Source of the DNA: Hymenobacter duratus
Lineage (GTDB): Bacteria; Bacteroidota; Bacteroidia; Cytophagales; Hymenobacteraceae
Length of the DNA stretch: 64,000 nucleotides
Assembly: GCF_014698995.1 (NCBI RefSeq)
Contig: NZ_JACWZZ010000002.1
Coordinates: 434,001 to 498,000, forward strand
Direction: 5' to 3'
In this document: positions 1-64,000 of the stretch, piece by piece
Layout: each line of letters starts with the position of its first letter
Position numbering within the stretch: the stretch's first letter is position 1
Translations under genes and position numbers: made by a program
The notes under the pieces: generated by a model
Databases searched by the model: none
What the model was told of the DNA's origin: nothing
The model's input: only the letters and a program-made list of their open reading frames with translations

Positions 1-1
1 T

Positions 2-913
2 ATCGGGCCGTTCGCCACTACGGTAGCTTCCAACGGCCTGCTCCAGATTACGTCTTCGGGCGGTGACCTGAACCTCTCGGGCCTGGAAATCCGGGCAGCC
101 GGCACGGCTCCGGCAGCCAACGTTGCACCACGCGTGCAGTTGGCCGCTTCTGCCGCTACTCTGACGGCCGGTGGCAGCGTAACCCTCACGGCTACGGCCT
201 CGGATGCTGACGGCACCGTAAGCAAAGTAGAGTTCTTCCAGGGCTCGACCAAGCTGGGCGAAGACACCAGCGCGCCATACACCTTCACCTGGAGCAATGT
301 AGCGGCCGGCGCGTACTCGCTGACGGCCAAGGCTACCGACAACGCCACTGCCAGCACTACCTCGGCTGCTGTAAGCCTGACGGTAACGGCTCCGGTGCCT
401 ACCACGCCTGTTACGGCCTTCTACCGCGCTATCAACCTGGGCGGCGGGCGCACTACGCTTGATGGCAAAACCTGGGAAGCCGGTACCGGCGCCTCGAACT
501 TCACGGTAGTAAACGGCAACGCGTTTTCGAACAACAACGTGGCCCTCACGCCTGCTACCGATGCTACCCGCGCCAACGTGATTCGCTCGTCGGTATGGCA
601 CAACAGCCTGAACGTGCGGATGTCGGCAGTGCCAAATGGCACGTACGAAGTGTACATGTACGTATGGGAAGATAACAACCCGGCTACGTTCAGCCTGTCG
701 CTGAATGGCCAGCAGGTAGTTACGAACCGCAACAGCGGCTCGGCCGGCAACTGGGCTAAAGTAGGCCCCTTCACTACCAACGTCACGAACGGTACCATCA
801 CCGTTACGTCGGCCGGTGGCGACGCCAACCTTTCGGGTCTGGAAATCTACTCGAAGACGACCACCAACTCGGCTGCTTCTACTACCTCGCCTGCCACAGG
901 CGCCGGCCAGTAG
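2..913 (+). CDS. Malectin-like/Ig-like domain secreted protein, 3' part only
   Basis: The reading frame is open from the left window edge, so the N-terminus is missing and about 303 residues are visible. The order is: the tail of a malectin-like carbohydrate-binding domain (about 1-30), a bacterial Ig-like domain (about 43-127; pattern VTLTATASDADGTV), then a complete malectin-like domain (about 135-280; INLGGG near its start, GGDANLSGLEI at its end). The end of the first malectin copy is nearly repeated by the second, so the domains are tandem duplicates. Proteins of this build are normally exported and bind polysaccharide, often as accessory modules of a large enzyme whose catalytic part would lie upstream. 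The C-terminus is Ser/Thr/Ala-rich and I see no T9SS sorting domain. A terminator follows directly. The domain call is good; the overall function is unknown. Confidence 0.8.
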   Translation: MGPFATTVASNGLLQITSSGGDLNLSGLEIRAAGTAPAANVAPRVQLAASAATLTAGGSVTLTATASDADGTVSKVEFFQGSTKLGEDTSAPYTFTWSNVAAGAYSLTAKATDNATASTTSAAVSLTVTAPVPTTPVTAFYRAINLGGGRTTLDGKTWEAGTGASNFTVVNGNAFSNNNVALTPATDATRANVIRSSVWHNSLNVRMSAVPNGTYEVYMYVWEDNNPATFSLSLNGQQVVTNRNSGSAGNWAKVGPFTTNVTNGTITVTSAGGDANLSGLEIYSKTTTNSAASTTSPATGAGQ

Positions 914-933
914 CCTTCGCACTGACTATCTGC

Positions 934-967
934 AAAAAAAGCCCGGCCGTTTGGCTGGGCTTTTTTC
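934..967 (+). terminator. Intrinsic terminator, possibly bidirectional
   Basis: An 8-bp G+C-rich stem (941-948 with 953-960, one G-T wobble) with a 4-base loop, an A-run before it and six Ts after it. It lies between the malectin-domain gene and the convergent glycosyltransferase, so it could stop both. Confidence 0.85.
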
Positions 968-1009
968 GTGTAAGGATTGTCTGGAAGCCACAATAGCGGC
1001 GGGCCTCAG

Positions 1010-2212
1010 CTAGCCCAGGTACTGGTGCACCATGTTGGCCAAGGACTTTCTGGCGGAGAACTTTTTGCGGTAGAAGGCATAGGCTTTGTCTTTCCAGCCC
1101 GTAATGCGGCCATCCGCTTTCATGGCGTGCATTTCCAGCAGGGCTTCATCAAAGCGCTCCGTGTCCGGGTCTATCCAGAAGCCATAGGTTTCGGCCGGAT
1201 CTGCGGGCCGGAAGTCGTTCATGCCCCAGCCCTGGTAGAGGATAACAGGCACTTTGCAGGCAATAGCCTGCAGAATGACGTTGCCCAGCCCTTCCCAGTG
1301 CGACGAGAATATAAAGGCATCTGACGCCCAGAATACTTTAGGCAGGTAGTCGATATAGTCGAGGAAAATGACGTGTTGCTCGATGCCCAGCCGTTTCACG
1401 TATTCGCGCTCCTGGGGGAGGTTTTCGCCAGTGCCCCGGTGCAGAAAAACCAGGTTGGGCAGCCGGTCCTTCACTCTTGCTACCGCTTCAAATATTTCGT
1501 TGTGGCACTTCTTGTCGTTGCAGGTACCCACAGTCAGCACCACAAAGGCATCGGGCGCAATACCGATTTCCTGCCGGGCAGCCGCCATCTGCTCGGGCGT
1601 GGGCGGCCGGAACTCGTTTTCGTCAATCCAGTTGTAAACAATGGTAGTGGGGTTGCGGAAATGTTCCCGCTCCACCGTCTGCACCGACTCGCCGATGCTT
1701 ACGTGGCGCACCCCCAACTGCGTGGCTAGCCAGCGGTGAAAAGTGCGCTTCATCCGCAGATACGGCGGGTACTGAAAGTAGACATCGTGGTGTGTATGCA
1801 CAATGCGGGCCTTAGGAAAGGCCAGCCGGATAGCGAGGCAATGCCAGATAAATAGCCCCTCCAGGTGCAGGTGCACCACATCGGCAGGGTGCTTGCGCAG
1901 ATACCGGTATAGCTCAATGAACGAGCCCAGATTCCGACGGGCCGGCAGATGCTCTACCGGGTAGCCGGCCCTGGCCAGTGTAGGAGCATAAGGGCCAAAT
2001 TCGGGCCCTCGCGCTACTATCGAGCCGTACAAACCCTGCGACTCGAAGTACTCTTTGGCATCGTATACCATCACCTCAGCACCGGAATAGCGCAGCTCCC
2101 AGAGCAGGTGCAGCAGGCGCCGACGAGTTGGCTGGGGCTGTGTGGCAGCGGACGGCGCCAGCGTCTCGCGGCTGGCCACTAGCTGGTCTGAAGGGTAGGT
2201 TAAGGTTTCCAT
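1010..2212 (-). CDS. GT4-family glycosyltransferase
   Basis: A 400-residue GT-B fold glycosyltransferase, probably acting on the cytoplasmic side of the membrane in surface-polysaccharide assembly. The N-terminal Rossmann half starts near residue 31 (LLHLLWELRYSGAE) and has the HLHLEG and THHD segments. The C-terminal half holds VLTVGTCNDKK (about 225-235) and the donor-binding segment EGLGNVILQ. In most GT4 enzymes that segment is E-x7-E; here Glu307 is kept but the second acid is Gln315. It is the last gene of the minus-strand polysaccharide locus, 289 bp after the other GT4 gene, so it may have its own promoter. The sugar donor and acceptor cannot be read from sequence. Confidence 0.88.
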   Translation of the reverse strand: METLTYPSDQLVASRETLAPSAATQPQPTRRRLLHLLWELRYSGAEVMVYDAKEYFESQGLYGSIVARGPEFGPYAPTLARAGYPVEHLPARRNLGSFIELYRYLRKHPADVVHLHLEGLFIWHCLAIRLAFPKARIVHTHHDVYFQYPPYLRMKRTFHRWLATQLGVRHVSIGESVQTVEREHFRNPTTIVYNWIDENEFRPPTPEQMAAARQEIGIAPDAFVVLTVGTCNDKKCHNEIFEAVARVKDRLPNLVFLHRGTGENLPQEREYVKRLGIEQHVIFLDYIDYLPKVFWASDAFIFSSHWEGLGNVILQAIACKVPVILYQGWGMNDFRPADPAETYGFWIDPDTERFDEALLEMHAMKADGRITGWKDKAYAFYRKKFSARKSLANMVHQYLG

Positions 2213-2501
2213 TGGGCAAAGCCTTGAAGAAAAATGGGAGTCCAGGAGGCGGTGATGTCAGCTACAAACCGAAGGTCTGACAGGTGCAACTTTGGATTAA
2301 ACTTACGAATTTCATAATGCATTTTTGAAAGATTAGTTATATTTTTTCTTATTTAATTTTAATATAACCAGCCATATATTATGCCGCTTATTTCCTAATC
2401 TTACCGGATTTACCAAGCATTTTTCACCCTCGCGAGCTGGCACTCCAGCTACTACTGACCCATCTGAAGGCAGACAGGAGTAGGGTGGGGTCAGCGGAAC
2501 A
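2213..2501. other. AT-rich spacer between two glycosyltransferase genes
   Basis: This 289-bp spacer lies between two minus-strand genes and is strikingly AT-rich around 2285-2400, unlike the coding DNA on either side. I find no ORF and no clear TAnnTTTG element. It may hold a promoter for the last gene. Confidence 0.4.
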
Positions 2502-3761
2502 TCAGCGTAGTAGCGGCACTTCTACCGGCGCATTGTAGTGCGGCTCCGGATTGCGCGTTCTGTCTTGCGCTGGTCTGCCACTGCCTTTTGCTACCACCTC
2601 CTGGTAGATGCTCAACAGGCAAGTGTAGTTGCTGGCCGGAGTGTAGAGCGCCTCATAGCTGGCCCGGCCTCCCTCACCCAGCCGGGCAGCCAGTTCTTCA
2701 TCTGCGAGAAGATAGCGGGCGGCCTGGGCAAGTCCTTGGGCATCTCCGGGCTCAAACAGTAGACCATTACTACCCGGCCTGACCATTTCGCCGGGGCCGC
2801 CCCGCCGGGCCGCCAGCACCGGCGTTCCGGTGGCAAAGGCCTCCAGCACTACCATAGGCATTCCCTCCACGCACTCCGATGGCATCACCAGGGCCCGGCA
2901 GTGGCGCATGGCCTCCGCTACTCCGGCCGCGTTGGCGGACCCGACGTAGCGGACTGAGGGGGTGGCGGCAGCGCAAGCTTCCACTTCGGCGCGCAATGGC
3001 CCATCACCGACTATTACCAGCGGCAGCGCATGCGTGGCAGCGGCAGCCAGCAGGGTGTGCAGGCCCTTCTCAGGGGAAAGCCGCCCCACAAACAGCAGGT
3101 GGTTCGCCCGCTCAGTGCCAGCAACAGGTGGCCCCGGATCAGCCAGGAAGTTGGGTTTATAGACCAGCTGCTCGGGCCGTAGCCGTAGCGACGAATTAAG
3201 GTAGCGCTGCCGGGCAAAGTGCGTGAGCGTAATGTAGCGGCTCACGCCCCAGCGCCAGGTACCTAGCAGCTTGTGCAGGCCCGTAATAGCGGCTACAGTA
3301 GCGGTTTGCAGCGCTGAGTTGCGGTAGAGGCGGCGGCGGACTGCATCCCAGGGAAATAGCCGATGCACACTGGCCTCATACAATTTGCCATCGGTGTAGA
3401 GCAGTGCTCCGGGGCATATGAGCCGGTAGTTGTGCAGGGTCATCACGACGGGCACTCCGGCAGCGCGGGCTGCCCAGAGCAACGCCGGCGAGCCTACCGG
3501 AAACAGGTTATGAATATGAAGTACATCGGGCCGAAAGCGGGCAATAGCCTTGCGGAGGCGTCGGGCGCTGCCCGGGTTGTAGAAGCCCCGCAGGCCCGCC
3601 CGCAGCTTGCCCAACGCCCCGGCTTCTATCTCAGCGTTGTGAAATTCCAGGGTTTCGACAGCGTGGCCGTAGGTTCGCAGCAGGTCACGCTCTGACCGAA
3701 ACACGGCATCTTCGCCGCCGGGCTGCTGGTAGAAGTTGTGAATGAGCAGGATGCGTAACAT
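2502..3761 (-). CDS. GT4-family glycosyltransferase
   Basis: A 419-residue GT-B glycosyltransferase. The N-terminal domain opens with MLRILLIHNFYQQPGGED, the glycine-rich acceptor-side loop of GT4 enzymes. HIHNLFP (about 82-88) and TLHNYRLICPG (about 108-118) are family hallmarks. The C-terminal domain has VGRLSPEKGL (about 225-234), VGDGPLR and a canonical E-x7-E segment (EGMPMVVLE, Glu299 and Glu307). It lies 63 bp after the aminotransferase gene and probably shares its transcript. Its role is to add one sugar to the lipid-linked repeat unit; which sugar is unknown. Confidence 0.9.
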   Translation of the reverse strand: MLRILLIHNFYQQPGGEDAVFRSERDLLRTYGHAVETLEFHNAEIEAGALGKLRAGLRGFYNPGSARRLRKAIARFRPDVLHIHNLFPVGSPALLWAARAAGVPVVMTLHNYRLICPGALLYTDGKLYEASVHRLFPWDAVRRRLYRNSALQTATVAAITGLHKLLGTWRWGVSRYITLTHFARQRYLNSSLRLRPEQLVYKPNFLADPGPPVAGTERANHLLFVGRLSPEKGLHTLLAAAATHALPLVIVGDGPLRAEVEACAAATPSVRYVGSANAAGVAEAMRHCRALVMPSECVEGMPMVVLEAFATGTPVLAARRGGPGEMVRPGSNGLLFEPGDAQGLAQAARYLLADEELAARLGEGGRASYEALYTPASNYTCLLSIYQEVVAKGSGRPAQDRTRNPEPHYNAPVEVPLLR

Positions 3762-3824
3762 AGTAGCCAGTTTTCAGAACAGGATGTGGGACCTCGCTTC
3801 TTCGCCATTGCCGGGCTGCCCGGC

Positions 3825-5192
3825 TTAATTCCGGGTTCGATACACTGACTTCACCGGCTCCCCGACGAGGTAGTGCTCCACACCGTCTTCGAGGGCCCGC
3901 CGATACACGCCCAGCACCTCGTACAGGCGCTCCAACACGCTGCTGATAACGGCCGGCGTGTGCGAGTAATTGACGATAAGCGAAGGCATAAGCAAGCCGC
4001 GCCGCAGGGTTTCCTGCAGGAAAAGCGTACGGAGCGCCGCCGAGTGCTGCCCCTGGGCGTCGCGGGTGGTGTAGGTGAGGCAGCAGGACTGGCCGAGTGC
4101 CTGGATTTGTTCGGCTACACCTTGCTCCTGCGCCGCCTGCCGGAGGCCGTCGGCCAGCTGCCGGCCTGCTTTCCAGAGCTGTTCGACAACGGGCTGCGTG
4201 CGGTATTCGCGCATTACGGCACGGGCAGCAGCTAGTGCGTGCGTCTCGGCACCATACGTGGTTGAAAGCAGAAAAACCCGGTCGTGCGAATGGTGCAAAC
4301 CGCCCCGTTCCATCAGTTCACGACGGCCAGTGAGAGCCGCCAGGCTGAATCCGTTGGCGAGGGCCTTGCCCCAGGTGCTCAGGTCGGGGCGCACGCCATA
4401 GCGGGCCTGGGCGCCCTGGTTGTGCCAGCGAAACCCGGTGATGATTTCATCGAAGATCAGGACGGCTCCTTCCTGGTCGCAGAGGCGGCGCAGCCCGGCC
4501 AGAAAGCCGGGTGCTGGTGCTACTTCTTTCTCTACTTCCAGCAACAGGCAAGCCACCTGCCCAGGATGGGCCGCAAACAGCGCCTCTGCACTGGCCAGAT
4601 CATTGTAGCGGAAGCTGACGGTAAGAGAGCTGATGGCGGGCGGAATGCCAGCGGCCAGTGGCGTGGTCCCGATAAACCAGTCGTCGACGGAGAAAAATGG
4701 GTGGTCTTGGCAGATACCCACCAGATTGCGGCCCGTGTAGGCGCGAGCCAGCTTCACGGCAGCGCTGGTCGCATCGGAGCCGTTTTTGGCAAATTTCACC
4801 ATCTCCCCGGCCTGCACGAAGTCCAGAAACTCCTCGGCCGTCTCTAATTCCAGCACGGCCGGCCGGCCAAAATTAACGCCCAGTTCCAACTGCTGCCGGG
4901 CAGCCGCTACTACGGGGCCGTAGGCGTGTCCCAGCGTCACGGAGCGCAGACCGGCCCCAAACTCAATGAACTCATTGCCATCGACATCCCAGACCCGGCA
5001 GCCTTCACCCCGCACAATATAGGGTGCCATGTGCTCCGGAAACTGGTCGTCGCCTTTGGCATAGGTGTGGGCGCCCCCCGGAATGGCGGCATGAAACCGG
5101 GCACTCAGCGCATTTGAGCCCGCGAAAACAGGTTCAGGGACTGATTTCTTAGCCAGAGAAGGAAGTGAAGCCGGAAGCGTGGCAGTTTCCAT
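3825..5192 (-). CDS. Class III PLP aminotransferase (glutamate-1-semialdehyde mutase-like)
   Basis: 455 residues, with the fold-type I pattern of class III aminotransferases. FAKNGSDATSAAVKLAR (about 134-150) is the cofactor phosphate region, LIFDEIITGFR (Asp248) binds the pyridine nitrogen, and STWGKALANG carries the Schiff-base lysine (Lys276). The closest familiar relatives are HemL-type glutamate-1-semialdehyde aminomutases. However, it sits inside a nucleotide-sugar operon, and GSA-like paralogs in such loci are thought to act on sugar or acyl-like intermediates. I infer a role in making an amino or modified sugar rather than haem. It starts at ATG, 30 bp after the DUF4910 gene. The substrate is unknown. 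Confidence 0.85.
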   Translation of the reverse strand: METATLPASLPSLAKKSVPEPVFAGSNALSARFHAAIPGGAHTYAKGDDQFPEHMAPYIVRGEGCRVWDVDGNEFIEFGAGLRSVTLGHAYGPVVAAARQQLELGVNFGRPAVLELETAEEFLDFVQAGEMVKFAKNGSDATSAAVKLARAYTGRNLVGICQDHPFFSVDDWFIGTTPLAAGIPPAISSLTVSFRYNDLASAEALFAAHPGQVACLLLEVEKEVAPAPGFLAGLRRLCDQEGAVLIFDEIITGFRWHNQGAQARYGVRPDLSTWGKALANGFSLAALTGRRELMERGGLHHSHDRVFLLSTTYGAETHALAAARAVMREYRTQPVVEQLWKAGRQLADGLRQAAQEQGVAEQIQALGQSCCLTYTTRDAQGQHSAALRTLFLQETLRRGLLMPSLIVNYSHTPAVISSVLERLYEVLGVYRRALEDGVEHYLVGEPVKSVYRTRN

Positions 5193-5222
5193 GATACGGA
5201 GCGCAAGAGTAGTGAGAAAGAC

Positions 5223-6557
5223 CTAAACAGGTGCCAGTAAATCGGTGGTGGCCAGAGCTTCGGCGGCCCGCTGCAGCAGCTCAAACGGCAGGTTGGCCTG
5301 CTCGGCCACCGCTACCAGACTATGGTCGCCGTCGGAAAGGCTCAGTACCCAGAGCAAAGCCATCTGCCACTCCTGCCCTTCCAGACCTCCGCCGATACCC
5401 TTGTACAGGCCGCGCCGGCCCAGCTGCGGCTCGCCATACGGCCGCAGGTTTCGGTACACTTGGTCGCGTTCGAAAATACCGCATATGCGCAGCAACAACG
5501 CCCGCGCTTCGGCCAGCTGCTTGGGCTGGACAAAATCCAGGTTGTCGGCGGAGGTGTGGTACTCCGGAAACTCGCCAAATGGGGTGCGCGACAAACAGCC
5601 GACCGGCAGATTGAACCCTGGCGAACAGTATTGGCGCTCATCGTAGCCGTAGGGCAGCCAGGGCCTTATATTGTGCGCCACGGCAGCATCGCGCAAGGCC
5701 AGGGCCACGGCCCGGTCTACGGCGGCACTACCGCGGCGGCTTTGTTTATAGGTGAACGGCCCCGGGCCACCCAGCAGGGTAAGCACCAAGCCGTGCCGGA
5801 TACGGGCTATGGCCTCCGGATTACGGGAAAGCCAGACAATGCTTCCGATAGTGCCGGGGCCAAACACGAAGCGGTACGTGTAGTGGCGCACAGGCTGGGC
5901 GGCCAAAGTCTGGGCCAGCGCCACGGCCACTACCAGCCCCGAAAGGTTGTCGTTGGCTAGTGAAGGGTGGCAGCAATGGCAGGAAAACAGCACCTCGTTC
6001 GCAGGGTTTTCTCCTGCTTCAGTAGCTGGCAACTCCAGTTCGCCGTAGGTCAGGAAGCCCTGCTCATCGATTGTGCTATCGATACAGACCTCGTAATACG
6101 CATCCTGCAGTGCCAGCCGGTGCTGGTGGCTGAGGCAAAAACCCCAGGTGGGCTGATAATAGCTGGTGCGATACGGAAGCAGATCTGGCTGCTCTGGCAA
6201 TGAAAACAGGTGCTCATCCAGTTCCTGCCGCGAAAACCACCCCCGCACGGGTGTGCTGTACCCTACCACGTGCAGATTGTGCTGCCGGAAGTCGATGACC
6301 CGTTCCCCGGCCGCATTTTTCACCCAGGCATCCCGAATGTTCCACTCCGCAGGCACTTGCCAGTCGAGGGCGGGGGTGCCACTGGGCACCTCGTGTAGCT
6401 GCAGCGCGGGCAGATACTCCTGCACGATGGCCAGCGTCTGGCGGACTCCATTGCCGGTGATGCTCCGGCAGATAGGAAACAGCCGGGCCAGCAGGGCATG
6501 CATATCTTTTCCTGCTTCGAGGATAGCCGGTGTTTGTACTGGGCTGGTCGTTTCCAT
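5223..6557 (-). CDS. DUF4910/DUF2172 aminopeptidase-like protein
   Basis: 444 residues, matching the DUF4910 family, which has an M28-like zinc aminopeptidase core with an inserted domain (DUF2172) and a C-terminal winged-helix-like part. Candidate metal ligands are visible in SCHCCHPSLANDNLSG (His197, Asp203), YDERQY (Asp306, Glu307) and EYHTSADN (His334). Members recur in polysaccharide gene clusters next to C-methyltransferases and GSA-like aminotransferases, as here, but the reaction is not established to my knowledge. It begins 8 bp after the methyltransferase stop, so translational coupling is likely. No signal peptide is seen, so it should act in the cytoplasm. It could hydrolyse an amide or ester made during sugar modification; that is speculation. 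Confidence 0.8.
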   Translation of the reverse strand: METTSPVQTPAILEAGKDMHALLARLFPICRSITGNGVRQTLAIVQEYLPALQLHEVPSGTPALDWQVPAEWNIRDAWVKNAAGERVIDFRQHNLHVVGYSTPVRGWFSRQELDEHLFSLPEQPDLLPYRTSYYQPTWGFCLSHQHRLALQDAYYEVCIDSTIDEQGFLTYGELELPATEAGENPANEVLFSCHCCHPSLANDNLSGLVVAVALAQTLAAQPVRHYTYRFVFGPGTIGSIVWLSRNPEAIARIRHGLVLTLLGGPGPFTYKQSRRGSAAVDRAVALALRDAAVAHNIRPWLPYGYDERQYCSPGFNLPVGCLSRTPFGEFPEYHTSADNLDFVQPKQLAEARALLLRICGIFERDQVYRNLRPYGEPQLGRRGLYKGIGGGLEGQEWQMALLWVLSLSDGDHSLVAVAEQANLPFELLQRAAEALATTDLLAPV

Positions 6558-6565
6558 CCGAAAGG

Positions 6566-7915
6566 CTACTCAAACACCTGTACCTCCGGAATGGGCACCA
6601 CAAACCGGCCACCCCACTCCCGGATACCAGCCATCTGGTCCATTATTTCCTCCCGCAGGTTCCAGGGCAGAATCAGCACATAGTCGGGCTGGGTGTCCCA
6701 AATCCGGTCCGGATGGCAGATGGGAATGCGGGTACCGGGCAGAAAATTGCCTTGCTTGTGCGGGCTCACATCCACTGTGTAATCCAGAAAGTCGGTGCGG
6801 ATGCCGCAGTAATTAAGCAGGGTGTTTCCCTTACCGGGAGCACCATAGCCTACTACCGTTTTGCCGGCCCGTTTTGCCTCAATCAGAAACTCCAGCAGCT
6901 TCCGCTTCGTCTCTTTGGCTTTTTCCTCGAAGTCGGCGTAATACGTCAGGTCGGTGACGCCAGCAGCCAGTTCCCGGTTCCGGAGCTCCGCTACCCGCTC
7001 ACTCAGGGGCCATTCTGGGCAGCCGGTGTGCCGGGCGTAGATGCGCAGCGAGCCGCCGTGCGTAGGCAGTTCCTCCACATCAAAAAGCGTAAGGCCATGA
7101 TGCGCGAAGATGCGCTCTACCGTATAAAACGACAGGTAGCTGAAGTGCTCATGGTAGACAGTATCGAACTGGTTGCCCTCCATGAGCCGCAGCAGATGCG
7201 GAAACTCCATGGTGATAACGCCGTTGGGCTTGAGCAGCAGCTGCATACCAGCCACAAAGTCATTGATATCGGGAACGTGGGCCAGCACATTGTTGCCGAG
7301 AAGCAGGTCGGCCTGGCCACTGGTGGCAGCTATATACTGTGCTGTTTCACGCCCGAAGAAGCGTCCCAGCGTATTGATACCTTTGCTGCGGGCTACTTCG
7401 GCTACATTCAGCGCCGGCTCCACTCCCAGCACCGGAATATCCTTGGCCACGAAATATTGCAGCAGGTAGCCGTCGTTAGAAGCCACTTCTACCACCAGGC
7501 TTTGGGCGTTCAGGCCGAAACGCGTGGCAGCCATATCGGTGTAGCGGCTGGCGTGCCGGAGCCAGGAGGCCGAATACGAGGAAAAGTAGGCGTAATCGTT
7601 CTGGAATATCTCCTCGGATGTTACAAACTCATCAAGCTGCACCAAAAAGCACTCCCGGCATACCCGTGCATGCAGTGGATAAAAAGGCTCGGCGCAGTTG
7701 AACTCGTGCGGCCGCACATGGTTTTGGCATAGCGGTGATGTTCCCAGATCAACGAACGTCACATCGAGAGGAGCGCCGCAGAACCGGCAGGGACTAGCCG
7801 GAGGTTCAATTGGCTTGGACCGCAGTGCAGGTTGCTTTGTAGTAAGCTCTGCTGGTGCTACAACAGGCAATGCTACGGCAGAGTAGGTGGGCAGAGAAGA
7901 CATAAGCTTGTCCAT
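6566..7915 (-). CDS. SAM-dependent sugar C-methyltransferase (TylC3/NovU-like)
   Basis: 449 residues with the three-part build of nucleotide-sugar C-methyltransferases. An N-terminal zinc-binding module has two CxxC pairs (Cys43/46 and Cys86/89). A Rossmann SAM domain has VEVASNDGYLL (about 142-152) and the YHEHFSY motif (about 254-260). A C-terminal domain has GYGAPGKGNTLLN (about 357-369). Relatives such as TcaB9, TylC3 and NovU add a methyl group to a ring carbon of a keto-deoxy sugar nucleotide. This implies the locus makes a branched-chain sugar. The start is ATG; a second ATG four codons in is also possible. The gene lies 36 bp after the SAF oxidoreductase gene. Confidence 0.9.
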   Translation of the reverse strand: MDKLMSSLPTYSAVALPVVAPAELTTKQPALRSKPIEPPASPCRFCGAPLDVTFVDLGTSPLCQNHVRPHEFNCAEPFYPLHARVCRECFLVQLDEFVTSEEIFQNDYAYFSSYSASWLRHASRYTDMAATRFGLNAQSLVVEVASNDGYLLQYFVAKDIPVLGVEPALNVAEVARSKGINTLGRFFGRETAQYIAATSGQADLLLGNNVLAHVPDINDFVAGMQLLLKPNGVITMEFPHLLRLMEGNQFDTVYHEHFSYLSFYTVERIFAHHGLTLFDVEELPTHGGSLRIYARHTGCPEWPLSERVAELRNRELAAGVTDLTYYADFEEKAKETKRKLLEFLIEAKRAGKTVVGYGAPGKGNTLLNYCGIRTDFLDYTVDVSPHKQGNFLPGTRIPICHPDRIWDTQPDYVLILPWNLREEIMDQMAGIREWGGRFVVPIPEVQVFE

Positions 7916-7951
7916 TGGGGAAGGTAGATCAGTAGTGGCAAGAACGGCGGC

Positions 7952-9304
7952 TCACCGAAGCATCGATGGAGGATCGGCAAGCGTTGGGGAATTCAGGAAG
8001 GGCTGGCTATTTTGAAAATACGCGGTCTGCTCAGCCCGCAATTGGTCTATGAGGCGACCCTCCGGCAGTATTACATCGTTGTAAGTCAGCACTTGGTCAC
8101 GCTCGACATCGTGGCGAAGCGTGCAGCCCTCAGCCACGCCAATAGGCAGCAGGTTTTCGCGCTGGGTGATGTCGGCGTTTTCGGCCAGCCCGTAGGTATG
8201 GTAGTGGCCGATGCCATCGAGCACTTGGCCGGCAAACAGCGGCACTTTGGCGGCTGTCACGACTTCCACGCGCATGGGGCCGGCCGGGGCCAGGGCAGCA
8301 TCCTGGAACAGCACGGCGCGGGCCACTGTAGTCGGCGTCTCGAAGTGGCAGAGATGGTAAGGCGTGTAGAAGCAGTAGAGTGGCCCGGGGCCCAGCTTGT
8401 AGAGCTTCAGGTAGTGCTGCTGCACCGCATCGTCGATGGTGCCCAGCACGAATACCCCGGGACCCGGCTCCGCTCCCACCACATAATCGACGAGGCCGGG
8501 GCCACCGCCCAGCAGCAGCTCCTGCGGGTACCATTCGGCGGCTTTGCTGATGGGCGTACCGGGCTCCACGGTGGGGCCCAGCATCCCGCGCCGCGCCACG
8601 CGCATGTCCAGCGCATTGGCAATAACGGCCTGCTCGAAGCTGATTTTGCTGCCGTCGGCGAAGCTGGTGACCATGCTCGGGTTCTGGCCCCACTGCCGGG
8701 CAAAGCCTTCCTGGGTAGTCGGGTTGCGGTACGGGTCGTGAAGGCCTTTGATGTTGCCGCACAGGACCGGTGTCACGCCCAGCCCCTTCACGAAGCGCGC
8801 CAGATTGAGCGTTACGCCCGGCTGGTCGCCATCCGCCACGGAGTAGATTACCCCGGCCCGGTCGGCATACACTTTAAGAATAGGCCCTACAGTACCGTCC
8901 AGCTCGGCATTCAGCAGGATGATGTGCTTGTGGTGCCGGATGGCTTCCAGCACCACATGGGCGCCGTGCTCTACGGCACCGGTCACTTCAATAATGGCAT
9001 CAATGCCGGCGGCGCGGCTCAGCAGCAGCGCATCATCGGTAATGGCGGGCTGGCCCAGTGCTATGCAGGTTTCCAGCTGCGCCACCGAGGCTACTTCACG
9101 CACGTCGGCTACGCCCGCCTCGGCATAGATGTTGCGCGCCCGTTCCGGGTTCCGATTGGCAATGGCCACCAGCTCCATACCGGGCACATAGCAGCAAATC
9201 TGCCGGGCCACACCCCGCGCCATAAAGCCGGCCCCAATCATGCCCACCCGAATCGGGTTTCCGTCGCGCTGCCGTTTTTCCAGAGCTTTGTCAATGATGA
9301 TCAT
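7952..9304 (-). CDS. NAD(P)-dependent oxidoreductase with C-terminal SAF domain
   Basis: The ATG at 9304 gives 450 residues; an in-frame TTG four codons upstream is less likely. The N-terminus is a Rossmann fold (VGMIGAGFMARG, about 20-31) resembling homoserine dehydrogenase-like and Gfo/Idh-like enzymes, followed by a catalytic/dimer region. The last 100 residues match a SAF domain, the small beta-clip fold also found in sialic-acid synthases and AFP-like proteins. Such SAF-domain oxidoreductases are repeatedly found in O-antigen and capsule clusters. A redox or C-C chemistry step on a sugar nucleotide is inferred from context; the substrate is unknown. Confidence 0.82.
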   Translation of the reverse strand: MIIIDKALEKRQRDGNPIRVGMIGAGFMARGVARQICCYVPGMELVAIANRNPERARNIYAEAGVADVREVASVAQLETCIALGQPAITDDALLLSRAAGIDAIIEVTGAVEHGAHVVLEAIRHHKHIILLNAELDGTVGPILKVYADRAGVIYSVADGDQPGVTLNLARFVKGLGVTPVLCGNIKGLHDPYRNPTTQEGFARQWGQNPSMVTSFADGSKISFEQAVIANALDMRVARRGMLGPTVEPGTPISKAAEWYPQELLLGGGPGLVDYVVGAEPGPGVFVLGTIDDAVQQHYLKLYKLGPGPLYCFYTPYHLCHFETPTTVARAVLFQDAALAPAGPMRVEVVTAAKVPLFAGQVLDGIGHYHTYGLAENADITQRENLLPIGVAEGCTLRHDVERDQVLTYNDVILPEGRLIDQLRAEQTAYFQNSQPFLNSPTLADPPSMLR

Positions 9305-9398
9305 GCGCTGATTCAATGAAAAATGGGGAGTCTGATGGGGAGTAAGGCTTCTGACAGCATTGCCACAGCAAGCTCTCAGGCCGTTTCCATCACATTTT

Positions 9399-9953
9399 TT
9401 AGCCGCTTACCTCTTCCGGCACGCGCAGTTCAAAGCCCGGATGGCTGCGGTCTTTTTCCGATACCAGCACCGGTTTGAGGGGCCACTTGATGCCGATGGC
9501 CGGATCGTCCCAGCGCAGGCCGCGCTCAGAGCCGGGAGCATACTTCGCCGATACCTGGTAGCACACGTCGGTATTGTCGGTGAGGGTGATGAAGCCGTGC
9601 GCGAAACGGGCCGGCACGAACAGCATCCGGAACGAGTCTGCGGTCAGCTCCACTCCCAGCCACTGCCCATAGGTCGGCGACTCTTCCCGCAGGTCCACGA
9701 TGACATCGTAGATGGCCCCGCGTGTGCAGCGTACCAGCTTGGTTTCTTCGTGCGGGGCCAGCTGAAAGTGCATGCCGCGCAGCGTGCCCTTCGTTGGGTT
9801 TGAGGAGACGTTGGCCTGGAGCGGCGGCATCAGAATGCCATGGGCGGCAAACTCATCTTCGCACCAGGAACGGGCGAAGAAGCCCCGCTCATCGGACATG
9901 CGTTCTACATCAATGATAAACGCGCCGGCCAACTCGGTTTCGGTGAAAATCAT
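9399..9953 (-). CDS. rfbC: dTDP-4-dehydrorhamnose 3,5-epimerase family protein (RmlC/RfbC-like)
   Basis: From the ATG at 9953 (MIFTETELAGAF) the protein has 184 residues, normal for RmlC; ATG 9965 is an alternative. The cupin core has GTLRGMHFQ (catalytic-base His62), FVPARFAHGF, CYQVSAKYAPG (Tyr132, the usual general acid), RWDDPAIGIKWP and SEKDR (Asp168, partner of His62), so it looks active. RmlC normally epimerises dTDP-4-keto-6-deoxyglucose. Here the neighbouring nucleotidyltransferase is a CTP enzyme, so a CDP-linked keto sugar is an equally plausible substrate. The gene follows the SDR gene by about 58 bp. Confidence 0.9.
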   Translation of the reverse strand: MIFTETELAGAFIIDVERMSDERGFFARSWCEDEFAAHGILMPPLQANVSSNPTKGTLRGMHFQLAPHEETKLVRCTRGAIYDVIVDLREESPTYGQWLGVELTADSFRMLFVPARFAHGFITLTDNTDVCYQVSAKYAPGSERGLRWDDPAIGIKWPLKPVLVSEKDRSHPGFELRVPEEVSG

Positions 9954-10011
9954 ACGGGATGTCATTAATTCAGGTGTGAGTGCGGTGGGGGTATCGGTTG
10001 CGGAGAATCGG

Positions 10012-11091
10012 CTATGCAAGCACGGCAGCCGGCGTGGCGGCCACTTGCGCCCAGGTCAGCTCATCGGTCAGCTCGCCCGACTCGCGCAGGCTGGTGAGCA
10101 CCCGCAGGCGCATGAGCTGCGAAGAGCGGAACGAAGTGTCGCGGAAGTTCATCGCCAGCAGTCCGTCGCGCAGCTCGGCAATGGTATCGTGCAGGGTGCG
10201 GAGCGGCTGGTATTCGGGGGCCATGGCGCGGTACAGGCTGAAATCGACGCGGTACGAGCGTTTGTCGGGCGGAGCGGCGGCGTTCAGACTCACGTTCGTC
10301 CCCGGAATGATTTCGGCAATGGCATGTGCCAGGTCGCGCACCTGGTAGTTCCAAGCGTCGCAGCCGGTATTGATGGCCAGGAAAGCCCCTCCGTAGCTGG
10401 CGTCGCGGCGCAATGCCCACTCGATGCCGCGGGCCATATCCTGCACATGAATCAGGGGCCGCCACGGCGTCCCGTCGCTCAGGATATTGATGTCGCCGGA
10501 AGCCACTGCACCCGCCACAAAGTCGTTCACTACCAGATCTAGGCGCAGCCGGTCGCTCCAGCCGCAAGCCGTGGCAAACCGCAGGCAGGTTACGCAAAAG
10601 TCGTCATCGGCCAGCGGGCGCAGGTCCTGCTCGCTCATCACTTTGGAGCGGGCATATGCCGTCAGCGGGTTCACCTCCGACTCTTCGGTTTTGGCGCCTT
10701 CGCCGCCGGCCCCATATATACTGCAGGAGCTGGCAAACACAAACGTGCGCACCCCGGCTGCCTTCGCCCGCCGCGCCAGCCAGATGCCTGCCCGGTGGTT
10801 TACTTCCATGGTCACGTCCTCGTACGTCTGGCCCATGGGGTCATTGCTGATAGCCGACAGATGCACAATGGCATCTACTCCCTGCAGCAGGTCAGTGGGC
10901 AAGTGGCGCACGTCGCCGAAGATCTGGCGGTCCAGCCTCGATTCGGGCAGACGCGTGGCGCCGGTCAGGCAGTGCGCAAAGAAACCCATGTCGTAGCCAA
11001 TCAGCTCGGCCTGCGGAAACTGCCGGCGCAGGTGCTGCACAACACCGGGCCCTACATAGCCCATGTTGCCAGTGATAAGGATGCGGTTCAT
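10012..11091 (-). CDS. NAD-dependent epimerase/dehydratase (extended SDR)
   Basis: 359 residues. It has the N-terminal NAD motif ITGNMGYVGPGV (GxxGxxG, about 7-18), SSCSIYG for the catalytic Ser/Thr region (about 121-127), and YARSK for the catalytic Tyr146 and Lys150. It belongs to the extended SDR group of nucleotide-sugar epimerases, dehydratases and reductases. It does not look like a textbook CDP-glucose 4,6-dehydratase, although it lies one gene after the CDP-glucose synthase gene. It may act on a keto sugar made by a dehydratase coded elsewhere, or may itself be a divergent dehydratase. The start is ATG. Confidence 0.87.
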   Translation of the reverse strand: MNRILITGNMGYVGPGVVQHLRRQFPQAELIGYDMGFFAHCLTGATRLPESRLDRQIFGDVRHLPTDLLQGVDAIVHLSAISNDPMGQTYEDVTMEVNHRAGIWLARRAKAAGVRTFVFASSCSIYGAGGEGAKTEESEVNPLTAYARSKVMSEQDLRPLADDDFCVTCLRFATACGWSDRLRLDLVVNDFVAGAVASGDINILSDGTPWRPLIHVQDMARGIEWALRRDASYGGAFLAINTGCDAWNYQVRDLAHAIAEIIPGTNVSLNAAAPPDKRSYRVDFSLYRAMAPEYQPLRTLHDTIAELRDGLLAMNFRDTSFRSSQLMRLRVLTSLRESGELTDELTWAQVAATPAAVLA

Positions 11092-11209
11092 CTCGAAGAG
11101 TTACAGGTGGAAAGGCAGGTATGTATGGCAGCAAGCAGGCTAGGCGCTGCCTTTGCGGCCAGCAGCACGGAGCTGGCTCGAAGAATTTTTACTCGTAAGG
11201 CGGGGGGAA

Positions 11210-12100
11210 TCAGCTAACCGGCATAATGGTGGGTGCCGCCACGCGCTGGCCTTCGGGAGCAAGTACCGGAGCCGCCATAATTTCGGCCAGCACGGGGTCG
11301 GGCGCTTCGGCAGCAGGCGCCTTGTCCCAGACCTTCCATTTGGCCTGCCCTTTCTGCCAGAGCTCCTCCAGCATGTTTCGGTCGCGCAGCGTGTCCATGG
11401 GCTGCCAGAAACCGGTGTGGCGAAATGCGGCTAGCTGTCCTTCCTTGGCCAGCCGTTCCATAGGGGCTTTTTCCCACATGGTGTCGTCACTGTCAATGTA
11501 ATCCAGCACGCGGGGCTCCAGCACGAAGAAGCCGCCATTTATCCAGGGCGTTTCAGCCCCTTCGGGCTTTTCCGTGAAGCTTTCCACCTGCTCGGAATTG
11601 TCATGCAGGTTGAAAACCCCGAAGCGGCCGGGCTGGCGCACCGCCGTAAGCGTGGCCAAAGAGCCCTGCGCCTTATGAAAACGAATGGCGGAGCGAATGT
11701 CCACGTCGCCTACTCCGTCGCCATAGGTCAGGCAGAAGGTGCTGTCGTCCAGATACTCTCGCACCCGGCGCAAGCGGCCACCCGTCATGGTCTCCTGGCC
11801 GGTATCTACCAGCGTCACATTCCACGGCTCGGTATTATTGCGGTGTACCTGCATTTCATTGCGGTCCATCCGGAACGTGACGTCGGCGTTGTGCAGGAAA
11901 TAGTCGGAGAAATACTGCTTGATCATGTGGCCTTTGTAGCCGCAGCAAATCACGAAGTCGTGAATGCCATGGTGGGCATAGATTTTCATGATGTGCCAGA
12001 GAATAGGCTTGCCACCTATTTCCACCATGGGCTTTGGTCTTACTCCGCTTTCTTCGCTGATGCGGGTACCGTAGCCCCCCGCCAGAATGACTGCTTTCAT
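11210..12100 (-). CDS. rfbF: Glucose-1-phosphate cytidylyltransferase
   Basis: This enzyme makes CDP-glucose from CTP and glucose-1-phosphate, the entry step to CDP-deoxy and branched sugars. I use the ATG at 12100 ([18 protein letters not shown]), because the upstream extension is not family-like. The GGxGTR loop is at residues 8-13 and [11 protein letters not shown] at about 22-32. Further motifs are [20 protein letters not shown] and INGGFFV. The usual length is near 257 residues; this protein has 296, with an Ala/Pro-rich tail of about 40 residues of unknown role. The gene is separated from the upstream GT26 gene by about 176 bp of AT-rich DNA, a likely promoter site for the sugar cassette. 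Confidence 0.93.
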
Positions 12101-12276
12101 GATTAGTACTGCTTGAGGAGAAAACGGAACCAAGACCACTTAACTTCCAGCTCAGGCGGTATTTCTCATACCAAGCACGTATCCTGGGCTAGTGAAAGAT
12201 ATCGATTATTATAATATTGTCAATATAAAATGTTAATTATTTTAATTTAAGGTAAAATACAAATTGGTATAGTTCA

Positions 12277-13059
12277 CTAATAGCGCACTGTTGAATGGGT
12301 TGGGCGGCCCGCATACTGTGCTACCGTTCGCCGGAGCACGAGGTACACGAACTGGCTGTTGGTAACCAGGTAGCGCCGCCAAAGCCGACGCGGCTCCAGC
12401 CACAGCCGGTAGGCCCATTCCAGCCAGAGCCGCCGCGCCCACAGTGGCAGCCGGCGCTCCAGGCCGGCGTAGACGTGGAACGCCTGCCCGACGCCCAGCA
12501 TGCAAGCCCGTACGCGCCCCCGGTGGTGGGCCATCCAGTTTTCCTGGCGCGGGCAACCCAATGCCACAAACAGCAGATCCGGGTCGGCGGCATTGATAGC
12601 AGCTACCTCGGCCTCATCCTCCTCCGGCGTAAGCGGACGAAACGGAGGCGCATGCGTACCGGCAATGCGCAGCGTGGGCAACTCTCGCCCTGCCCGTGCC
12701 ACTATGGCTTCCAGTACATTTTCGGTGGTGCCGTAGAAATACACCGACTGCCCACGCCGCGCAGCTTCGGCAAGTAGCGCCGGCAGCAAATCCATACCGG
12801 CTACCCGCTGCTGCTGCTGCCCCTGGTTGAACCAGCCCACGGCCGCCGCAATCGGGCTGCCATCGGGCGCGGCAATTGCGGCCTGATTGAGTACCTCCTG
12901 AAAGCCGGGATTGGTGTGCGCCTCCACCAGCATGTGCACGTTGGTGAAGCAGACATAGGCGGAACAGCGGGCCTCGCCCAACCGCAGAATGGCGTCTACA
13001 AACTCCGGCGCTGTGCCGGTTGAGATGCGCGAGTCCAGTACATAGCGTTTGGGAAGCAT
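12277..13059 (-). CDS. WecG/TagA/CpsF family glycosyltransferase (GT26)
   Basis: From the ATG at 13059 the protein has 260 residues; an in-frame GTG at 13116, 3 bp after the preceding stop, would add 19. GT26 signatures are FTNVHMLVEAH, APDGSPIAAAVGW, FYGTTENVL and FVALGCPRQENWMAHH. These membrane-associated enzymes transfer the second sugar (often N-acetylmannosaminuronic acid or ManNAc) onto an undecaprenyl-PP-linked sugar. The gene follows directly after the WcaJ-type initiating transferase, which fits the order of action. The exact sugar is unknown. Confidence 0.9.
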   Translation of the reverse strand: MLPKRYVLDSRISTGTAPEFVDAILRLGEARCSAYVCFTNVHMLVEAHTNPGFQEVLNQAAIAAPDGSPIAAAVGWFNQGQQQQRVAGMDLLPALLAEAARRGQSVYFYGTTENVLEAIVARAGRELPTLRIAGTHAPPFRPLTPEEDEAEVAAINAADPDLLFVALGCPRQENWMAHHRGRVRACMLGVGQAFHVYAGLERRLPLWARRLWLEWAYRLWLEPRRLWRRYLVTNSQFVYLVLRRTVAQYAGRPTHSTVRY

Positions 13060-13119
13060 GCCCTGAATGGTTGAATTGTCGATTGGGTTACCGGGCAGGT
13101 ATAGGCGCCTGAGCACCTC

Positions 13120-14517
13120 TTAGTAGGCGTTCTTCTCGCCACGCACCATGTTCCAGACAGTCTGGCCTATGATCTTAAGGTCCAGCCCAAACGTCCAGTT
13201 CTCGACATATTTCAGGTCGTATTCCACCCGCTTTTCCATGGTGCCGGCCTCACGGGTTTCGCCACGGTAGCCGTTCACCTGTGCGTAGCCCGTGATGCCG
13301 GGCGTTACGGCGTGCCGCAGCTGGTAGGTGCGGATATGCTTGCTGTACTCTTCCAGCTGCGACACCATGTTGGGGCGCGGCCCCACCACCGACATATGCC
13401 CCAGCAGCACGTTAAAAAACTGCGGCAGCTCGTCTAAGTTGTACTTGCGCAGATACTGCCCCACGCGGGTTACGCGCACGTCGTTTTTGGTAGCCTGCAG
13501 CTCGGTACGGCCGTGGTCGGCACGCATGGTGCGGAGCTTGTAGCACGGAAACAGCTGGTTGTGCTTGCCGGGGCGCAGTTGCTTAAAGAACACCGGCCCT
13601 GGCGAGTCGAGCTTGATAAGCAGCGCCAGCAACGGCATGATAACAGGAAATATGGTGCAGATAACCAGCCCGGAAAATGCAATATCAAAGATGCGCTTCA
13701 GCACCTGATTGGTGCGCATGCCAAGCGGCTCATTCCGGATAGTGAGGATGGGCAGATGGTCGTAGAAATACACGTTTACATCCTTGCGCATGGTTCCGCG
13801 GAAATCGGGCACGATGCGGAAAGACAGAAAGTGCTCATCTGCAAACCGCGACAGCTCCGCAATGAGGTGACGCCGGTCGAGGGGCAGCGCGAAGTAGATA
13901 TCGTTGATTTGCTCGTTCAGGCAAAACTCTTTCAGGTCGGCGAGGCGGCCACGCACCAACGGCTTCACAGCGGCCGGGGCGGCATCATCGGAGAAGAACC
14001 CCATAAACTTATTGCCGATAGGGTCGTGGGAGGCCAGAAAGCGGTACAGTTCCTGGCCACTATCGCTGGCCCCCACTATCACGAAGCGGCTGCTGGCCCT
14101 GGCTACGTGCTGATGGTAGGAGCGGTTGAGAAATGTTACCAGAAACCGCCCCGATACCACGCCTACCATCGAAAGGCTGTACACCGAAAACAGATACTGA
14201 ACTGGTGGCCATTTCATCTGCCCGGCCACTACGGCCAGCAGCACAATGGTGGCGTGCAGCAGAAAAGTCCGCATCAGGTAGAGCAGCTTCTCCGGATAGG
14301 TGATAAGCCGGTCGACGCGGTAGATGTTGGCATACTGGCCGGACAGTATCCACCAGAGCAGCCCGAAGATGACGAAGAAATAAGGATAATAGCCGGCAAA
14401 TGTCCAACTATCGAGGTAGATGCGGCCAGCGACCCGGAAAGCTCCGTAAATAAGGAGCACGTCGACTAGCAACAATACGAAACGCGAGGCGTCCGTGTAG
14501 TGTCTGTAGCGTTCCAT
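13120..14517 (-). CDS. Undecaprenyl-phosphate sugar phosphotransferase (WcaJ/exopolysaccharide type)
   Basis: From the ATG at 14517 ([15 protein letters not shown]) the protein has 465 residues, the usual size of long polyprenyl glycosylphosphotransferases; the 29-residue upstream extension is atypical. Several N-terminal transmembrane helices (within about 1-120) and a CoA-binding-like Rossmann domain ([10 protein letters not shown]) precede the catalytic bacterial-sugar-transferase domain. That domain shows [45 protein letters not shown] and [14 protein letters not shown]. It transfers a sugar phosphate to undecaprenyl phosphate and so starts assembly of each repeat unit. It is the first gene of the minus-strand locus. 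Confidence 0.94.
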
Positions 14518-14892
14518 GAGTAAGCAACATGAGCGAAGGTTAATACCAGGCAGTAGCGGGAACGGTAGGGTAGGATTCGGAGCGGCTGTATGACAAAGAA
14601 ACAATTTTTTATTCTTTAATCAATATTTTATATGACTTTTTTTCTCAATAAGACAAGACAATCTGTAAATGATTCTGTACTAGCACACTGTAGTATTTCG
14701 CTCTATCATTTTCTAACCAGCTGCTTATCTGCATGTTGCTACATATATTTCAGAGACAAGCTCGGAACAGGTCTCTTGCTAGGCTATTTCACCTAAGCTG
14801 CCCTGGGATTTGCCTCCTATACGCTGCGCCAAATTGCCGGACTCCGCGCAAGTGAAGCCCCTGTTCCCACTCAGCAAACCGCCCTGCCTGCT
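14518..14892. other. Intergenic region upstream of the polysaccharide locus
   Basis: A 375-bp spacer between the start of the WcaJ-type gene and the end of the AraC-family gene, both on the minus strand. The stretch 14600-14750 is AT-rich and probably holds the promoter of the polysaccharide locus, but I cannot fix a TAnnTTTG element. No gene is seen. Confidence 0.4.
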
Positions 14893-15759
14893 TTAGCGGA
14901 CACTATTGTGGCGGAACGACTCAGGCGTTTGGCCGGTGTGCTTTCTGAAATAGCGAGCGAAATAGGAGGCATCCTCAAATCCGACTGCGTAGGCTACCTG
15001 AGCCACCGACTGGGCGGAATGGGCAAGCAGGCGGGTTGCTTCCGCAATTACCCGTTCCTGAATCAGGCGGCTGGCTGTTTTGTTAAGTATGCGCCGGCAG
15101 ACAGCGTTCAGGTGATTAGCCGTCAGATGCAGCCTTTCGGCATAATAGCGCACTGTTTTCTCGGCTCGGAAGTGCTGGTTGAGCAGCAACCCAAACTCCC
15201 TGATCTGCAGCAGCGCATGGGAAGCCTGCTCCTGAGGCGTGTACGCATAGTGCCGGGTAGCGAGTTCCAGGCACAGAAATAAGTAGGCCCCGATTACAGA
15301 AGAATGGTTGGGAGCCGACACTGCACGCTCCAGATAAATTCGCTGGAGCAGCGGCAACAGCATTACTTCGCTGGGGGGCAGATACAGTACTGGCTGATGG
15401 GCCGGATTGAAAAAGGGATACTCAGCTAACCGGGCGGCAGGATACTGCTGCAGGTAGAAATCAGCCGTAAAAAACAGGATGTAGCCTTCAGTGTCGGCGG
15501 ACAGCACCCAGGAATGCGCCTGCCCTGGCACCAGAAAAAACAGGCTCCCGGCACGCAGGTCATACGTTATCAGATCGATAGTATGGCTGCCCTGCCCCTG
15601 CGTAATGTAGAGCAGCAGATAAAAGTCATGCGCGTGAGGCTCGCTCACTATCGGAAACTTAGCCACATGCAACTCCAGCCGCTCGATATAATACTGGTGA
15701 GCAGCGTGTTGCCCAGGAAACGTATTCAGTGCAAGAACAGGCAGGCTGGAGTATTTCAT
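14893..15759 (-). CDS. AraC-family transcriptional regulator
   Basis: From the ATG at 15759 (MKYSSLPVLALNTF) the protein has 288 residues. The N-terminal half is an AraC-type cupin sensor (PHAHDFYLLLYITQGQG, FLVPGQAHSW). The C-terminal hundred residues hold the double helix-turn-helix, including LTANHLNAVCRRILN and VAYAVGFEDASYFARYFRKHTGQTPESFR. The neighbours are a DUF983 gene and the polysaccharide locus; no sugar enzyme is next to it, so the regulated target and ligand are unknown. Confidence 0.9.
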   Translation of the reverse strand: MKYSSLPVLALNTFPGQHAAHQYYIERLELHVAKFPIVSEPHAHDFYLLLYITQGQGSHTIDLITYDLRAGSLFFLVPGQAHSWVLSADTEGYILFFTADFYLQQYPAARLAEYPFFNPAHQPVLYLPPSEVMLLPLLQRIYLERAVSAPNHSSVIGAYLFLCLELATRHYAYTPQEQASHALLQIREFGLLLNQHFRAEKTVRYYAERLHLTANHLNAVCRRILNKTASRLIQERVIAEATRLLAHSAQSVAQVAYAVGFEDASYFARYFRKHTGQTPESFRHNSVR

Positions 15760-15924
15760 GCGGAAGCAACTCGGCCTGAGTCTTGGTTGGGGCCGGATAA
15801 AGTTCGGCCGCAAGCTACGCAAAGCTTACGCTGCACTTTCTCCGGCACGGGCAGATTCCGCTGAATCCTGTAAGCGTACAGGCGAGCCCCCTCTCCTATC
15901 GGCTCCCTGATCTGAAGCCGTAGC

Positions 15925-16356
15925 TTAGTTGGTATCCGAACGGTTTGCGAAGGAATTTAGATTTCGGCTCGCAGGCTCATTCAGGCGAGGGTCGTAGGTA
16001 ATGCCGCCAAACAGGTACAGCATTAGGGCCCGCGAATAGCGTAGTACGAGCGGGGTGGTGGCCAGCACAATAACGGCTACCGTCAGCACATACACCCATA
16101 CGGCAGGGTCATTCAGCAGGTAGTAGCACAATACCCCGCTGAACGCAAAAATGGCTACTGAAAAACCGTAGCTCACGAACATGGCTCCCCAATAAAAACC
16201 AGGCTCGGGCTCATACGCTACGTTGCAAACGGGGCAATGCGCGGGCATTTCGGCAAACTTGGTGGAGTAGGCGGGGTGCGAAAACAACTTACCCTGATGG
16301 CAGCGAGGGCAACGCAGATCCAGCAGGGCCAGACCAGTGGATTCTATTGGCTTCAT
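15925..16356 (-). CDS. DUF983 domain membrane protein
   Basis: 143 residues. The N-terminal zinc ribbon has two CxxC pairs (Cys16/19 and Cys41/44). Next come GFYWGAMFVSYGFS and two hydrophobic helices (about 55-77 and 85-108). This is the compact DUF983 layout, common in Bacteroidota. The function is unknown, although some alphaproteobacterial relatives lie near cytochrome oxidase assembly genes. It is divergent from the xylose regulon. Confidence 0.88.
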   Translation of the reverse strand: MKPIESTGLALLDLRCPRCHQGKLFSHPAYSTKFAEMPAHCPVCNVAYEPEPGFYWGAMFVSYGFSVAIFAFSGVLCYYLLNDPAVWVYVLTVAVIVLATTPLVLRYSRALMLYLFGGITYDPRLNEPASRNLNSFANRSDTN

Positions 16357-16562
16357 ACGCTATGAACACTTAAGCTAACACAAAGCTACATACGCTTTCA
16401 AAGCAGAAGCAGGCACAAAAGCGGGTACGTACCGCACAAATCAACGATTTGTACACTGCTACGCCTCTGCGCACTATGCTATATCTGGTATCATCAGAAG
16501 TACAGCAAGGGTGGTTATCACGCGTACTGTGAGTTGTACGTATTTCCACTAACAAGAAACGT

Positions 16563-16604
16563 ATACCAGCGGTTATCGGAAACGTTTCCGATAACCGCTG
16601 GTAT
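16563..16604. promoter_or_regulatory. Extended palindromic operator, probable LacI-family site 1
   Basis: A perfect 42-bp palindrome (two 21-bp arms, no spacer) centred on CGGAAACGTTTCCG, the same 14-bp core as the downstream site. Odd-free palindromes with a central CG are typical of LacI/GalR-family operators. The two centres are 67 bp apart, which would allow looping by a tetramer or two dimers. The likely binder is the LacI-family protein encoded at the end of this regulon. Confidence 0.75.
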
Positions 16605-16641
16605 GTAACTGGGCAGTTATTTTTCCAAACACATTATGGTA

Positions 16642-16659
16642 TTCGGAAACGTTTCCGAA
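16642..16659. promoter_or_regulatory. Operator palindrome, probable LacI-family site 2
   Basis: A perfect 18-bp palindrome, TTCGGAAACGTTTCCGAA. It shares the 14-bp core with site 1 and lies exactly between the predicted -33 and -7 elements of the GH43 promoter. Repressor bound here would block the sigma factor. Confidence 0.8.
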
Positions 16660-16672
16660 AATCTTACATTTG
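16642..16672 (+). promoter_or_regulatory. Predicted Bacteroidota-type promoter of the xylose operon
   Basis: The -7 element TACATTTG (16665-16672) fits TAnnTTTG fully. The -33 element TTCG (16642-16645) is one base off TTTG, with a 19-bp spacer. The start of transcription should fall near 16678-16682, giving a leader of 50-95 nt depending on the start codon. The operator fills most of the spacer. Confidence 0.6.
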
Positions 16673-16772
16673 TTCATAGCCACTGCTAAGTGGCGAATCC
16701 GTTGCACACTGTCGGCCCCTCTTACGTCTGCTTATGTCTCCGTTGTCCTGCCTTTCATTTCTTGTTCCATTG

Positions 16773-18416
16773 ATGCAGGACGTTGGAAAGCAGATTCTGT
16801 ACGCGGCAGTAGCTCTACTCCTTGCCCTTCCCCTGTCAGTGCAGGCGCAATCATCTGCGGGCCTTTCGAAAGTGTGGGCGCCGGACCTGGGCAACGGCAG
16901 CTACAAGAACCCGGTGCTGTATGCCGACTACTCCGACCCCGATGCTATTCGGGTCGGCGACGACTTTTACCTGACTTCTTCCAGCTTCAACTCCGCGCCC
17001 GGCCTGCAGATTCTGCACTCCAAAGATCTGGTCAACTGGACCCTGATTGGCGCGGCATTTCAGGAGCAGTTGCCAGTAGCCCGTTACCGCGAGCCGCAGC
17101 ACGGCAACGGCGTATGGGCCCCGGCGCTGCGCTACCACAATAAGGAGTTCTATATTTTCTACCCCGACCCCGACCTAGGCATCTTCGTAACCAAGGCGAA
17201 GAATCCGGCCGGGCCTTGGTCGACGCCGATATGCATCAAGGAGGCCAGCGGCTGGATTGACCCCTGCCCGCTCTGGGATACTGACGGCAAAGCCTACCTC
17301 GTGCACGGTTTTGCGGGCTCCCGGGCCGGCATCAAAACTATTCTGGCGGTTTCGCCGATGGCAGCCGACGGCCTGAGCCTGACTGGCCCTGACGCGCTGG
17401 TGTTCGACGGGCACGCGGCACATCCGACGCTGGAAGGCCCTAAGTTCTACAAGCGCAACGGCTACTACTACATTTTTGCGCCGGCCGGCGGCGTACCTAC
17501 CGGCTGGCAGCTGGTGCTGCGCTCCAAGAACGTGTATGGCCCCTATGAAGAGCGAATTGTGATGGACCAGGGCAAAACGCCCATCAATGGCCCGCACCAA
17601 GGTGCTTGGGTAGATACAGATGCAGGCGAGGACTGGTTTCTGCACTTCCAAGACCAGGGGCCCTATGGCCGCGTCGTGCATCTGCAGCCGATGGTCTGGA
17701 AAAACGACTGGCCGGTGATTGGCGAAGACCCGGACGGCGACGGCAAAGGCCAGCCCGTGCTGACGTACCGCAAACCCCGCATCAAAGGCAAGCCGCAGCC
17801 GCTGGCTACGCCCGCTACTTCCGACGAGTTCAGCAGCAACCAACTGGGCCTGCAGTGGCAGTGGCACGCCAATCCGCAGGATTACTGGGCTTTTCTGAAT
17901 GGGCCACAGGGCTACCTGCGCCTGTACGCCATGCCGCTGCCGGAAGGCTACAAGAACCTGTGGCAGCTGCCCAACCTGCTGCTGCAAAAACTGCCCGCCG
18001 AAACCTTCACTGCCACCACCAAGCTTACGTTTCAGGCGCGGGCCGAAGGTGAGAAGATGGGGCTGGTGATGATGGGTCTCGACTACGCCTACATTTCGCT
18101 GACCAACGTGGGCGGCAAGCTGCAGCTCAGCCAGAGCGTGTGCCAGAAAGCCGACAAAGGCAGCCCCGAAACCACCACGGCGCCGGTAGTTATACCGCAG
18201 TCCACCCAGCCGATATATCTGCGTGTGACCGTGAAGCTAGGCGCCAAATGCCAGTTCAGCTACAGCTTCGACGGGCAGCAGTTTCGGCCGCTGGGCATCG
18301 AGTTTCAGGCCGTGGAGGGCAAATGGATTGGGGCCAAAGTGGGTCTGTTCTGCACCCGCGCCGCCAAATTCAACGACTCCGGCAACGCCGACATCGACTG
18401 GTTTCGCATCGAATAA
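16773..18416 (+). CDS. GH43-family beta-xylosidase / alpha-L-arabinofuranosidase
   Basis: The ATG at 16773 gives 547 residues beginning with a clear signal peptide (cleavage near AQSSAG); ATG 16734 would add 13 residues before it. The five-bladed propeller shows the GH43 triad: Asp55 (base, in YSDPDAIR), Asp163 (pKa modulator, in GWIDPCPL) and Glu221 (acid, in TLEGPKF). A C-terminal concanavalin-like domain (about 345-547) is that of the beta-xylosidase subgroup. It should release xylose or arabinose from xylan oligomers in the periplasm or outside. It heads the operon with xylB, xylA and a symporter, and two operators lie upstream. Confidence 0.92.
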   Translation: MQDVGKQILYAAVALLLALPLSVQAQSSAGLSKVWAPDLGNGSYKNPVLYADYSDPDAIRVGDDFYLTSSSFNSAPGLQILHSKDLVNWTLIGAAFQEQLPVARYREPQHGNGVWAPALRYHNKEFYIFYPDPDLGIFVTKAKNPAGPWSTPICIKEASGWIDPCPLWDTDGKAYLVHGFAGSRAGIKTILAVSPMAADGLSLTGPDALVFDGHAAHPTLEGPKFYKRNGYYYIFAPAGGVPTGWQLVLRSKNVYGPYEERIVMDQGKTPINGPHQGAWVDTDAGEDWFLHFQDQGPYGRVVHLQPMVWKNDWPVIGEDPDGDGKGQPVLTYRKPRIKGKPQPLATPATSDEFSSNQLGLQWQWHANPQDYWAFLNGPQGYLRLYAMPLPEGYKNLWQLPNLLLQKLPAETFTATTKLTFQARAEGEKMGLVMMGLDYAYISLTNVGGKLQLSQSVCQKADKGSPETTTAPVVIPQSTQPIYLRVTVKLGAKCQFSYSFDGQQFRPLGIEFQAVEGKWIGAKVGLFCTRAAKFNDSGNADIDWFRIE

Positions 18417-18418
18417 GC

Positions 18419-18474
18419 TGATTGTTAGGTGTTGATGGTCAGTTGCCGGAGCGACAATCAACACCTAACAATCA
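18419..18474 (+). other. Intra-operon hairpin after the GH43 gene
   Basis: A perfect 18-bp inverted repeat (18419-18436 with 18457-18474) enclosing a 20-base loop. It starts 3 bp after the GH43 stop and ends 25 bp before the xylB start. There is no T-run, so it is more likely an mRNA stability or processing element, or a partial terminator, than a full stop. Confidence 0.6.
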
Positions 18475-18498
18475 TCCATCAACCAACAACCGATACTC

Positions 18499-20025
18499 AT
18501 GCTTCTCCTCGGAATAGACCTCGGTACTTCGTCCGTTAAAGTATCGGTAGTGGATGCGCAAACCCGGCAGTGTCTGGTGTCGGTGAGCTACCCCGAGGCG
18601 GAGCGCGAGATTCTGGCGCGGCAGCCGGGCTGGGCTGAGCAGGACCCGCGCCAGTGGTGGCTCGATGCCCGGCAGGCCATCCTCAATGCCCACGCCACGC
18701 AGCGCTACAATCCGCAGGACATCAGCGCCATCGGCATTGCCTACCAGATGCATGGTTTGGTGGTAGTAGACCAGAACCAGCACCCGCTGCGCGACGCCAT
18801 TATCTGGTGCGACAGCCGGGCCGTGCCCTACGGTGAGGCGGCTCTGCACACTATTGGGGCCGAGTATTGCCAGAGTCACCTGCTCAACTCGCCCGGCAAT
18901 TTCACGGCGGCCAAATTGGCCTGGGTGAAGGAGCACGAGCCCGAGACCTACGCCCGCATCGACAAAATCATGCTGCCCGGCGACTTTCTGGCGCTGCAGC
19001 TCACGGGTGAGTCCACAACCAGCATTTCGGCGCTGTCGGAAGGTATTTTCTGGGATTTTGAGCGCCATGCGCTGTCCAAGGAGGTATTCAGCTTCTTCGG
19101 CTTCGATAAAAGCCTGATTCCGCCGGTGCACGACGTGTTTGCGCCGCACGGCAACGTGCGCGAAATCGTGGCCGAGGAGCTAGGCCTACGAACCGGCATT
19201 CCGGTAACCTATAAAGCCGGCGACCAGCCCAACAATGCTCTATCCTTGAACGTGCTGCAGCCGGGCGAAGTAGCCGCCACGGCCGGCACGTCGGGCGTGA
19301 TTTACGCCGTGACGGACCAGCTGTTTGTGGATGCGCAGTCGCGCGTGAATCCGTTTGCGCACGTCAACCACACGCGGGAGCAGCAACGACTGGGCGTGCT
19401 GCTCTGCATCAACGGCACGGGCAGCCTGAACCGCTGGGCCAAGCAGACGGTAGCCCCGGGACTGACGTATCCGGAATCCAATGAGCGGGCCGCTGCCGTT
19501 GCGCCCGGCTCCGAGGGCCTGCTGTGCCTGCCCTTCGGCAACGGTGTGGAGCGGATGCTGGCTAACCAGCCCGTAGGCGCGCATTTCCACGGCCTCGACT
19601 TCAACCAGCACAGTGCGGCCCACATGCTGCGGGCCGCGCAGGAAGGCGTGGCCTTCGCGTTCCGCTACGGCTTGGATTTGATGCGTGAGGGCGGCCTCCA
19701 CCCGACCGTGGTGAAAGCCGGCCACACCAACATGTTTCTGAGCGACGTTTTCACGCAGGCCTTTGTGAACAGCACCGGACTGGCCGTGGAACTGCACCAG
19801 ACCGACGGCAGCGTGGGCGCGGCGCTGGGGGCCGGCATTGGGGCGGGCATCTACGCTACCCCTGCCGAAGCCTTCCGCCACATGCAGCCGTTGCGCACCA
19901 TCCAGCCCGACGACGCGACTTCGGCCGTGTACGAAGGCGTGTATCAGCAGTGGAAAGAGCTGCTGATGCGCCACCTGCAGCAGCCGGCCGCCCCGGCCCT
20001 CCTCCCCGATTCCGTTGTCCGCTAG
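18499..20025 (+). CDS. xylB: Xylulokinase
   Basis: 508 residues of the FGGY carbohydrate-kinase family. It phosphorylates D-xylulose to xylulose-5-phosphate for the pentose phosphate pathway. The N-terminal phosphate loop is [19 protein letters not shown] (about 2-20). Further motifs are [40 protein letters not shown] and [14 protein letters not shown]. The C-terminal ATPase region has [15 protein letters not shown] and [12 protein letters not shown]. Xylose isomerase follows 41 bp downstream. The identity is fixed by the family together with this neighbour. Confidence 0.95.
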
Positions 20026-20066
20026 CCGGGTCCCGTTCCGTTTCCATCTTCCAACTTCTTCGTACC

Positions 20067-21395
20067 ATGAATTCCGTGCTTGAAAAAAACTCCCTGTTTT
20101 CCTCTATCCCGCAAATTCAGTTTGAAGGGCTGGAATCCGACAACCCGCTGGCCTTCCGCTGGTACGACGAAAAGCGCGTAGTGGCGGGCAAGCCCATGAA
20201 AGAGTGGCTGCGCTTCGCCGGGGCCTACTGGCACTCGTTCAACGGCTCCGGCGCCGACCCTTTCGGCGAAGCCACCCACCTCTTCCCCTGGGACACGCAC
20301 TCCGACCCGATTGCGCGCGCCAAAGCCAAGATGGACACCGCCTTCGAGTTTCTGACCAAGCTCAGCCTGCCCTACTACTGCTTCCACGACGTGGATGTGG
20401 TGGACTATGGCAACGACATTGCCGGAAACGAGCGGCGGCTGCAGACCATGGTGCAGTATGCCAAGCAGAAACAGCAGGAAACCGGCCTCAAACTGCTGTG
20501 GGGCACGGCCAACCTCTTCTCGCACTGCCGCTACATGAACGGCGCCGCCACCAACCCCGATTTCCACGTGCTGGCCCACGGTGCGGCCCAGGTGAAGGCG
20601 GCTCTGGATGCTACCATCGAGCTAGGCGGCGAGAACTACGTGTTCTGGGGCGGCCGCGAAGGCTACATGACGCTGCTCAATACCAACATGCAGCGCGAGC
20701 AGGAGCACTTTGCTAAATTCCTGCACACGGCCAAAGACTACGCCCGCCGCAACGGCTTCAAGGGAACGTTCTTTATCGAACCCAAGCCCATGGAGCCCAC
20801 CAAGCACCAGTATGACTACGACGCGGCCACCGTCATCGGGTTTCTGCGCCAGTACGACCTGCTGAATGACTTCAAACTGAATCTGGAGGTAAACCACGCC
20901 ACGCTGGCCGGGCACACCTTCCAACACGAGCTGCAGGTGGCTGCCGATGCTGGTATGCTAGGCAGCATCGACGCCAACCGCGGCGACTACCAGAACGGCT
21001 GGGACACCGACCAGTTCCCGAACGACATCTATGAGCTGACCGAGTCCATGCTCGTGCTGCTCGAAGCCGGCGGGCTGCAGGGTGGCGGCATCAACTTCGA
21101 CGCCAAAATCCGCCGCAACTCCACTGACCCTGTAGACCTGTTCCATGCGCACGTGGGCGGCATGGACATCTTCGCCCGCGCACTTATCACTGCCGATAAT
21201 ATTCTGCAGAAGTCCGACTACCGCCGCATGCGGCAGGAGCGCTACGCCTCCTTCGACTCGGGTGAGGGCCAGGCCTTCGAACAGGGCCAGCTGACGCTGG
21301 AGCAGCTGCGCGACTATGCGGCCCAAAACGGCGAGCCGGAAGTACGCAGCGGCCGGCAGGAGTATCTGGAGAACCTGATTAACCGCTATATTTAG
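20067..21395 (+). CDS. xylA: Xylose isomerase
   Basis: 442 residues from the ATG at 20067, the normal length of class II xylose isomerases. It converts D-xylose to D-xylulose. Metal and catalytic motifs are intact: YYCFHDVDV (His and Asp of the ring-opening pair), [40 protein letters not shown], and [19 protein letters not shown]. An in-frame upstream extension into xylB is open but is not family-like. It is the third gene of the xylose operon. Confidence 0.97.
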
Positions 21396-21410
21396 GCGCT
21401 TTCCATGCAT

Positions 21411-21440
21411 CAGGGCGAGGCTGCAGCCTCGCCCTGTTTG
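21411..21440 (+). other. Hairpin between xylA and the symporter gene
   Basis: A perfect 26-bp palindrome (21411-21436) followed by TTTGTG. It could be a weak terminator that lowers symporter expression relative to xylA, or a 3'-end stabiliser. The next gene starts 31 bp after the palindrome. Confidence 0.6.
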
Positions 21441-21466
21441 TGTCTGTTCATTCCTGCCTGTCCGCT

Positions 21467-23155
21467 ATGCAGCACCAGCTTTCCTCGCTCGACTACATCG
21501 TTTTCTTCGTCTATTTTCTGATTGTTGCCGGCTACGGCATCTGGATCTACCGCCGCAAAACCGGCCACGATGGTACCGCCGAGGGCGACTCGAAAGACTA
21601 CTTCCTGGCCGAAGGCTCCCTGACCTGGTGGGCCATCGGCTCCTCGCTCATTGCGTCCAACATTTCCGCCGAGCAGTTTGTGGGCATGTCGGGCTCTGGC
21701 TTCAAGATGGGCCTGGCCATTGCCACCTACGAATGGATGGCGGCCCTAACGCTCATCATTGTGGCTGTGTTTTTCATTCCGGTGTACCTGAAGAACAAGA
21801 TCTTCACGATGCCGCAGTTTCTGCATCAGCGCTATAACGGCACCGTGGCCATGATTATGGCCATTTTCTGGCTGATGCTGTACGTAGTCGTCAACCTGAC
21901 GTCTATTCTCTACCTCGGGGCCATTGCCGTGAGCAGCATTTCGGGCCTGAACCTGGAGTTTTGTATGTATGCGCTGGCGGCGTTTGCCATCATCATCACA
22001 CTGGGCGGCATGAAGGTTATCGGCTTCACCGACGTGATTCAGGTGTTTTTCCTGATTCTGGGCGGGCTGGCTACCACCTATCTGGCCCTCAATATGGTAG
22101 CGGAGCATTACGGCCAGACCGGCGTGCTGAACGGCTTCAACCTGATGACGGAACAGGCCGGCGACCATTTCCAGATGATTTTCAAGCGCGACAACCCCAA
22201 CTATATCGACCTGCCGGGCCTCACGGTACTGCTCGGCGGCATGTGGATTGTGAACCTGAACTACTGGGGCTGCAACCAGTACATCACGCAGCGGGCCCTC
22301 GGCGCCGACCTGCCCACGGCCCGGGCCGGTATCCTGTTTGCCGCCTTCCTGAAGCTGCTCATGCCGGTGATTGTGGTGCTGCCCGGTATTGCGGCCTACG
22401 TACTCTACAAGCAGGACGTATTTGGGGCGGCTGAGTTCATGCAGGGCGGCGAAGTCAACCCGGACCGGGCCTATCCGGTGCTGCTCAACATTCTGCCCAC
22501 CGGGCTGAAAGGCCTTTCCTTCGCCGCCCTGACGGCGGCTGTGGTGGCCTCGCTGGCCGGCAAAGCCAACTCCATTGCCACCATCTTCACCCTCGACATC
22601 TACAAGAAAGTCCTCAACGTGGATGCTTCCGAGAAGAAAATGGTAGCCGTCGGCAAGATTGCCGTGGTAGTGGCCATGCTACTGGGCGTGCTCATTGCAC
22701 CGCACCTCGGCATCGACAAGAAAGGCGGCTTCCAGTACATTCAGGAGTATACCGGCTTCGTGTCGCCGGGCATTTTTGCCATGTTCATTCTGGGCTTCTT
22801 CTGGAAGCGTACCACGTCCACGGCGGCGCTGTTTGCCACCATCGGCGGCTTCCTGCTGTCAGTGCTGTTGAAATTCCTGCCCAATATCATGGACCTGTCG
22901 TGGCTGGCTCCAATGGGTTTTGCGGTGCCGAATGCAGCGGGCATCTACGAAATTCCCTTCCTCGACCGGATGGGTTTCGTCTTCCTTATCTGCGTGGCTA
23001 CCATGGTGATTATCAGCGTATTTGAAACCAACCGTGGCGTAAAAACCAACGGTCTGGAAGTAGACAGCAGTATGTTCCGGCCCCAGCGCAGCTTTACCAT
23101 CGGCGCAATGGTCATTGTTACCATCCTCACGGCGCTCTACACTATCTACTGGTAA
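21467..23155 (+). CDS. Sodium/sugar symporter, SSS family (vSGLT-like)
   Basis: 562 residues from the ATG at 21467; a GTG nine codons upstream is possible. It has about 14 hydrophobic helices. Family marks are SSLIASNISAEQFVGMSGSGF (helix 1-2), TDVIQVFFLILGG, and NLNYWGCNQYITQRALGA, the last being diagnostic for the SGLT-like branch. The genes before it make it very likely a Na+-coupled D-xylose uptake system in the inner membrane. A strong terminator ends the operon. Confidence 0.93.
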   Translation: MQHQLSSLDYIVFFVYFLIVAGYGIWIYRRKTGHDGTAEGDSKDYFLAEGSLTWWAIGSSLIASNISAEQFVGMSGSGFKMGLAIATYEWMAALTLIIVAVFFIPVYLKNKIFTMPQFLHQRYNGTVAMIMAIFWLMLYVVVNLTSILYLGAIAVSSISGLNLEFCMYALAAFAIIITLGGMKVIGFTDVIQVFFLILGGLATTYLALNMVAEHYGQTGVLNGFNLMTEQAGDHFQMIFKRDNPNYIDLPGLTVLLGGMWIVNLNYWGCNQYITQRALGADLPTARAGILFAAFLKLLMPVIVVLPGIAAYVLYKQDVFGAAEFMQGGEVNPDRAYPVLLNILPTGLKGLSFAALTAAVVASLAGKANSIATIFTLDIYKKVLNVDASEKKMVAVGKIAVVVAMLLGVLIAPHLGIDKKGGFQYIQEYTGFVSPGIFAMFILGFFWKRTTSTAALFATIGGFLLSVLLKFLPNIMDLSWLAPMGFAVPNAAGIYEIPFLDRMGFVFLICVATMVIISVFETNRGVKTNGLEVDSSMFRPQRSFTIGAMVIVTILTALYTIYW

Positions 23156-23172
23156 GCAGCAAGCCCCCCCAA

Positions 23173-23227
23173 GCGGCGGCCCGGTCTGTGCTCCTATCCG
23201 GAGCCAGACCGGGCCGCTGGCTTTTTA
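23173..23227 (+). terminator. Terminator of the xylose operon
   Basis: A 13-bp perfect stem (23176-23188 with 23205-23217), a 16-base loop, then CTTTTTAA. It lies between the symporter gene and the convergent LacI gene. Confidence 0.85.
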
Positions 23228-23257
23228 ATACGCTTATGACGAGAAGCTGGCCGCGGC

Positions 23258-24286
23258 TTATTTTCGCAACGAAGAGCTGCGCACAATGAGCGTGGGCTTG
23301 AGCACAATGCGCTGGCTGGTGAAGTATTCCGTCCGCTTCAGCACCTGGAGAAACAGCTGCACCGCCACTTCCCCCATCAGCTGCCCCCGCTGATCCACGG
23401 AGGTCAGCTGGGGCTTAATCATCGTGGTGAAAGGCTCGTTGCTGAAGCCGACCAGCGCCATATCCTGCGGCACGCGCAAGCCATGCTCCTCCAGCACCTG
23501 CAGCGCACCGGCCGCCGCAAAATCGTAGGCCGAAAACACGGCATCCGGGCGCGGCGTACGGGCCAATAGCTGCTGCATGGCGGCCGCGCCAGCGGCCGTG
23601 CCGGAGCCCGCCAGCGGCACGACCAGCTGCGCATCGTAGGGCAGGTTGTGGGCCAGCAGCGCATCGTGGTAGGCGCGGTGCCGGTCGAAGGTGGTGTTGA
23701 GGATTTGCGGGCCGGCCAGATGCGCAATCCGGCGGCAGCCCTGCTGAATCAGATGCTCCATCACCTGGTAAGCGCCCCGGTAATCGTCAACTACCACGCC
23801 GCAGGCGTTTTGCAGGGCGGGCATTCGGTCGAAAAACACGAGCGGCGTAGCCTGGTGGCGCACTTTTTCGAAGTGGCTCAGGTCGCGCGTGGTGTTCGAC
23901 ATGGAAACCAGCACGCCGTCTACCTGTGCGTTCAGCAGCGCCTCAACGTGCTTTTTCTCCTGGGCCTCGTCTTCGTTCGACTGGCAGATCATGACGCTGA
24001 AACCGGCCTTGCTGGCCACTTCCTCGATGCCGTGCACCACCGCCGGAAAAAACGCCCCGTTGATGTGCGGCACAATCACGCCCAGCATGTTGCTGCGGCC
24101 TTTGCGCAACGCGGCAGCCAGGGTGTTGGGGCGGTAGTTCAGCTTTTCGGCCAGGGCCCATACCTGCTGCCGGGTGGCTTCACTCACATCGGAAGCATTG
24201 TTGAGCGCCCGCGAAATAGTGGAGATGGACAGGCCCAGCTGCTCTGCTAAATCGGAAATGGAGATGCGCTTATTTCCCTTGGCCAT
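23258..24286 (-). CDS. LacI-family transcriptional repressor, probably xylose-responsive
   Basis: 342 residues from the ATG at 24286 (MAKGNKRISISDLAE). The first 55 residues are the LacI HTH and hinge (ISDLAEQLGLSISTISRALN, YRPNTLAAALRKGRS). The rest is a periplasmic-binding-like sensor (LGVIVPHINGAFFPAVVHGIEE, VFFDRMP, AHLAGPQ, DAVFSAYDFAAAGAL). It is convergent with the xylose operon, and the operon promoter carries two perfect palindromes of LacI type, so it very probably represses xylose uptake and breakdown. The inducer is inferred, not shown. Confidence 0.92.
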   Translation of the reverse strand: MAKGNKRISISDLAEQLGLSISTISRALNNASDVSEATRQQVWALAEKLNYRPNTLAAALRKGRSNMLGVIVPHINGAFFPAVVHGIEEVASKAGFSVMICQSNEDEAQEKKHVEALLNAQVDGVLVSMSNTTRDLSHFEKVRHQATPLVFFDRMPALQNACGVVVDDYRGAYQVMEHLIQQGCRRIAHLAGPQILNTTFDRHRAYHDALLAHNLPYDAQLVVPLAGSGTAAGAAAMQQLLARTPRPDAVFSAYDFAAAGALQVLEEHGLRVPQDMALVGFSNEPFTTMIKPQLTSVDQRGQLMGEVAVQLFLQVLKRTEYFTSQRIVLKPTLIVRSSSLRK

Positions 24287-24451
24287 GCCACGTGGTAAAA
24301 TGAATAAACTGCCGCCGGGGGTAGCGTCCGGCTTGTTTTTAAGGCCCGGCAGGTTCTGGCAAGGCAATGTACTTCCGTGTTGCCTTGCTCCCACTAAGCT
24401 ACGCGTTGGCACTCAGATGAGCGCGCCTGTGGGGCGCTGGCTCGGCAGAAT

Positions 24452-25744
24452 CTACAGCTCGTTCAGCCGTTTGCCCTGCTGCCGGCCGTAGCGCAGGTGC
24501 TTGGCCTGCCCAATGACCTGGGCCCCATAGATACCCCGATGGCCGGAAAACAGGTAGGCCACCACGCAGGCTACAGCCAGATATACCGCGCCCTGCACCC
24601 CGAACAGCTCCAGCCCCATCAGCAGGCAGGCCAGCGGCGTGTTGGCGGCGCCCGCAAATACGGCCACAAACCCCATGGCCGCCAGCAGCGCCACCGGCAG
24701 CGGCAGCACCACCGCCAACGCCGACCCCAGGGCCGCGCCAATAAAGAAGAGCGGCGTCACTTCGCCTCCCTTGAACCCGCACCCCAGCGTAAGGGCCGTC
24801 AGAAAGAGTTTCCAGGCGAAATCCGACGGCCCCAGCGGCCCCTGGAATGCCTCCACGATGACGGGGATGCCCAGGCCTATATAGCGCGTGGTACCCGACG
24901 CCCACACGATGCCCACCAATAGCACTCCGCCTACCACTGGCCGCAGCGGCGCATACGCAATGCGCCCAAATTGCCGACTGAACCAATGGGTAAGCGCCGC
25001 AAAGCTGCGCGCCACCAGCCCAAACAAGGCGCCGGCCAGCAATGTGCAGCCCAGCCCCAGCGGCGTAATCGGGAAAGCGGCCAGCTGCGGATACTGCGTG
25101 TGCCCTACTCCCCAGGCCCGCGTCACGAGGTCGGCACTGATGGCGGCCAAGAAGGCGGGCAGCACCGCGTCGTAGCGGATGGCCCCCAGCAGAAACACTT
25201 CCAGCCCGAACACAGCCCCGGCCAGCGGCGTCCCAAATACGGAAGCAAACCCTGCACTCATGCCCGCAATCAGCAACAGCCGCCGGTCGCGGGGGCGCAG
25301 CCGCAGCAGGCGGGTGAGCTGGTCGGCCAGGGCACCACCCATCTGCACGGCCGTGCCTTCGCGGCCAGCGGAGCCGCCGAACAGGTGCGTAGCCAGCGTG
25401 CCGCCCAGCACCAGCGGCACCAGCCGCAGCGGAATCAGGGTGCGCGGGGTATGAATTTCCTCCAGAAGCAGGTTGTTGCCGCGCACCGCCTGCTTGCCGA
25501 AATAGTGGTAAGCCAACCCGATTCCCAGACCGGCCACGGGCAGCAGCGCCAGCACCCAGGGCTGCTGTTCGCGCCAGTCCGTCGCCCAGTCGAGGGCTAT
25601 CAGGAAGAAGGCCGAAGCGGAACCGGCCAGCACGCCAATCAGCACGCTGATCAGCAGCCAGCGCACCAGAAAAACCGCAGTAGTTGTTGTTTCGAGGCTG
25701 CGCAGGCGAGCAGGCAACTGGCGGAAGAAAGAAGAGAGCAGCAT
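24452..25744 (-). CDS. CLC-family anion channel/antiporter
   Basis: 430 residues with about 10-12 membrane helices. The gating-glutamate motif is present as GSAGREGTAVQMGG (about 123-136), and GCGFKGGEVTPLFFIGAALGS forms the second anion-binding segment. The first anion-binding segment, GSGIP in chloride-type CLCs, here reads GNNLL. The end segment is GHRGIYGAQ. These changes resemble the fluoride/proton antiporter branch (CLC-F), but that assignment needs a tree. It is followed on the same strand by no obvious partner. The start is ATG. Confidence 0.88.
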   Translation of the reverse strand: MLLSSFFRQLPARLRSLETTTTAVFLVRWLLISVLIGVLAGSASAFFLIALDWATDWREQQPWVLALLPVAGLGIGLAYHYFGKQAVRGNNLLLEEIHTPRTLIPLRLVPLVLGGTLATHLFGGSAGREGTAVQMGGALADQLTRLLRLRPRDRRLLLIAGMSAGFASVFGTPLAGAVFGLEVFLLGAIRYDAVLPAFLAAISADLVTRAWGVGHTQYPQLAAFPITPLGLGCTLLAGALFGLVARSFAALTHWFSRQFGRIAYAPLRPVVGGVLLVGIVWASGTTRYIGLGIPVIVEAFQGPLGPSDFAWKLFLTALTLGCGFKGGEVTPLFFIGAALGSALAVVLPLPVALLAAMGFVAVFAGAANTPLACLLMGLELFGVQGAVYLAVACVVAYLFSGHRGIYGAQVIGQAKHLRYGRQQGKRLNEL

Positions 25745-25954
25745 ATACGAACCACGTGAAAATCTACCCGGCCAGCCTTCGGGGCCAGCCGCTCAGTAGG
25801 AATCATCAGCACAAAGCGGAAAGCTCTGGCGGTTCGCGGTGGAAATCCATCACCGTAAGCGTGGGGCAAATATAGAACGGCTCCAGCTATTTCAATCTGG
25901 TTTTCCCGCAAATCAGCCTATGCCGCCACGGCTACCTGCCGTTGGCAGAGAACA

Positions 25955-25991
25955 GAAAACCCGCTCTACACAGGTGTAAAGCGGGTTTCAA
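25955..25991 (-). terminator. Terminator downstream of the tRNA
   Basis: A 14-bp stem with one mismatch (about 25958-25971 with 25974-25987) and a short loop. On the minus strand it is followed by TTTTC. It is placed just 3' of the tRNA gene. Confidence 0.7.
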
Positions 25992-25994
25992 GAG

Positions 25995-26068
25995 TGGGCC
26001 CAACTGGAATCGAACCAGTGACCTGCTGATTATGAGTCAGCTGCTCTAACCGATTGAGCTATAGGCCC
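25995..26068 (-). tRNA. tRNA with CAT anticodon, probably tRNA-Ile2
   Basis: A 74-nt cloverleaf. The 7-bp acceptor stem begins GGGCCTA; the D stem is GCTC/GAGC; the anticodon stem is GCTGA/TCAGC with loop CTCATAA; the T stem is ACTGG/CCAGT with TTCGATT. The discriminator base is A and CCA is not encoded. C4-G69 and C5-G68 pairs favour the lysidine-modified isoleucine tRNA recognised by TilS over elongator methionine tRNA, but Met remains possible. Confidence 0.85.
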
Positions 26069-26230
26069 GGTGCCAAACCAAGTGCCGCAGCCATTGATTT
26101 CGACGCTGCAAACTTCGAAGTTTGTGGCCGTATTTGCAATTGGCAGGGAGCTAAATCGTGAAATGAGGTGCTGGTTGCGTACCGGCCTTGCTTGCGCTGC
26201 CACTCCGCCATGGCGCTATTTTCTTCCCCT

Positions 26231-26908
26231 ATGTCCCGGAAACTTCCCAATCTGCTGTTCGACTTCGGCGGTGTCATCATCAATATCGACTACCAGCACA
26301 CGCTGGACGCCATGCGCCGCCTGCACCGGCACGGCAGCACCATCGAGTTTACGCAGGCTGCCCAGTCGGAGCTGTTTGACCTGATGGAAACCGGCCGCCT
26401 GACGCCGCAGGAGTTTCGGGAAGGCCTGCGGACCACGTATGAGCTGGATGCCACCGATGAGCAGCTGGATGCGGCCTGGAACGCTCTGCTGCTGGACGTA
26501 CCCGCCGAGCGGCTGGCGCTTATTGCCGAACTGCGCGCCCAGGGCCACGAAACCGCGTTGCTCTCCAATACCAACCAGATTCATATCGAGGAAATAAACC
26601 GCGTGCTGCACCGGCAATATGGGTTCGAGCAGGGCATTGCCGACTGCCTGGACCGGGTTTTCTACTCGCAGCAGGTGGGCCTGCGCAAGCCCGGCGAGGA
26701 GATTTTCCGGCATGCCTTACGCGAGATGAACTGGAAAGCCGAGGAAACTCTTTTCATTGAGGACAGTTTTCAACATATAGAAACTGCGCGCCGACTGGGC
26801 CTGCACACCTTGTTTCTGGCCCCGCCGCTTACCCTCACCGACGCTCTGCCCGCTGCCCTCCGTGCCTTTCCCGACCGAGAATACTCCGCCGCTCCTCCCC
26901 TTTCCTGA
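26231..26908 (+). CDS. HAD-superfamily hydrolase (subfamily IA, YihX-like)
   Basis: 225 residues from the ATG at 26231. Motif I is LLFDFGGVI (Asp11 nucleophile, with the FGG form seen in YihX-like phosphatases). Motif II is LLSNTN, the motif III lysine is in GLRKPGEEIF, and motif IV is FIEDSFQHIETARRLGL. The helical cap lies between motifs I and II. It probably dephosphorylates a small sugar phosphate or nucleotide. The end overlaps the next gene by 47 bp in another frame. Confidence 0.88.
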   Translation: MSRKLPNLLFDFGGVIINIDYQHTLDAMRRLHRHGSTIEFTQAAQSELFDLMETGRLTPQEFREGLRTTYELDATDEQLDAAWNALLLDVPAERLALIAELRAQGHETALLSNTNQIHIEEINRVLHRQYGFEQGIADCLDRVFYSQQVGLRKPGEEIFRHALREMNWKAEETLFIEDSFQHIETARRLGLHTLFLAPPLTLTDALPAALRAFPDREYSAAPPLS

Positions 26909-28088
26909 CGCGCCGGCTCCGCCGCTTTCCCCTGCCGAAGACTTGGAGGCCGCTTTCACCCGCTACGAGAAACCGGAGCCGCCGCGCTGGCGCCGCTACC
27001 TATTGCACCTGGGTCTGTTTCTCATCACGCTGGCGACTACCACGCTGGCAGGCGCCGAGTGGATGACGGGAAAATTCACGTTTGGTGCGCCGGGGCTGGC
27101 GGCGGCTGAAGTGCAGCAGGGGTTGTGGTTTTCGCTGCCGTTTCTGGGGGTGCTGGCCGTGCACGAGTTCGGGCACTATTTCACGGCCCGGCACAACGGC
27201 GTGCGGGCTACTCTGCCGTTCTTCATTCCGTTTTTCACGGGCTACTTCAATACCATCGGCACGTTCGGGGCCGTCATCCGCATCAAGGACCGCATATTCT
27301 CGCGGCGGGAGTTCTTCGATATTGGGCTGGCAGGGCCGCTGGCCGGGTTCCTGGTAGCCGTGCCCGTGCTGGTTTACGGCTTCACGCACCTGCCGCCGCT
27401 CGATTACCTTTTCCAGGTTCACCCTGACTACCGCCAATACGGAGCCGATTACGCTCAGTATGTGTACCGCGACGGGCAGGGCATGGCGCTGGCGCAGCCG
27501 CTGCTTTACCAGGGCCTTGAGTATCTGTTTGCTGACCCAACCCGCCTGCCCCACCCCAACGAGCTCATGCACTATCCGGTGTTGATGGCCGGGGCGCTGG
27601 CGCTGTTTTTCACGGCCCTCAACCTGCTGCCCATCGGCCAGCTCGATGGTGGGCATATTCTGTACGGGCTGCTGGGGGCGCGGCGCTTCAATCGGCTGTC
27701 GGCGGGGCTGTTTGTGGCCTTTATTTTTTATGCGGGCCTGGGACTGTTTTCATTGCAAAGCGACAAGCAGCAGTGGCTCTATTGGGGCCTGCCCTACTTT
27801 GCTTACCTGTTTCTGGTACTTCGGCGGGCAGTGCCAACGCCACGCCGGGCGCTATTTCTTAGCCTGGGGATATGGGCAGCTCAGCTGGCCTGCACCGTGG
27901 CCTGGCCGGGAATTTTCGGCAACCCGGGCTGGCTGGTATTCGGACTGATCTTGAGCCGCGTAATGGGCATCTTCCATCCGGCTGCGCCCGATGAATCCCC
28001 GATTTCAACCCGACGCAAGGTTCTGGGCTGGCTAATGCTGGCTATTTTTGTGCTGTGCTTCACGCCCAGCCCTTTCAGATTTATGTAG
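26862..28088 (+). CDS. Site-2 protease family (M50) membrane metalloprotease
   Basis: 408 residues from a GTG at 26862; no better start is seen before the first helix. A Pro-rich 40-residue N-terminus precedes several helices. Zinc ligands are in HEFGHYF (His101, Glu102, His105) and in NLLPIGQLDGGHI, both hallmarks of intramembrane S2P proteases. FNTIGTFGAVI and GLAGPLAGF match the EGY1/YwhC-like branch. The substrate is unknown. The 47-bp overlap with the HAD gene suggests translational coupling. Confidence 0.88.
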   Translation: MPFPTENTPPLLPFPDAPAPPLSPAEDLEAAFTRYEKPEPPRWRRYLLHLGLFLITLATTTLAGAEWMTGKFTFGAPGLAAAEVQQGLWFSLPFLGVLAVHEFGHYFTARHNGVRATLPFFIPFFTGYFNTIGTFGAVIRIKDRIFSRREFFDIGLAGPLAGFLVAVPVLVYGFTHLPPLDYLFQVHPDYRQYGADYAQYVYRDGQGMALAQPLLYQGLEYLFADPTRLPHPNELMHYPVLMAGALALFFTALNLLPIGQLDGGHILYGLLGARRFNRLSAGLFVAFIFYAGLGLFSLQSDKQQWLYWGLPYFAYLFLVLRRAVPTPRRALFLSLGIWAAQLACTVAWPGIFGNPGWLVFGLILSRVMGIFHPAAPDESPISTRRKVLGWLMLAIFVLCFTPSPFRFM

Positions 28089-28119
28089 CGGCGTGAGCCG
28101 AAACACCCTGTATAATTTG

Positions 28120-28761
28120 ATGCAACTTGAACAACGCCGGCTGTGGGCCGGCAGCACCCAGCTGGCTCTGCGCCAGCACGGCTTCTATATCTGCCAGCGT
28201 CAGGCCTCGGGCCGGGCGGTGCTGGAAGTAGAGCTGCCCTACGAAGAAATTCTGCCGGTGCGGGTAGAGCGCCGCAACACGGTGCCCCATAAAAAGCTGC
28301 TGAGTCTGCTGGCCATTGCGTGCTGGTGGCTGTTCACTTACTCACTCGACCACCACGAGGACGCCACGTTTGTCGTTGATTTCTGGTTGTGGTTTCTGGG
28401 CCTGGGCGGTAGCCTGGGGGCCTATATCTGGTATGGCTGGCAGTACCAGTGGCGCGAGTTTGCGCTCCTGACGGCTCGTTCCAGCGTCATTCTGGCCGAC
28501 CGCACCACTGAACGGGACACGTTGCATGGCTTCGCGGAAAGCTTGGAGCGCCGTACCAAAAGCTACCTCCGCCGCGAGTACGGGCAGATTAATCCGCTGG
28601 GGCCTATTGAAATGCAGCTGAGCCGCCTGAACTGGCTGCACACGCTGGAAGTGCTGACCGATGCCGAAACCCGCGCCAGCACCACCCGCCTTACCGGACG
28701 CCTCTCCACCGAAAACCTGCGTAGCATGGGTCAGGACTTGGAAATGCCTTACGTAAATTAA
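28120..28761 (+). CDS. Uncharacterised protein with two membrane helices
   Basis: 213 residues from the ATG at 28120. A 45-residue soluble N-terminus is followed by LLSLLAIACWWLFTYSL and DFWLWFLGLGGSLGAYIWYGW as a helical hairpin, then a charged 115-residue C-terminal domain. I do not recognise the family. The build (a short beta-rich start, two helices, a cytoplasmic tail) is similar to PH-like-flanked membrane proteins, but no motif supports that. It starts 31 bp after the M50 gene and probably shares its transcript. Confidence 0.65.
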   Translation: MQLEQRRLWAGSTQLALRQHGFYICQRQASGRAVLEVELPYEEILPVRVERRNTVPHKKLLSLLAIACWWLFTYSLDHHEDATFVVDFWLWFLGLGGSLGAYIWYGWQYQWREFALLTARSSVILADRTTERDTLHGFAESLERRTKSYLRREYGQINPLGPIEMQLSRLNWLHTLEVLTDAETRASTTRLTGRLSTENLRSMGQDLEMPYVN

Positions 28762-28786
28762 CCTGTAGCCTCACCAGGAAATCAGC

Positions 28787-28857
28787 AGTACCCCGCAACC
28801 ACAGAAAAGCCCGGCAGATGCTGCATCTGCCGGGCTTTTCTGTGGTTGCGGGGTACT
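28787..28857. terminator. Long perfect palindrome, bidirectional terminator
   Basis: Two perfect 35-base arms around a single T (28822). It lies between two convergent genes and ends 2 bp from the pgk stop codon. The inner stem is GC-rich (GCCCGGCAGATGC) with AAAA/TTTT outside it, so it can terminate in both directions. The outer 16 bp of each arm are more than a terminator needs. Confidence 0.8.
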
Positions 28858-28859
28858 AT

Positions 28860-30050
28860 TTAGCGGCCTTCCAATGCTGCTACGCCGGGCAGTTCTTTGC
28901 CCTCCATATACTCCAGTAGCGCGCCGCCGCCGGTGCTGATGTAGCTCACTTTATCGGTGAAGCCCAGCTGGTTGACTGCCGCCGCCGAGTCGCCGCCGCC
29001 GATGAGGCTGAACGCGCCGGCCGCCGTGGCGTCGGCAATGGCCTGCGCTACGGCCTCGGTGCCTTTGGCGAAGGTGGGCATCTCAAACACGCCCATCGGG
29101 CCGTTCCAGAGAATGGTTTTCGACTGGCGCACCACTTCAGCAAACGCCTTGCTGGACTCCGGGCCCAGGTCGAGGCCCATCCAGCCGTCGGGAATTTCGC
29201 TGTTCGAGGCCACTTTCGTCTGGGCGTCGTTGGCGAATTTGTCGGCAATGAGGCTGTCGGTGGGCAGTACCAAATTCACACCTTTGGCTTTGGCCTTCTC
29301 CATCAGGCTCAGGGCCAAGTCCATTTTGTCGGCTTCCAGCAGCGAGCTGCCGATGTGGCCGCCTTGCGCTTTGGCAAACGTGTAGGCCATGCCGCCCCCA
29401 ATCAGCAGGTTGTCCACCTTATCGAGCAGCTTTTCAATCAGCATGATTTTGTCGGAGATTTTGGCGCCGCCCATGATGGCCGTGAAGGGCCGCTCGGCAT
29501 GTTCCAGCACCTTTTTAGCGTTGTCCAACTCGCTTTGCAGCAGGTAGCCGGCCACGCGGTCCTGGGGAGCAAAGTGGCTGGCCATGACGGCCGTGGAGGC
29601 GTGCTTGCGGTGCGCGGCCCCGAAGGCATCATTCACGTACACGTCGCCGAGCGGAGCCAGCTTTTCGGCAAATGCGGCATCGCCTTTCTCTTCCTCGCCA
29701 TAGAAGCGCACGTTTTCCACCAGCAGAATCTGGCCGGGCTGCAGCGCCTTAGCCTGCTCCTGTGCCTTCAGCACGTCATCGGCAAACTGCACTTCCTGGC
29801 CATACTCTTGGCCAAGACGGGCCACAATGTGCCGGAGCGAATACTTATCCTCGGGGCCGCCTTTGGGCCGGCCCAGGTGCGAGAGCAGCACTACCGAGCC
29901 GCCATCGGCCAGAATCTTCTTGATAGTAGGAGTAGCCGAGCGGATGCGGGTATCGTCGGTGATGGCGAAGCTTTTGTCGAGCGGCACGTTGAAGTCAACA
30001 CGCACCACAGCGCGCTTACCGGCAAAGTTGTACTGGTCGAGGGTTTGCAT
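28860..30050 (-). CDS. pgk: Phosphoglycerate kinase
   Basis: 396 residues, a standard length. It transfers phosphate from 1,3-bisphosphoglycerate to ADP in glycolysis. Substrate-binding segments are [22 protein letters not shown] and LSHLGRPKG. The nucleotide-binding part has [47 protein letters not shown] and IGGGDSAAA. It is divergent from the double Ddl gene. A TATCTTCG element close to its start on the minus strand (30077-30084) is a likely -7 site. Confidence 0.98.
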
Positions 30051-30075
30051 GGAATAAGGATTGGGTTGAGGATGG

Positions 30076-30304
30076 GCGAAGATAGGTAATGAGGGGATGG
30101 AGTGATGGAGTGAATGGTGAAATGAAGAACGTCATTCCGAGCGAAGGCGTAGCCGCAGCCGAGGAATCTCGCTAGTGTGGTAGCTACGCACGCGAGATTC
30201 CTCGGCAAGCTCGGAATGACGTTCTTCCACCTTACCTGTCACCTCTTACCTGTCACGTGTCACCATTTACCCCATCACTCCATCCCCTCATTACCTATCT
30301 TTGC
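30076..30304. repeat. Nested inverted repeat between pgk and ddl
   Basis: Outer arms 30076-30108 and 30272-30304 are inverted copies (32 of 33 bases). They enclose an inner hairpin element at 30124-30227 of the dispersed intergenic family (arms 30124-30141 with 30210-30227, and 30159-30172 with 30192-30205). Each outer arm carries a TATCTT(T/C)G element pointing outward, to pgk on one side and ddl on the other. Confidence 0.8.
30296..30303 (+). promoter_or_regulatory. Predicted -7 element for the double ddl gene
   Basis: TATCTTTG fits TAnnTTTG fully and ends 8 bp before the ATG, implying a leaderless or very short leader. No clear -33 TTTG is seen at the right distance, so confidence is moderate. 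Its mirror image at 30077-30084 faces pgk. Confidence 0.45.
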
Positions 30305-30311
30305 GCTACCT

Positions 30312-33011
30312 ATGAAAATTGGCATCTTCTTCGGCGGCCCGTCGCGTGAGCGGGAAATCAGCTTCGCGGGCGGCCGCACCGTATACGACAACCTCGACAA
30401 GGCCCTGTTTGAGGCCGTGCCGGTGTTTGTGGACAGTCGCGGCAACTTCATTCTGCTCGATTGGCACTACATCTACAAAGGCACCATCCGGGACTTCTAC
30501 CCGCCGGTTTCGGCGCTGCCCGCTTCCGAGCACAAGCTGCAGGTGTACCTGGAAAGCCTGGGCGAGCTGACACAGGCCGAGCAGGACCAGATTATCAGCG
30601 AAGTAGGCCGCCGCGTGCAGCCCCACGAGCTGCGTGAGCTGATGGATTTCGCTTTCCTGGCTTTGCACGGTCCGGCCGGCGAAGATGGCGCCATTCAAGG
30701 GCTGCTGGAGTGGTACGGTATTCCGTACTCGGGCTCCGGCATCCTGCCTTCGGCGTTTGGCATCGATAAGATTGCGCAGAAAAAACTGCTGCACGCACTG
30801 GGCCGCCCCACGCCCGCTTTCCGCGTCGTGACGGCCGAAGAGTGGGACGCCGCCGACCCGCAGGCTACCCTCGACTACCTCGTACGGGAACTGGGTTTGC
30901 CGCTGGTATTCAAGGCGCCGCGCCAGGGCAGCAGCATCGGCATCAGCATCCTGCGCGAAGCCGACGTGACCAAGTTTCAGGCGGCCATTGACCGCAGCCT
31001 GTTCCGCAAAACCGTGACCCGTGCCGACTGGCAGCGCCTTTCGGAGCGTGACAAGCTGGCCTGGGTGCAACACCTCACCGATATCCGCGACGGTATCGGG
31101 CTGCCGGTGGTGCTCGACGACGAGCCGACCATTATCTATCATCCCGAAACGCTGCTCACTACAGTTAGTGAGCGGCTCGAAACTGCTGAGGCGGTGCGCC
31201 TGACCAACGTGGATGGTGAGTCGCAGGTGTTGGTAGAGAGCTTCGTGCACGGCCGCGAGTTTTCGTGCATTGTGGTGGAAGACCCGAGCGGCAAGCCGCT
31301 GGCGCTGCCCCCCACGGAGATTGTGAAGGGTGAGGAGATGTTCGACTACCGCTCGAAATACCTGCCCGGTCTGTCGCGCAAAATCACCCCCATCGACCTG
31401 CCCGAAGCCGAAATCCAGCGCATCCGGGAGGCCTGCGAGGAAATGTTCACCACGTTTGGCTTCCAGGTATACGCCCGCCTCGACGGCTTTCTGGCTCAGG
31501 ACGGGCAGCTATTCCTCAACGACCCGAACACCACGTCGGGCATGCTGCCGGCTTCGTTCTTCTTCCACCAAGCCGCCGAAATCGGGCTCAATCCGTCGCA
31601 GTTCCTCACGTTCCTGATTCGCACGTCGGTGGCAGCGCGGCGGCGCGGCGGCATGCAGCCGGTGCGGCTGGCTGGCCTGCTCGCCCGCCTTGATGCAGCC
31701 GTGGCTTCGCGGGCCCACGAGGAGCGCACCCGCACCAAAGTAGCCGTAATTATGGGCGGTTACTCGTCGGAGCGGCACATTTCGGTGGAAAGCGGCCGCA
31801 ACATCTACGAGAAGCTCAGCTCCAGCGTCAAGTACGAGCCGGTGCCCGTGTTTCTGGCCGGCAACAGCCAAGAATTCCGCCTGTATGTGCTGCCCATCAA
31901 CGTGATGCTGAAGGACAACGCCGACGACATCCGGGAGAAAATAGAATACGCCGAGGCCGGCCACGAGCTGCACCCGGTGCTGGCCCGCATCCGCCGCGAG
32001 GCTGAGGCCATCACCAGCACCTACGCTGGCCAGGCCACGGCGCAGCCGCGCCGTGTTTCGTTCGAGGAGTTGGCCGACATGGTAGATGAGGTATTTATTG
32101 CGCTGCACGGCCGCCCCGGCGAGGATGGCGCGCTACAGCGTGAGCTGGAAAAGTTCGGGCTTCCCTACAACGGCTCGGGCGCCGATTCCAGCTCCGTTAC
32201 CATAAACAAGTTTGAAACGAACCGCCGCCTGCGCGAAGCCGGGCTGCGCGTGGCCGAGCACCGCATGGCCAGCCGCCTGGAGTGGCAGGCCGATGCCGAA
32301 GGCTTCTACCGCAGCCTCGAAACGCAGTTCCCCTACCCCTTCATTGCCAAGCCCGCCGACGACGGCTGCTCTTCGGCGGTGAAGAAAATTAAGACCCGCG
32401 CCGAGCTGCAGGCCTTCACCCGCCTCATCTTCCGCGACCAGGAAGACCTGATGCCCGAGGATGCTACCACGCTTAATCTAGGCTTCAAAGAGGAATTTCC
32501 GCAGAAGGATGCCTTCCTGGTGGAAACCCTGATTTCGCGCGACGGGGCGGCGCATTTCCTGGAAGTAACGGGCGGCCTGCTCACGCATTTCGGGCCCAAT
32601 GGCGAGCTGCAGATTGAGGTGTTTGAGGCTTCCGAAGCTTTGGCAACAGGTGAGGTACTGAGCCTGGAGGAGAAGTTTCTGGCTGGCGAAGGCCAGAACA
32701 TCACGCCTGCCCGCTACGCCCCGGAGCCGCAGGAGCGCCAGCGCATTTCGGAGGAAGTGAAAGCCGAGCTGAAGCGCGTGGCCGAAGTGCTCGACATCCA
32801 GGGCTATGCCCGCATCGACGCGTTTGTGCGGGTGCGCGACAACGGCGCCGTGGAGGTGCTCATTATTGAGGTGAACTCGCTGCCCGGCATGACGCCCGCC
32901 ACCTGCATCTTCCACCAGACGGCGCTGGCCGGCTACACGCCCTATCAGTTCATCGACCAGATTCTGGATTTTGGGAAGAAGAGAAGCGAAAAGCTGGCCT
33001 TGAAAAGCTAA
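30312..33011 (+). CDS. Tandem D-alanine-D-alanine ligase (two Ddl modules in one chain)
   Basis: 899 residues, against about 300-370 for a normal Ddl. Module 1 (about 1-440) starts MKIGIFFGGPSRERE. It has FLALHGPAGEDG, KAPRQGSSIG, FDYRSKYLPG (Tyr350 at the omega-loop position), ARLDG (Asp391) and LNDPNTTSGM (Asn406). Module 2 (about 474-899) starts VAVIMGGYSSERHIS. It has FIALHGRPGEDG, KPADDGCSSA, SLEEKFLAG (Phe789 at the omega-loop position), ARIDA (Asp836) and EVNSLPGM (Glu853, Asn855). Both keep ATP-grasp metal and ATP residues, though module 1 has Asp404 where Glu is usual. It joins two D-alanines for the peptidoglycan stem; module 2 may differ in acceptor use. The PASTA gene follows. Confidence 0.9.
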   Translation: MKIGIFFGGPSREREISFAGGRTVYDNLDKALFEAVPVFVDSRGNFILLDWHYIYKGTIRDFYPPVSALPASEHKLQVYLESLGELTQAEQDQIISEVGRRVQPHELRELMDFAFLALHGPAGEDGAIQGLLEWYGIPYSGSGILPSAFGIDKIAQKKLLHALGRPTPAFRVVTAEEWDAADPQATLDYLVRELGLPLVFKAPRQGSSIGISILREADVTKFQAAIDRSLFRKTVTRADWQRLSERDKLAWVQHLTDIRDGIGLPVVLDDEPTIIYHPETLLTTVSERLETAEAVRLTNVDGESQVLVESFVHGREFSCIVVEDPSGKPLALPPTEIVKGEEMFDYRSKYLPGLSRKITPIDLPEAEIQRIREACEEMFTTFGFQVYARLDGFLAQDGQLFLNDPNTTSGMLPASFFFHQAAEIGLNPSQFLTFLIRTSVAARRRGGMQPVRLAGLLARLDAAVASRAHEERTRTKVAVIMGGYSSERHISVESGRNIYEKLSSSVKYEPVPVFLAGNSQEFRLYVLPINVMLKDNADDIREKIEYAEAGHELHPVLARIRREAEAITSTYAGQATAQPRRVSFEELADMVDEVFIALHGRPGEDGALQRELEKFGLPYNGSGADSSSVTINKFETNRRLREAGLRVAEHRMASRLEWQADAEGFYRSLETQFPYPFIAKPADDGCSSAVKKIKTRAELQAFTRLIFRDQEDLMPEDATTLNLGFKEEFPQKDAFLVETLISRDGAAHFLEVTGGLLTHFGPNGELQIEVFEASEALATGEVLSLEEKFLAGEGQNITPARYAPEPQERQRISEEVKAELKRVAEVLDIQGYARIDAFVRVRDNGAVEVLIIEVNSLPGMTPATCIFHQTALAGYTPYQFIDQILDFGKKRSEKLALKS

Positions 33012-33071
33012 ACTGCTGGCCTTAGCGTTATTTGCCCCTCTCTCTTCCGCTTGCTCACTTCTATTCGTAAG

Positions 33072-33857
33072 ATGTCCTTTCTCAAATCTGATACGCCGCT
33101 TGACCTTGTAAAACACCTGCTGGTGATTGGCGTGGCCACGGCAGTACTGGTGTTCGGGTTCTTTTTCGTGTATCTGCCCCTCACTACCAACCACGGCGAA
33201 ACCATTGTGGTGCCCAAAATCACGGGCATGAACCAGGCCGACCTGGAAGACTACCTTGACGAGCGGAACCTGCGTTTCTACGTCGATGACAGCTCCTACA
33301 ATCCCGGCACGCGGCCCTTCACGGTGCTCAACCAGGACCCCGCCCCCGGTGAGAAGGTGAAGGAAGACCGGAAAATCTACATTACGGTGGCCATGAAAAA
33401 CCCACCCGTCATCAAGATGCCCAAGCTGACCGATGGCTCGGTGAAAAACGCCCAGATGATTCTGAGCAGCTACGACTTGGTGGTGGGCCAGATTAAGCTG
33501 GTGCCCAATATTCAGCAGAACGCCGTGCTGCGGCAGCTGGTAGGCGGTAAGGACATTGCACCCGGCGCGGCCATTGCCAAAGGCACTAAAGTCGACCTGG
33601 AAGTAGGCGACGGCCTCGGCAACCAGGAATTCCCGGTGCCTAACCTCATCAACATGCCCGCCGATGAAGCGACTACGCTGCTGGTAGGCCAGGGCCTGCA
33701 ACTGGGCGAAGTATTCTACCAGCCGGCTCAGGACGGCGAAACCGATGGCACGGTGGTGAAGCAGCGCCCCGTGGCTACGCCCGGCGCCACTATCCGCATG
33801 GGCCAGCTGGTTGATATCTGGGTGGCGGGCGACGAGCCGGTGAAGAGCGTTAACTAA
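33072..33857 (+). CDS. PASTA-domain membrane protein without kinase
   Basis: 261 residues from the ATG at 33072. A short cytoplasmic start and one helix (about 16-36, LLVIGVATAVLVFGFFFVYLP) are followed by three PASTA repeats (about 43-110, 111-180 and 185-255; each with a VP/MP-x-L/I opening and a G-x-x-V end). PASTA domains bind peptidoglycan or beta-lactams in Ser/Thr kinases and PBPs. Here there is no kinase or transpeptidase domain. It is 60 bp after the double ddl gene, so a cell-wall sensing or scaffold role is likely. Confidence 0.9.
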   Translation: MSFLKSDTPLDLVKHLLVIGVATAVLVFGFFFVYLPLTTNHGETIVVPKITGMNQADLEDYLDERNLRFYVDDSSYNPGTRPFTVLNQDPAPGEKVKEDRKIYITVAMKNPPVIKMPKLTDGSVKNAQMILSSYDLVVGQIKLVPNIQQNAVLRQLVGGKDIAPGAAIAKGTKVDLEVGDGLGNQEFPVPNLINMPADEATTLLVGQGLQLGEVFYQPAQDGETDGTVVKQRPVATPGATIRMGQLVDIWVAGDEPVKSVN

Positions 33858-33875
33858 GTCCACACTCTACCTTAT

Positions 33876-33928
33876 CAGAAGCCCTTACTAGGGCAGTTGC
33901 ACTGCAACTGCTTTGGTAAGGGCTTCTG
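33876..33928. terminator. Double-stem hairpin after the PASTA gene
   Basis: Outer 13-bp perfect stem (33876-33888 with 33916-33928) and an inner stem built on GCAGTTGC/GCAACTGC. There is no strong T-run, so it may be a terminator or an mRNA 3' protector. Confidence 0.55.
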
Positions 33929-34025
33929 GCTGAAAGGCAGTATACGGGATGGTGTTTTTTCCCGCGACGCCTGAAATTTTCTCTGCTGCCGGCACGTTTG
34001 ACGCAGGTATCCTAACTTAGTCCCG

Positions 34026-35924
34026 ATGATGTGTCCGAAACCTTTACGCCTCTCTGTTTTATCATTTCTGAGTTTGCTGCCGCTGGCTGGCCTGGCGCAG
34101 CTGGGGCCGCTCACCTCCGACCCCGGCCGCACTTCGCCGGGCGCATTCCGCCCGCGGGCCACGGCCCAGCGCAGTCAGGCGCTGGCCCTGCCCTTTTTCG
34201 ATGACTTCACGACCCCTCTGGATGGGCGGCCCAATGTTCAGTTGTGGCAGAATGGGGGCGGCGTACTGGTCAGCAACCGGTTTGCGGTAGCACCGCCCAC
34301 CCGCGGCACCGCCACCTTCGATGGGCTGAAGGCCGATGGCCGCCCGTATGGCAGCGGCTACAGCGACATTGATACGCTCACCTCGCAGGCCATCGACCTG
34401 AGCGCCAGCACAGCCGCCAGCAAGCTGTACCTGGGATTTTACTGGCAGGCCGGCAACGTACTGCGGGCTCCGGAGCAGAGCAGCAGTTCCCGCACCCGGT
34501 CGTTGCAGCTGGAATTCCGGGACGCCTCCGGCAACTGGGTGCCCGTCTGGACCCGGCTCAGCAATGGCACGCGCGAAGCATTCCGGCGCAAGTTTGTAGC
34601 CATTGACCAGACGCGTTTTCTGCACGCCAATTTCCAGTTCCGGTTTCGCACCAAAGGCAGTCTGGCCAGCAACGATGACTCCTGGAGCGTCGACTATGTG
34701 AAGCTGGCTCCGGTGCAGACCACGGCTGATTCGGTGTATCAGGATGTGGCGACCAGCAAGCCGCTGAGCAGCCTGCTGGCCCGGGGCTCGGCCATGCCGG
34801 TGTGGCAGTACAACGCGGCAGCCAATCCGGCCAGCATGCTCAATCCGGCCACGTACACCACCATCAACAACCTCTCGACCACCAATATTCCGGTTCCCGG
34901 CCAGTGGATAGGCACGCTGGAAGTGCTGCCGAGTGGGCCGGTGGCGGCATTCACCACCACCCCGGCTTTCACGCTGAGTAGCCCGCAATACCAGGCGCGC
35001 ATAGAAGGCGACCTGCGCACCAGCCCCATCCCGGTTACGGCCGACCCCAAAACGATTCGGCACCGCATCCAGCTAAACACCGGTGAAGGCGGCGTCAACC
35101 CGCTTACGCTACCCAACGACAACATCATTCGGCTGACGGAGCTGAATGACTATTACGCCTTTGACGATGGCACGGCCGAAGCTACCGTGAGCGTACCGCA
35201 ACCGGGTTTGGCCACCAACTATTATGCCTTGCGCTTCGAGTTGAATAAGCCCGACCAAGTACGTAGCATCCGTATTTCGCCCTCGTTCCCGAGTGCGGCC
35301 AACCGCACGATAACCGTAAATGTCTGGGACGCGGATCCGGCGAACAGCAACGCTCCCACCCGCCTGCCCAAGTCCACGCAGAGCATCCAGCTGCCTGACT
35401 CTTTGCCGGCCGGGCAGACTTTTCTGGAAGTAGCTCTTCCTAGTCCGGTGGCGGTGAGCGGCGTGTTTTATGCCGGGTACGGCCATGGGGTCATCAGCAC
35501 GGCGCTCAATATCAATGTTGACATGAATACTGTGCCGCCAGCCGATGCCATGTGGCAGTTTACCCGGGGTTTCTGGGAGCCTAAGTCTACTGTTTCGCCC
35601 GCCACTCCGCCTCTTTATGACGGCTATGCCCTCATGTTGCGGCCCGTGATGACCAACAATGTGCTGGCTGTAGCGCCAGCAGCCGTGGCGGCTGGGTATG
35701 CTCTCTATCCAAACCCCAGTTCGGATGGACAAGTACAGGTGCAGGGGCGCTATAGCCGGGCGCTGGTGCTGGATGCATTAGGTAGGGTAGCCTGGCAGCA
35801 GCCGGCCGCGCAGCAGGGCCAGCCGGCGCTGGATCTGCGGGAGTTGCCGGCCGGTCTGTATCTGGTTCAGCTTGCCTTGCCGGATGGCCTGACGGTTACG
35901 AAGCGCCTGATACTGACTAAATAG
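34026..35924 (+). CDS. Secreted protein with T9SS type A sorting domain
   Basis: 632 residues with a signal peptide (cleavage after LAGLAQ, about 25). The 500-residue middle is beta-rich and of unknown family. It includes DDSWSVDYVKL, typical of MAM/jelly-roll-like segments in such proteins, and a later DDGTAEATV segment. The C-terminus has YPNPSSDGQVQVQG and LRELPAGLYLVQL, with a final KRLILTK: a type A sorting domain read by the type IX system, which exports and anchors the protein at the cell surface. The function is not predictable. Confidence 0.85.
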   Translation: MMCPKPLRLSVLSFLSLLPLAGLAQLGPLTSDPGRTSPGAFRPRATAQRSQALALPFFDDFTTPLDGRPNVQLWQNGGGVLVSNRFAVAPPTRGTATFDGLKADGRPYGSGYSDIDTLTSQAIDLSASTAASKLYLGFYWQAGNVLRAPEQSSSSRTRSLQLEFRDASGNWVPVWTRLSNGTREAFRRKFVAIDQTRFLHANFQFRFRTKGSLASNDDSWSVDYVKLAPVQTTADSVYQDVATSKPLSSLLARGSAMPVWQYNAAANPASMLNPATYTTINNLSTTNIPVPGQWIGTLEVLPSGPVAAFTTTPAFTLSSPQYQARIEGDLRTSPIPVTADPKTIRHRIQLNTGEGGVNPLTLPNDNIIRLTELNDYYAFDDGTAEATVSVPQPGLATNYYALRFELNKPDQVRSIRISPSFPSAANRTITVNVWDADPANSNAPTRLPKSTQSIQLPDSLPAGQTFLEVALPSPVAVSGVFYAGYGHGVISTALNINVDMNTVPPADAMWQFTRGFWEPKSTVSPATPPLYDGYALMLRPVMTNNVLAVAPAAVAAGYALYPNPSSDGQVQVQGRYSRALVLDALGRVAWQQPAAQQGQPALDLRELPAGLYLVQLALPDGLTVTKRLILTK

Positions 35925-36020
35925 CACCCGAAAACTGCGCGGATTAGCGGCACTTCTGCGCAGTTTTTCCCACCTTTGCTCTTCCTTCCACATCCTTCTA
36001 CCACCCTTTTTTCTCATTTT

Positions 36021-36320
36021 ATGCCCGACATCACCCCTGCCGAGCTAAAGCAACGCCAGGCCGCTGGCGAGACACCAACCATCATTGACGTGCGCGAACC
36101 TTGGGAAAATGAGGAAGGCCGCATTGAGGGTAGCCAGAATATTCCGCTCGGCACGCTTCCCCAGAAGCTCGAGGATCTGGAGGACTTAAAGGACCAGGAG
36201 ATAATCGTGCACTGCAAGGGCGGCGGACGTTCGTCTACTGCCAAAGCCTTCCTGAGCCAGCAGGGCTTCACACACGTGCGGAACCTGGTAGGCGGCTTTC
36301 AGGCGTATCAGCAGAGCTAA
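36021..36320 (+). CDS. Rhodanese-like domain protein
   Basis: 99 residues from the ATG at 36021: a single rhodanese domain. IIDVREPWENEEGRIEGSQNIP is the CH2A-like start and HCKGGGRSS the active-site loop with Cys65. It carries persulfide sulfur in the cytoplasm; no signal peptide is seen. Upstream is a CACCTTTG sequence, one base off the -7 consensus. A terminator follows. Confidence 0.92.
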   Translation: MPDITPAELKQRQAAGETPTIIDVREPWENEEGRIEGSQNIPLGTLPQKLEDLEDLKDQEIIVHCKGGGRSSTAKAFLSQQGFTHVRNLVGGFQAYQQS

Positions 36321-36339
36321 TCATCCGTTTTCCTGTCTA

Positions 36340-36376
36340 AAAGGCTGCCTTCCACCCAGGAGGCAGCCTTTTTTAT
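36340..36376 (+). terminator. Terminator of the rhodanese gene
   Basis: A 10-bp perfect stem (36341-36350 with 36361-36370) with a 10-base loop and a T-run. Confidence 0.85.
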
Positions 36377-36414
36377 GCCCTTTGCACAGACTGTATGGAA
36401 TCAGGCCTAAAAAA

Positions 36415-36432
36415 TTAATTGCACACAATTAA
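36415..36432. promoter_or_regulatory. Probable OhrR operator
   Basis: An inverted repeat TTAATTG-caca-CAATTAA, 38 bp before the regulator's ATG. It resembles the AT-rich CAATT/AATTG palindromes bound by OhrR-type MarR proteins. The placement suggests that the regulator controls itself together with ohr. Confidence 0.65.
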
Positions 36433-36469
36433 ACATTACACAACCTTATCCGTTCTATACCCGAACTGC

Positions 36470-36922
36470 ATGAGCAACGACACGCCCCATACCGCCCCCA
36501 ATCCCCTGCAACAGCTGGACAACCAACTGTGCTTTCCGCTGTATGCACTCTCCCGCATGGTCACGAAGGCCTACCAGCCACTTTTGCAGGAGCTGGACCT
36601 GACTTACCCGCAGTACCTCGTGTTTCTGCTGCTGTGGGAACACCAGGAGCTAACGGTAAAGGAGCTGGGCGACAAGCTGCTGCTGGACTCCGGCACGCTC
36701 ACGCCGCTGCTCAAGCGCCTGGAACAGAAACACTGGATCAGCAGGCGCCGCGACCCGCGCGACGAGCGGTCCGTCATCATTGGGCTATTACCGGCCGGCC
36801 GGGCATTGCAGGAAAGAGCCTGCAAGGTGCCGGAGCAGGTTTTTGCTCAGCTCGACATGTCACCGACGGAGTTTGAGGCATTGCGCCAACAACTGCGTCA
36901 TCTGTTAACTCACCTGGCTTAG
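36470..36922 (+). CDS. ohrR: OhrR-type MarR-family repressor
   Basis: 150 residues from the ATG at 36470. The N-terminal helix has LDNQLCFPLYALSR, with Cys21 at the site of the peroxide-sensing cysteine of OhrR. The winged helix has LTVKELGDKLLLDSGTLTPLLKRLE and SRRRDPRDERS. Oxidation of the cysteine by organic hydroperoxide should release DNA. It lies 30 bp before ohr, and a fitting operator is upstream. No second sensor Cys is seen beyond Cys96-type positions; Cys in RACKVPEQ may serve as partner. Confidence 0.9.
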   Translation: MSNDTPHTAPNPLQQLDNQLCFPLYALSRMVTKAYQPLLQELDLTYPQYLVFLLLWEHQELTVKELGDKLLLDSGTLTPLLKRLEQKHWISRRRDPRDERSVIIGLLPAGRALQERACKVPEQVFAQLDMSPTEFEALRQQLRHLLTHLA

Positions 36923-36952
36923 GCCGTTTTACTTTTTCTTTTCCTACTTCCG

Positions 36953-37390
36953 ATGAAAATCGAAAAAATCTTCACTGCACAGGCGAAAGCCAAAGGTGGC
37001 CGCGACGGCCAGATTACGTCCAAAGACGAGGTGCTCAACCTTGCCTTGAGCACGCCGCGCGAAATGGGTGGCCCCGGCAAGCCGAACTCTACTAACCCCG
37101 AGCAGTTGTTTGCAGCCGCCTACGCTTCCTGCTTCGAAGGCGCGCTGGGCGTAGCAGCCCGCCAGGCGCAGGTGAAGCTGAACGGGGTGACAGTGGAAGC
37201 CCTGATTGGTTTCGGCCAGGCCGAAGACGGTGGCTACGGCATTTCGGCCGACCTGCACATCAATATTCCTGGTGTGGAGCAGCAGAAGGCCGAAGAACTG
37301 GTGCAGGCGGCTCACGGCATCTGCCCCTACTCACGCGCCACCCGCGGCAACATCGAAGTGAACCTCACGACTACAACGGAAGCCGCTTAG
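36953..37390 (+). CDS. ohr: Organic hydroperoxide resistance protein Ohr
   Basis: 145 residues of the Ohr/OsmC fold. The redox pair is Cys60 (AYASCFEGAL) and Cys124 (GICPYSRAT), with the usual Arg36 loop (STPREMGG). It reduces organic hydroperoxides using dihydrolipoamide-type thiols in the cytoplasm. It is next to its regulator ohrR. A second Ohr-like gene lies 9 kb away. Confidence 0.95.
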   Translation: MKIEKIFTAQAKAKGGRDGQITSKDEVLNLALSTPREMGGPGKPNSTNPEQLFAAAYASCFEGALGVAARQAQVKLNGVTVEALIGFGQAEDGGYGISADLHINIPGVEQQKAEELVQAAHGICPYSRATRGNIEVNLTTTTEAA

Positions 37391-37412
37391 GCTGCTAGTA
37401 GCTTTTTACAGG

Positions 37413-37510
37413 CTGCCATCCTGAGCCACACGGTAGCCATTCTCCGCTCGGATGGCACCTCTACCCGCCGGGCACGCTGAACTGTTTGGCGGCTCAGCTC
37501 AGGATGGCAG
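37413..37510. repeat. Dispersed intergenic hairpin element, degenerate copy
   Basis: Terminal inverted repeat CTGCCATCCTGAG (37413-37425) with CTCAGGATGGCAG (37498-37510), about 98 bp overall. It shares the CATCCTGAG arm with the copies near 45 kb and 61 kb. Confidence 0.6.
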
Positions 37511-37536
37511 TTTTCTTTTCTCAGTTCTTCCCCGCT

Positions 37537-38532
37537 ATGCAAAACCAAACTATTCTGCTCGCCAGCCGCCCCAGCGGTACTCCTACTGCCGATAATTTCC
37601 GCTTCGAGACCAGCATGGTGCCATCCGTGGCAGCGGGCCAGGTGCTATTGAAGACGCTGTACGTTTCTGTGGACCCATACATGCGGGGCCGTATGAACGC
37701 CGGCAAGTCGTATGTGGCGCCCTTCGAGGTAGGCCAACCTATTGCGGGTGGCGTGGTGGCAGAGGTAGTGGAAAGCCAGCTGGAGCAGCTCCCGGTGGGT
37801 AGCGTGGTGGTTGGCAACCTGCCCTGGCAGCAGTACAGCCTCTCCGATGGCAAAGGCCTGCAGCGCATCCCAACGGGTCCGGCGCCGGTCAGCTATTTTC
37901 TGGGTCTGCTGGGTATGCCCGGCCTCACGGCCTATTTTGGGCTGTTGGATATCTGCCAGCCGAAGCCCGGCGAAACCGTAGTCGTGTCTGGCGCGGCCGG
38001 GGCTGTGGGCATGATTGTGGGCCAGTTGGCCAAAATAAAAGGAGCCCGCGTGATTGGTACGGCTGGTTCCGATGAGAAAGTAGCTTACCTCAAAGAGCTG
38101 GGCTTCGATGAGACCATCAACTACAAAACCGCCGACATTCCGGCTGCTTTAGCTGCGGCCGCCCCAAACGGCGTAGACTGCTACTTCGACAACGTGGGCG
38201 GCGCCATCACGGATGCCGTGTACGACCTGCTCAACAAGCACGCCCGCATTGCACTTTGCGGCCAGATTTCCAGCTACAATGACGCTGAAGTACCCGTTGG
38301 CCCGCGCCCGGAAGGCAAGCTGCTCAAGACCAGTGCCAAGCTGCAGGGCTTTATTGTGGGCGACTACCTGCCGCAGTGGCCCGAAGGCGTAAAGCAGCTG
38401 ACCCAATGGTACCAGGAAGGCAAGCTACGGACGGAAGAAACCGTGACGGAAGGATTCGACCAGATTCCAGCCGCTTTCCTGGGTCTGTTTAAAGGCGAGA
38501 ATACCGGTAAAGCCCTTGTAAAAGTGGCTTAG
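37537..38532 (+). CDS. NADP-dependent medium-chain reductase (CurA/LTB4-dehydrogenase-like)
   Basis: 331 residues from the ATG at 37537, with no zinc-binding pattern. VDPYMRGRM near residue 45 and the NADP loop SGAAGAVGMIVGQLAKIKGARVIGTAGS (about 150-177) mark the leukotriene B4 dehydrogenase/YncB/CurA group. It reduces C=C bonds of enones and enals such as lipid-peroxidation products. That fits the oxidative-stress genes on both sides. Confidence 0.92.
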   Translation: MQNQTILLASRPSGTPTADNFRFETSMVPSVAAGQVLLKTLYVSVDPYMRGRMNAGKSYVAPFEVGQPIAGGVVAEVVESQLEQLPVGSVVVGNLPWQQYSLSDGKGLQRIPTGPAPVSYFLGLLGMPGLTAYFGLLDICQPKPGETVVVSGAAGAVGMIVGQLAKIKGARVIGTAGSDEKVAYLKELGFDETINYKTADIPAALAAAAPNGVDCYFDNVGGAITDAVYDLLNKHARIALCGQISSYNDAEVPVGPRPEGKLLKTSAKLQGFIVGDYLPQWPEGVKQLTQWYQEGKLRTEETVTEGFDQIPAAFLGLFKGENTGKALVKVA

Positions 38533-38567
38533 CCGTTTGTTTTAGTTTCACTCTTACCCCTACTGCC

Positions 38568-39248
38568 ATGAAGATATTGATGGTTCTGACCTCGCACGAC
38601 CAGCTCGGCGACACAGGCAAAAAAACCGGTTTCTGGCTCGAAGAATTTGCCGCACCTTACTACGTGTTCAAAGATGCCGGCGCTACGCTCACACTAGCTT
38701 CCCCAGCCGGCGGCCAGCCGCCCCTCGACCCCAAAAGCGACGACCCGGACGCCCAGACGGAGGCCACCAAGCGGTTCAAGCAGGACCCCGATGCGCAGCA
38801 AGCCCTGGCCAGCACCGTGAAGCTGGACTCGGTTTCGGCCGCTGACTACGACGCTGTATTCTACCCCGGCGGCCACGGCCCACTCTGGGATTTGGCCGAA
38901 GACAAGAAGTCGATTGAGCTGATTGAAACGATGTACGCTGCCGGCAAGCCCGTAGCAGCCGTCTGCCACGCGCCCGGCGTGCTGCGCCACGTGAAAGCTG
39001 CTAACGGCGAGCCGCTGGTAAAAGGCAAGTCGGTAGCGGGCTTCACCAACACCGAGGAGGAAGCCGTGCAGCTCACCAATGTGGTGCCTTTCCTGGTGGA
39101 AGACATGCTGAAGCAGAACGGCGGCACCTATTCCAAAGGTGCCGACTGGGCCCCGTACGTCGTGAAAGCCGGCAACCTGATTACCGGCCAGAACCCCGCT
39201 TCGTCGGAACCAGCCGCTGAGGAGCTGCTAAAACTGCTGAAGAAGTAG
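38568..39248 (+). CDS. DJ-1/PfpI family protein (Hsp31-like glyoxalase III)
   Basis: 226 residues. The nucleophile elbow AAVCHAPG holds Cys133 and His134, and GFWLEEFAAPYYVF has the conserved Glu. YPGGHGPLWDL and FTNTEEEAV are typical of the Hsp31/glyoxalase III branch, which converts methylglyoxal to lactate and may protect proteins. It is the last gene of the reactive-electrophile group. Confidence 0.92.
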   Translation: MKILMVLTSHDQLGDTGKKTGFWLEEFAAPYYVFKDAGATLTLASPAGGQPPLDPKSDDPDAQTEATKRFKQDPDAQQALASTVKLDSVSAADYDAVFYPGGHGPLWDLAEDKKSIELIETMYAAGKPVAAVCHAPGVLRHVKAANGEPLVKGKSVAGFTNTEEEAVQLTNVVPFLVEDMLKQNGGTYSKGADWAPYVVKAGNLITGQNPASSEPAAEELLKLLKK

Positions 39249-39268
39249 CCTCAATCGGGCTCCAAACC

Positions 39269-39316
39269 AAGCCGCCCCGGCCGCGCCTGAGACAGGAGCA
39301 GCCGGGGCGGCTTTTC
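39269..39316 (+). terminator. Terminator after the DJ-1 gene
   Basis: A 13-bp perfect GC-rich stem (39269-39281 with 39301-39313) ending in TTTTC. Confidence 0.85.
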
Positions 39317-39328
39317 GTTGGCAAAAGT

Positions 39329-39410
39329 TCTGTAGCCTATTCTCTGAATTTTTAAAATAAGCTACAAACACCTGTAGCTTATTTTAAAAATTCAGAGAAT
39401 AGGCTACAGA
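39329..39410. repeat. Perfect 38-bp AT-rich inverted repeat
   Basis: Arms 39329-39366 and 39373-39410 are perfectly complementary around a 6-base loop (AACACC). They lie between the DJ-1 terminator and the recQ end. It is far longer than a terminator needs, and its core is AT-rich (AATTTTTAAAATAAGC). It may be a terminator for recQ, a mobile palindromic element or a protein-binding site. Confidence 0.8.
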
Positions 39411-39440
39411 GCAGAAAAACCGTTATCGGGCATACTGTAG

Positions 39441-41360
39441 CTACCCCAGCCGCCCATCCGTTGCGTAGCGCAGTTCCCCTAGCTCCACCAGTTCCCGCAG
39501 CAGCTGCGTGATAGTAGTAGCCTGCCCCGGCGCAAACTGGGTCAGAATTTCGCGCGGCGTCTGCGGGCTGGCTTTTACCAAAGCCACCAGCTGCTCCCGC
39601 AGCTCGGGAGCCGGCGCTGTTTCCTGCTTGGCCTTTTTCTTGGCGAGGCAAAAGTCGCAGACCTGGCAGGCAGGCGCGTCCAGCTCCCCAAAATATTCCA
39701 GCAACAGCTGCTGGCGGCAGCGCCCCCCGCCGGCGTAGCGAATCACGGACTCGGTTTTGTGGCGTGCCAGCTCGCGGGCCTGGTTCAGGCGTTTCTGGTC
39801 CAGCGGCAGCTTGTCGGCGTCGAAGCGCGGAGTCGTGAACAGGGCCTGCGGCGACTCGTGCTTGGGCTGGTACTGAATGATGCCGGAGCGGTGCAGAAAC
39901 ACCAGCATCTTGCGCACATCCACCACGCTCAGGCGCAGGTGCTGGGCCAGACTGTTTTCCGAAATCCGCTGGAAGCCCGCAAACAGTTCCCCGCCATTGA
40001 AGCGCAGCAGGCTCTTAATCAACTGGTCTTGCTGCTGGTTGGCCACCTGAAACCGGTACAAGTCGGTGTGGTCGATGGGGATGTGCACGCGGGCCGGGTT
40101 GTTGACGGCTTCATTCAACTGCACAAACCCTTCGCGCTCCAACGTGCGCAGGCTGTTGTGCGCATCCAGCGCCTTGATGCGGTAGGTTTCCGCAAACTGC
40201 TGAATGTCGAAGTCGAATGCCACTAGCTCGCCACCACCCACGGCCGTGCGCGAGAAATTAGCCAGCGCCTGATACACGCGTCGCACCGTGTCCAGCGGCG
40301 GATAGGCCTGTTGGGTACGGCGGCGCAGCTCGTCGGCATCGTTGGGGCCCTGCAGCAGCACGGCAAAGGCGTATTTCTCGTCGCGGCCGGCGCGGCCCGC
40401 TTCCTGATAGTAGGCCTCTAGGTTGTCGGGCGCGTCGAGGTGCACTACCAGCCGCACATCGGGCTTATCGATACCCATGCCGAAGGCGTTGGTAGCCACG
40501 ATGCAGCGGGTTTTGTTCTGCATCCAGTCCTGCTGGGTGCGGGTGCGCTGCTCGCTGGGCAGGCCCGCGTGGTAAGGCGCCGCGGCCACGTTCTGCTGGC
40601 GCAGGTAGTTGGCAGCTTCCTCGGTCTGGCGGCGCGTGCGGGCATACACGATGCTGGTTTTGTCGGCCCCTACCCCGCGCACCACTTCCAGCATGCGCTT
40701 GAGCTTGTCCTCCGTGCTCAGCACCGAATACGACAGATTGGGCCGGGCAAAGCTCTGCTGGAACACCCGGTGTGAGGCCCCAAACCGCAGCTTTTCCACG
40801 ATATCCTGGCGTACCTGCTCGGTGGCAGTAGCCGTGAGGGCAATGCACGGCACGCCCGGCAGCAACTCACGCAGCTCCTGAATCCGCAGGTACGGCGGCC
40901 GGAAGTCGTAGCCCCATTGCGAAAGACAATGCGCCTCATCGATGGCCAGCAGGCTCACTTTCATCTTGCCCACCCGCGCCCGGAACATGTCCGTCAGCAG
41001 CCGCTCGGGGCTCACATACAGAAATTTCACCGGCCCATACACGCAGTTGTCTAGGGTCTGGTCGATTTCCTGATGGCTCATGCCCGCATACACAGCTTCG
41101 GCTTTGATGCCCCGCTTGCGCAGGTTTTCCACCTGGTCCTTCATCAGCGCAATCAGCGGCGACACCACCACGCACAGCCCCGGCTGGGCCAGCGCCGGTA
41201 CCTGGAAGCAGATGCTTTTGCCGCCGCCCGTCGGCAGCAGCGCCAGCGTATCCTGCCCGACCAGCACCGACCGGATAATATCTTCCTGCAGCGGCCGAAA
41301 CTGGGTATGCCCCCAGGTCTGGCGCAGCACATGCAGAATATCGTCGGTTTCGGGCAGCAA
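39441..41360 (-). CDS. recQ: ATP-dependent DNA helicase RecQ
   Basis: From a TTG at 41360 (LLPETDDILHVLRQTWG) the protein has 639 residues. The frame stays open to 41501 and contains an ATG at 41474, but that stretch is made of hairpins and is not RecQ-like. Helicase motifs: FRPLQEDII (motif 0), LPTGGGKS (Walker A), IDEAHCLSQWGYDFRP (motif II), TATATEQVRQDI, ATNAFGMGIDKPDVR and QEAGRAGRDE. The RecQ zinc region with CRQQLLLEYF and CQVCDFC and a winged-helix part follow. The usual C-terminal HRDC domain is not seen. Confidence 0.93.
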   Translation of the reverse strand: MLPETDDILHVLRQTWGHTQFRPLQEDIIRSVLVGQDTLALLPTGGGKSICFQVPALAQPGLCVVVSPLIALMKDQVENLRKRGIKAEAVYAGMSHQEIDQTLDNCVYGPVKFLYVSPERLLTDMFRARVGKMKVSLLAIDEAHCLSQWGYDFRPPYLRIQELRELLPGVPCIALTATATEQVRQDIVEKLRFGASHRVFQQSFARPNLSYSVLSTEDKLKRMLEVVRGVGADKTSIVYARTRRQTEEAANYLRQQNVAAAPYHAGLPSEQRTRTQQDWMQNKTRCIVATNAFGMGIDKPDVRLVVHLDAPDNLEAYYQEAGRAGRDEKYAFAVLLQGPNDADELRRRTQQAYPPLDTVRRVYQALANFSRTAVGGGELVAFDFDIQQFAETYRIKALDAHNSLRTLEREGFVQLNEAVNNPARVHIPIDHTDLYRFQVANQQQDQLIKSLLRFNGGELFAGFQRISENSLAQHLRLSVVDVRKMLVFLHRSGIIQYQPKHESPQALFTTPRFDADKLPLDQKRLNQARELARHKTESVIRYAGGGRCRQQLLLEYFGELDAPACQVCDFCLAKKKAKQETAPAPELREQLVALVKASPQTPREILTQFAPGQATTITQLLRELVELGELRYATDGRLG

Positions 41361-41428
41361 CTGATTTGAGGAATATGGCGGACTACGAAGGTAGCGCCAC
41401 TCGGCTGGAATCGAAAGCGCAGAACCGT

Positions 41429-41466
41429 TTCGCGCAGGGGCGGGGCAAGCCCCGCCCCTGCGCGAA
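41429..41466. repeat. GC-rich perfect hairpin upstream of recQ
   Basis: 18-bp arms (41429-41446 with 41449-41466) around AA. Together with the second hairpin at 41487-41513 (11-bp arms) it shares the motif GGCAAGCCCCGCCC, so the two are related copies. They lie between the recQ start and the convergent-side terminator. Confidence 0.75.
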
Positions 41467-41486
41467 CTGAGCATCCATCGTTCAAC

Positions 41487-41513
41487 GACGGGCGGGGGCA
41501 AGCCCCGCCCGTC
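41487..41513. repeat. Second GC-rich hairpin upstream of recQ
   Basis: 11-bp perfect arms (41487-41497 with 41503-41513) and a 5-base loop. The sequence is related to the 41429-41466 hairpin. Confidence 0.7.
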
Positions 41514-41539
41514 TACGGATACCGGATGTAAGCCACAAC

Positions 41540-41575
41540 AAAAAAGCCCGGTTCCAAGCGGAACCGGGCTTTCGG
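41540..41575 (-). terminator. Terminator of the annealing-like gene
   Basis: A 13-bp perfect stem around AAGC (about 41545-41557 and 41560-41572). On the minus strand it is followed by TTTTTTG. Confidence 0.85.
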
Positions 41576-41591
41576 TGTATGTACTGGCAGC

Positions 41592-42395
41592 TTATGCGGC
41601 AGCGGCCTGGCCGTTTTCACGGTCCTCAATGGCCTTCTTCAGCTTGGCAATAGCCTGCGTGGCACGCTCATCGTCCAGACGGTTGATGTTGAGCAACATC
41701 TTGGTCTTTTCCGGACGAGTAATCACCGGATGGTTCAGCAGGCGGATGATTTCCTCCTTCTGCGCGGCCGAAGCGTAGGCTACGGCCGGCGCAGCTGGCT
41801 CAGCAGCTACTGCCTTCATGGCGGCTGGGGCCTCAGCAGTGGCGGCAACCTCCGCAACCGGTGCAGCAGGCACAACTGCCATAGCAGGCTGGCTGGTTAC
41901 AGCGGGCGTGTTGCCGCCGTACTCCATTTCCTCGGCCGGCGTAGGCTCGTAACCCGCCGCCCGAATAATCCAGGCCAGGATGTTGCGGTAGGCTTTGCCG
42001 ATGGCCCGGGTCTGGGCCATGCTCATGATGGCAAACTCCTGGTAGAACTTCTTGCCCTGCTCCTTATTGGAGCAAATGGCGAAGCCTGCCCCCACCGTGT
42101 GGCCCGACTTCATGTCGAACAGCGTCACCTTGGCCTGATACTTAATTTCCTGGTCCGTGGACACGTTAATGACGTGGTCGACGATGGGCACGATGCCCAG
42201 GCGCGAACCGGCATACTGCCAGCCTTCCACGTTCACGAACTCCTTGCCCTGCACGGTGGTCGTGAGCTTGTTTTCCTTGATAAACTTGGCCAGGTCCGTC
42301 GCCAAGTGCAGCGTCTCGTCGGAGCGCGAGATGTCGAAACTCTCCACTTTGGTCTTGCGAACCGGCTCTTTGATGGTCTTGGTTACGTCAGTCAT
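41592..42395 (-). CDS. Phage-type DNA-metabolism protein, possible Rad52/ERF-like annealing protein
   Basis: 267 residues. The core (about 28-140) has LATDLAKFIKENKL, VEGWQYAGSRLGI, GFAICSNKE, SMAQTRAIGKAYRNILAWI and AGYEPTPAEEM. This pattern is shared with a large group of phage and prophage proteins of unknown function that often stand where single-strand annealing proteins are found. A low-complexity Ala/Val/Pro linker (about 150-210) leads to a small helical C-terminal domain (about 212-262). It stands alone in the chromosome beside recQ with no other phage gene. An annealing role is inferred; no motif proves it. Confidence 0.6.
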   Translation of the reverse strand: MTDVTKTIKEPVRKTKVESFDISRSDETLHLATDLAKFIKENKLTTTVQGKEFVNVEGWQYAGSRLGIVPIVDHVINVSTDQEIKYQAKVTLFDMKSGHTVGAGFAICSNKEQGKKFYQEFAIMSMAQTRAIGKAYRNILAWIIRAAGYEPTPAEEMEYGGNTPAVTSQPAMAVVPAAPVAEVAATAEAPAAMKAVAAEPAAPAVAYASAAQKEEIIRLLNHPVITRPEKTKMLLNINRLDDERATQAIAKLKKAIEDRENGQAAAA

Positions 42396-42638
42396 GGCGT
42401 CTGTTGTTTTTATGTCCTGTAATACCGTTGTGTGTTCTGAGTATGTAACGCCTCAGCACCTACAAAGGTGCAAAAAACAGACTATTTTTTATCAATTTTT
42501 ATCACTGAATAACAGACACTTACAAACATTATTTCCAAAGCAGTTAGTCAACTAACCTTTTTGGCTTTCATCAGCGCCATTTCATCAAAAACCGACCAGA
42601 TATTCGGCACAGATTCTACCCAGTTTTACACAAAAAAT

Positions 42639-42679
42639 AACCCCTTGCTCCGTTCCGGTAACGGAGCAAGGGGTTTCTA
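42639..42679 (-). terminator. Hairpin terminator, second in tandem
   Basis: A 15-bp perfect stem (42639-42653 with 42661-42675). On the minus strand it is followed by ATTTTTTG. It is about 225 bp past the end of the ABC gene, so it may back up the nearer terminator. Confidence 0.7.
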
Positions 42680-42842
42680 CAGAACGGTCCGGGGCAATAA
42701 CGGACGCGTTACCTAATCGACTGTAATACACTCTCGGAGAGAGTGGGAATGTTGGGTTCTAAACGCCTAGCAACGCGCCTGGGTTCCTCGCTGCTAATTG
42801 GATCCATTTTCCGGCATAGCGTAGAGGGTTGCTACCAAGCAC

Positions 42843-42878
42843 AAAAAATACCGCTGACTTGCGCCAGCGGTATACTTT
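42843..42878 (-). terminator. Terminator of the ABC ATPase gene
   Basis: An 8-bp stem TACCGCTG/CAGCGGTA (42849-42856 with 42865-42872). On the minus strand it is followed by TTTTTTG, 24 bp after the stop. Confidence 0.8.
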
Positions 42879-42901
42879 TGAGTTGTGCTGCCGGAATGGA
42901 T

Positions 42902-43558
42902 TTAGCCTTCCCAGATGTAGCCATCCTTCATCGTAATCTTGCGGTCGGCCATTTCCGCCAGCTGGTCGTTGTGCGTCACGATGACGAAGGTCTGGCCCAG
43001 CTCCTTGCGCAGCAGGAAGAAGATCTGGTGCAGCTCCTGGGCGTTCTGCGAGTCGAGGTTGCCCGAAGGCTCGTCGGCGAAGATAATTTCGGGGGAGTTG
43101 ATGAGGGCGCGGGCCACGGCCGTGCGCTGCTGCTCGCCGCCGCTCATCTCCGAGGGCTTGTGGTCGGCGCGGCGCTCCAGGTTCAGCATCCCAAGCAATT
43201 CGCGGGCCCGCACGCGGGTTTCCTTCTCCGAGCGGCCGGCCAAGTACGCCGGCAGACACACGTTTTCAAGGGCCGTAAATTCGGGCAGCAGGTTATGAAA
43301 CTGGAAGATGAATCCGATATGGCGGTTGCGAAAACGCGCCAGTTCCGACCGTTTCAGCGAGCTGACCGACTGGCCGTCGAAGAGGATTTCGCCGGAATCG
43401 GGGTTGTCGAGCGTACCCAAAATGTGCAGCAGCGTGCTCTTGCCTGCTCCTGAGGAACCTACGATAGACACGATTTCCGCCTTTTCAATGGTCAGATCGA
43501 TGCCCTTTAGGACTTCCAGCGTGTTGTAGCTTTTACGAACGTTTATGGCTTGCAGCAA
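42902..43558 (-). CDS. ABC transporter ATP-binding protein (LolD/MacB-like)
   Basis: 218 residues from a TTG at 43558 ([11 protein letters not shown]); the open frame upstream is not family-like and no ATG is near. Walker A is GSSGAGKST, the Q-loop lies in [18 protein letters not shown], the signature is EMSGGEQQR, and Walker B is [13 protein letters not shown], with the LolD-typical GNLDS and [13 protein letters not shown]. This places it with LolD-type ATPases that drive lipoprotein release or MacB-like export. The permease partner is not in this window's neighbourhood. Confidence 0.92.
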
Positions 43559-43744
43559 AACGGAACCAAGTGAAGTGAGCCGGAATACGGGAAACAAATC
43601 TACAGTTTGCTGCGCAGATTACGCAGCCCAGCCCTATTTCATCTGCCTTACGGCTGCTAAGCAGTGCGGTGCCGGTGCTAACGCAATGGAGATACGGGCG
43701 GTTTTGCACAATTTGGGTCTTGTCTTTTGTGCTACACCGATTTT

Positions 43745-44866
43745 ATGATGGCCACTCCGTTTCCTGTCGCCCACCGTGTTGCTTGGTTGCTGGCTGGAGT
43801 ATTGGTGCTAGCCATGGTAGCGGTTGCTGCCTTGCAGCAGCGTACTGCTCCTCGCGTATCAGTGCCAGCTGAGGCTGGTGAAACTTCTGCGGCTACCCGC
43901 CGCGTAACGGGGCGTTTGCTGGGCGTGAATTGGGTGGCGGCCGACTCTGCGTCGAGCCAGGATATGGAGCCGCTGGTGCGCGCCCACGTGACCTGGATTG
44001 CCCAAACACCTTTTGGCTGGCAGCCCGACGCGGCTCAACCGCAAGTGCGCCTGCATACCGGTGCGGGCAGCCGCAACTACTGGGGCGAAAGTGACCGGGG
44101 CCTCATCCGCACGGCATTGTTGGCGCGGCAGCGTGGCATCCGGACAATGCTCAAGCCGCATCTGTGGCTGCGCAGCGGCGGCACCTGGCCCGGCGACGTG
44201 AGTATGCGTTCCGAAGCCGACTGGCAGCAGTGGTTTGCGGCGTACACCACATTCATTGTGCACTATGCTGCGCTGGCCGAGACCAACGGTATGGAGGCGC
44301 TGTGCATCGGGACGGAGCTGGAGAAAACAGTAAGCCACGAGGCGGAGTGGCGCGCCCTCATCGAGCGGGTGCGCCAAGTGTACCACGGCCCGCTCACGTA
44401 CGCCGCCAACTGGAGCGGGGAGTTCGAGCAGGTGAAGTTCTGGGACGCGCTGGACTACATTGGGGTGCAAGCCTACTTCCCGCTCAGCACCACCGAGCGG
44501 CCCACCAAAGCGGCACTGCTGAAAGCCTGGCGCACGCCGCTGGCCCGCATGGCCGCCGTGCAGAAACGCTATGGCAAGCCTGTGCTGTTCACAGAAGCCG
44601 GCTACAAAACCACGCCCGATGCCGCCATTCAGCCCTGGGTATGGCCCGACCGCAACGCCCTGCCCACCACCCCCGACGAAACCACACAACGCGTCTGCTA
44701 CGAGGCGATGTTCGAGACGTTCTGGCCGCAGCCCTGGTTTCGGGGCATCTTCATCTGGAAGTGGTACCCCGGCCTGCAGCCCAACGGCCCCGCCCACCGC
44801 CACCTCGACTTCACTCCCCAGCACAAACCCGCCGAGCAGGTAATGGCGCAGTGGTATGGGAAGTGA
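43745..44866 (+). CDS. GH113-like TIM-barrel glycoside hydrolase, membrane-anchored or secreted
   Basis: 373 residues from the ATG at 43745 (a second ATG follows at once). An N-terminal helix (about 14-32) is a signal anchor or signal peptide. The rest is a TIM barrel with GVNWVAAD, WIAQTPFGWQ, GIRTMLKPHLWLRSGG, CIGTELEKTV (candidate acid/base Glu), DYIGVQAYFPL and VLFTEAGYKTT (candidate nucleophile Glu). GH113 holds beta-mannanases and related enzymes, and this pattern fits it best, but the substrate is open. It is divergent from the ABC gene. Confidence 0.8.
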   Translation: MMATPFPVAHRVAWLLAGVLVLAMVAVAALQQRTAPRVSVPAEAGETSAATRRVTGRLLGVNWVAADSASSQDMEPLVRAHVTWIAQTPFGWQPDAAQPQVRLHTGAGSRNYWGESDRGLIRTALLARQRGIRTMLKPHLWLRSGGTWPGDVSMRSEADWQQWFAAYTTFIVHYAALAETNGMEALCIGTELEKTVSHEAEWRALIERVRQVYHGPLTYAANWSGEFEQVKFWDALDYIGVQAYFPLSTTERPTKAALLKAWRTPLARMAAVQKRYGKPVLFTEAGYKTTPDAAIQPWVWPDRNALPTTPDETTQRVCYEAMFETFWPQPWFRGIFIWKWYPGLQPNGPAHRHLDFTPQHKPAEQVMAQWYGK

Positions 44867-44901
44867 TAGGGTGATGGAGTGATGAAGCAGATAAGTTAAT
44901 A

Positions 44902-45001
44902 TGTCATCCTGAGCTTGCGAAGGACCTTATCAATACAAAACAGCTGGCGTATTAGCGACCCGTTCTGCCGTGATAAGGTCCTTCGCAAGCTCAGGATGAC
45001 A
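44902..45001. repeat. Dispersed intergenic hairpin element, near-perfect copy
   Basis: Two perfect 31-bp arms (44902-44932 with 44971-45001) enclosing 38 bp. The arm carries TCATCCTGAGCTTGCGAAGG. The right arm recurs without its partner at 61081-61110 (30 of 30 bases). Confidence 0.85.
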
Positions 45002-45105
45002 GAACCATTTCACCTCATCACTGCATCACCTCATCACTTAATCCCCCCTTTTTGCCTACTTTCGCGCTCAGTAACCCACCCCGAACTTCTCTTTAACCGA
45101 CCTTT

Positions 45106-46308
45106 ATGAACATTCACGAGTATCAGGGCAAAGAAATTCTGAAACGCTACGGCGTGCGCGTGCAGGAAGGCATCACGGCCGACACTGCCGAGCAGGCGGT
45201 GGAAGCGGCCAAGAAGCTGACTGAAGAAACCGGCACGAGCTGGTACGTTATCAAAGCCCAGATTCATGCGGGCGGCCGTGGCAAAGGCGGTGGAGTGAAA
45301 CTCGCCAAAAACCTGGAGCAGGTGAAAGAAATTGCCGGCCAGATCATCGGCATGCAGCTCGTAACCAAGCAAACCGGCGCCGAAGGCCGCAAGGTGCATA
45401 AGGTGCTGATTGCGCAGGACGTGTACTACCCCGGCGCTTCGGAAACCAAGGAATACTACATGAGCGTACTGCTGGACCGTGCGACCGGCAAAAACGTCAT
45501 CATCTACACCACCGAAGGTGGCATGGATATCGAGGAAGTAGCCGAGGCGCACCCCGAGAAAATCCACCGCGAGCATGTTGATCCGCGCGTAGGTCTGCGT
45601 CCGTTCCAGGCCGCTAAAATTGCCTTCAACCTGGGCCTGACCGGCCCGGCTCAGAAGGAAATGGTGAAGTTCGTGCAGGCCCTGTACAAGGCCTACGACG
45701 AGACGGACTCGGCCATGTTCGAAATCAACCCCGTTCTGAAAACTTCGGACGACAAGATTCTGGCCGTTGACGCCAAAGTAACCCTCGACGAAAACGCCCT
45801 GTACCGCCACAAGGACTTCGTGGAGCTGCGCGACACCAACGAGGAAGATCCGCTGGAAGTGGAAGCTTCGGCTTCCAACCTGAACTATGTGAAGCTCGAC
45901 GGCAACGTGGGCTGCATGGTGAACGGCGCCGGCCTGGCCATGGCCACCATGGACATCATCAAGCTGAGCGGTGGCGAGCCGGCCAACTTCCTCGACGTAG
46001 GGGGTGGAGCCAACGCCCAGACCGTAGAAGCTGGTTTCCGCATCATCCTGAAGGATCCGAACGTGAAAGCCATCCTCATCAACATCTTCGGTGGCATCGT
46101 ACGCTGCGACCGGGTGGCGAATGGCGTGGTGGAAGCCTACAAGAACATCGGCGACATCAAAGTGCCTATCATCGTGCGTCTGCAGGGCACCAACGCCGAA
46201 GAAGGCGCCCGCATCATCGACGAAAGCGGCCTGAAAGTGTACTCGGCCGTGCTGCTGAAGGATGCCGCTGAGCGTGTGAAGGAAGTGCTGGCTGCCCAGG
46301 GCATCTAG
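45106..46308 (+). CDS. sucC: Succinate-CoA ligase (ADP-forming) beta subunit
   Basis: 400 residues. It makes succinate and ATP from succinyl-CoA in the TCA cycle, together with SucD, which is not in this window. The ATP-grasp N-terminus has [17 protein letters not shown] and [17 protein letters not shown]. Mg and nucleotide residues lie in FEINPVLKT and [14 protein letters not shown]. The C-terminal CoA-ligase part has [36 protein letters not shown] and [20 protein letters not shown] sequence (45057-45064), one base off the -7 consensus, lies upstream. Confidence 0.97.
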
Positions 46309-46333
46309 TCTCTCCAGGCCAACTGCTTAGCAT

Positions 46334-46372
46334 AAAAAAGGCCCGTCCGGATATCCGGACGGGCCTTTTTCG
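46334..46372 (+). terminator. Terminator of sucC
   Basis: A perfect 36-bp palindrome (46335-46370) with an A-run and a T-run on its flanks. It lies between the convergent sucC and ohr-like genes, so it may work both ways. Confidence 0.9.
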
Positions 46373-46393
46373 TTGGGCTATTGAAAGCTGCGG

Positions 46394-46876
46394 TTAGCCT
46401 TTGGCGGCTACTCCGGCATTCTCATCAGCTTCTACGGGCAGGGCTTCGCCTTTCACGCGCAGCTCCACTTCCATGTTGCCGCGGGTGCCTACCGAGTACG
46501 GGCAGATTTTGTGGGCCTGACGCACCATTTCCACGGTTTTCTGCTGGTCAAACGACTTCAGGTCGACGTCGAGCACGGCCGACAGGCCGTAGCCTTCGCC
46601 TTCCTGAAACAGGGTCACCGAGCATTTTACCTCGGTTTGCGGGTCGAGCTTGTCGCCGGCGCGCTGGGCAATAACGAGCAGCGCCTGCTGGAAGCACGAC
46701 GAGTAGCCAGCCGCGAACAGCTCTTCGGGGTTGGTGGCGTTTTTCTTGCCGCCCAGCCCTTCCGGCACCGACATATCCAGGTCGATGATGCCAGTGGCGG
46801 AGCGGACGTGGCCGCTACGGCCGCCTACTGCGGTGGCGTCGGCGGTATACAGGTTCTTTTTTTCAGTGGAAGCCAT
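46394..46876 (-). CDS. Ohr/OsmC family peroxiredoxin, second copy
   Basis: 160 residues from the ATG at 46876. Cys61 (GYSSCFQQAL) and Cys125 (KICPYSVG) form the redox pair. Relative to the first Ohr it has a Val-Pro-Glu-Gly loop in place of the Pro-Arg-Glu stretch (MSVPEGLGGKKNATNPEELFAAG), a longer acidic tail, and no neighbouring regulator. It should act on organic hydroperoxides, perhaps constitutively or on other substrates. Confidence 0.92.
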   Translation of the reverse strand: MASTEKKNLYTADATAVGGRSGHVRSATGIIDLDMSVPEGLGGKKNATNPEELFAAGYSSCFQQALLVIAQRAGDKLDPQTEVKCSVTLFQEGEGYGLSAVLDVDLKSFDQQKTVEMVRQAHKICPYSVGTRGNMEVELRVKGEALPVEADENAGVAAKG

Positions 46877-47021
46877 AAGTAGAAAAAGTTCGGGTTGTGT
46901 GCTAAGGCTAACTGCTTTACCAGCCGGAAGGTTGTAGCCAGCCCGAACATGATTTTGCATAAAATGGCCCGTGCTGTTTTGCGCGGCGGCATTTTCTCTC
47001 TAGTTTTGCGCCTCACTACCG

Positions 47022-47093
47022 GGTTGCGTAGTACAACGGATAGTATGGGAGCCTCCGAAGCTCTAGATCTAGGTTCGATTCCTAGCGCGACCA
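47022..47093 (+). tRNA. tRNA-Arg (CCG)
   Basis: A 72-nt cloverleaf. Acceptor GGTTGCG pairs with CGCGACC; D stem GTAC/GTAT; anticodon stem GGAGC/GCTCT with loop CTCCGAA (anticodon CCG); T stem CTAGG/CCTAG with TTCGATT. The discriminator base is A and CCA is not encoded. A hairpin with a T-run follows. Confidence 0.9.
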
Positions 47094-47098
47094 CACCT

Positions 47099-47145
47099 AA
47101 GCCTGTTAATCGACTGTCCAGCAGTTTATTGACAGGCTTTTTCTT
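47099..47145 (+). terminator. Terminator after tRNA-Arg
   Basis: Stem AAGCCTGT (47099-47106) with ACAGGCTT further on (to about 47140), followed by TTTTCTTT. Confidence 0.75.
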
Positions 47146-47359
47146 TGCCACCCGGAAACTGTGCATGCTGGGCATCCGCGCAAAAACAGCCCTCCCAATG
47201 GTTTACTGCGCCTGGGTGACCTACTTTTGATGCTGTTTATGCAATTTTCCGCTTGCTTTATTTTTAAGCTTACCCCGCCCTGAGGACTGGCCAGACTGCC
47301 TTGTGCCGCCGCTTTCTGTAGAAAGCGTGCGGCTTTTCTTTTGTCCTACCTCAGATCCT

Positions 47360-48904
47360 ATGTTTCAAGTCCTGCCCTATCTCGCGCAGTATAAAATCAA
47401 CGTAAAAAATGAAGTACTGGCGGGCCTGACGACGGCGCTGGCGCTGGTGCCGGAAGTAGTGGCGTTTGCCCTGCTCGCCCATATTAGTCCGCTCGTGGGT
47501 ATCGGGTCGGCTTTCATTATCTGTCTTATCACCAGCGTTTTCGGAGGCCGGCCCGGCATGATTTCCGGGGCGGCCGGCTCGGTGGCGGTGGTGATTGTAA
47601 GTCTGGTGGTGCAGCACGGCCCCGAGTATCTGTTTGCGGCCGTAGTGCTGATGGGCTTGCTGCAAGTGACTATTGGGCTGTTGCGGCTGGGCAAGTTTAT
47701 CCGGCTGGTGCCGCAGCCGGTGGTCTATGGCTTCGTCAACGGACTGGCAGTCATCATCTTTATGGCGCAGCTGGACCAGTTTAAGGTGCGCGATGCTGCC
47801 GGCACAGAGCAGTGGCTGGCGGGCACTCCGCTGCTGCTAATGCTGGGCCTGGTGGGCCTCACCATGGGCATTGTGTACTTTCTGCCCAAGCTTACGAAGG
47901 CTGTTCCGGCCTCGCTGGTGGCCATTATAGTGGTGTCGGCGCTGGTGATTTTGGGCGGACTCGATACCAAATCAGTGGGCGACATTGCTTCTATTGCGGG
48001 CGGGCTGCCTACATTTCATGTCCCACAGGTGCCGCTGGCCTGGCACACACTGGGTATCGTGTTTCCCTACGCCCTCATCATGGCGCTGGTGGGCCTCACC
48101 GAAAGCCTGCTGACACTGACCGTAGTGGATGAAATGACCGATACCCGCGGCCGGGGCAACCAAGACTGTGTAGCGCAAGGCCTTGCCAACATCACCTCGG
48201 GTTTTTTCGGCGGTATGGGCGGTTGTGCCATGATCGGGCAAACCATGGTCAATCTGGAATCGAGGGGGCGTGGGCGGCTGTCTGGAGTGGTAGCGGCGGT
48301 GGCGCTGGCATTATTCGTAGTGGTGGGCTCATCCCTGATTGAGCGGCTGCCGCTGGCCGCGCTGGTGGGTGTAATGTTTATGGTGGTAATTGGCACGTTT
48401 GAATGGGCCAGCCTACGCATTTTGCGCCGGATGCCCCGGGCCGATGTGCTGGTGATGCTTGTGGTGACGCTCGTGACGGCCATTTCGCAGAACCTGGCGC
48501 TGGCGGTGCTGCTGGGCGTCGTTATTTCGGCGCTGGTATTTGCTTGGGAAAACGCCAAGCGCATTCGGGCACGTAAGTATCTGGATGAAACCGGCGTGCG
48601 CCACTATGAAATATACGGCCCGTTGTTTTTCGGCTCGGTGCAGGCGTTCAGCGAGAAGTTCGACACGGCCGGTGACCCGCAGCAGATTGTTATTGATTTT
48701 CAGGAAAGCCGCGTGGCAGATATGTCGGCCATTGAAGCGCTGCACAAACTCACGGAACGCTACCACCGCCTGGGCAAAACGGTGCACTTGCGCCACCTCA
48801 GCCCCGACTGCCGCCGTCTATTGGCCAACGCCGATTCCATTATCGAAGTGAACATTCTGGAAGACCCACTGTACACGGTAGCCGGCGCCAACCAGATGTA
48901 CTAG
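47360..48904 (+). CDS. SulP-family anion transporter with STAS domain
   Basis: 514 residues from the ATG at 47360. About 12 helices of the SLC26/SulP fold come first, with ALALVPEVVAFALLAHISPLVG at the first substrate-binding segment, then GGRPGMISGAAGSVAVV and GGMGGCAMIGQTMVN. A C-terminal STAS domain (about 420-505, with VIDFQESRVADMSAIEAL) follows. The family moves sulfate, bicarbonate and other anions; the ion here is unknown. It is a single-gene unit. Confidence 0.93.
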   Translation: MFQVLPYLAQYKINVKNEVLAGLTTALALVPEVVAFALLAHISPLVGIGSAFIICLITSVFGGRPGMISGAAGSVAVVIVSLVVQHGPEYLFAAVVLMGLLQVTIGLLRLGKFIRLVPQPVVYGFVNGLAVIIFMAQLDQFKVRDAAGTEQWLAGTPLLLMLGLVGLTMGIVYFLPKLTKAVPASLVAIIVVSALVILGGLDTKSVGDIASIAGGLPTFHVPQVPLAWHTLGIVFPYALIMALVGLTESLLTLTVVDEMTDTRGRGNQDCVAQGLANITSGFFGGMGGCAMIGQTMVNLESRGRGRLSGVVAAVALALFVVVGSSLIERLPLAALVGVMFMVVIGTFEWASLRILRRMPRADVLVMLVVTLVTAISQNLALAVLLGVVISALVFAWENAKRIRARKYLDETGVRHYEIYGPLFFGSVQAFSEKFDTAGDPQQIVIDFQESRVADMSAIEALHKLTERYHRLGKTVHLRHLSPDCRRLLANADSIIEVNILEDPLYTVAGANQMY

Positions 48905-49042
48905 CGTTGGGCCCAGCCCCTGATAAAGGCACTCTCAATTGAGTGTGGGACCATTGCGGACAAAGTGTATCTTCCTACAACGACTGGCTTCCGCAGCCAT
49001 TCCTTTGGCTGTACTACTCTATTCCGTTCCCCGTTCTGCCCC

Positions 49043-50926
49043 ATGAAAAAGCCCTACCTGTTCCTGCTTGCGCTCCTGCTGCCACTGCTGGCTGTGTCTC
49101 AGACGCCGGCCATTACCCGCCTCAATCCAACCAACTGGTGGGTAGGTATGAAGTACGCCAACGTGCAGCTGCTTGTGTATGGCCCACAGGCCGGCACCCT
49201 CACCTATTCTGTCACCTACCCCGGCGTCAAGCTCACGAAAACCAACACCGTTGAGAATCCGAACTACGCCTTTCTCGACCTAAGCATTGCGCCTACAGCC
49301 AAGCCCGGCATTGTGCGGCTGGTAGGTAAAAAAGGCACCCAGACTGTAACCCAGAACTGGGAATTGAAGGCGCGCGACAACAGCCCTAAAGCCCAGGGTG
49401 TTACGCAGGCCGATTTCATCTATCTGGCTATGCCCGACCGGTTTGCCAATGGCGACCCAACCAACGACAAGTTTGCCGACATGGCTGACCCCAGTTCTGA
49501 CCGCGCCAACCCGTTCCTGCGCCACGGCGGCGACCTGCTGGGCGCGGCGCAGCACATCGGCTACCTCAAAGACCTGGGCGTAACAGCCGTGTGGTTTACG
49601 CCAGTCATCGAAAACGACCAGAGCCTGACCGACGAAGGCGGCGCCAAACGCTCGGCATACCACGGCTACGGCTTCACCGACCACTACAACGTGGACCGCC
49701 GCCTGGGAGGCAACGCTGCCTACAAGACGTATGTGCAGCAGGCCCACGCCGCCGGCCTGAAAGTAGTGCAGGATGCTGTGTACAACCACGTCGGCAATAA
49801 CCATTGGTTTATCAAGGATCTGCCGATGAAGACTTGGCTCCATCAGTGGCCCACTTACACTAATACCTCTTACCGTCAGCAGCCCATTACGGACCCGCAC
49901 GCAGCCCAGATTGACCGCCGCGTAACGCTCGACGGCTGGTTTGTGCCGTTCCTACCCGACCTGAACCAGCAGAACCCGTACGTTGCCAATTTCCTGATTC
50001 AGCATGCCCTGTGGTCGGTGGAGATGTTTGGGGTGGACGCGTGGCGTATCGACACGTACATGTACAACGACCAGCCGTTTATGAACCGCTGCAATGCGGC
50101 GCTGCTGGCCGAGTATCCGCGCATCCACATCTTCGGCGAGTCGTCGGTGAGCAATGTGGTGGACCAGGCGTATTACGTGCGCAACAAGATTGACTTTCCC
50201 TTCAAGTCCAACCAGCCCGGCGGCCTCGATTTCGTGCTGGAAAACGCCATGCTGGCCGGCCTGAAAGAAGTAGGTGGCACCTCCGCTACCGGCTGGGACA
50301 ACGGTGTGCAGCGCGTCTATCAGGCGCTGGCGCAGGATGCCGTGTACCAAGACCCCGGCAAACTCGTGTCCTTTCTCGACAACCACGACCATAACCGCTA
50401 CCTATCGGAAGTAGGGGAAGATATCAGCAAGTATAAGATGGGCCTGACCTGGCTGCTGACCACGCGCGGCATTCCCAGCATGTATTATGGCACCGAAATT
50501 CTGATGAAGAATTTCAAAGACCCTTCCGATGCCGAAGTACGCCGCGACTTTCCCGGCGGCTGGCCCGGCGACGCGCAGAACAAGTTTATGGCGGCCGGCC
50601 GCACCGCGCCCGAAAATGATGCCTTCAGCTTTGTGCGCACCCTGGCCACCTACCGCCGTACGCACCCGGCGCTGCACTCCGGCAAGCTGATGCAGTATCT
50701 GCCGCAGGACGGCCTCTACGTCTACTTCCGCTACGATGCCAGCGGCACCGTGATGGTGGCCACCAACTCCACCGACAAAGCCGCCGCGCTGCCTACCGCT
50801 CGTTTTTCAGAGCGGATGAGTGGCTTCTCGAAAGCCCGCAACGTGCTGACCAATGAAGCGCTAAGCAGCCTCAGCACTATTCAACTGCCGGCCAAAACTG
50901 CGCTGGTGCTAGAGCTGCAGCGGTAG
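49043..50926 (+). CDS. Secreted alpha-amylase-family glycosidase (GH13)
   Basis: 627 residues from the ATG at 49043, with a signal peptide (MKKPYLFLLALLLPLLAVSQ). An N-terminal beta domain (about 22-112, NPTNWWVGMKYANVQLLVYG) is of the cyclomaltodextrinase type. The GH13 barrel follows with DAVYNHVGN, VDAWRIDTY (nucleophile Asp337), IFGESS (acid/base Glu366) and FLDNHDHNR (Asp449). The C-terminal beta domain is at about 555-627. It resembles SusA-like neopullulanases, which break maltodextrin in the periplasm. No SusC/SusD genes are nearby. Confidence 0.93.
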   Translation: MKKPYLFLLALLLPLLAVSQTPAITRLNPTNWWVGMKYANVQLLVYGPQAGTLTYSVTYPGVKLTKTNTVENPNYAFLDLSIAPTAKPGIVRLVGKKGTQTVTQNWELKARDNSPKAQGVTQADFIYLAMPDRFANGDPTNDKFADMADPSSDRANPFLRHGGDLLGAAQHIGYLKDLGVTAVWFTPVIENDQSLTDEGGAKRSAYHGYGFTDHYNVDRRLGGNAAYKTYVQQAHAAGLKVVQDAVYNHVGNNHWFIKDLPMKTWLHQWPTYTNTSYRQQPITDPHAAQIDRRVTLDGWFVPFLPDLNQQNPYVANFLIQHALWSVEMFGVDAWRIDTYMYNDQPFMNRCNAALLAEYPRIHIFGESSVSNVVDQAYYVRNKIDFPFKSNQPGGLDFVLENAMLAGLKEVGGTSATGWDNGVQRVYQALAQDAVYQDPGKLVSFLDNHDHNRYLSEVGEDISKYKMGLTWLLTTRGIPSMYYGTEILMKNFKDPSDAEVRRDFPGGWPGDAQNKFMAAGRTAPENDAFSFVRTLATYRRTHPALHSGKLMQYLPQDGLYVYFRYDASGTVMVATNSTDKAAALPTARFSERMSGFSKARNVLTNEALSSLSTIQLPAKTALVLELQR

Positions 50927-51143
50927 CGGTAGGAAGCGGGTTGCTTTCTGAGCGGAAATACCCTGGCTCGTAGCTGCCAAAACCAGATCAGACCACTGAT
51001 AAACAGCTCACTACCTCGCGCGCAAAGGTCGTATATCTGATTTTATTATTATTTAGAAAACCATCCACCATTGTTGAGGTATCTATTATGGGCAAAGCTT
51101 CGTATAGCGGCCCATTACTACATCCACTCAACTCCTGTTACCC

Positions 51144-51884
51144 ATGTTGAAGCAACTTTTTTCCCTGACGGCACTGGCTTTGGTACTTAGCGTAGGCACC
51201 GCTACTACCGCGCAGGCCCAAACTAAAACCAAGTCGGACGACGAGAAAACCAAAACCAAGAATGCCGAGATGACCACCAAGACCAAGGTGGCCGATGATG
51301 GCAAAATGAAGGTGAAGGGCGAAGCCGCCGACGGCTCGAAGATGAAAGCCACCACCAAGCCCCGCAAAGGCGCTGACATGAAAAACATGCAGATGAGCGA
51401 GACAGCGCCGGCTGCTGGTGCCGGCGTGATGGTGGGCGGCGCCATGATGACGCCGGACAAAGACATTGTAGATAATGCCGTAGGCTCCTCGGAGCACACC
51501 ACGCTGGTAGCCGCCGTGAAAGCCGGTGGCCTGGTAGAAACGCTGAAAGGTGCGGGCCCCTTCACTGTGTTTGCGCCTACTAACGCGGCATTTGAAAAGC
51601 TGCCGGCCGGCACGGTCAACACGCTGGTGATGCCCGAAAACAAGCAGAAGTTGACCACCATCCTGACCTACCACGTAGTGCCCGGCCGCCTGATGGCCGC
51701 TGACCTGAAGGATGGCCAGACGCTGACCACCGTGGAAGGCGAAATGCTGACCGTACACCGCAAAGGCGACATGGTGATGCTGCATGACGCGAAAGGCGGC
51801 ATGGCCAACGTCACGATTCCCAATGTGGTTTCGAGCAATGGCGTAACGCACGTCATTGATACGGTGCTGATGCCGACCAAATAA
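51144..51884 (+). CDS. Fasciclin-domain secreted protein
   Basis: 246 residues with a signal peptide (cleavage near AQAQTK). A 60-residue Lys/Thr/Asp-rich stretch of low complexity (about 27-88) is followed by one fasciclin (FAS1) domain (about 105-245; FTVFAPTNAAFEKLPAG, LTYHVVPGRL, VVSSNGVTHVIDTVLMP). FAS1 domains mediate adhesion at the cell surface or in the matrix. The gene stands alone, with a terminator behind it. Confidence 0.93.
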   Translation: MLKQLFSLTALALVLSVGTATTAQAQTKTKSDDEKTKTKNAEMTTKTKVADDGKMKVKGEAADGSKMKATTKPRKGADMKNMQMSETAPAAGAGVMVGGAMMTPDKDIVDNAVGSSEHTTLVAAVKAGGLVETLKGAGPFTVFAPTNAAFEKLPAGTVNTLVMPENKQKLTTILTYHVVPGRLMAADLKDGQTLTTVEGEMLTVHRKGDMVMLHDAKGGMANVTIPNVVSSNGVTHVIDTVLMPTK

Positions 51885-51933
51885 TTTTGCTGGCTGCCAC
51901 GGCTGGCACACAGCTTTGGTCCGGCAAGTAGCA

Positions 51934-51969
51934 GACAGCCGCCTTCGCGAGAGGGCGGCTGTTTTTTGT
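51934..51969 (+). terminator. Terminator of the fasciclin gene
   Basis: A 9-bp perfect stem (51935-51943 with 51954-51962) with a 10-base loop, then TTTTTG. Confidence 0.9.
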
Positions 51970-52095
51970 GTAAATTATTGGGGCGCCACGGAAATTTCCG
52001 GCCGTTGACACAATTTAAAGAGTTGGCAACCCGCTGATTCTAGCCAAAATCCCGACCTTTGCGGGCGTTTTCCCCTCAATCTTCTTTTTTCCAGA

Positions 52096-54423
52096 ATGAA
52101 ACACTTTTTCGCTCGGGTACTGGCAGCGGCGCTGTCGTTGGGCAGCTTGGCTGCGTCAGCGCAGATCATGCCGGCGGCTCCGCCTACCAGCCTGCAGGGC
52201 CAGGCTCTGAAAGACTGGCTGCGCCAGAACTGGTACGATGGCAAGCGCGTGGAGCTGAGCTACAACACGGCCCGGGGCAAGATGTACAACTACGTCGACA
52301 ACTTCCAGGGCCGCGTGACGTGCGTGTACTCCGGCTACCAGGAAACCGTGCGCCTCGATTCGTCGGCAACCGGCACGGGTGTCGTCAACCGTATCAACTG
52401 CGAGCATAGCATTCCGCAGTCGTGGTTTAACGAGGTAGTGCGGATGCGCTCCGATATCCACCACCTGTACCCGACCTACGACACCTGGAACTCCAACCGC
52501 GGTTCTGATCCATTTGCCGAAATTCCGGACGCCCAGACCAACCTCTGGATGCGTGGCACGGTGGGCCAGAGCACTATTCCGACGTCGAACATCGAGGAAT
52601 ACAGCGAAGACAACAGCGCCTTCTTTGAGCCCCGCGAAGACCACAAGGGCAACTTGGCCCGGGCGGCGTTCTATTTCTACACCATGCACCAGAATCAGAC
52701 GTTTGATCCGGGCAAAGGCACCATTGCTGCCTTGGCCGATATCAACACACTGTATCAGTGGCACCTTGCTGACCCGGTAGATGCCCGGGAACGGGAGCGG
52801 AACCGCCGCGCCGCCAAAAGCCAAGGCAACTTCAACCCCTTTATTGCCTATCCCGACCTCGTAGCCCGCGCCTGGGGCTTCCAAGTGGTGCCTACTTTCT
52901 CGTTTGCTACGGCTACGGCTACCATCACGGAAGGCAACAGCGGCACTACCACCTACACGGCAACGGTAAACGTCACCCCCGCTCCTACCACGACCCTGAC
53001 GGTACAGGTGGTGCTGGACGCGGCTAACTCGACGGCTACCAACGGCACCGACTTCACCTTTACCTCACCCCAGACGCTGACGTTTACGGCCGGCCAGACC
53101 TCACGGACAGTAACCGTAACGGTAAACGGTGACACCACCCCCGAAGCCGACGAAACGGTTGTGCTGAGCCTGCAGAACGTAGGCCCTACCAGCAACGATG
53201 GCGCAATCGGTGGCCCGTCGTCGCAGGAGCTGACCATCACCAACGACGACGGCACGCCGCCTTCCGTCCGTTTTGCTGCCGCAACCGGCTCCATCACCGA
53301 AGGCAACAGCGGTACGGTAACGTATACCCTGAACGTAACGGCCGCCAGCGTGCCGACCGGTGGCTTCACGGTGCCGGTTACGGTGGATGCCGCCGGCACT
53401 ACCGCCGACGCTACCGACTACCTGCTCAACACCAGCACCCTGACCTTCGCCGCCGGCCAGACTTCGCAGGCCGTTACCATCACCGTAACCGGCGACGTGA
53501 CGCCCGAGCCGAACGAAACCGTGCGCCTGCGCCTGGGTACTCCGTCCAACGCGGCCGTACTGGTTATTGCGCCTACCACGCACACGCTCACCATCCTCAA
53601 CGATGACCAAGCGCCGGCCGGCTCGCCCTGCACCGATCTGTACTTCTCGGAGTATGTGGAAGGCGCTTCCAGCAACACCAAAGTGCTGGAGATTTTCAAC
53701 CCGACTTCCGCTCCGGTAAACCTGGCCGGCATCCGGATTGAGCTGTACGCCAACGGCGCTACCACGCCTACTTCCACGCAGGCCCTGACCGGTACCATTG
53801 CTCCCGGCGACGTATATGTGGTGGCTAACACTGGCGTAGTATCTCCGGTGGTAGCAGCCCAAACCGACCTGCAGTCGGCCGTTGGCTTCTTCAACGGCGA
53901 CGACGCCATTGCCCTGATTGACGGCACCGACACACTGGATATTATCGGTGTGATTGGCGTAGACCCCGGCACTACCTGGACCATTCCGGGCGGCGGCTCT
54001 ACCACCGACAACACCCTGATCCGCAAGCCTACTGTGGCCCGCGGCGAAACCGACTGGAGCGTAGGTGCTTCTACCTGGCTGGCGCTGGGCACCGATGTAT
54101 ACACCAACGTAGGCAGCCATACCAGCAGCGCCTGCATCGTGAATTCGACGGTGAAAAATGCGCCCTTGAATACTGGTCTGGCAGTGTATCCTAACCCGGC
54201 CGCAACGGCTGTTCGGGTGCAAGTGCCCGGTTTGCAGGGCCGCCACGGTGCCGATATTCAATTGTATAATGCCTTGGGCCAGCAGGTGCTGCGCCAGGAG
54301 TGCCTGCTTACGGGCGCCGATGCTGCTACGCTTGATGTGCACGCATTGCCCGCCGGCCTCTACTCCGTACGGGTAGTTGTGGATGGCGTGCGGTATACCA
54401 GCCGTGTGGCCGTGAAGCTGTAA
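52096..54423 (+). CDS. Secreted endonuclease I with Calx-beta, lamin-tail and T9SS sorting domains
   Basis: 775 residues with a signal peptide (MKHFFARVLAAALSLGSLAASAQ). Endonuclease I (NucM/EndA-like, about 30-258) has CEHSIPQSWFN, RSDIHHLYPTYD and NSNRGSDPF, the metal and catalytic region. Two Calx-beta domains follow (about 270-380 and 390-505; each with ITEGNSGT near the start and LTI-NDD at the end). Then come a lamin-tail (LTD) domain (about 512-640, FSEYVEGASSNTKVLEIFNP) and a type A sorting domain (about 695-775, VYPNPAATAVRV). It should degrade extracellular DNA while fixed to the surface or released by T9SS. Confidence 0.93.
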   Translation: MKHFFARVLAAALSLGSLAASAQIMPAAPPTSLQGQALKDWLRQNWYDGKRVELSYNTARGKMYNYVDNFQGRVTCVYSGYQETVRLDSSATGTGVVNRINCEHSIPQSWFNEVVRMRSDIHHLYPTYDTWNSNRGSDPFAEIPDAQTNLWMRGTVGQSTIPTSNIEEYSEDNSAFFEPREDHKGNLARAAFYFYTMHQNQTFDPGKGTIAALADINTLYQWHLADPVDARERERNRRAAKSQGNFNPFIAYPDLVARAWGFQVVPTFSFATATATITEGNSGTTTYTATVNVTPAPTTTLTVQVVLDAANSTATNGTDFTFTSPQTLTFTAGQTSRTVTVTVNGDTTPEADETVVLSLQNVGPTSNDGAIGGPSSQELTITNDDGTPPSVRFAAATGSITEGNSGTVTYTLNVTAASVPTGGFTVPVTVDAAGTTADATDYLLNTSTLTFAAGQTSQAVTITVTGDVTPEPNETVRLRLGTPSNAAVLVIAPTTHTLTILNDDQAPAGSPCTDLYFSEYVEGASSNTKVLEIFNPTSAPVNLAGIRIELYANGATTPTSTQALTGTIAPGDVYVVANTGVVSPVVAAQTDLQSAVGFFNGDDAIALIDGTDTLDIIGVIGVDPGTTWTIPGGGSTTDNTLIRKPTVARGETDWSVGASTWLALGTDVYTNVGSHTSSACIVNSTVKNAPLNTGLAVYPNPAATAVRVQVPGLQGRHGADIQLYNALGQQVLRQECLLTGADAATLDVHALPAGLYSVRVVVDGVRYTSRVAVKL

Positions 54424-54458
54424 CCTACTGTACTGCTGACTCAGGTCAGACCTCACAG

Positions 54459-54500
54459 CAAAAAAGCCGTGGTTCCCAATCGGGAACCACGGCTTTTTTG
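54459..54500. terminator. Bidirectional terminator
   Basis: An 18-bp perfect stem (54460-54477 with 54482-54499) around AATC, flanked by an A-run and a T-run. It lies between the convergent nuclease and Usp genes. Confidence 0.9.
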
Positions 54501-54512
54501 GTAGTAGGCCAG

Positions 54513-55391
54513 TTACTTTTCCGGAATAGCCAGCACCGGAATCCGACTGTGCGCCATCAGGCCAGCCGTGACGCTTTGCAGAAACTCCGGGCCTGGGTAC
54601 ATGTGCTGCCGCACCACAAACCCAAGTAGGTCGGCGCGGTGGCGGGCTGCAGTATGCCGGATTCCTTCTTCTATGGCCGGATAGCGGGAAGTAGCAATGG
54701 TGTGCGCTATGCCGGCCAGCAGCCCGGTTTGATGGATACGATTGGCAATGTCGCGGGCTTCCGGCCCCGCCTCGGATGCATACACATGAATTCCCACTAC
54801 CCTCGGAATGATATGGCTCAGCAGCTCGTCCACGGCACCCGCACCGTCGCAGAGCTGCAGCGGCGGGCCTGATGCCGTGAGGTAGGAGAACAACTCCGAC
54901 ACGACATCGGCTGCTCGCGGTAGCCGCAGTGGCTTGCGGTCCATGTCGAACACGATACGGCGCGGAGGCTGCCCCGCCCGATAGGTAGCCGGCACCACCA
55001 GCAAAGGCAGCGTCAGGTTCTGAACCAAGTACAGAGCGGTACTACATTGTGCGCTGTGCATTGCTTTGGCTGGGTTGCTGTTGCCTACCACGAGCACGCC
55101 TTTGGCTGTCATTTCCCTGGTTAACTCCTGCTTCGGCTCACCGGTAAGCACCTTGCCGGAAGCAGGCACGTAGCGGCTTGCCCAGTCCACTTGCTCTTGA
55201 AGCTGACGCTGGTTGTTTTCGGCTTCACGAGGATTGGCGCAGTCAAAACACGCAGCAACCGCTGACGGTGCAGATGGCACCACGTGGAGCAGCCGCACAT
55301 GCGCCCCGGCCTGCTGCGCCAGCACCAATGCATGGTGCAGCGCATTGGCAGCCGCTATAGAGAAGTCTGTAAGGACGTAGAAAGTCAGCAT
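54513..55391 (-). CDS. Universal stress protein, two Usp-like domains
   Basis: 292 residues from the ATG at 55391 (MLTFYVLTDFSIAAANAL). The N-terminal Usp domain (about 1-140) is clear, and a degenerate second one follows (about 145-292). The glycine-rich ATP loop (GxxGx9GS) is not evident, so ATP binding is doubtful. Usp proteins aid survival in starvation and stress. It opens a cluster with GNATs, two disordered proteins and another Usp. Confidence 0.85.
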   Translation of the reverse strand: MLTFYVLTDFSIAAANALHHALVLAQQAGAHVRLLHVVPSAPSAVAACFDCANPREAENNQRQLQEQVDWASRYVPASGKVLTGEPKQELTREMTAKGVLVVGNSNPAKAMHSAQCSTALYLVQNLTLPLLVVPATYRAGQPPRRIVFDMDRKPLRLPRAADVVSELFSYLTASGPPLQLCDGAGAVDELLSHIIPRVVGIHVYASEAGPEARDIANRIHQTGLLAGIAHTIATSRYPAIEEGIRHTAARHRADLLGFVVRQHMYPGPEFLQSVTAGLMAHSRIPVLAIPEK

Positions 55392-55549
55392 GGGAAGCCA
55401 AACCTGCACCTGGTACGGGCAAGGTTATCGAGTAGATAATATACATGCTTCCCAGGCTTTGTGAATTAAGCTCACATTAAATACCCTATTAATGCAATAA
55501 GCAATTCATCCTGTCAGCTACCGGTACAGGCTACACTGTGCCGGGTGGC

Positions 55550-55840
55550 TCACTCCTGTTGCCTGTCCAGCAAAGGCTGATACTCCGGGTGCTGCGCTAC
55601 GTAGCTCTTCATAAACTCACAGCTGGTCCGGATTTTCAGGTTTTGCTGTTGCGCATAGGCTAATGCCTCTTTTGCCAGGGCCTCTCCTACGCCTTTGCCG
55701 CGCAGGGCTTTATCAACGAACGTGTGGGTGAAGTCTATGACATCTTCAGTGGGAAAACTGTACGCCAGCTCTCCGGAGTGCCCATCCAAGGTGGCGGTAA
55801 ACTCTTGGTCCTGGGGCTGATGCTGAATAGTGACGGGCAT
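55550..55840 (-). CDS. Small GNAT-type N-acetyltransferase (YjdJ-like)
   Basis: 96 residues, the compact GCN5-related domain of the YjdJ/GTLF3B group. The acetyl-CoA loop is ALRGKGVGEALAKEAL (about 46-61). FMKSYVAQHPEYQPLL is the family's C-terminal mark. Substrate unknown. It starts about 180 bp from the divergent disordered-protein gene. Confidence 0.9.
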   Translation of the reverse strand: MPVTIQHQPQDQEFTATLDGHSGELAYSFPTEDVIDFTHTFVDKALRGKGVGEALAKEALAYAQQQNLKIRTSCEFMKSYVAQHPEYQPLLDRQQE

Positions 55841-56021
55841 ATTGCAAGGGACGGTTGAAAAATCAAAAGGCTACAAACCTGAGGAACCAGGCGCGGTATC
55901 TGATACGAGCCGGGGATTTTTTTGGTGCGCTGTTGTCCATGCAAGGGGTTGTCTGCGTATGAAACCAACGAACTCCCGGGTCTCTCCCCATTCGTTTCAC
56001 TTCCTACCTACAGTCGTACTT

Positions 56022-56561
56022 ATGCAGACTACCCCTCCCAACGGCGGCACCGACGAGAGCCGCGCTGACAACGAGTTTGAACAGGGCAACACCCCCGAAA
56101 ATATCCAACAAGGCACGCAGCGCGCCAATTCTGCGCCGGCCGCATCTGGCGTGACCGGTGCCAGCAGCACCCCACAGTACGGCGAATTTGGCCACGCTGA
56201 CACGCCAGTTGCTGCATCCGACAAAATTGAGTCACGGCCTGCCGGCACCAATCCCGGCGGCGTAGCGGCTCCTTCCTACACCGAGCCCGACCAGCGCGGC
56301 AGCGTACCGCAAAATCTTGACCCGAATGCAGTCCGCAATGTAGCGGATGCCGAATACGACGAACAGCGGACAGGCTGGGCCAAAGATGACCCACGCTACG
56401 GCAGCGGTACCCGCAACTGGCCAACCGAGGAACCTGCTAATCCCACCACCGCGCCAGCCGACGACAGTGGACGCAAAGCCAGCAACGACGGCAGCAACGA
56501 CAACCCTGACGAGTTCAGTGCGTTGCGCTCAGATGAAGGCAAAGGCATTCCCGGCAAGTAA
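56022..56561 (+). CDS. Disordered hydrophilic protein
   Basis: 179 residues from the ATG at 56022. It is rich in Asn, Gly, Pro, Thr, Asp and Ala, with almost no hydrophobic stretch, no Cys and no helix-forming core. It is predicted to be intrinsically disordered and has no signal peptide. I do not recognise a family. It lies 32 bp before a second protein of the same kind, and both sit between stress genes, so a hydrophilin-like protective role is possible but unproven. Confidence 0.75.
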   Translation: MQTTPPNGGTDESRADNEFEQGNTPENIQQGTQRANSAPAASGVTGASSTPQYGEFGHADTPVAASDKIESRPAGTNPGGVAAPSYTEPDQRGSVPQNLDPNAVRNVADAEYDEQRTGWAKDDPRYGSGTRNWPTEEPANPTTAPADDSGRKASNDGSNDNPDEFSALRSDEGKGIPGK

Positions 56562-56593
56562 ACTCAGCAGCATTCACAGATTTTATAGCTCCC

Positions 56594-56878
56594 ATGGCTT
56601 CTAAAAACCAAGATCCTGCCAATCAGAACCCCGCCGATGCCCTCAACCCCGGCGCAGGCGCAAACCTGACCGACGAGCAGCGGAAACACCGCGAGGAGCT
56701 GTATGGCTACAAACGCGACGAGGAAGGCACTCTGGACACCTCAGCCCGGCTCGAAGACGAGACGGCGGGTATTCCTTCCGGAAGCTCCACTACCGGCCCC
56801 GACCCAGACACGGGCAGTCAGGCAGATGAGCTGAACAACCCTGATTTTAACAATCCCATCGACGATAATAACCGCTAG
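56594..56878 (+). CDS. Small disordered acidic protein
   Basis: 94 residues, very rich in Asp, Asn, Pro and Glu. A short central part (LTDEQRKHREELYGYKRDEE) may form a helix. The rest looks disordered. It is probably cotranscribed with the larger disordered protein. The function is unknown. Confidence 0.72.
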   Translation: MASKNQDPANQNPADALNPGAGANLTDEQRKHREELYGYKRDEEGTLDTSARLEDETAGIPSGSSTTGPDPDTGSQADELNNPDFNNPIDDNNR

Positions 56879-56898
56879 GCCTCCGTCGGTCTGCGGCC

Positions 56899-56937
56899 CA
56901 AAAAGCCCTCTGCATTTTGTGGGGGGCTTTTTTTCAT
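56899..56937 (+). terminator. Terminator of the disordered-protein pair
   Basis: An imperfect stem AAAAGCCC/GGGCTTTT with a loop of about 15 bases and a T-run. Confidence 0.75.
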
Positions 56938-57100
56938 ATCGTTGTGCTGCCGGGCTGAATGCCCGGACGCGTGCCATGCCGGGTGAACAGCAGACCGAAA
57001 GCCTTCGACTGCCTCGGCGGCAAGCCACACGCAACCTTTTGCGCTTTGGTGGCGCATAGAAATAATCCTTATACTTCCCTCTCCCAAACCTCACCTCATT

Positions 57101-57922
57101 ATGTCTGCTCATTTCCTCGTTCTGACTGATTTCACGCCTGACGCTGACCGGGCCCTGGAATACGCCGATGCCCTGGCCGTGCCGATGGGCGCGTCCATTG
57201 TGCTCCTGCACATCCGCCGCGAGTCTTTGCTGGACCCCGATGCCTTCACAGGCAAAATCCAGCACATGAGTGAAGGCGAGGTAGCAGCCGCGCTGGCGCA
57301 GCGGGCGGCTACCGTGCAGGTTCCTATTGAGGTGGAAAGCACGGTGGAAGGCATAACAGAAGGCGTGAGGGAGGCAGTAGCCCGGCACCGCTCAGCCCTG
57401 GTGATACTGGGCAAGCCCGAGACTGAAGACACGCCCGATGAGCTGGTAGCCAGCACCTCGCTTAAGCTGTTGCGCGCTACGCAGGTGCCGCTGCTGGTAG
57501 TTCCCATCGGCACCACGGCAACTATGCCGCCGGCCCGCATCACGCTGGCCGCCGATGGGCAGGCGTTCCGGCTGGCCGAGCCGGTTATCGTGTCGGTGCA
57601 GAAGCTTTTGCAACGCCTGCAGCCTGCACTTACCGTGGTACATGTAGCGGAGCCCGAAGAAAATGACGACCCCGGCATAGCTCTGGCCACCGTGCTGCAC
57701 AGCGGTCTGGGCACCGAGTTTCCGGCCATCAACACGTGTGGCGTGCGGCACCGCACGCCGTCCAGAGGCATTCTGCAGGCCGGCCACGAAACCCAGGCTG
57801 ACCTGCTGGTGCTGGTAGCGCGGCGGCGCAGCTTCCTGGGGCAGCTGTTCAACCGCAGCGTATCGGCGCAGGTGATTCTGCACAGCGAGCTGCCGGTGCT
57901 ACTGCTGCCAGCCACCGAATAG
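57101..57922 (+). CDS. Universal stress protein, two Usp-like domains
   Basis: 273 residues (FLVLTDFTPDADRALEYADALA at the start). The first Usp domain is at about 1-145 and the second, weaker, at about 150-273 (VVHVAEPEENDD, DLLVLVARRRSFLGQLFNRSVSAQVILHSELPVLLLP). The first domain lacks a clear GxxGx9GS loop; the second keeps the fold's LPVLLLP end. It is likely a paralog of the Usp gene at 54.5 kb. Confidence 0.88.
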   Translation: MSAHFLVLTDFTPDADRALEYADALAVPMGASIVLLHIRRESLLDPDAFTGKIQHMSEGEVAAALAQRAATVQVPIEVESTVEGITEGVREAVARHRSALVILGKPETEDTPDELVASTSLKLLRATQVPLLVVPIGTTATMPPARITLAADGQAFRLAEPVIVSVQKLLQRLQPALTVVHVAEPEENDDPGIALATVLHSGLGTEFPAINTCGVRHRTPSRGILQAGHETQADLLVLVARRRSFLGQLFNRSVSAQVILHSELPVLLLPATE

Positions 57923-57932
57923 GTTCGGTTCT

Positions 57933-58457
57933 CTACCTGCCCACGACCGTGCTGCGGCGTTCCAGCAGATACACGTCGCGCCACTGCCCGTGCAGCTGGC
58001 CCAGCTTTTCGCGGATGCCTACCGTGCGGAAGCCGGCCCGGTGATGCAGGGCCAGGCTGCCTATGTTCTCGCGGATGATGCCCGCCTGCAGCGTCCAGAG
58101 GCCGTGCTGCTCCGATGCCTGTATCAGCTGATGCAGCAACCGCAGCCCTACCCCCTGCCCGCGGGCGGCAGCGGCTATGTACACGCTTACTTCAGCTACA
58201 CCACTGTACACGCAACGTCCCGATACCGGCGTCAGGGCGGCCCAGCCCAGCACGGTGCCGGCGGCATCCAGCGCTACCAGGCGGCTGTGGGCCAGATGCG
58301 CCGCCTCCCAGACCTCCCAGGTCGGCACTTCGGTGGTCAGGGTGGCGTAGCCGGTGGCTATGCCTTCGGCGTAGATGGCGGCCACGGCCGGATAGTGAGC
58401 AGCCTGCAGCGGCGCAAGCGTACTGAAAACGGACGTTTGGGTACTGGAAGCGGGCAT
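57933..58457 (-). CDS. GNAT N-acetyltransferase (phosphinothricin acetyltransferase-like)
   Basis: 174 residues. VAAIYAEGIATGYATLTTEVP (start), VALDAAGTVLGWAAL, and the acetyl-CoA loop AAARGQGVGLRLLHQLI (about 93-109) match the PAT/MnaT group that acetylates amino acid analogues. The natural substrate is unknown. It is convergent with the second Usp gene, 10 bp apart. Confidence 0.88.
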   Translation of the reverse strand: MPASSTQTSVFSTLAPLQAAHYPAVAAIYAEGIATGYATLTTEVPTWEVWEAAHLAHSRLVALDAAGTVLGWAALTPVSGRCVYSGVAEVSVYIAAAARGQGVGLRLLHQLIQASEQHGLWTLQAGIIRENIGSLALHHRAGFRTVGIREKLGQLHGQWRDVYLLERRSTVVGR

Positions 58458-58567
58458 CGGAAAGGCGGTTAGAAGACCGAAAAGGCAGCAGCGGCGAAGG
58501 TAAAAAGGAAATCCTGAGCCACGATATATGGTGCCGGCCCGCTTGTAGTCCGCCGTTCCGGCAGTTG

Positions 58568-60706
58568 TTACCAGCGCCAGCCGGCCTGCACGCCGCCGTA
58601 GTAATTGCGGCCGGGAGCGGGCTGGAAATAGCGGTTGCCGAAGGCGTTGAGGTCGTTGCCGAGGCTATAGCGGCGGTCGGTGGCGTTTTCGAGGCCGGCG
58701 AACAGGTCGAGTTCCAGCTTGTTTTTCAGTGCTCTGCGCCAGCCGCCGCGCGCCCCGAAGGTCCAGTAGCCGGGCGCCGCTTCGGTGTTGGCATCGTTCA
58801 CGAAGATGCGGGCCTGGTGGTTGATGGTGGGGCTGAGGTAGAAACCGTGCGCTTCGCGGAAATCGAGGCCGGCGGTGAGGGTGTGGGGGGCGGTGCCGGT
58901 GAGGCGGTTGCCGCTGTAGTCGTTGCCGTTGCTTTCGTAGCGCCCAAAGCGGTAGTGGTTGTAGGTGTAGCTGGCGAAGGCCCGCAGGCCCACGCTGCCG
59001 GGCACGTTTCGCATCTCATACGCGGGGCCGTTCGGAGTCGGGACCTGCACGTTTTCAAGGCTGGCCATGCGCCACAGCCAGCCGCTGAGGGCTGCTTCCA
59101 GGCCGCGCTGGCGGGTGTTGCCGGAGTTGGCGAACAGCTGCGTGCCCTGGTCGTCGGTGCGCGTGACGATGGTTTGGTGCAGGCGGAAATCGTAGGCGGC
59201 TATATCGAAGGTGAGGCGCTGGTTCAGGAGCGTGCCGCGGGTGCCTAGTTCGTAGCTGGTGCCTCGCTCGGCCTGTAGGGCGGTGTTCAGGGAGCCATCC
59301 GAAGGCCGGATTTCCTCTTCGGTGGGGGGCGAGAAGCCGCTGCTGGCGCTGCCGTACACGGAAATCTGCGGGGTGATTTCCTTGAGCAGCGCCAGCCTCG
59401 GCGACACCTGCGGCCGGAAGTCGCGCGTGACCTGGTAGGCTGCGAAGGGGGGCGTTACGGCTTCGGTGAGGCGGTTGATGCGGTAGCGCAGGCGGTTGTA
59501 GCTGGCCCCGGCCGTCAGCAGAAAGCCGGCGGGCAGCTCGTAGTCGGCCTGGGCGAAGGCGAAGCCGGTGAGCGTGCGGATTTCGTCGTCGTAGCGGAGG
59601 GGGCCGGGCTGGCCGGCGCGGTTCTGGTAGTTGCGCGAGTTTTCGAAGCTGGTTTGCAGCTCGCCGCCCCCTTGCAAGCGCAGCGTGCGGCCGGCCAGGG
59701 CAGTGCGGTAGTTGAGCGTGGTGCGGCCGCCGGTACCGAGCTGCGTGTTGCGCTCGAAATCAATCAGAAACGGAGTTTTGATGGCGCTGGCAGTGACGTA
59801 GAGCGTGGTACGGCTGCTGAATCGGTCGGAGAAGCGGTGCTCGTAGGTGCCGCCCAGCAGCACGGTGCGCGAGGCGTAGGCGGCACGCTGGGCCACGGTG
59901 CCGGCGGCGGTGGGCGTGCTGGGGCGGGCCTGGCGCGGGTCCTGCCCGAACTGGGCGCGGGTGAGGCTGCCGGGCAGCTGGTAGTCGAGGTCGGAATAGA
60001 GGGCGTGGAGGCTGAGGGTACCTTTTTCGGAGGCCTGCAGCTCGCCGTCGAGGGCCAGCACGTCGCGGCGGAGGGCGCTGTTCTGGCGGTAGCCGTCGAG
60101 GATCTGGCGGGCGTATTGGGCGCGGAAGTAGCCGGTGGCACTGCCGGTTTCGGCGGCCACGGTGTAGCGGCGGAGGCCGTAGCTGCCGGCCGAAAAGCCG
60201 ATTTGGGCCCGCGCCTGACCGGCTACGGGGCGGCGGTTGCGGAGCAGCACCGCACCGCCTGTGCCGGCCCCGTAGACGCTGGCGGCGGGACCTTTCACGA
60301 CTTCGAGGGCGCCGAGCTGGGCGGGGTCGAGGAGGTTGAGGGGGGTGCTGCCGCTGGCTTCGGTGAACGGAATGCCTTCGTAGTAGACCTTCACGTTGCG
60401 CACGCCGAAGGGTGAGCGGAGCGTGCTGCCGCGTACGCTGAGGCGGTAGCTGGCGGTGGCACGCTCTTCGAGGCGCACGCCGGGGAGGGTGTTGACGGCC
60501 TGGGTGAGGGCGTTTTGGGGAAACCGCTCGAAGGTGGCGGCTTCTACCACGCCCACGGCGGCGGCGGTGCGGCGCAAGGGCAGCTGCTGGCCGTAGCCGG
60601 TGACGGTGGCTTCGGGCAGGGCCACGGTGCGGGTGGTATCGGGGGAGGTTTGGGCAAAGAGGGAAGCGGGCAGCAGCAGGAGCGGCGCGGCGTAGCGGAG
60701 GGGCAT
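58568..60706 (-). CDS. TonB-dependent outer-membrane receptor
   Basis: 712 residues from the ATG at 60706, with a signal peptide (PLLLLPASLFAQ). The plug domain (about 30-150) has LPEATVTGYG, ALTQAVNTLPGVRLEERA, LEVVKGPAASVYGAGTGGAVLL. The 22-strand barrel ends with GLENATDRRYSLGNDLNAFGNRYFQPAPGRNYYGGVQAGWRW, a terminal aromatic (Trp) as needed for insertion. It has no carboxypeptidase-D-like N-terminal domain. The ligand (siderophore, vitamin or sugar) cannot be told. A 21-bp tandem array lies 70 bp upstream of its start. Confidence 0.93.
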   Translation of the reverse strand: MPLRYAAPLLLLPASLFAQTSPDTTRTVALPEATVTGYGQQLPLRRTAAAVGVVEAATFERFPQNALTQAVNTLPGVRLEERATASYRLSVRGSTLRSPFGVRNVKVYYEGIPFTEASGSTPLNLLDPAQLGALEVVKGPAASVYGAGTGGAVLLRNRRPVAGQARAQIGFSAGSYGLRRYTVAAETGSATGYFRAQYARQILDGYRQNSALRRDVLALDGELQASEKGTLSLHALYSDLDYQLPGSLTRAQFGQDPRQARPSTPTAAGTVAQRAAYASRTVLLGGTYEHRFSDRFSSRTTLYVTASAIKTPFLIDFERNTQLGTGGRTTLNYRTALAGRTLRLQGGGELQTSFENSRNYQNRAGQPGPLRYDDEIRTLTGFAFAQADYELPAGFLLTAGASYNRLRYRINRLTEAVTPPFAAYQVTRDFRPQVSPRLALLKEITPQISVYGSASSGFSPPTEEEIRPSDGSLNTALQAERGTSYELGTRGTLLNQRLTFDIAAYDFRLHQTIVTRTDDQGTQLFANSGNTRQRGLEAALSGWLWRMASLENVQVPTPNGPAYEMRNVPGSVGLRAFASYTYNHYRFGRYESNGNDYSGNRLTGTAPHTLTAGLDFREAHGFYLSPTINHQARIFVNDANTEAAPGYWTFGARGGWRRALKNKLELDLFAGLENATDRRYSLGNDLNAFGNRYFQPAPGRNYYGGVQAGWRW

Positions 60707-60776
60707 TGGGGAATGATAAGTGTCAATGTGGCTAACCTGAAAACCGGCATCAGGGTTGGGGTGATGAGGTAACAGG

Positions 60777-61007
60777 TGGCAGGCTGCGGGAGACAAGTGG
60801 CAGGCTGCGGGGGATGACTGTCAGCTTGCGGGAGATAAGTGGCAGGTTGCGGGGAATGACTGGCAGGCTGCGGGAGATGTCTGGCAGGCTGCGGGAGACA
60901 AGTGGCGGGCTGCGGGAGATAGGTGGCAAGGTGCGGGAGACAACTGGCAGGCTGCGGGTGATGTCTGGCAAGGTGCGGAAGATGGCTGGCAGGCTGCGGG
61001 GAATCAG
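60777..61007. repeat. 21-bp tandem repeat, 11 contiguous units
   Basis: Eleven head-to-tail units of 21 bp with no spacers; consensus close to TGGCAGGCTGCGGGAGACAAG. Units 1 and 6 are identical; the others differ at 1-6 positions, mostly in the last 6 bases. The unit start at 60777 is arbitrary. The size (two helical turns) and the position in the upstream region of an outer-membrane receptor gene suggest copy-number variation with an effect on expression. Confidence 0.92.
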
Positions 61008-61080
61008 AAAGCCTTCCGGATGCGGCGCTGGAGTTTCCTGGAGTTCTTTGGGGGGCTGTTTGCAGGAGGTGCAGGGAGTA

Positions 61081-61110
61081 ATAAGGTCCTTCGCAAGCTC
61101 AGGATGACAG
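61081..61110 (+). repeat. Lone half of the dispersed hairpin element
   Basis: Thirty bases identical to the right arm of the element at 44902-45001 (44973-45002), without the matching left arm. Confidence 0.85.
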
Positions 61111-61170
61111 GCGACTAACAGCAGGGCTTGCGGCTTCTTTGCTATCTTTCAACGCTATACCTCCTGCCTT

Positions 61171-61872
61171 ATGCCGCTACCGCTTCACTTGCCCCGCCGC
61201 CACCGCCGGCCACTACTGTTCCCGCCGGGTTTGCTGGCGCTGGCGTGGCTGCTGTGGCTGGGCTGCGTGGCGCTGCCGCAGATGCGGGGCATGGGGCGAG
61301 AAAGAGTTATGCAACTGACCTTGGCTCCCCTTCAAATACCCTATTATGGTGTGTTAGGGACCAACCTCATTGGGAAAGAGCCTTACTTTTCGTCGCTCGA
61401 ATTGGCGGCTTTTCGCCCCTGGCAAGAGGTACGCTTCACAGGTAATCTGTGGAACGATTACTTTGCCCATAAACAAGTACAATCAATTGTTAAACAAATG
61501 CAGGCAGAGCCTGACTACGACCGTGGCCTGTGCGTGCAATTCGAGTCCCATATTTCATACGCTTCACTAGTTCGGACACTTGATATGCTCAATATGTATG
61601 ATACCAAGAATTCCTGGCTGGACATCAGACAGTCTCCGGTTACTCTACATGCCTTTACTTCTAAGCCAATACCAGTAGCCACATCGATAGAGGCAGAGCC
61701 TTTGGATATTATTAGTTGTGGATATATTCCTTCCGAACCTACAAAACAAGAATTATTGATCAAGCATTTTGCTTCTCTCTTCCAGCCCGACTGGCGCAAC
61801 TCTACGCTGCTCCTGCTGCTCATGGCGCTGCTGTCTGCCGTGCGGCTGGGGCGGCGGTGGCGCTTAGGATGA
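61171..61872 (+). CDS. Uncharacterised membrane protein, AT-rich
   Basis: 233 residues. An Arg/His-rich start leads into a helix (about 17-36); a central soluble domain (about 40-205) has no motif I recognise; a second helix (about 211-226) precedes a short Arg-rich tail. The central part has much lower GC content and different codon use (TTA, AAT, ATA) from the neighbours, which suggests transfer or relaxed selection. Start at the ATG 61171. The function is unknown. Confidence 0.65.
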   Translation: MPLPLHLPRRHRRPLLFPPGLLALAWLLWLGCVALPQMRGMGRERVMQLTLAPLQIPYYGVLGTNLIGKEPYFSSLELAAFRPWQEVRFTGNLWNDYFAHKQVQSIVKQMQAEPDYDRGLCVQFESHISYASLVRTLDMLNMYDTKNSWLDIRQSPVTLHAFTSKPIPVATSIEAEPLDIISCGYIPSEPTKQELLIKHFASLFQPDWRNSTLLLLLMALLSAVRLGRRWRLG

Positions 61873-61937
61873 AAGCCGGGCTGTAACCCCGGCCCGTGAA
61901 TGGGAGTTGAACAGAACCGCTACTTCGTTCGACTTCT

Positions 61938-63164
61938 ATGACTAAAGCTCCCCTCCTGCTTGCTACGGCCCTGTTTGCCGGCTTCAGCTCTGCTACTGCC
62001 CAGAACGTGCCGCCGGAGGCGACGCCGTTTCAGATGCAGGGCAACATCTATCTGCCCAAAAAGCTGCCGGCTACGCCTGAGCGGGTGGCTTCGCTGAAAG
62101 TGCCGGCCGGCTTCACTATCAGCAAGTACGCCGAGGGCCTTGATGCACCGCGCATGCTGGCCCAGGCCCCGAACGGCGACCTGTACGTGAGCAACCGCGT
62201 GAAAGGCACCGTGACCTTGCTGCGCGACGCCAACAAGGACGGCAAGGTGGAACTGACGAAGCAGGTGGCGCAGAAGCCGCATCTGCACGGGCTGGCGCTA
62301 AAGGATGGCAAGCTGTACATGGCGGCGGTGCGGGAGCTGTACGTGGCCGACGTGAAGGCCGATGGCACGCTGGGTGAGCTGAAAACGCTGTACAAGGACC
62401 TGCCCGACGCGGGCCAGCACGCCAACCGCACGCTGCAGTTCGGGCCCGACGGCAAGCTGTACCTCTCGGTGGGCAGCACCTGCAACGCCTGCGACGAGGA
62501 CAACCCCGAAAACGCCACGCTGCTGCAGGTGAACACCGACGGCTCGGGCCGCACGGTGTATGCCACGGGCCTGCGCAACACCATCGGCTTCGACTGGCAC
62601 CCCACCACCAAGGCCCTGTTTGGCATGGACCACGGCATCGACTGGCTCGGGGACGAGGACCAGCAGGAAGAACTGAACCTGTTGAAGCCGGGCGGCAACT
62701 ACGGCTGGCCGTCTATCATCGCCGATGGCAAGCCTTACCCGGCCAACAAGCCCAAGAGCGGCGAAACCTACGCCCAGTTTGACGCCAAAGCCGTGCGGCC
62801 GCTGCTGCTGTATAAGGCGCATTCGGCACCGCTGGGACTGGTGTTCAACCGCAGCCAGCAACTGCCGGCTGAGTACCAGAACACGGCCTTCGTGACGATG
62901 CACGGCTCCTGGAACCGGGCGCAGCCGTCGGGCTACAAGATTGTGCGGGTGCGCTTCAACGAGCAGGGGCAGCCCCAGCAGTTCGAGGATTTCGTGACGG
63001 GCTGGCTGGTGGAGAACGACAAGTCGGAGTTTGGGCGGCCGTGCGCCATCGTGCAGGCCGCGGATGGGTCGCTGCTGGTGTCGGATGATGACAACGGGGT
63101 GATTTACCGGGTGGCGTACACGGGTGGCGGGAAGGCCGTGAAGAAGGAGAAGAAGCGGGGGTAA
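61938..63164 (+). CDS. PQQ-type sugar (sorbosone/glucose) dehydrogenase-like protein
   Basis: 408 residues with a signal peptide (MTKAPLLLATALFAGFSSATAQ). A beta-propeller of the GSDH/YliI type has KYAEGLDAPRMLAQAPNGDLYVSN near the start, then QHANRTLQFGPDGKLYLSVGS, GLRNTIGFDWHPTTKALFGMDHG, GGNYGWPSI, FVTMHGSWNRAQPSGYKIV and SLLVSDDDNGVIYRV. Many such proteins are labelled L-sorbosone dehydrogenase; the true substrate is often unknown. It acts outside the cytoplasm. The C-terminus is Lys-rich (KKEKKRG). Confidence 0.9.
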   Translation: MTKAPLLLATALFAGFSSATAQNVPPEATPFQMQGNIYLPKKLPATPERVASLKVPAGFTISKYAEGLDAPRMLAQAPNGDLYVSNRVKGTVTLLRDANKDGKVELTKQVAQKPHLHGLALKDGKLYMAAVRELYVADVKADGTLGELKTLYKDLPDAGQHANRTLQFGPDGKLYLSVGSTCNACDEDNPENATLLQVNTDGSGRTVYATGLRNTIGFDWHPTTKALFGMDHGIDWLGDEDQQEELNLLKPGGNYGWPSIIADGKPYPANKPKSGETYAQFDAKAVRPLLLYKAHSAPLGLVFNRSQQLPAEYQNTAFVTMHGSWNRAQPSGYKIVRVRFNEQGQPQQFEDFVTGWLVENDKSEFGRPCAIVQAADGSLLVSDDDNGVIYRVAYTGGGKAVKKEKKRG

Positions 63165-63192
63165 TTTGCTTTCAGGCACCCCACTACCTGAC

Positions 63193-63285
63193 CGTCATGC
63201 TGAGCTTGTCGAAGCATCTCGCGTGCTGAGGTTGTGGTGGTGATTACTACACTAGCGAGATGCTTCGGCTGCGCTCAGCATGACG
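63193..63285. repeat. Dispersed intergenic hairpin element
   Basis: Outer arms 63193-63205 and 63273-63285, and inner arms 63210-63222 and 63255-63267, form an imperfect hairpin of about 93 bp. Its reverse complement shares ATCTCGCTAGTGT(A/G)GTA with the element between pgk and ddl, so they belong to one family. Confidence 0.8.
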
Positions 63286-63383
63286 TTCTTTGGGGAATGA
63301 CGGTCTTTTCAGCGTGGTTTTATTGGGTGAATGACGCGCTGTCTGCTTCCTGAGGGCTTGCTTCTCTCCTATCTTGCCGCGGC

Positions 63384-64000
63384 ATGAAGAAACTTTCGCG
63401 TAATCTGACCTTCCAGGTGCTGACGGCCATTGTGCTGGGGGTGCTGGTGGGTACGTTCTTTCCGGGCGTGGGCACGGCGCTGCAGCCGCTGGGCAAGGTG
63501 TTTATCAACCTGATTAAGATGCTCATCGGGCCCGTCATTTTCCTGACGGTGGTGCTGGGCATTGGGAGTATCGGGGATTTGAAAAAGGTGGGGCGCGTGG
63601 GCGGCAAGGCGCTGCTGTACTTTGAAATCGTGACGACGCTGGCGCTGGTGATTGGGGTGGCGGCAGCCAACCTGACCAAGCCCGGCGCGGGCATTGACAC
63701 GAGCGGGGTGGCAGCCAAAGCCGCTGAAACCGAGAAATACACCAAACAAGCCGCCGACATGGACTGGGTGGGTTTCTTCACGCACATCGTGCCCGAGAGC
63801 TTTGTGGGGGCGTTTGCGGAAGGCGACGTACTGCAGGTGCTGCTGGTGGCGGTGCTGTTTGGGCTGGCCCTGACGAAGGTGGGCCCCAAGGTGAGTGCGC
63901 CGCTGATTGCCACGTTTGAGCGCCTGAGCCACGTGTTTTTCGGGGTGCTGGGCATGGTCATGAAGCTGGCGCCCATCGGGGCATTCGGCGGCATGGCCTA
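63384..64000 (+). CDS. Dicarboxylate/amino acid:cation symporter, 5' part only
   Basis: 205 residues are visible before the window ends, so the gene is cut. It starts at ATG 63384 (MKKLSRNLTFQVLTAIVLGVLVG). GKVFINLIKMLIGPVIFLTVVLGIGSIGDLKKVGRVGGKALLYFEI is the classic helix 2-3 pattern of the DctA/GltP (DAACS) family, followed by WVGFFTHIVPESFVGAFAEGDVLQVLLVAVLFGLAL. It takes up C4-dicarboxylates or glutamate/aspartate with Na+ or H+. Only about half of the usual 420 residues are present. Confidence 0.93.
   Translation, partial: MKKLSRNLTFQVLTAIVLGVLVGTFFPGVGTALQPLGKVFINLIKMLIGPVIFLTVVLGIGSIGDLKKVGRVGGKALLYFEIVTTLALVIGVAAANLTKPGAGIDTSGVAAKAAETEKYTKQAADMDWVGFFTHIVPESFVGAFAEGDVLQVLLVAVLFGLALTKVGPKVSAPLIATFERLSHVFFGVLGMVMKLAPIGAFGGMA

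Follow-up and report, generated by a model that had tools for sequence, protein, structure and literature searches.

The window, a stretch of 64,000 nucleotides from Hymenobacter duratus (order Cytophagales), carries a tandem D-Ala-D-Ala ligase (Ddl) gene with a PASTA-domain gene as its downstream neighbour. The features of this locus are given below with the evidence for each.

30312 to 33011, forward strand: tandem Ddl gene, 899 amino acids plus stop (Pfam and NCBIfam matches; sole Ddl found in its own genome)
30312 to 31658, forward strand: module 1, residues 1-449, a Ddl with Tyr350 and Asp404 (Pfam, alignments, fold match of a truncated relative)
31359 to 31361, forward strand: Tyr350 of module 1, at the DdlB Tyr216 site (two alignment sets and hhalign)
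31521 to 31523, forward strand: Asp404 of module 1, at the DdlB Glu270 metal site (two alignment sets and hhalign)
31659 to 31727, forward strand: linker between the modules, residues 450-472, with a helix at 450-469 (secondary structure of the model)
31728 to 33008, forward strand: module 2, residues 473-899, a Ddl with Phe789 (alignments, fold match)
31734 to 32081, forward strand: N-terminal domain of module 2, first half, roughly residues 475-590 (remnant in truncated lineages; the order of strands and helices matches between the full and truncated models)
31908 to 31931, forward strand: LKDNADDI motif, residues 533-540 (alignment of fusions and remnants)
32367 to 32369, forward strand: Cys686 of module 2, at the DdlB Ser150 site (two alignment sets)
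32676 to 32678, forward strand: Phe789 of module 2, at the DdlB Tyr216 site (two alignment sets and hhalign)
32901 to 32906, forward strand: Thr864-Cys865 of module 2, at the DdlB Ser281-Leu282 sites (two alignment sets)
33051 to 33857, forward strand: PASTA-domain gene, downstream neighbour of the tandem Ddl (Pfam PF03793, E 3.3e-26)

Over the whole 899-residue protein, Pfam matched Dala_Dala_lig_N in two stretches and Dala_Dala_lig_C in four, both above cut-off. The NCBIfam model TIGR01205, whose cut-off is 245.65 bits, scored 353.3 bits summed across both modules. Profile-profile comparison with DdlB (hhalign) gave E 2.6e-89 for module 1 and E 1.6e-77 for module 2, and the modules share 24.6-30.3% identity with E. 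coli DdlA and DdlB (reference sequences from NC_000913). Judged by its sequence, the protein is thus two complete, different Ddl modules in one chain, and the first-pass annotation, which had proposed this fusion, is borne out by Pfam, TIGR01205 and the alignments. The listed reading frame starts at a GTG at 30177, merely an upstream extension; the ATG at 30312 agrees with the relatives.

The first-pass annotation had also suggested a survey of the order, which recovered the full-length fusion in 128 of 291 genomes by row count. These comprise all 45 sampled genomes of the Hymenobacter family (E 1.1e-271 or better, frames of 906-1389 amino acids) and 83 genomes of other families; in a number of genomes of the order, a single ordinary Ddl takes the place of the fusion. 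Outside the order, the fusion occurs in one of 377 genomes of the phylum, and no other Ddl was found in that genome. An artefact of assembly or gene merging could in principle join two modules in one frame, but the fusion was matched at full length in so many genomes, single-contig ones included, and at the best 80 of 499 confirmed stretches (those kept from the contig scan of named genomes), that we consider this explanation vanishingly improbable. A search of the window's own genome with PF07478 and TIGR01205 found no second recognisable Ddl. The other matches there are frames of 355-1190 amino acids, lengths that suit other ATP-grasp enzymes (an identity judged from length). From a sole Ddl beside MurF and alanine racemase, we infer that the protein would ligate D-Ala to D-Ala using ATP.

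Like DdlA and DdlB, each module has the N- and C-terminal domains, the catalytic residues and the Ddl fold; what sets the tandem protein apart is that it holds two non-equivalent modules in one chain. The bifunctional MurC-Ddl (PRK14573) likewise joins a Ddl to an enzyme of the same pathway, but its partner is MurC rather than a second Ddl, and its model gave the window protein 174.5 bits against a cut-off of 1015. A Van-type D-Ala:D-Lac or D-Ala:D-Ser ligase was rejected, as all model scores fell far below their cut-offs (VanA 147.9 bits against 775, D-Ala:D-Lac 189 against 550, VanG 227.9 against 495). In the large subunit of carbamoyl phosphate synthetase (CarB), two halves carry out successive steps joined by a tunnel. 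CarB likewise consists of tandem diverged ATP-grasp halves, a likeness by description, but the tandem modules are Ddl by profile and give no sign here of channelling. CarB appears as a protein with two ATP-grasp domains in a study of archaeal pseudomurein genes (PMC11915815), the excerpt of which holds no tandem Ddl. No description of a tandem Ddl was found among the papers listed by searches of open-access PMC. The protein appears to be a variant of a known enzyme, for which we propose a mechanism below.

The two modules differ in their active sites. The omega-loop motif reads FDYRSKY in module 1 (Tyr350) and LSLEEKF in module 2 (Phe789). In the alignment with DdlA and DdlB, Lys788-Phe789 fall on DdlB Lys215-Tyr216 and Asp404 falls on Glu270, and hhalign agrees. 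The residue assignments of the first-pass annotation therefore stand: two alignments, ungapped at this point, place Phe789 at the Tyr216 site, with Tyr350 in module 1, and Asp404 lies at the metal-binding Glu in all aligned forms of module 1. We tallied these residues in two sets that share organisms. The first, of 41 full fusions, leaves out a PASTA fusion (L083), three loci that are short, broken or at a contig end (L054, L059, L067) and three copies of the window (L001, L003, L006); the second, of 81, leaves out one locus at a contig end (L155). Phe occupies the module 2 site in 41/41 fusions and 5/5 separate module 2 genes of the first set, and in 81/81 fusions and 12/12 separate genes (one a broken copy) of the second. 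The module 1 Asp is equally uniform, in 41/41 fusions, 16/16 truncated forms and 4/4 separate module 1 genes in the first set, and in 81/81 fusions and 8/8 separate genes in the second.

Module 2 keeps the equivalents of DdlB E15, H63, K97, K144, E180, E187, K215, R255, D257, E270 and N272, at each site in 41/41 and 81/81 fusions. Module 1 keeps those of E15, K97, K144, K215, R255, D257 and N272, with E270 changed to Asp (41/41); at the His63 site, two separate module 1 genes (L052, L055) have Asn or Tyr. Intact catalytic residues in both modules argue against the suggestion of the first-pass annotation that one half may be regulatory, if this is taken to mean an inactive enzyme. The pair that Ser150 and Tyr216 form with Glu15 in DdlB is present in module 1 (41/41) and replaced by Cys and Phe in module 2 (41/41). 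This pair is a substrate-related rather than a family-defining feature, and the Leuconostoc mesenteroides D-Ala:D-Lac ligase LmDdl2 likewise lacks the Tyr. In module 2, moreover, Tyr210 and Tyr212 are both replaced by Leu, Ser281 by Thr and Leu282 by Cys, and module 2 carries an extra segment bearing LKDNADDI that DdlB lacks. This motif is invariant in the 22 fusions (of 41) covered by the motif alignment, and the remnant of truncated lineages retains the Lys of the motif almost without exception (15 of 16 forms aligned, without L053).

Module 1 of full fusions departs from ordinary Ddl at Asp404, Ser409 and Phe416 (which replace DdlB Glu270, Pro275 and Leu282). These atypical residues could mean that module 2 is the working Ddl and that module 1, with its Asp metal site and Ser/Phe acceptor loop, is damaged or regulatory; one genome of the reduced-genome family (G094) indeed retains module 2 only. 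Against this, module 1 persists in three families beside a remnant of module 2 that is predicted to fold but has no ATP-grasp, and 14 of the 16 truncated-lineage genomes examined have no other Ddl-like gene (the exceptions are G068, with a second Ddl, and G010, with a weak 328-aa match). These lineages appear to live on module 1, with the same Asp in 16/16, which makes a damaged module 1 very improbable. Asp404 is, by alignment, a genuine conserved Glu-to-Asp change, and since it also occurs in these lineages it is not the mark of a dead site. In the same three families module 2 is dispensable, as its catalysis is gone. We rejected a tie between position 282 of module 1 and the loss of module 2: the truncated forms have Leu in 14 of 16 and Phe in two, and they form one clade, so the change counts as one event at most.

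Of 21 genomes in the reduced-genome family, 12 carry the two modules as distant separate genes, one of them (G206) with a broken module 2. G094 has module 2 alone, with no module 1 found, together with MurF above cut-off and alanine racemase; its assembly is 96% complete, so module 1 could sit in the missing sequence. The obligate intramolecular pair suggested by the first-pass annotation lacks support in that form, given these separate genes, the lone module 2 and the three families without a module 2 ATP-grasp. A tie between Cys686 and the fused state was tried and dropped, with too few events: the separate module 2 has Ser in G094 and G165 and Cys in the other separate copies.

The Phe of module 2 raises the question of its substrate. 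According to PMC5996685, Phe or Tyr at the Tyr216 site decides between depsipeptide and dipeptide activity in lactic acid bacteria. Module 2 might thus ligate a second substrate other than D-Ala (such as D-lactate, D-serine or glycine), the protein yielding two different D-Ala-X products. The DdlB changes Y216F, S150A and E15Q reportedly have effects on D-lactate use. The Phe and the Cys that stand in for Tyr216 and Ser150 in every aligned full fusion fit a changed substrate, which we allow for because both hydroxyls of the pair are lost and the module 2 stem is very long. LmDdl2 (PDB 1ehi) shares the Phe with module 2, but it is a single module and, by the chain letters of 1ehi, keeps Ser150, a Tyr at the Tyr212 site, Ser281 and Leu282. 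The model of module 2 (residues 474-899) superposes on 1ehi_A (Z 38.6, rmsd 2.5, 344 aligned), tied with D-Ala-D-Ala ligases. The superposition proposed in the first-pass annotation thus succeeds for the fold but not for the omega loop at Phe789 (pLDDT 55), and because the omega loops are poorly modelled, the residue pairing of Phe789 rests on the two alignments rather than on structure. Alanine racemase is present in 18 of the 19 reduced genomes that carry a module, and a PF02826 D-2-hydroxyacid dehydrogenase is absent from 18 of the 19 (the other has one weak partial match), although other D-lactate sources and other acceptors could exist. The Van-type scores far below cut-off and the MurF and alanine racemase of G094, which has module 2 only, also speak against another substrate. 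Of the link to D-lactate drawn in the first-pass annotation, the Phe at the site stands, but the link is weakened by Cys/Thr/Cys where the Leuconostoc enzyme has Ser/Ser/Leu and by the dehydrogenase count, and we consider a different second substrate unlikely.

We assessed selection on each module, leaving out pairs with saturated dS. Among 45 pairs of 10 Hymenobacter, the mean dN over mean dS was 0.130 for module 1 and 0.109 for module 2. For the split genes it was 0.135-0.188 for module 1 (11 unsaturated pairs of 28) and 0.118-0.275 for module 2 (26 of 45), module 2 being less constrained in most pairs of split genomes. These ratios indicate that both modules are under purifying selection. 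In a tree of 90 of the 138 rows (24 of the 30 fusions of the Hymenobacter family left out, for both modules), both modules fall on one side of all single Ddls (support 100/94), with a stem of 2.67 changes per column for module 2 and 0.94 for module 1. Separating the two modules took three changes by parsimony and two to three by bootstrap, well-supported branches force only one, and two long branches meet. The duplication likely arose inside the order, with the caveat that module 2 has a very long stem and that one of the single rows (L084) is long.

The greater divergence of module 2, its loss in lineages that retain module 1 and the predicted-folded half-domain, and its broken copy in G206 would also suit a module 2 that is mainly a structural or allosteric partner and is being lost, with the catalysis of module 1 being the one that matters. 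However, full fusions show no variation at the catalytic sites of module 2, its constraint within Hymenobacter is at least that of module 1, and G094 has module 2 with no module 1 found. We regard this explanation as quite unlikely.

The full-length model had pLDDT 86.7 and pTM 0.86, with poor modelling at the omega loops (residues 341-350 at pLDDT 50, 781-790 at 55) and at residues 401-420 (64-66). The model of a truncated relative (L056) reached pLDDT 88.5 and pTM 0.89, with the remnant mostly at 90-95. Its module 1 (residues 1-436) matched PDB 8evx_B (Z 31.4, rmsd 2.0, 301 aligned), and the listed rows from the fold search of the full model span only about residues 471-899. Residues conserved across solved Ddl dimers are G77, G81, V95, A99 and D103 of BpDdl (PMC6899670), which we mapped by spacing to DdlB G70, G74, V88, A92 and D96. 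By this spacing-based mapping, module 1 has G, G, I, A and D, and module 2 has G, R, A, S and N. Because module 2 departs at four of the five positions, the tandem probably does not reproduce the usual homodimer of Ddl within one chain.

Weighing these observations, we lean towards the fusion being the order's own D-Ala-D-Ala ligase, born of an ancient tandem duplication and fusion at the ddl locus and having two catalytically competent, non-equivalent sites. Each module probably makes D-Ala-D-Ala, given that the catalytic sets are kept and that lineages exist with module 1 plus the remnant, with split genes or with module 2 alone. Each site would use ATP to form an acyl phosphate of one D-Ala and join it to a second D-Ala, for MurF, and module 2 would still accept D-Ala in its shifted pocket (Cys/Phe/Thr/Cys). 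The two modules may pack against each other in a fixed, asymmetric arrangement. The N-terminal half-domain of module 2 would contribute to it, as this half-domain persists after module 2 catalysis is lost, and the confidence values of the full and truncated models fit such packing. The pair may act beside the PASTA protein encoded next door. A bolder and more tentative version of two competent sites would make them co-dependent: either they use different second substrates, giving an unrecognised D-Ala-X precursor, or they alternate as a built-in heterodimer with the half-domain as coupling element, the whole being recruited to a membrane PASTA protein. The number of Ddl modules was also compared with the number of MurF genes. 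This link was dropped because a genome with one ordinary Ddl (G035), one with a truncated form (G073) and one with the fusion (G000) have the same complement, a MurF of 439-514 amino acids and an 823-837-aa frame matching MurF and alanine racemase.

Ddl is a classic target of antibiotics (D-cycloserine) and serves as a model for single-residue control of substrate choice. The lineages that lost either site, split the sites or joined them to PASTA (one genome outside the order) amount to a natural experiment on the second site, through which the job of either half can be tested. The same series bears on whether a Phe in the omega loop has any meaning beyond lactic acid bacteria, and it cautions that D-lactate ends may not be predictable from a Phe at the Tyr216 site alone.

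The PASTA gene lies downstream of 37 of the 41 fusions and at 66 of the 80 named loci (the best 80 of 499). No PASTA match was found near the other 4 and 14, nor near 16/16 truncated forms and 23/29 single ddl genes, many of these loci having short flanks. The remaining six ordinary single ddl genes (L078-L082, L104) occupy the same locus as the tandem Ddl, beside the PASTA gene, and two separate module 2 genes (L070, L071) are also followed by it. In L083, from outside the order, Ddl, Ddl and PASTA are joined in one frame.

The gene of interest encodes two D-Ala-D-Ala ligase (Ddl) modules in one chain and is followed by a gene with a PASTA domain:

30297-30304, TATCTTTG, just 5' of the ATG of the tandem Ddl gene
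30312-33011, + strand, tandem Ddl gene, 899 residues (open reading frame and Pfam)
residues 450-472 of its product, linker between module 1 (residues 1-449) and module 2 (residues 473-899)
33051-33857, + strand, downstream gene (PASTA domain)

The first-pass annotation had described two full modules fused in 899 residues, and Pfam confirmed this with two Dala_Dala_lig_N and four Dala_Dala_lig_C stretches. Of 397 aligned positions, the two modules are identical at 98; identity to E. coli DdlA or DdlB is 24.6-30.3% for each, against 36.0% between DdlA and DdlB. An AlphaFold2 model built from 22 aligned relatives has a mean pLDDT of 86.7 and a pTM of 0.86. The modelled module 2 (474-899) matches the Leuconostoc D-Ala:D-Lac ligase 1ehi_A (Z 38.6, rmsd 2.5, 344 aligned residues), in a tie with D-Ala-D-Ala ligases such as 3q1k_A (Z 38.8). 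Upstream, TATCTTTG fits the TAnnTTTG promoter element of Bacteroidota and would leave only a very short leader. A search of the open-access literature for a Ddl that is tandem, fused or specific to the order, and for its Tyr216 site (DdlB numbering), found no tandem described, subscription papers being outside its scope. We regard the tandem Ddl as a new form of a known enzyme.

Surveying the fusion across Cytophagales, as had been proposed, gave a full-length match in 128 of 291 genomes (counted among the matches listed). Each of the 45 genomes of the window's family, f1, has a match with E 1.1e-271 or lower; the frames measure 906-1389 aa. By the same count, 83 more genomes have matches that begin at residue 1 or 2 and reach at least residue 886; they belong to f5, f6, f7, f9, f10, f14-f18, f20, f22, to a part of f21 and, with three genomes, to f19. 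The remaining genomes show no match (11), a partial match, a reduced form or an ordinary Ddl. An ordinary single Ddl replaces the fusion in most of f19, in the matching f8 genomes and in G002, G011, G047, G102 and G172. In a separate collection of named genomes, the carriers among the best 80 of 499 loci are Hymenobacter, Pontibacter, Rufibacter, Adhaeribacter, Rhodocytophaga, Sporocytophaga, Marivirga, Shiella and one Solirubrum, together with MAGs that carry possibly unreliable names; the taxonomy places both Marivirga and Shiella in Cytophagales. In a phylum survey of 392 genomes (completeness at least 90%, 15 from the order), the fusion occurs in one of the 377 genomes outside the order (G462, same class), and the next best match there has E 1.5e-28.

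Two alignments, one with DdlA/DdlB and a separate profile-profile alignment, agree in placing Phe789 of module 2 on DdlB Tyr216 (LEEKFL against YEAKYL), as first annotated, and Asp404 of module 1 on the metal-site Glu270. Model confidence is low in both omega loops (pLDDT 50 and 55) and over residues 401-420, so these assignments rest on the alignments. All 41 full fusions (840-960 aa as extracted) carry, in module 2, Phe at the Tyr216 site, Cys at Ser150, Leu at Tyr210 and Tyr212, and Thr at Ser281; Cys replaces Leu282 in 39. Each of E15, H63, K97, K144, E180, E187, K215, R255, D257, E270 and N272 is kept in 41/41. Module 1 has Tyr at site 216, Asp at 270 and Phe at Leu282 in 41/41, and Ser at Pro275 in 40. 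The Phe789 and Asp404 equivalents also recur in 81/81 members of a second, overlapping set (named genomes plus further f21 genomes), and thus are not special to the Hymenobacter duratus genome. Among 29 single Ddls, site 216 is Tyr in 28 and Ile in one.

A maximum-likelihood tree was built from 90 rows, covering modules as well as single Ddls. Module 2 forms one clade in it (support 100/100, stem 2.67), and module 1 plus truncated rows form another (100/98). All single Ddls, DdlA and DdlB included, lie opposite both modules across one branch (100/94). This topology fits an ancient duplication followed by strong divergence of module 2, with caution for long-branch effects.

The truncated rows, themselves one clade (100/99), come from f2, f4 and f11; in the survey of the order these families gave 11, 13 and 45 matching rows, weaker than full-length matches (E 1e-157 to 1e-72). 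The 16 forms examined retain module 1 in full, followed by about 90-165 residues that are homologous to the start of the N-terminal domain of module 2; the ATP-grasp of that module is missing (15 printed proteins, 550-635 residues). Pfam did not detect the remnant in one such protein, L056, where it is predicted to be folded (pLDDT mostly 90-95 at residues 450-555, and 88.5 for the model as a whole, with pTM 0.89), with strands and helices in the same order as in the modelled window module 2. Across the 15 aligned proteins, one His of the remnant and the Lys of its LKDNADDI motif hardly vary. The truncated form is the only Ddl-like gene (TIGR01205, E 1e-10) in 14 of the 16 genomes; the exceptions are G010, with a weak 328-aa match, and G068, whose second Ddl (L084, 316 aa) is very diverged and has Ile at the Tyr216 site. 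The remaining TIGR01205 matches in these genomes have frames of about 450-1290 aa, lengths that suggest other ATP-grasp enzymes.

Split forms occur in f21, a family whose genomes measure 0.7-2.7 Mb. Among 21 genomes searched, six have the fusion, 12 separate module genes, one module 2 only (G094) and two neither; module 2 is disrupted in G206, a genome with separate genes. The separate genes are under purifying selection: module 1 has a dN/dS of 0.135-0.188 over the 11 of 28 pairs that are unsaturated, and module 2 one of 0.118-0.275 over 26 of 45. In ten Hymenobacter, the ratio of mean dN to mean dS is 0.130 for module 1 and 0.109 for module 2. Separate module 1 genes L052 and L055 (G022, G038) carry Asn or Tyr in place of His63 and keep the other catalytic residues. 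Separate module 2 genes of G094 (L072/L215) and G165 (L068) have Ser rather than Cys at the Ser150 site and keep Phe at Tyr216.

The first-pass annotation had pointed out that Phe at this site is linked to D-Ala-D-lactate synthesis in Leuconostoc Ddl. According to PMC5996685, whether ligases of lactic acid bacteria have depsipeptide or dipeptide activity is decided by Phe or Tyr at site 216; F261Y in Leuconostoc is cited there. Module 2 does share this Phe with the Leuconostoc enzyme, but at three sites where the latter has retained Ser, Ser and Leu, module 2 carries Cys, Thr and Cys. Moreover, D-2-hydroxyacid dehydrogenase (PF02826) was absent from 18 of the 19 f21 genomes carrying a module (G165 has a weak partial match), while four larger genomes gave 6-10 matches each in the same search; alanine racemase is present in 18 of the 19. 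Because of the pocket, dehydrogenase and racemase results, D-lactate is unlikely to be a conserved second substrate of module 2; another acceptor is possible.

By their residues, both modules look catalytic. Since some lineages live on module 1 alone and one apparently on module 2 alone, we argue that each module could supply D-Ala-D-Ala to MurF, which is above the cut-off in 8 of 11 f21 genomes searched, G094 included. Fixed differences, conservation of the remnant and a confidently predicted packing all suggest that the two modules form an asymmetric pair, where the half-domain of module 2 would support module 1. PMC6899670 lists five residues as conserved among those forming the Ddl dimer; mapped by spacing, window module 2 departs from them at four, so the window protein is probably not the standard dimer in one chain. 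Like several relatives, the window's own genome has a MurF match (461-aa frame) and a separate frame (837 aa) matching MurF and alanine racemase C-terminal models (G000:C1:978909-980150 and 537903-540296).

A PASTA gene like the window's lies downstream of 37 of the 41 full fusions and at 66 of the best 80 of 499 loci. Such a gene also follows two separate module 2 genes (L070, L071) and, among 29 ordinary single ddl genes, six (L078-L082, L104). With one PASTA protein as query (E 1e-3), no match was found beside the remaining single genes or the 16 truncated forms, a weak negative given flanks of about 1.5 kb or less. In G462 (L083:1742-5341), a single 1200-aa frame joins the tandem Ddl, a hydrophobic segment and PASTA domains; this genome belongs to another family of the same class, and its Ddl-Ddl-PASTA protein is possibly a transfer out of the order.
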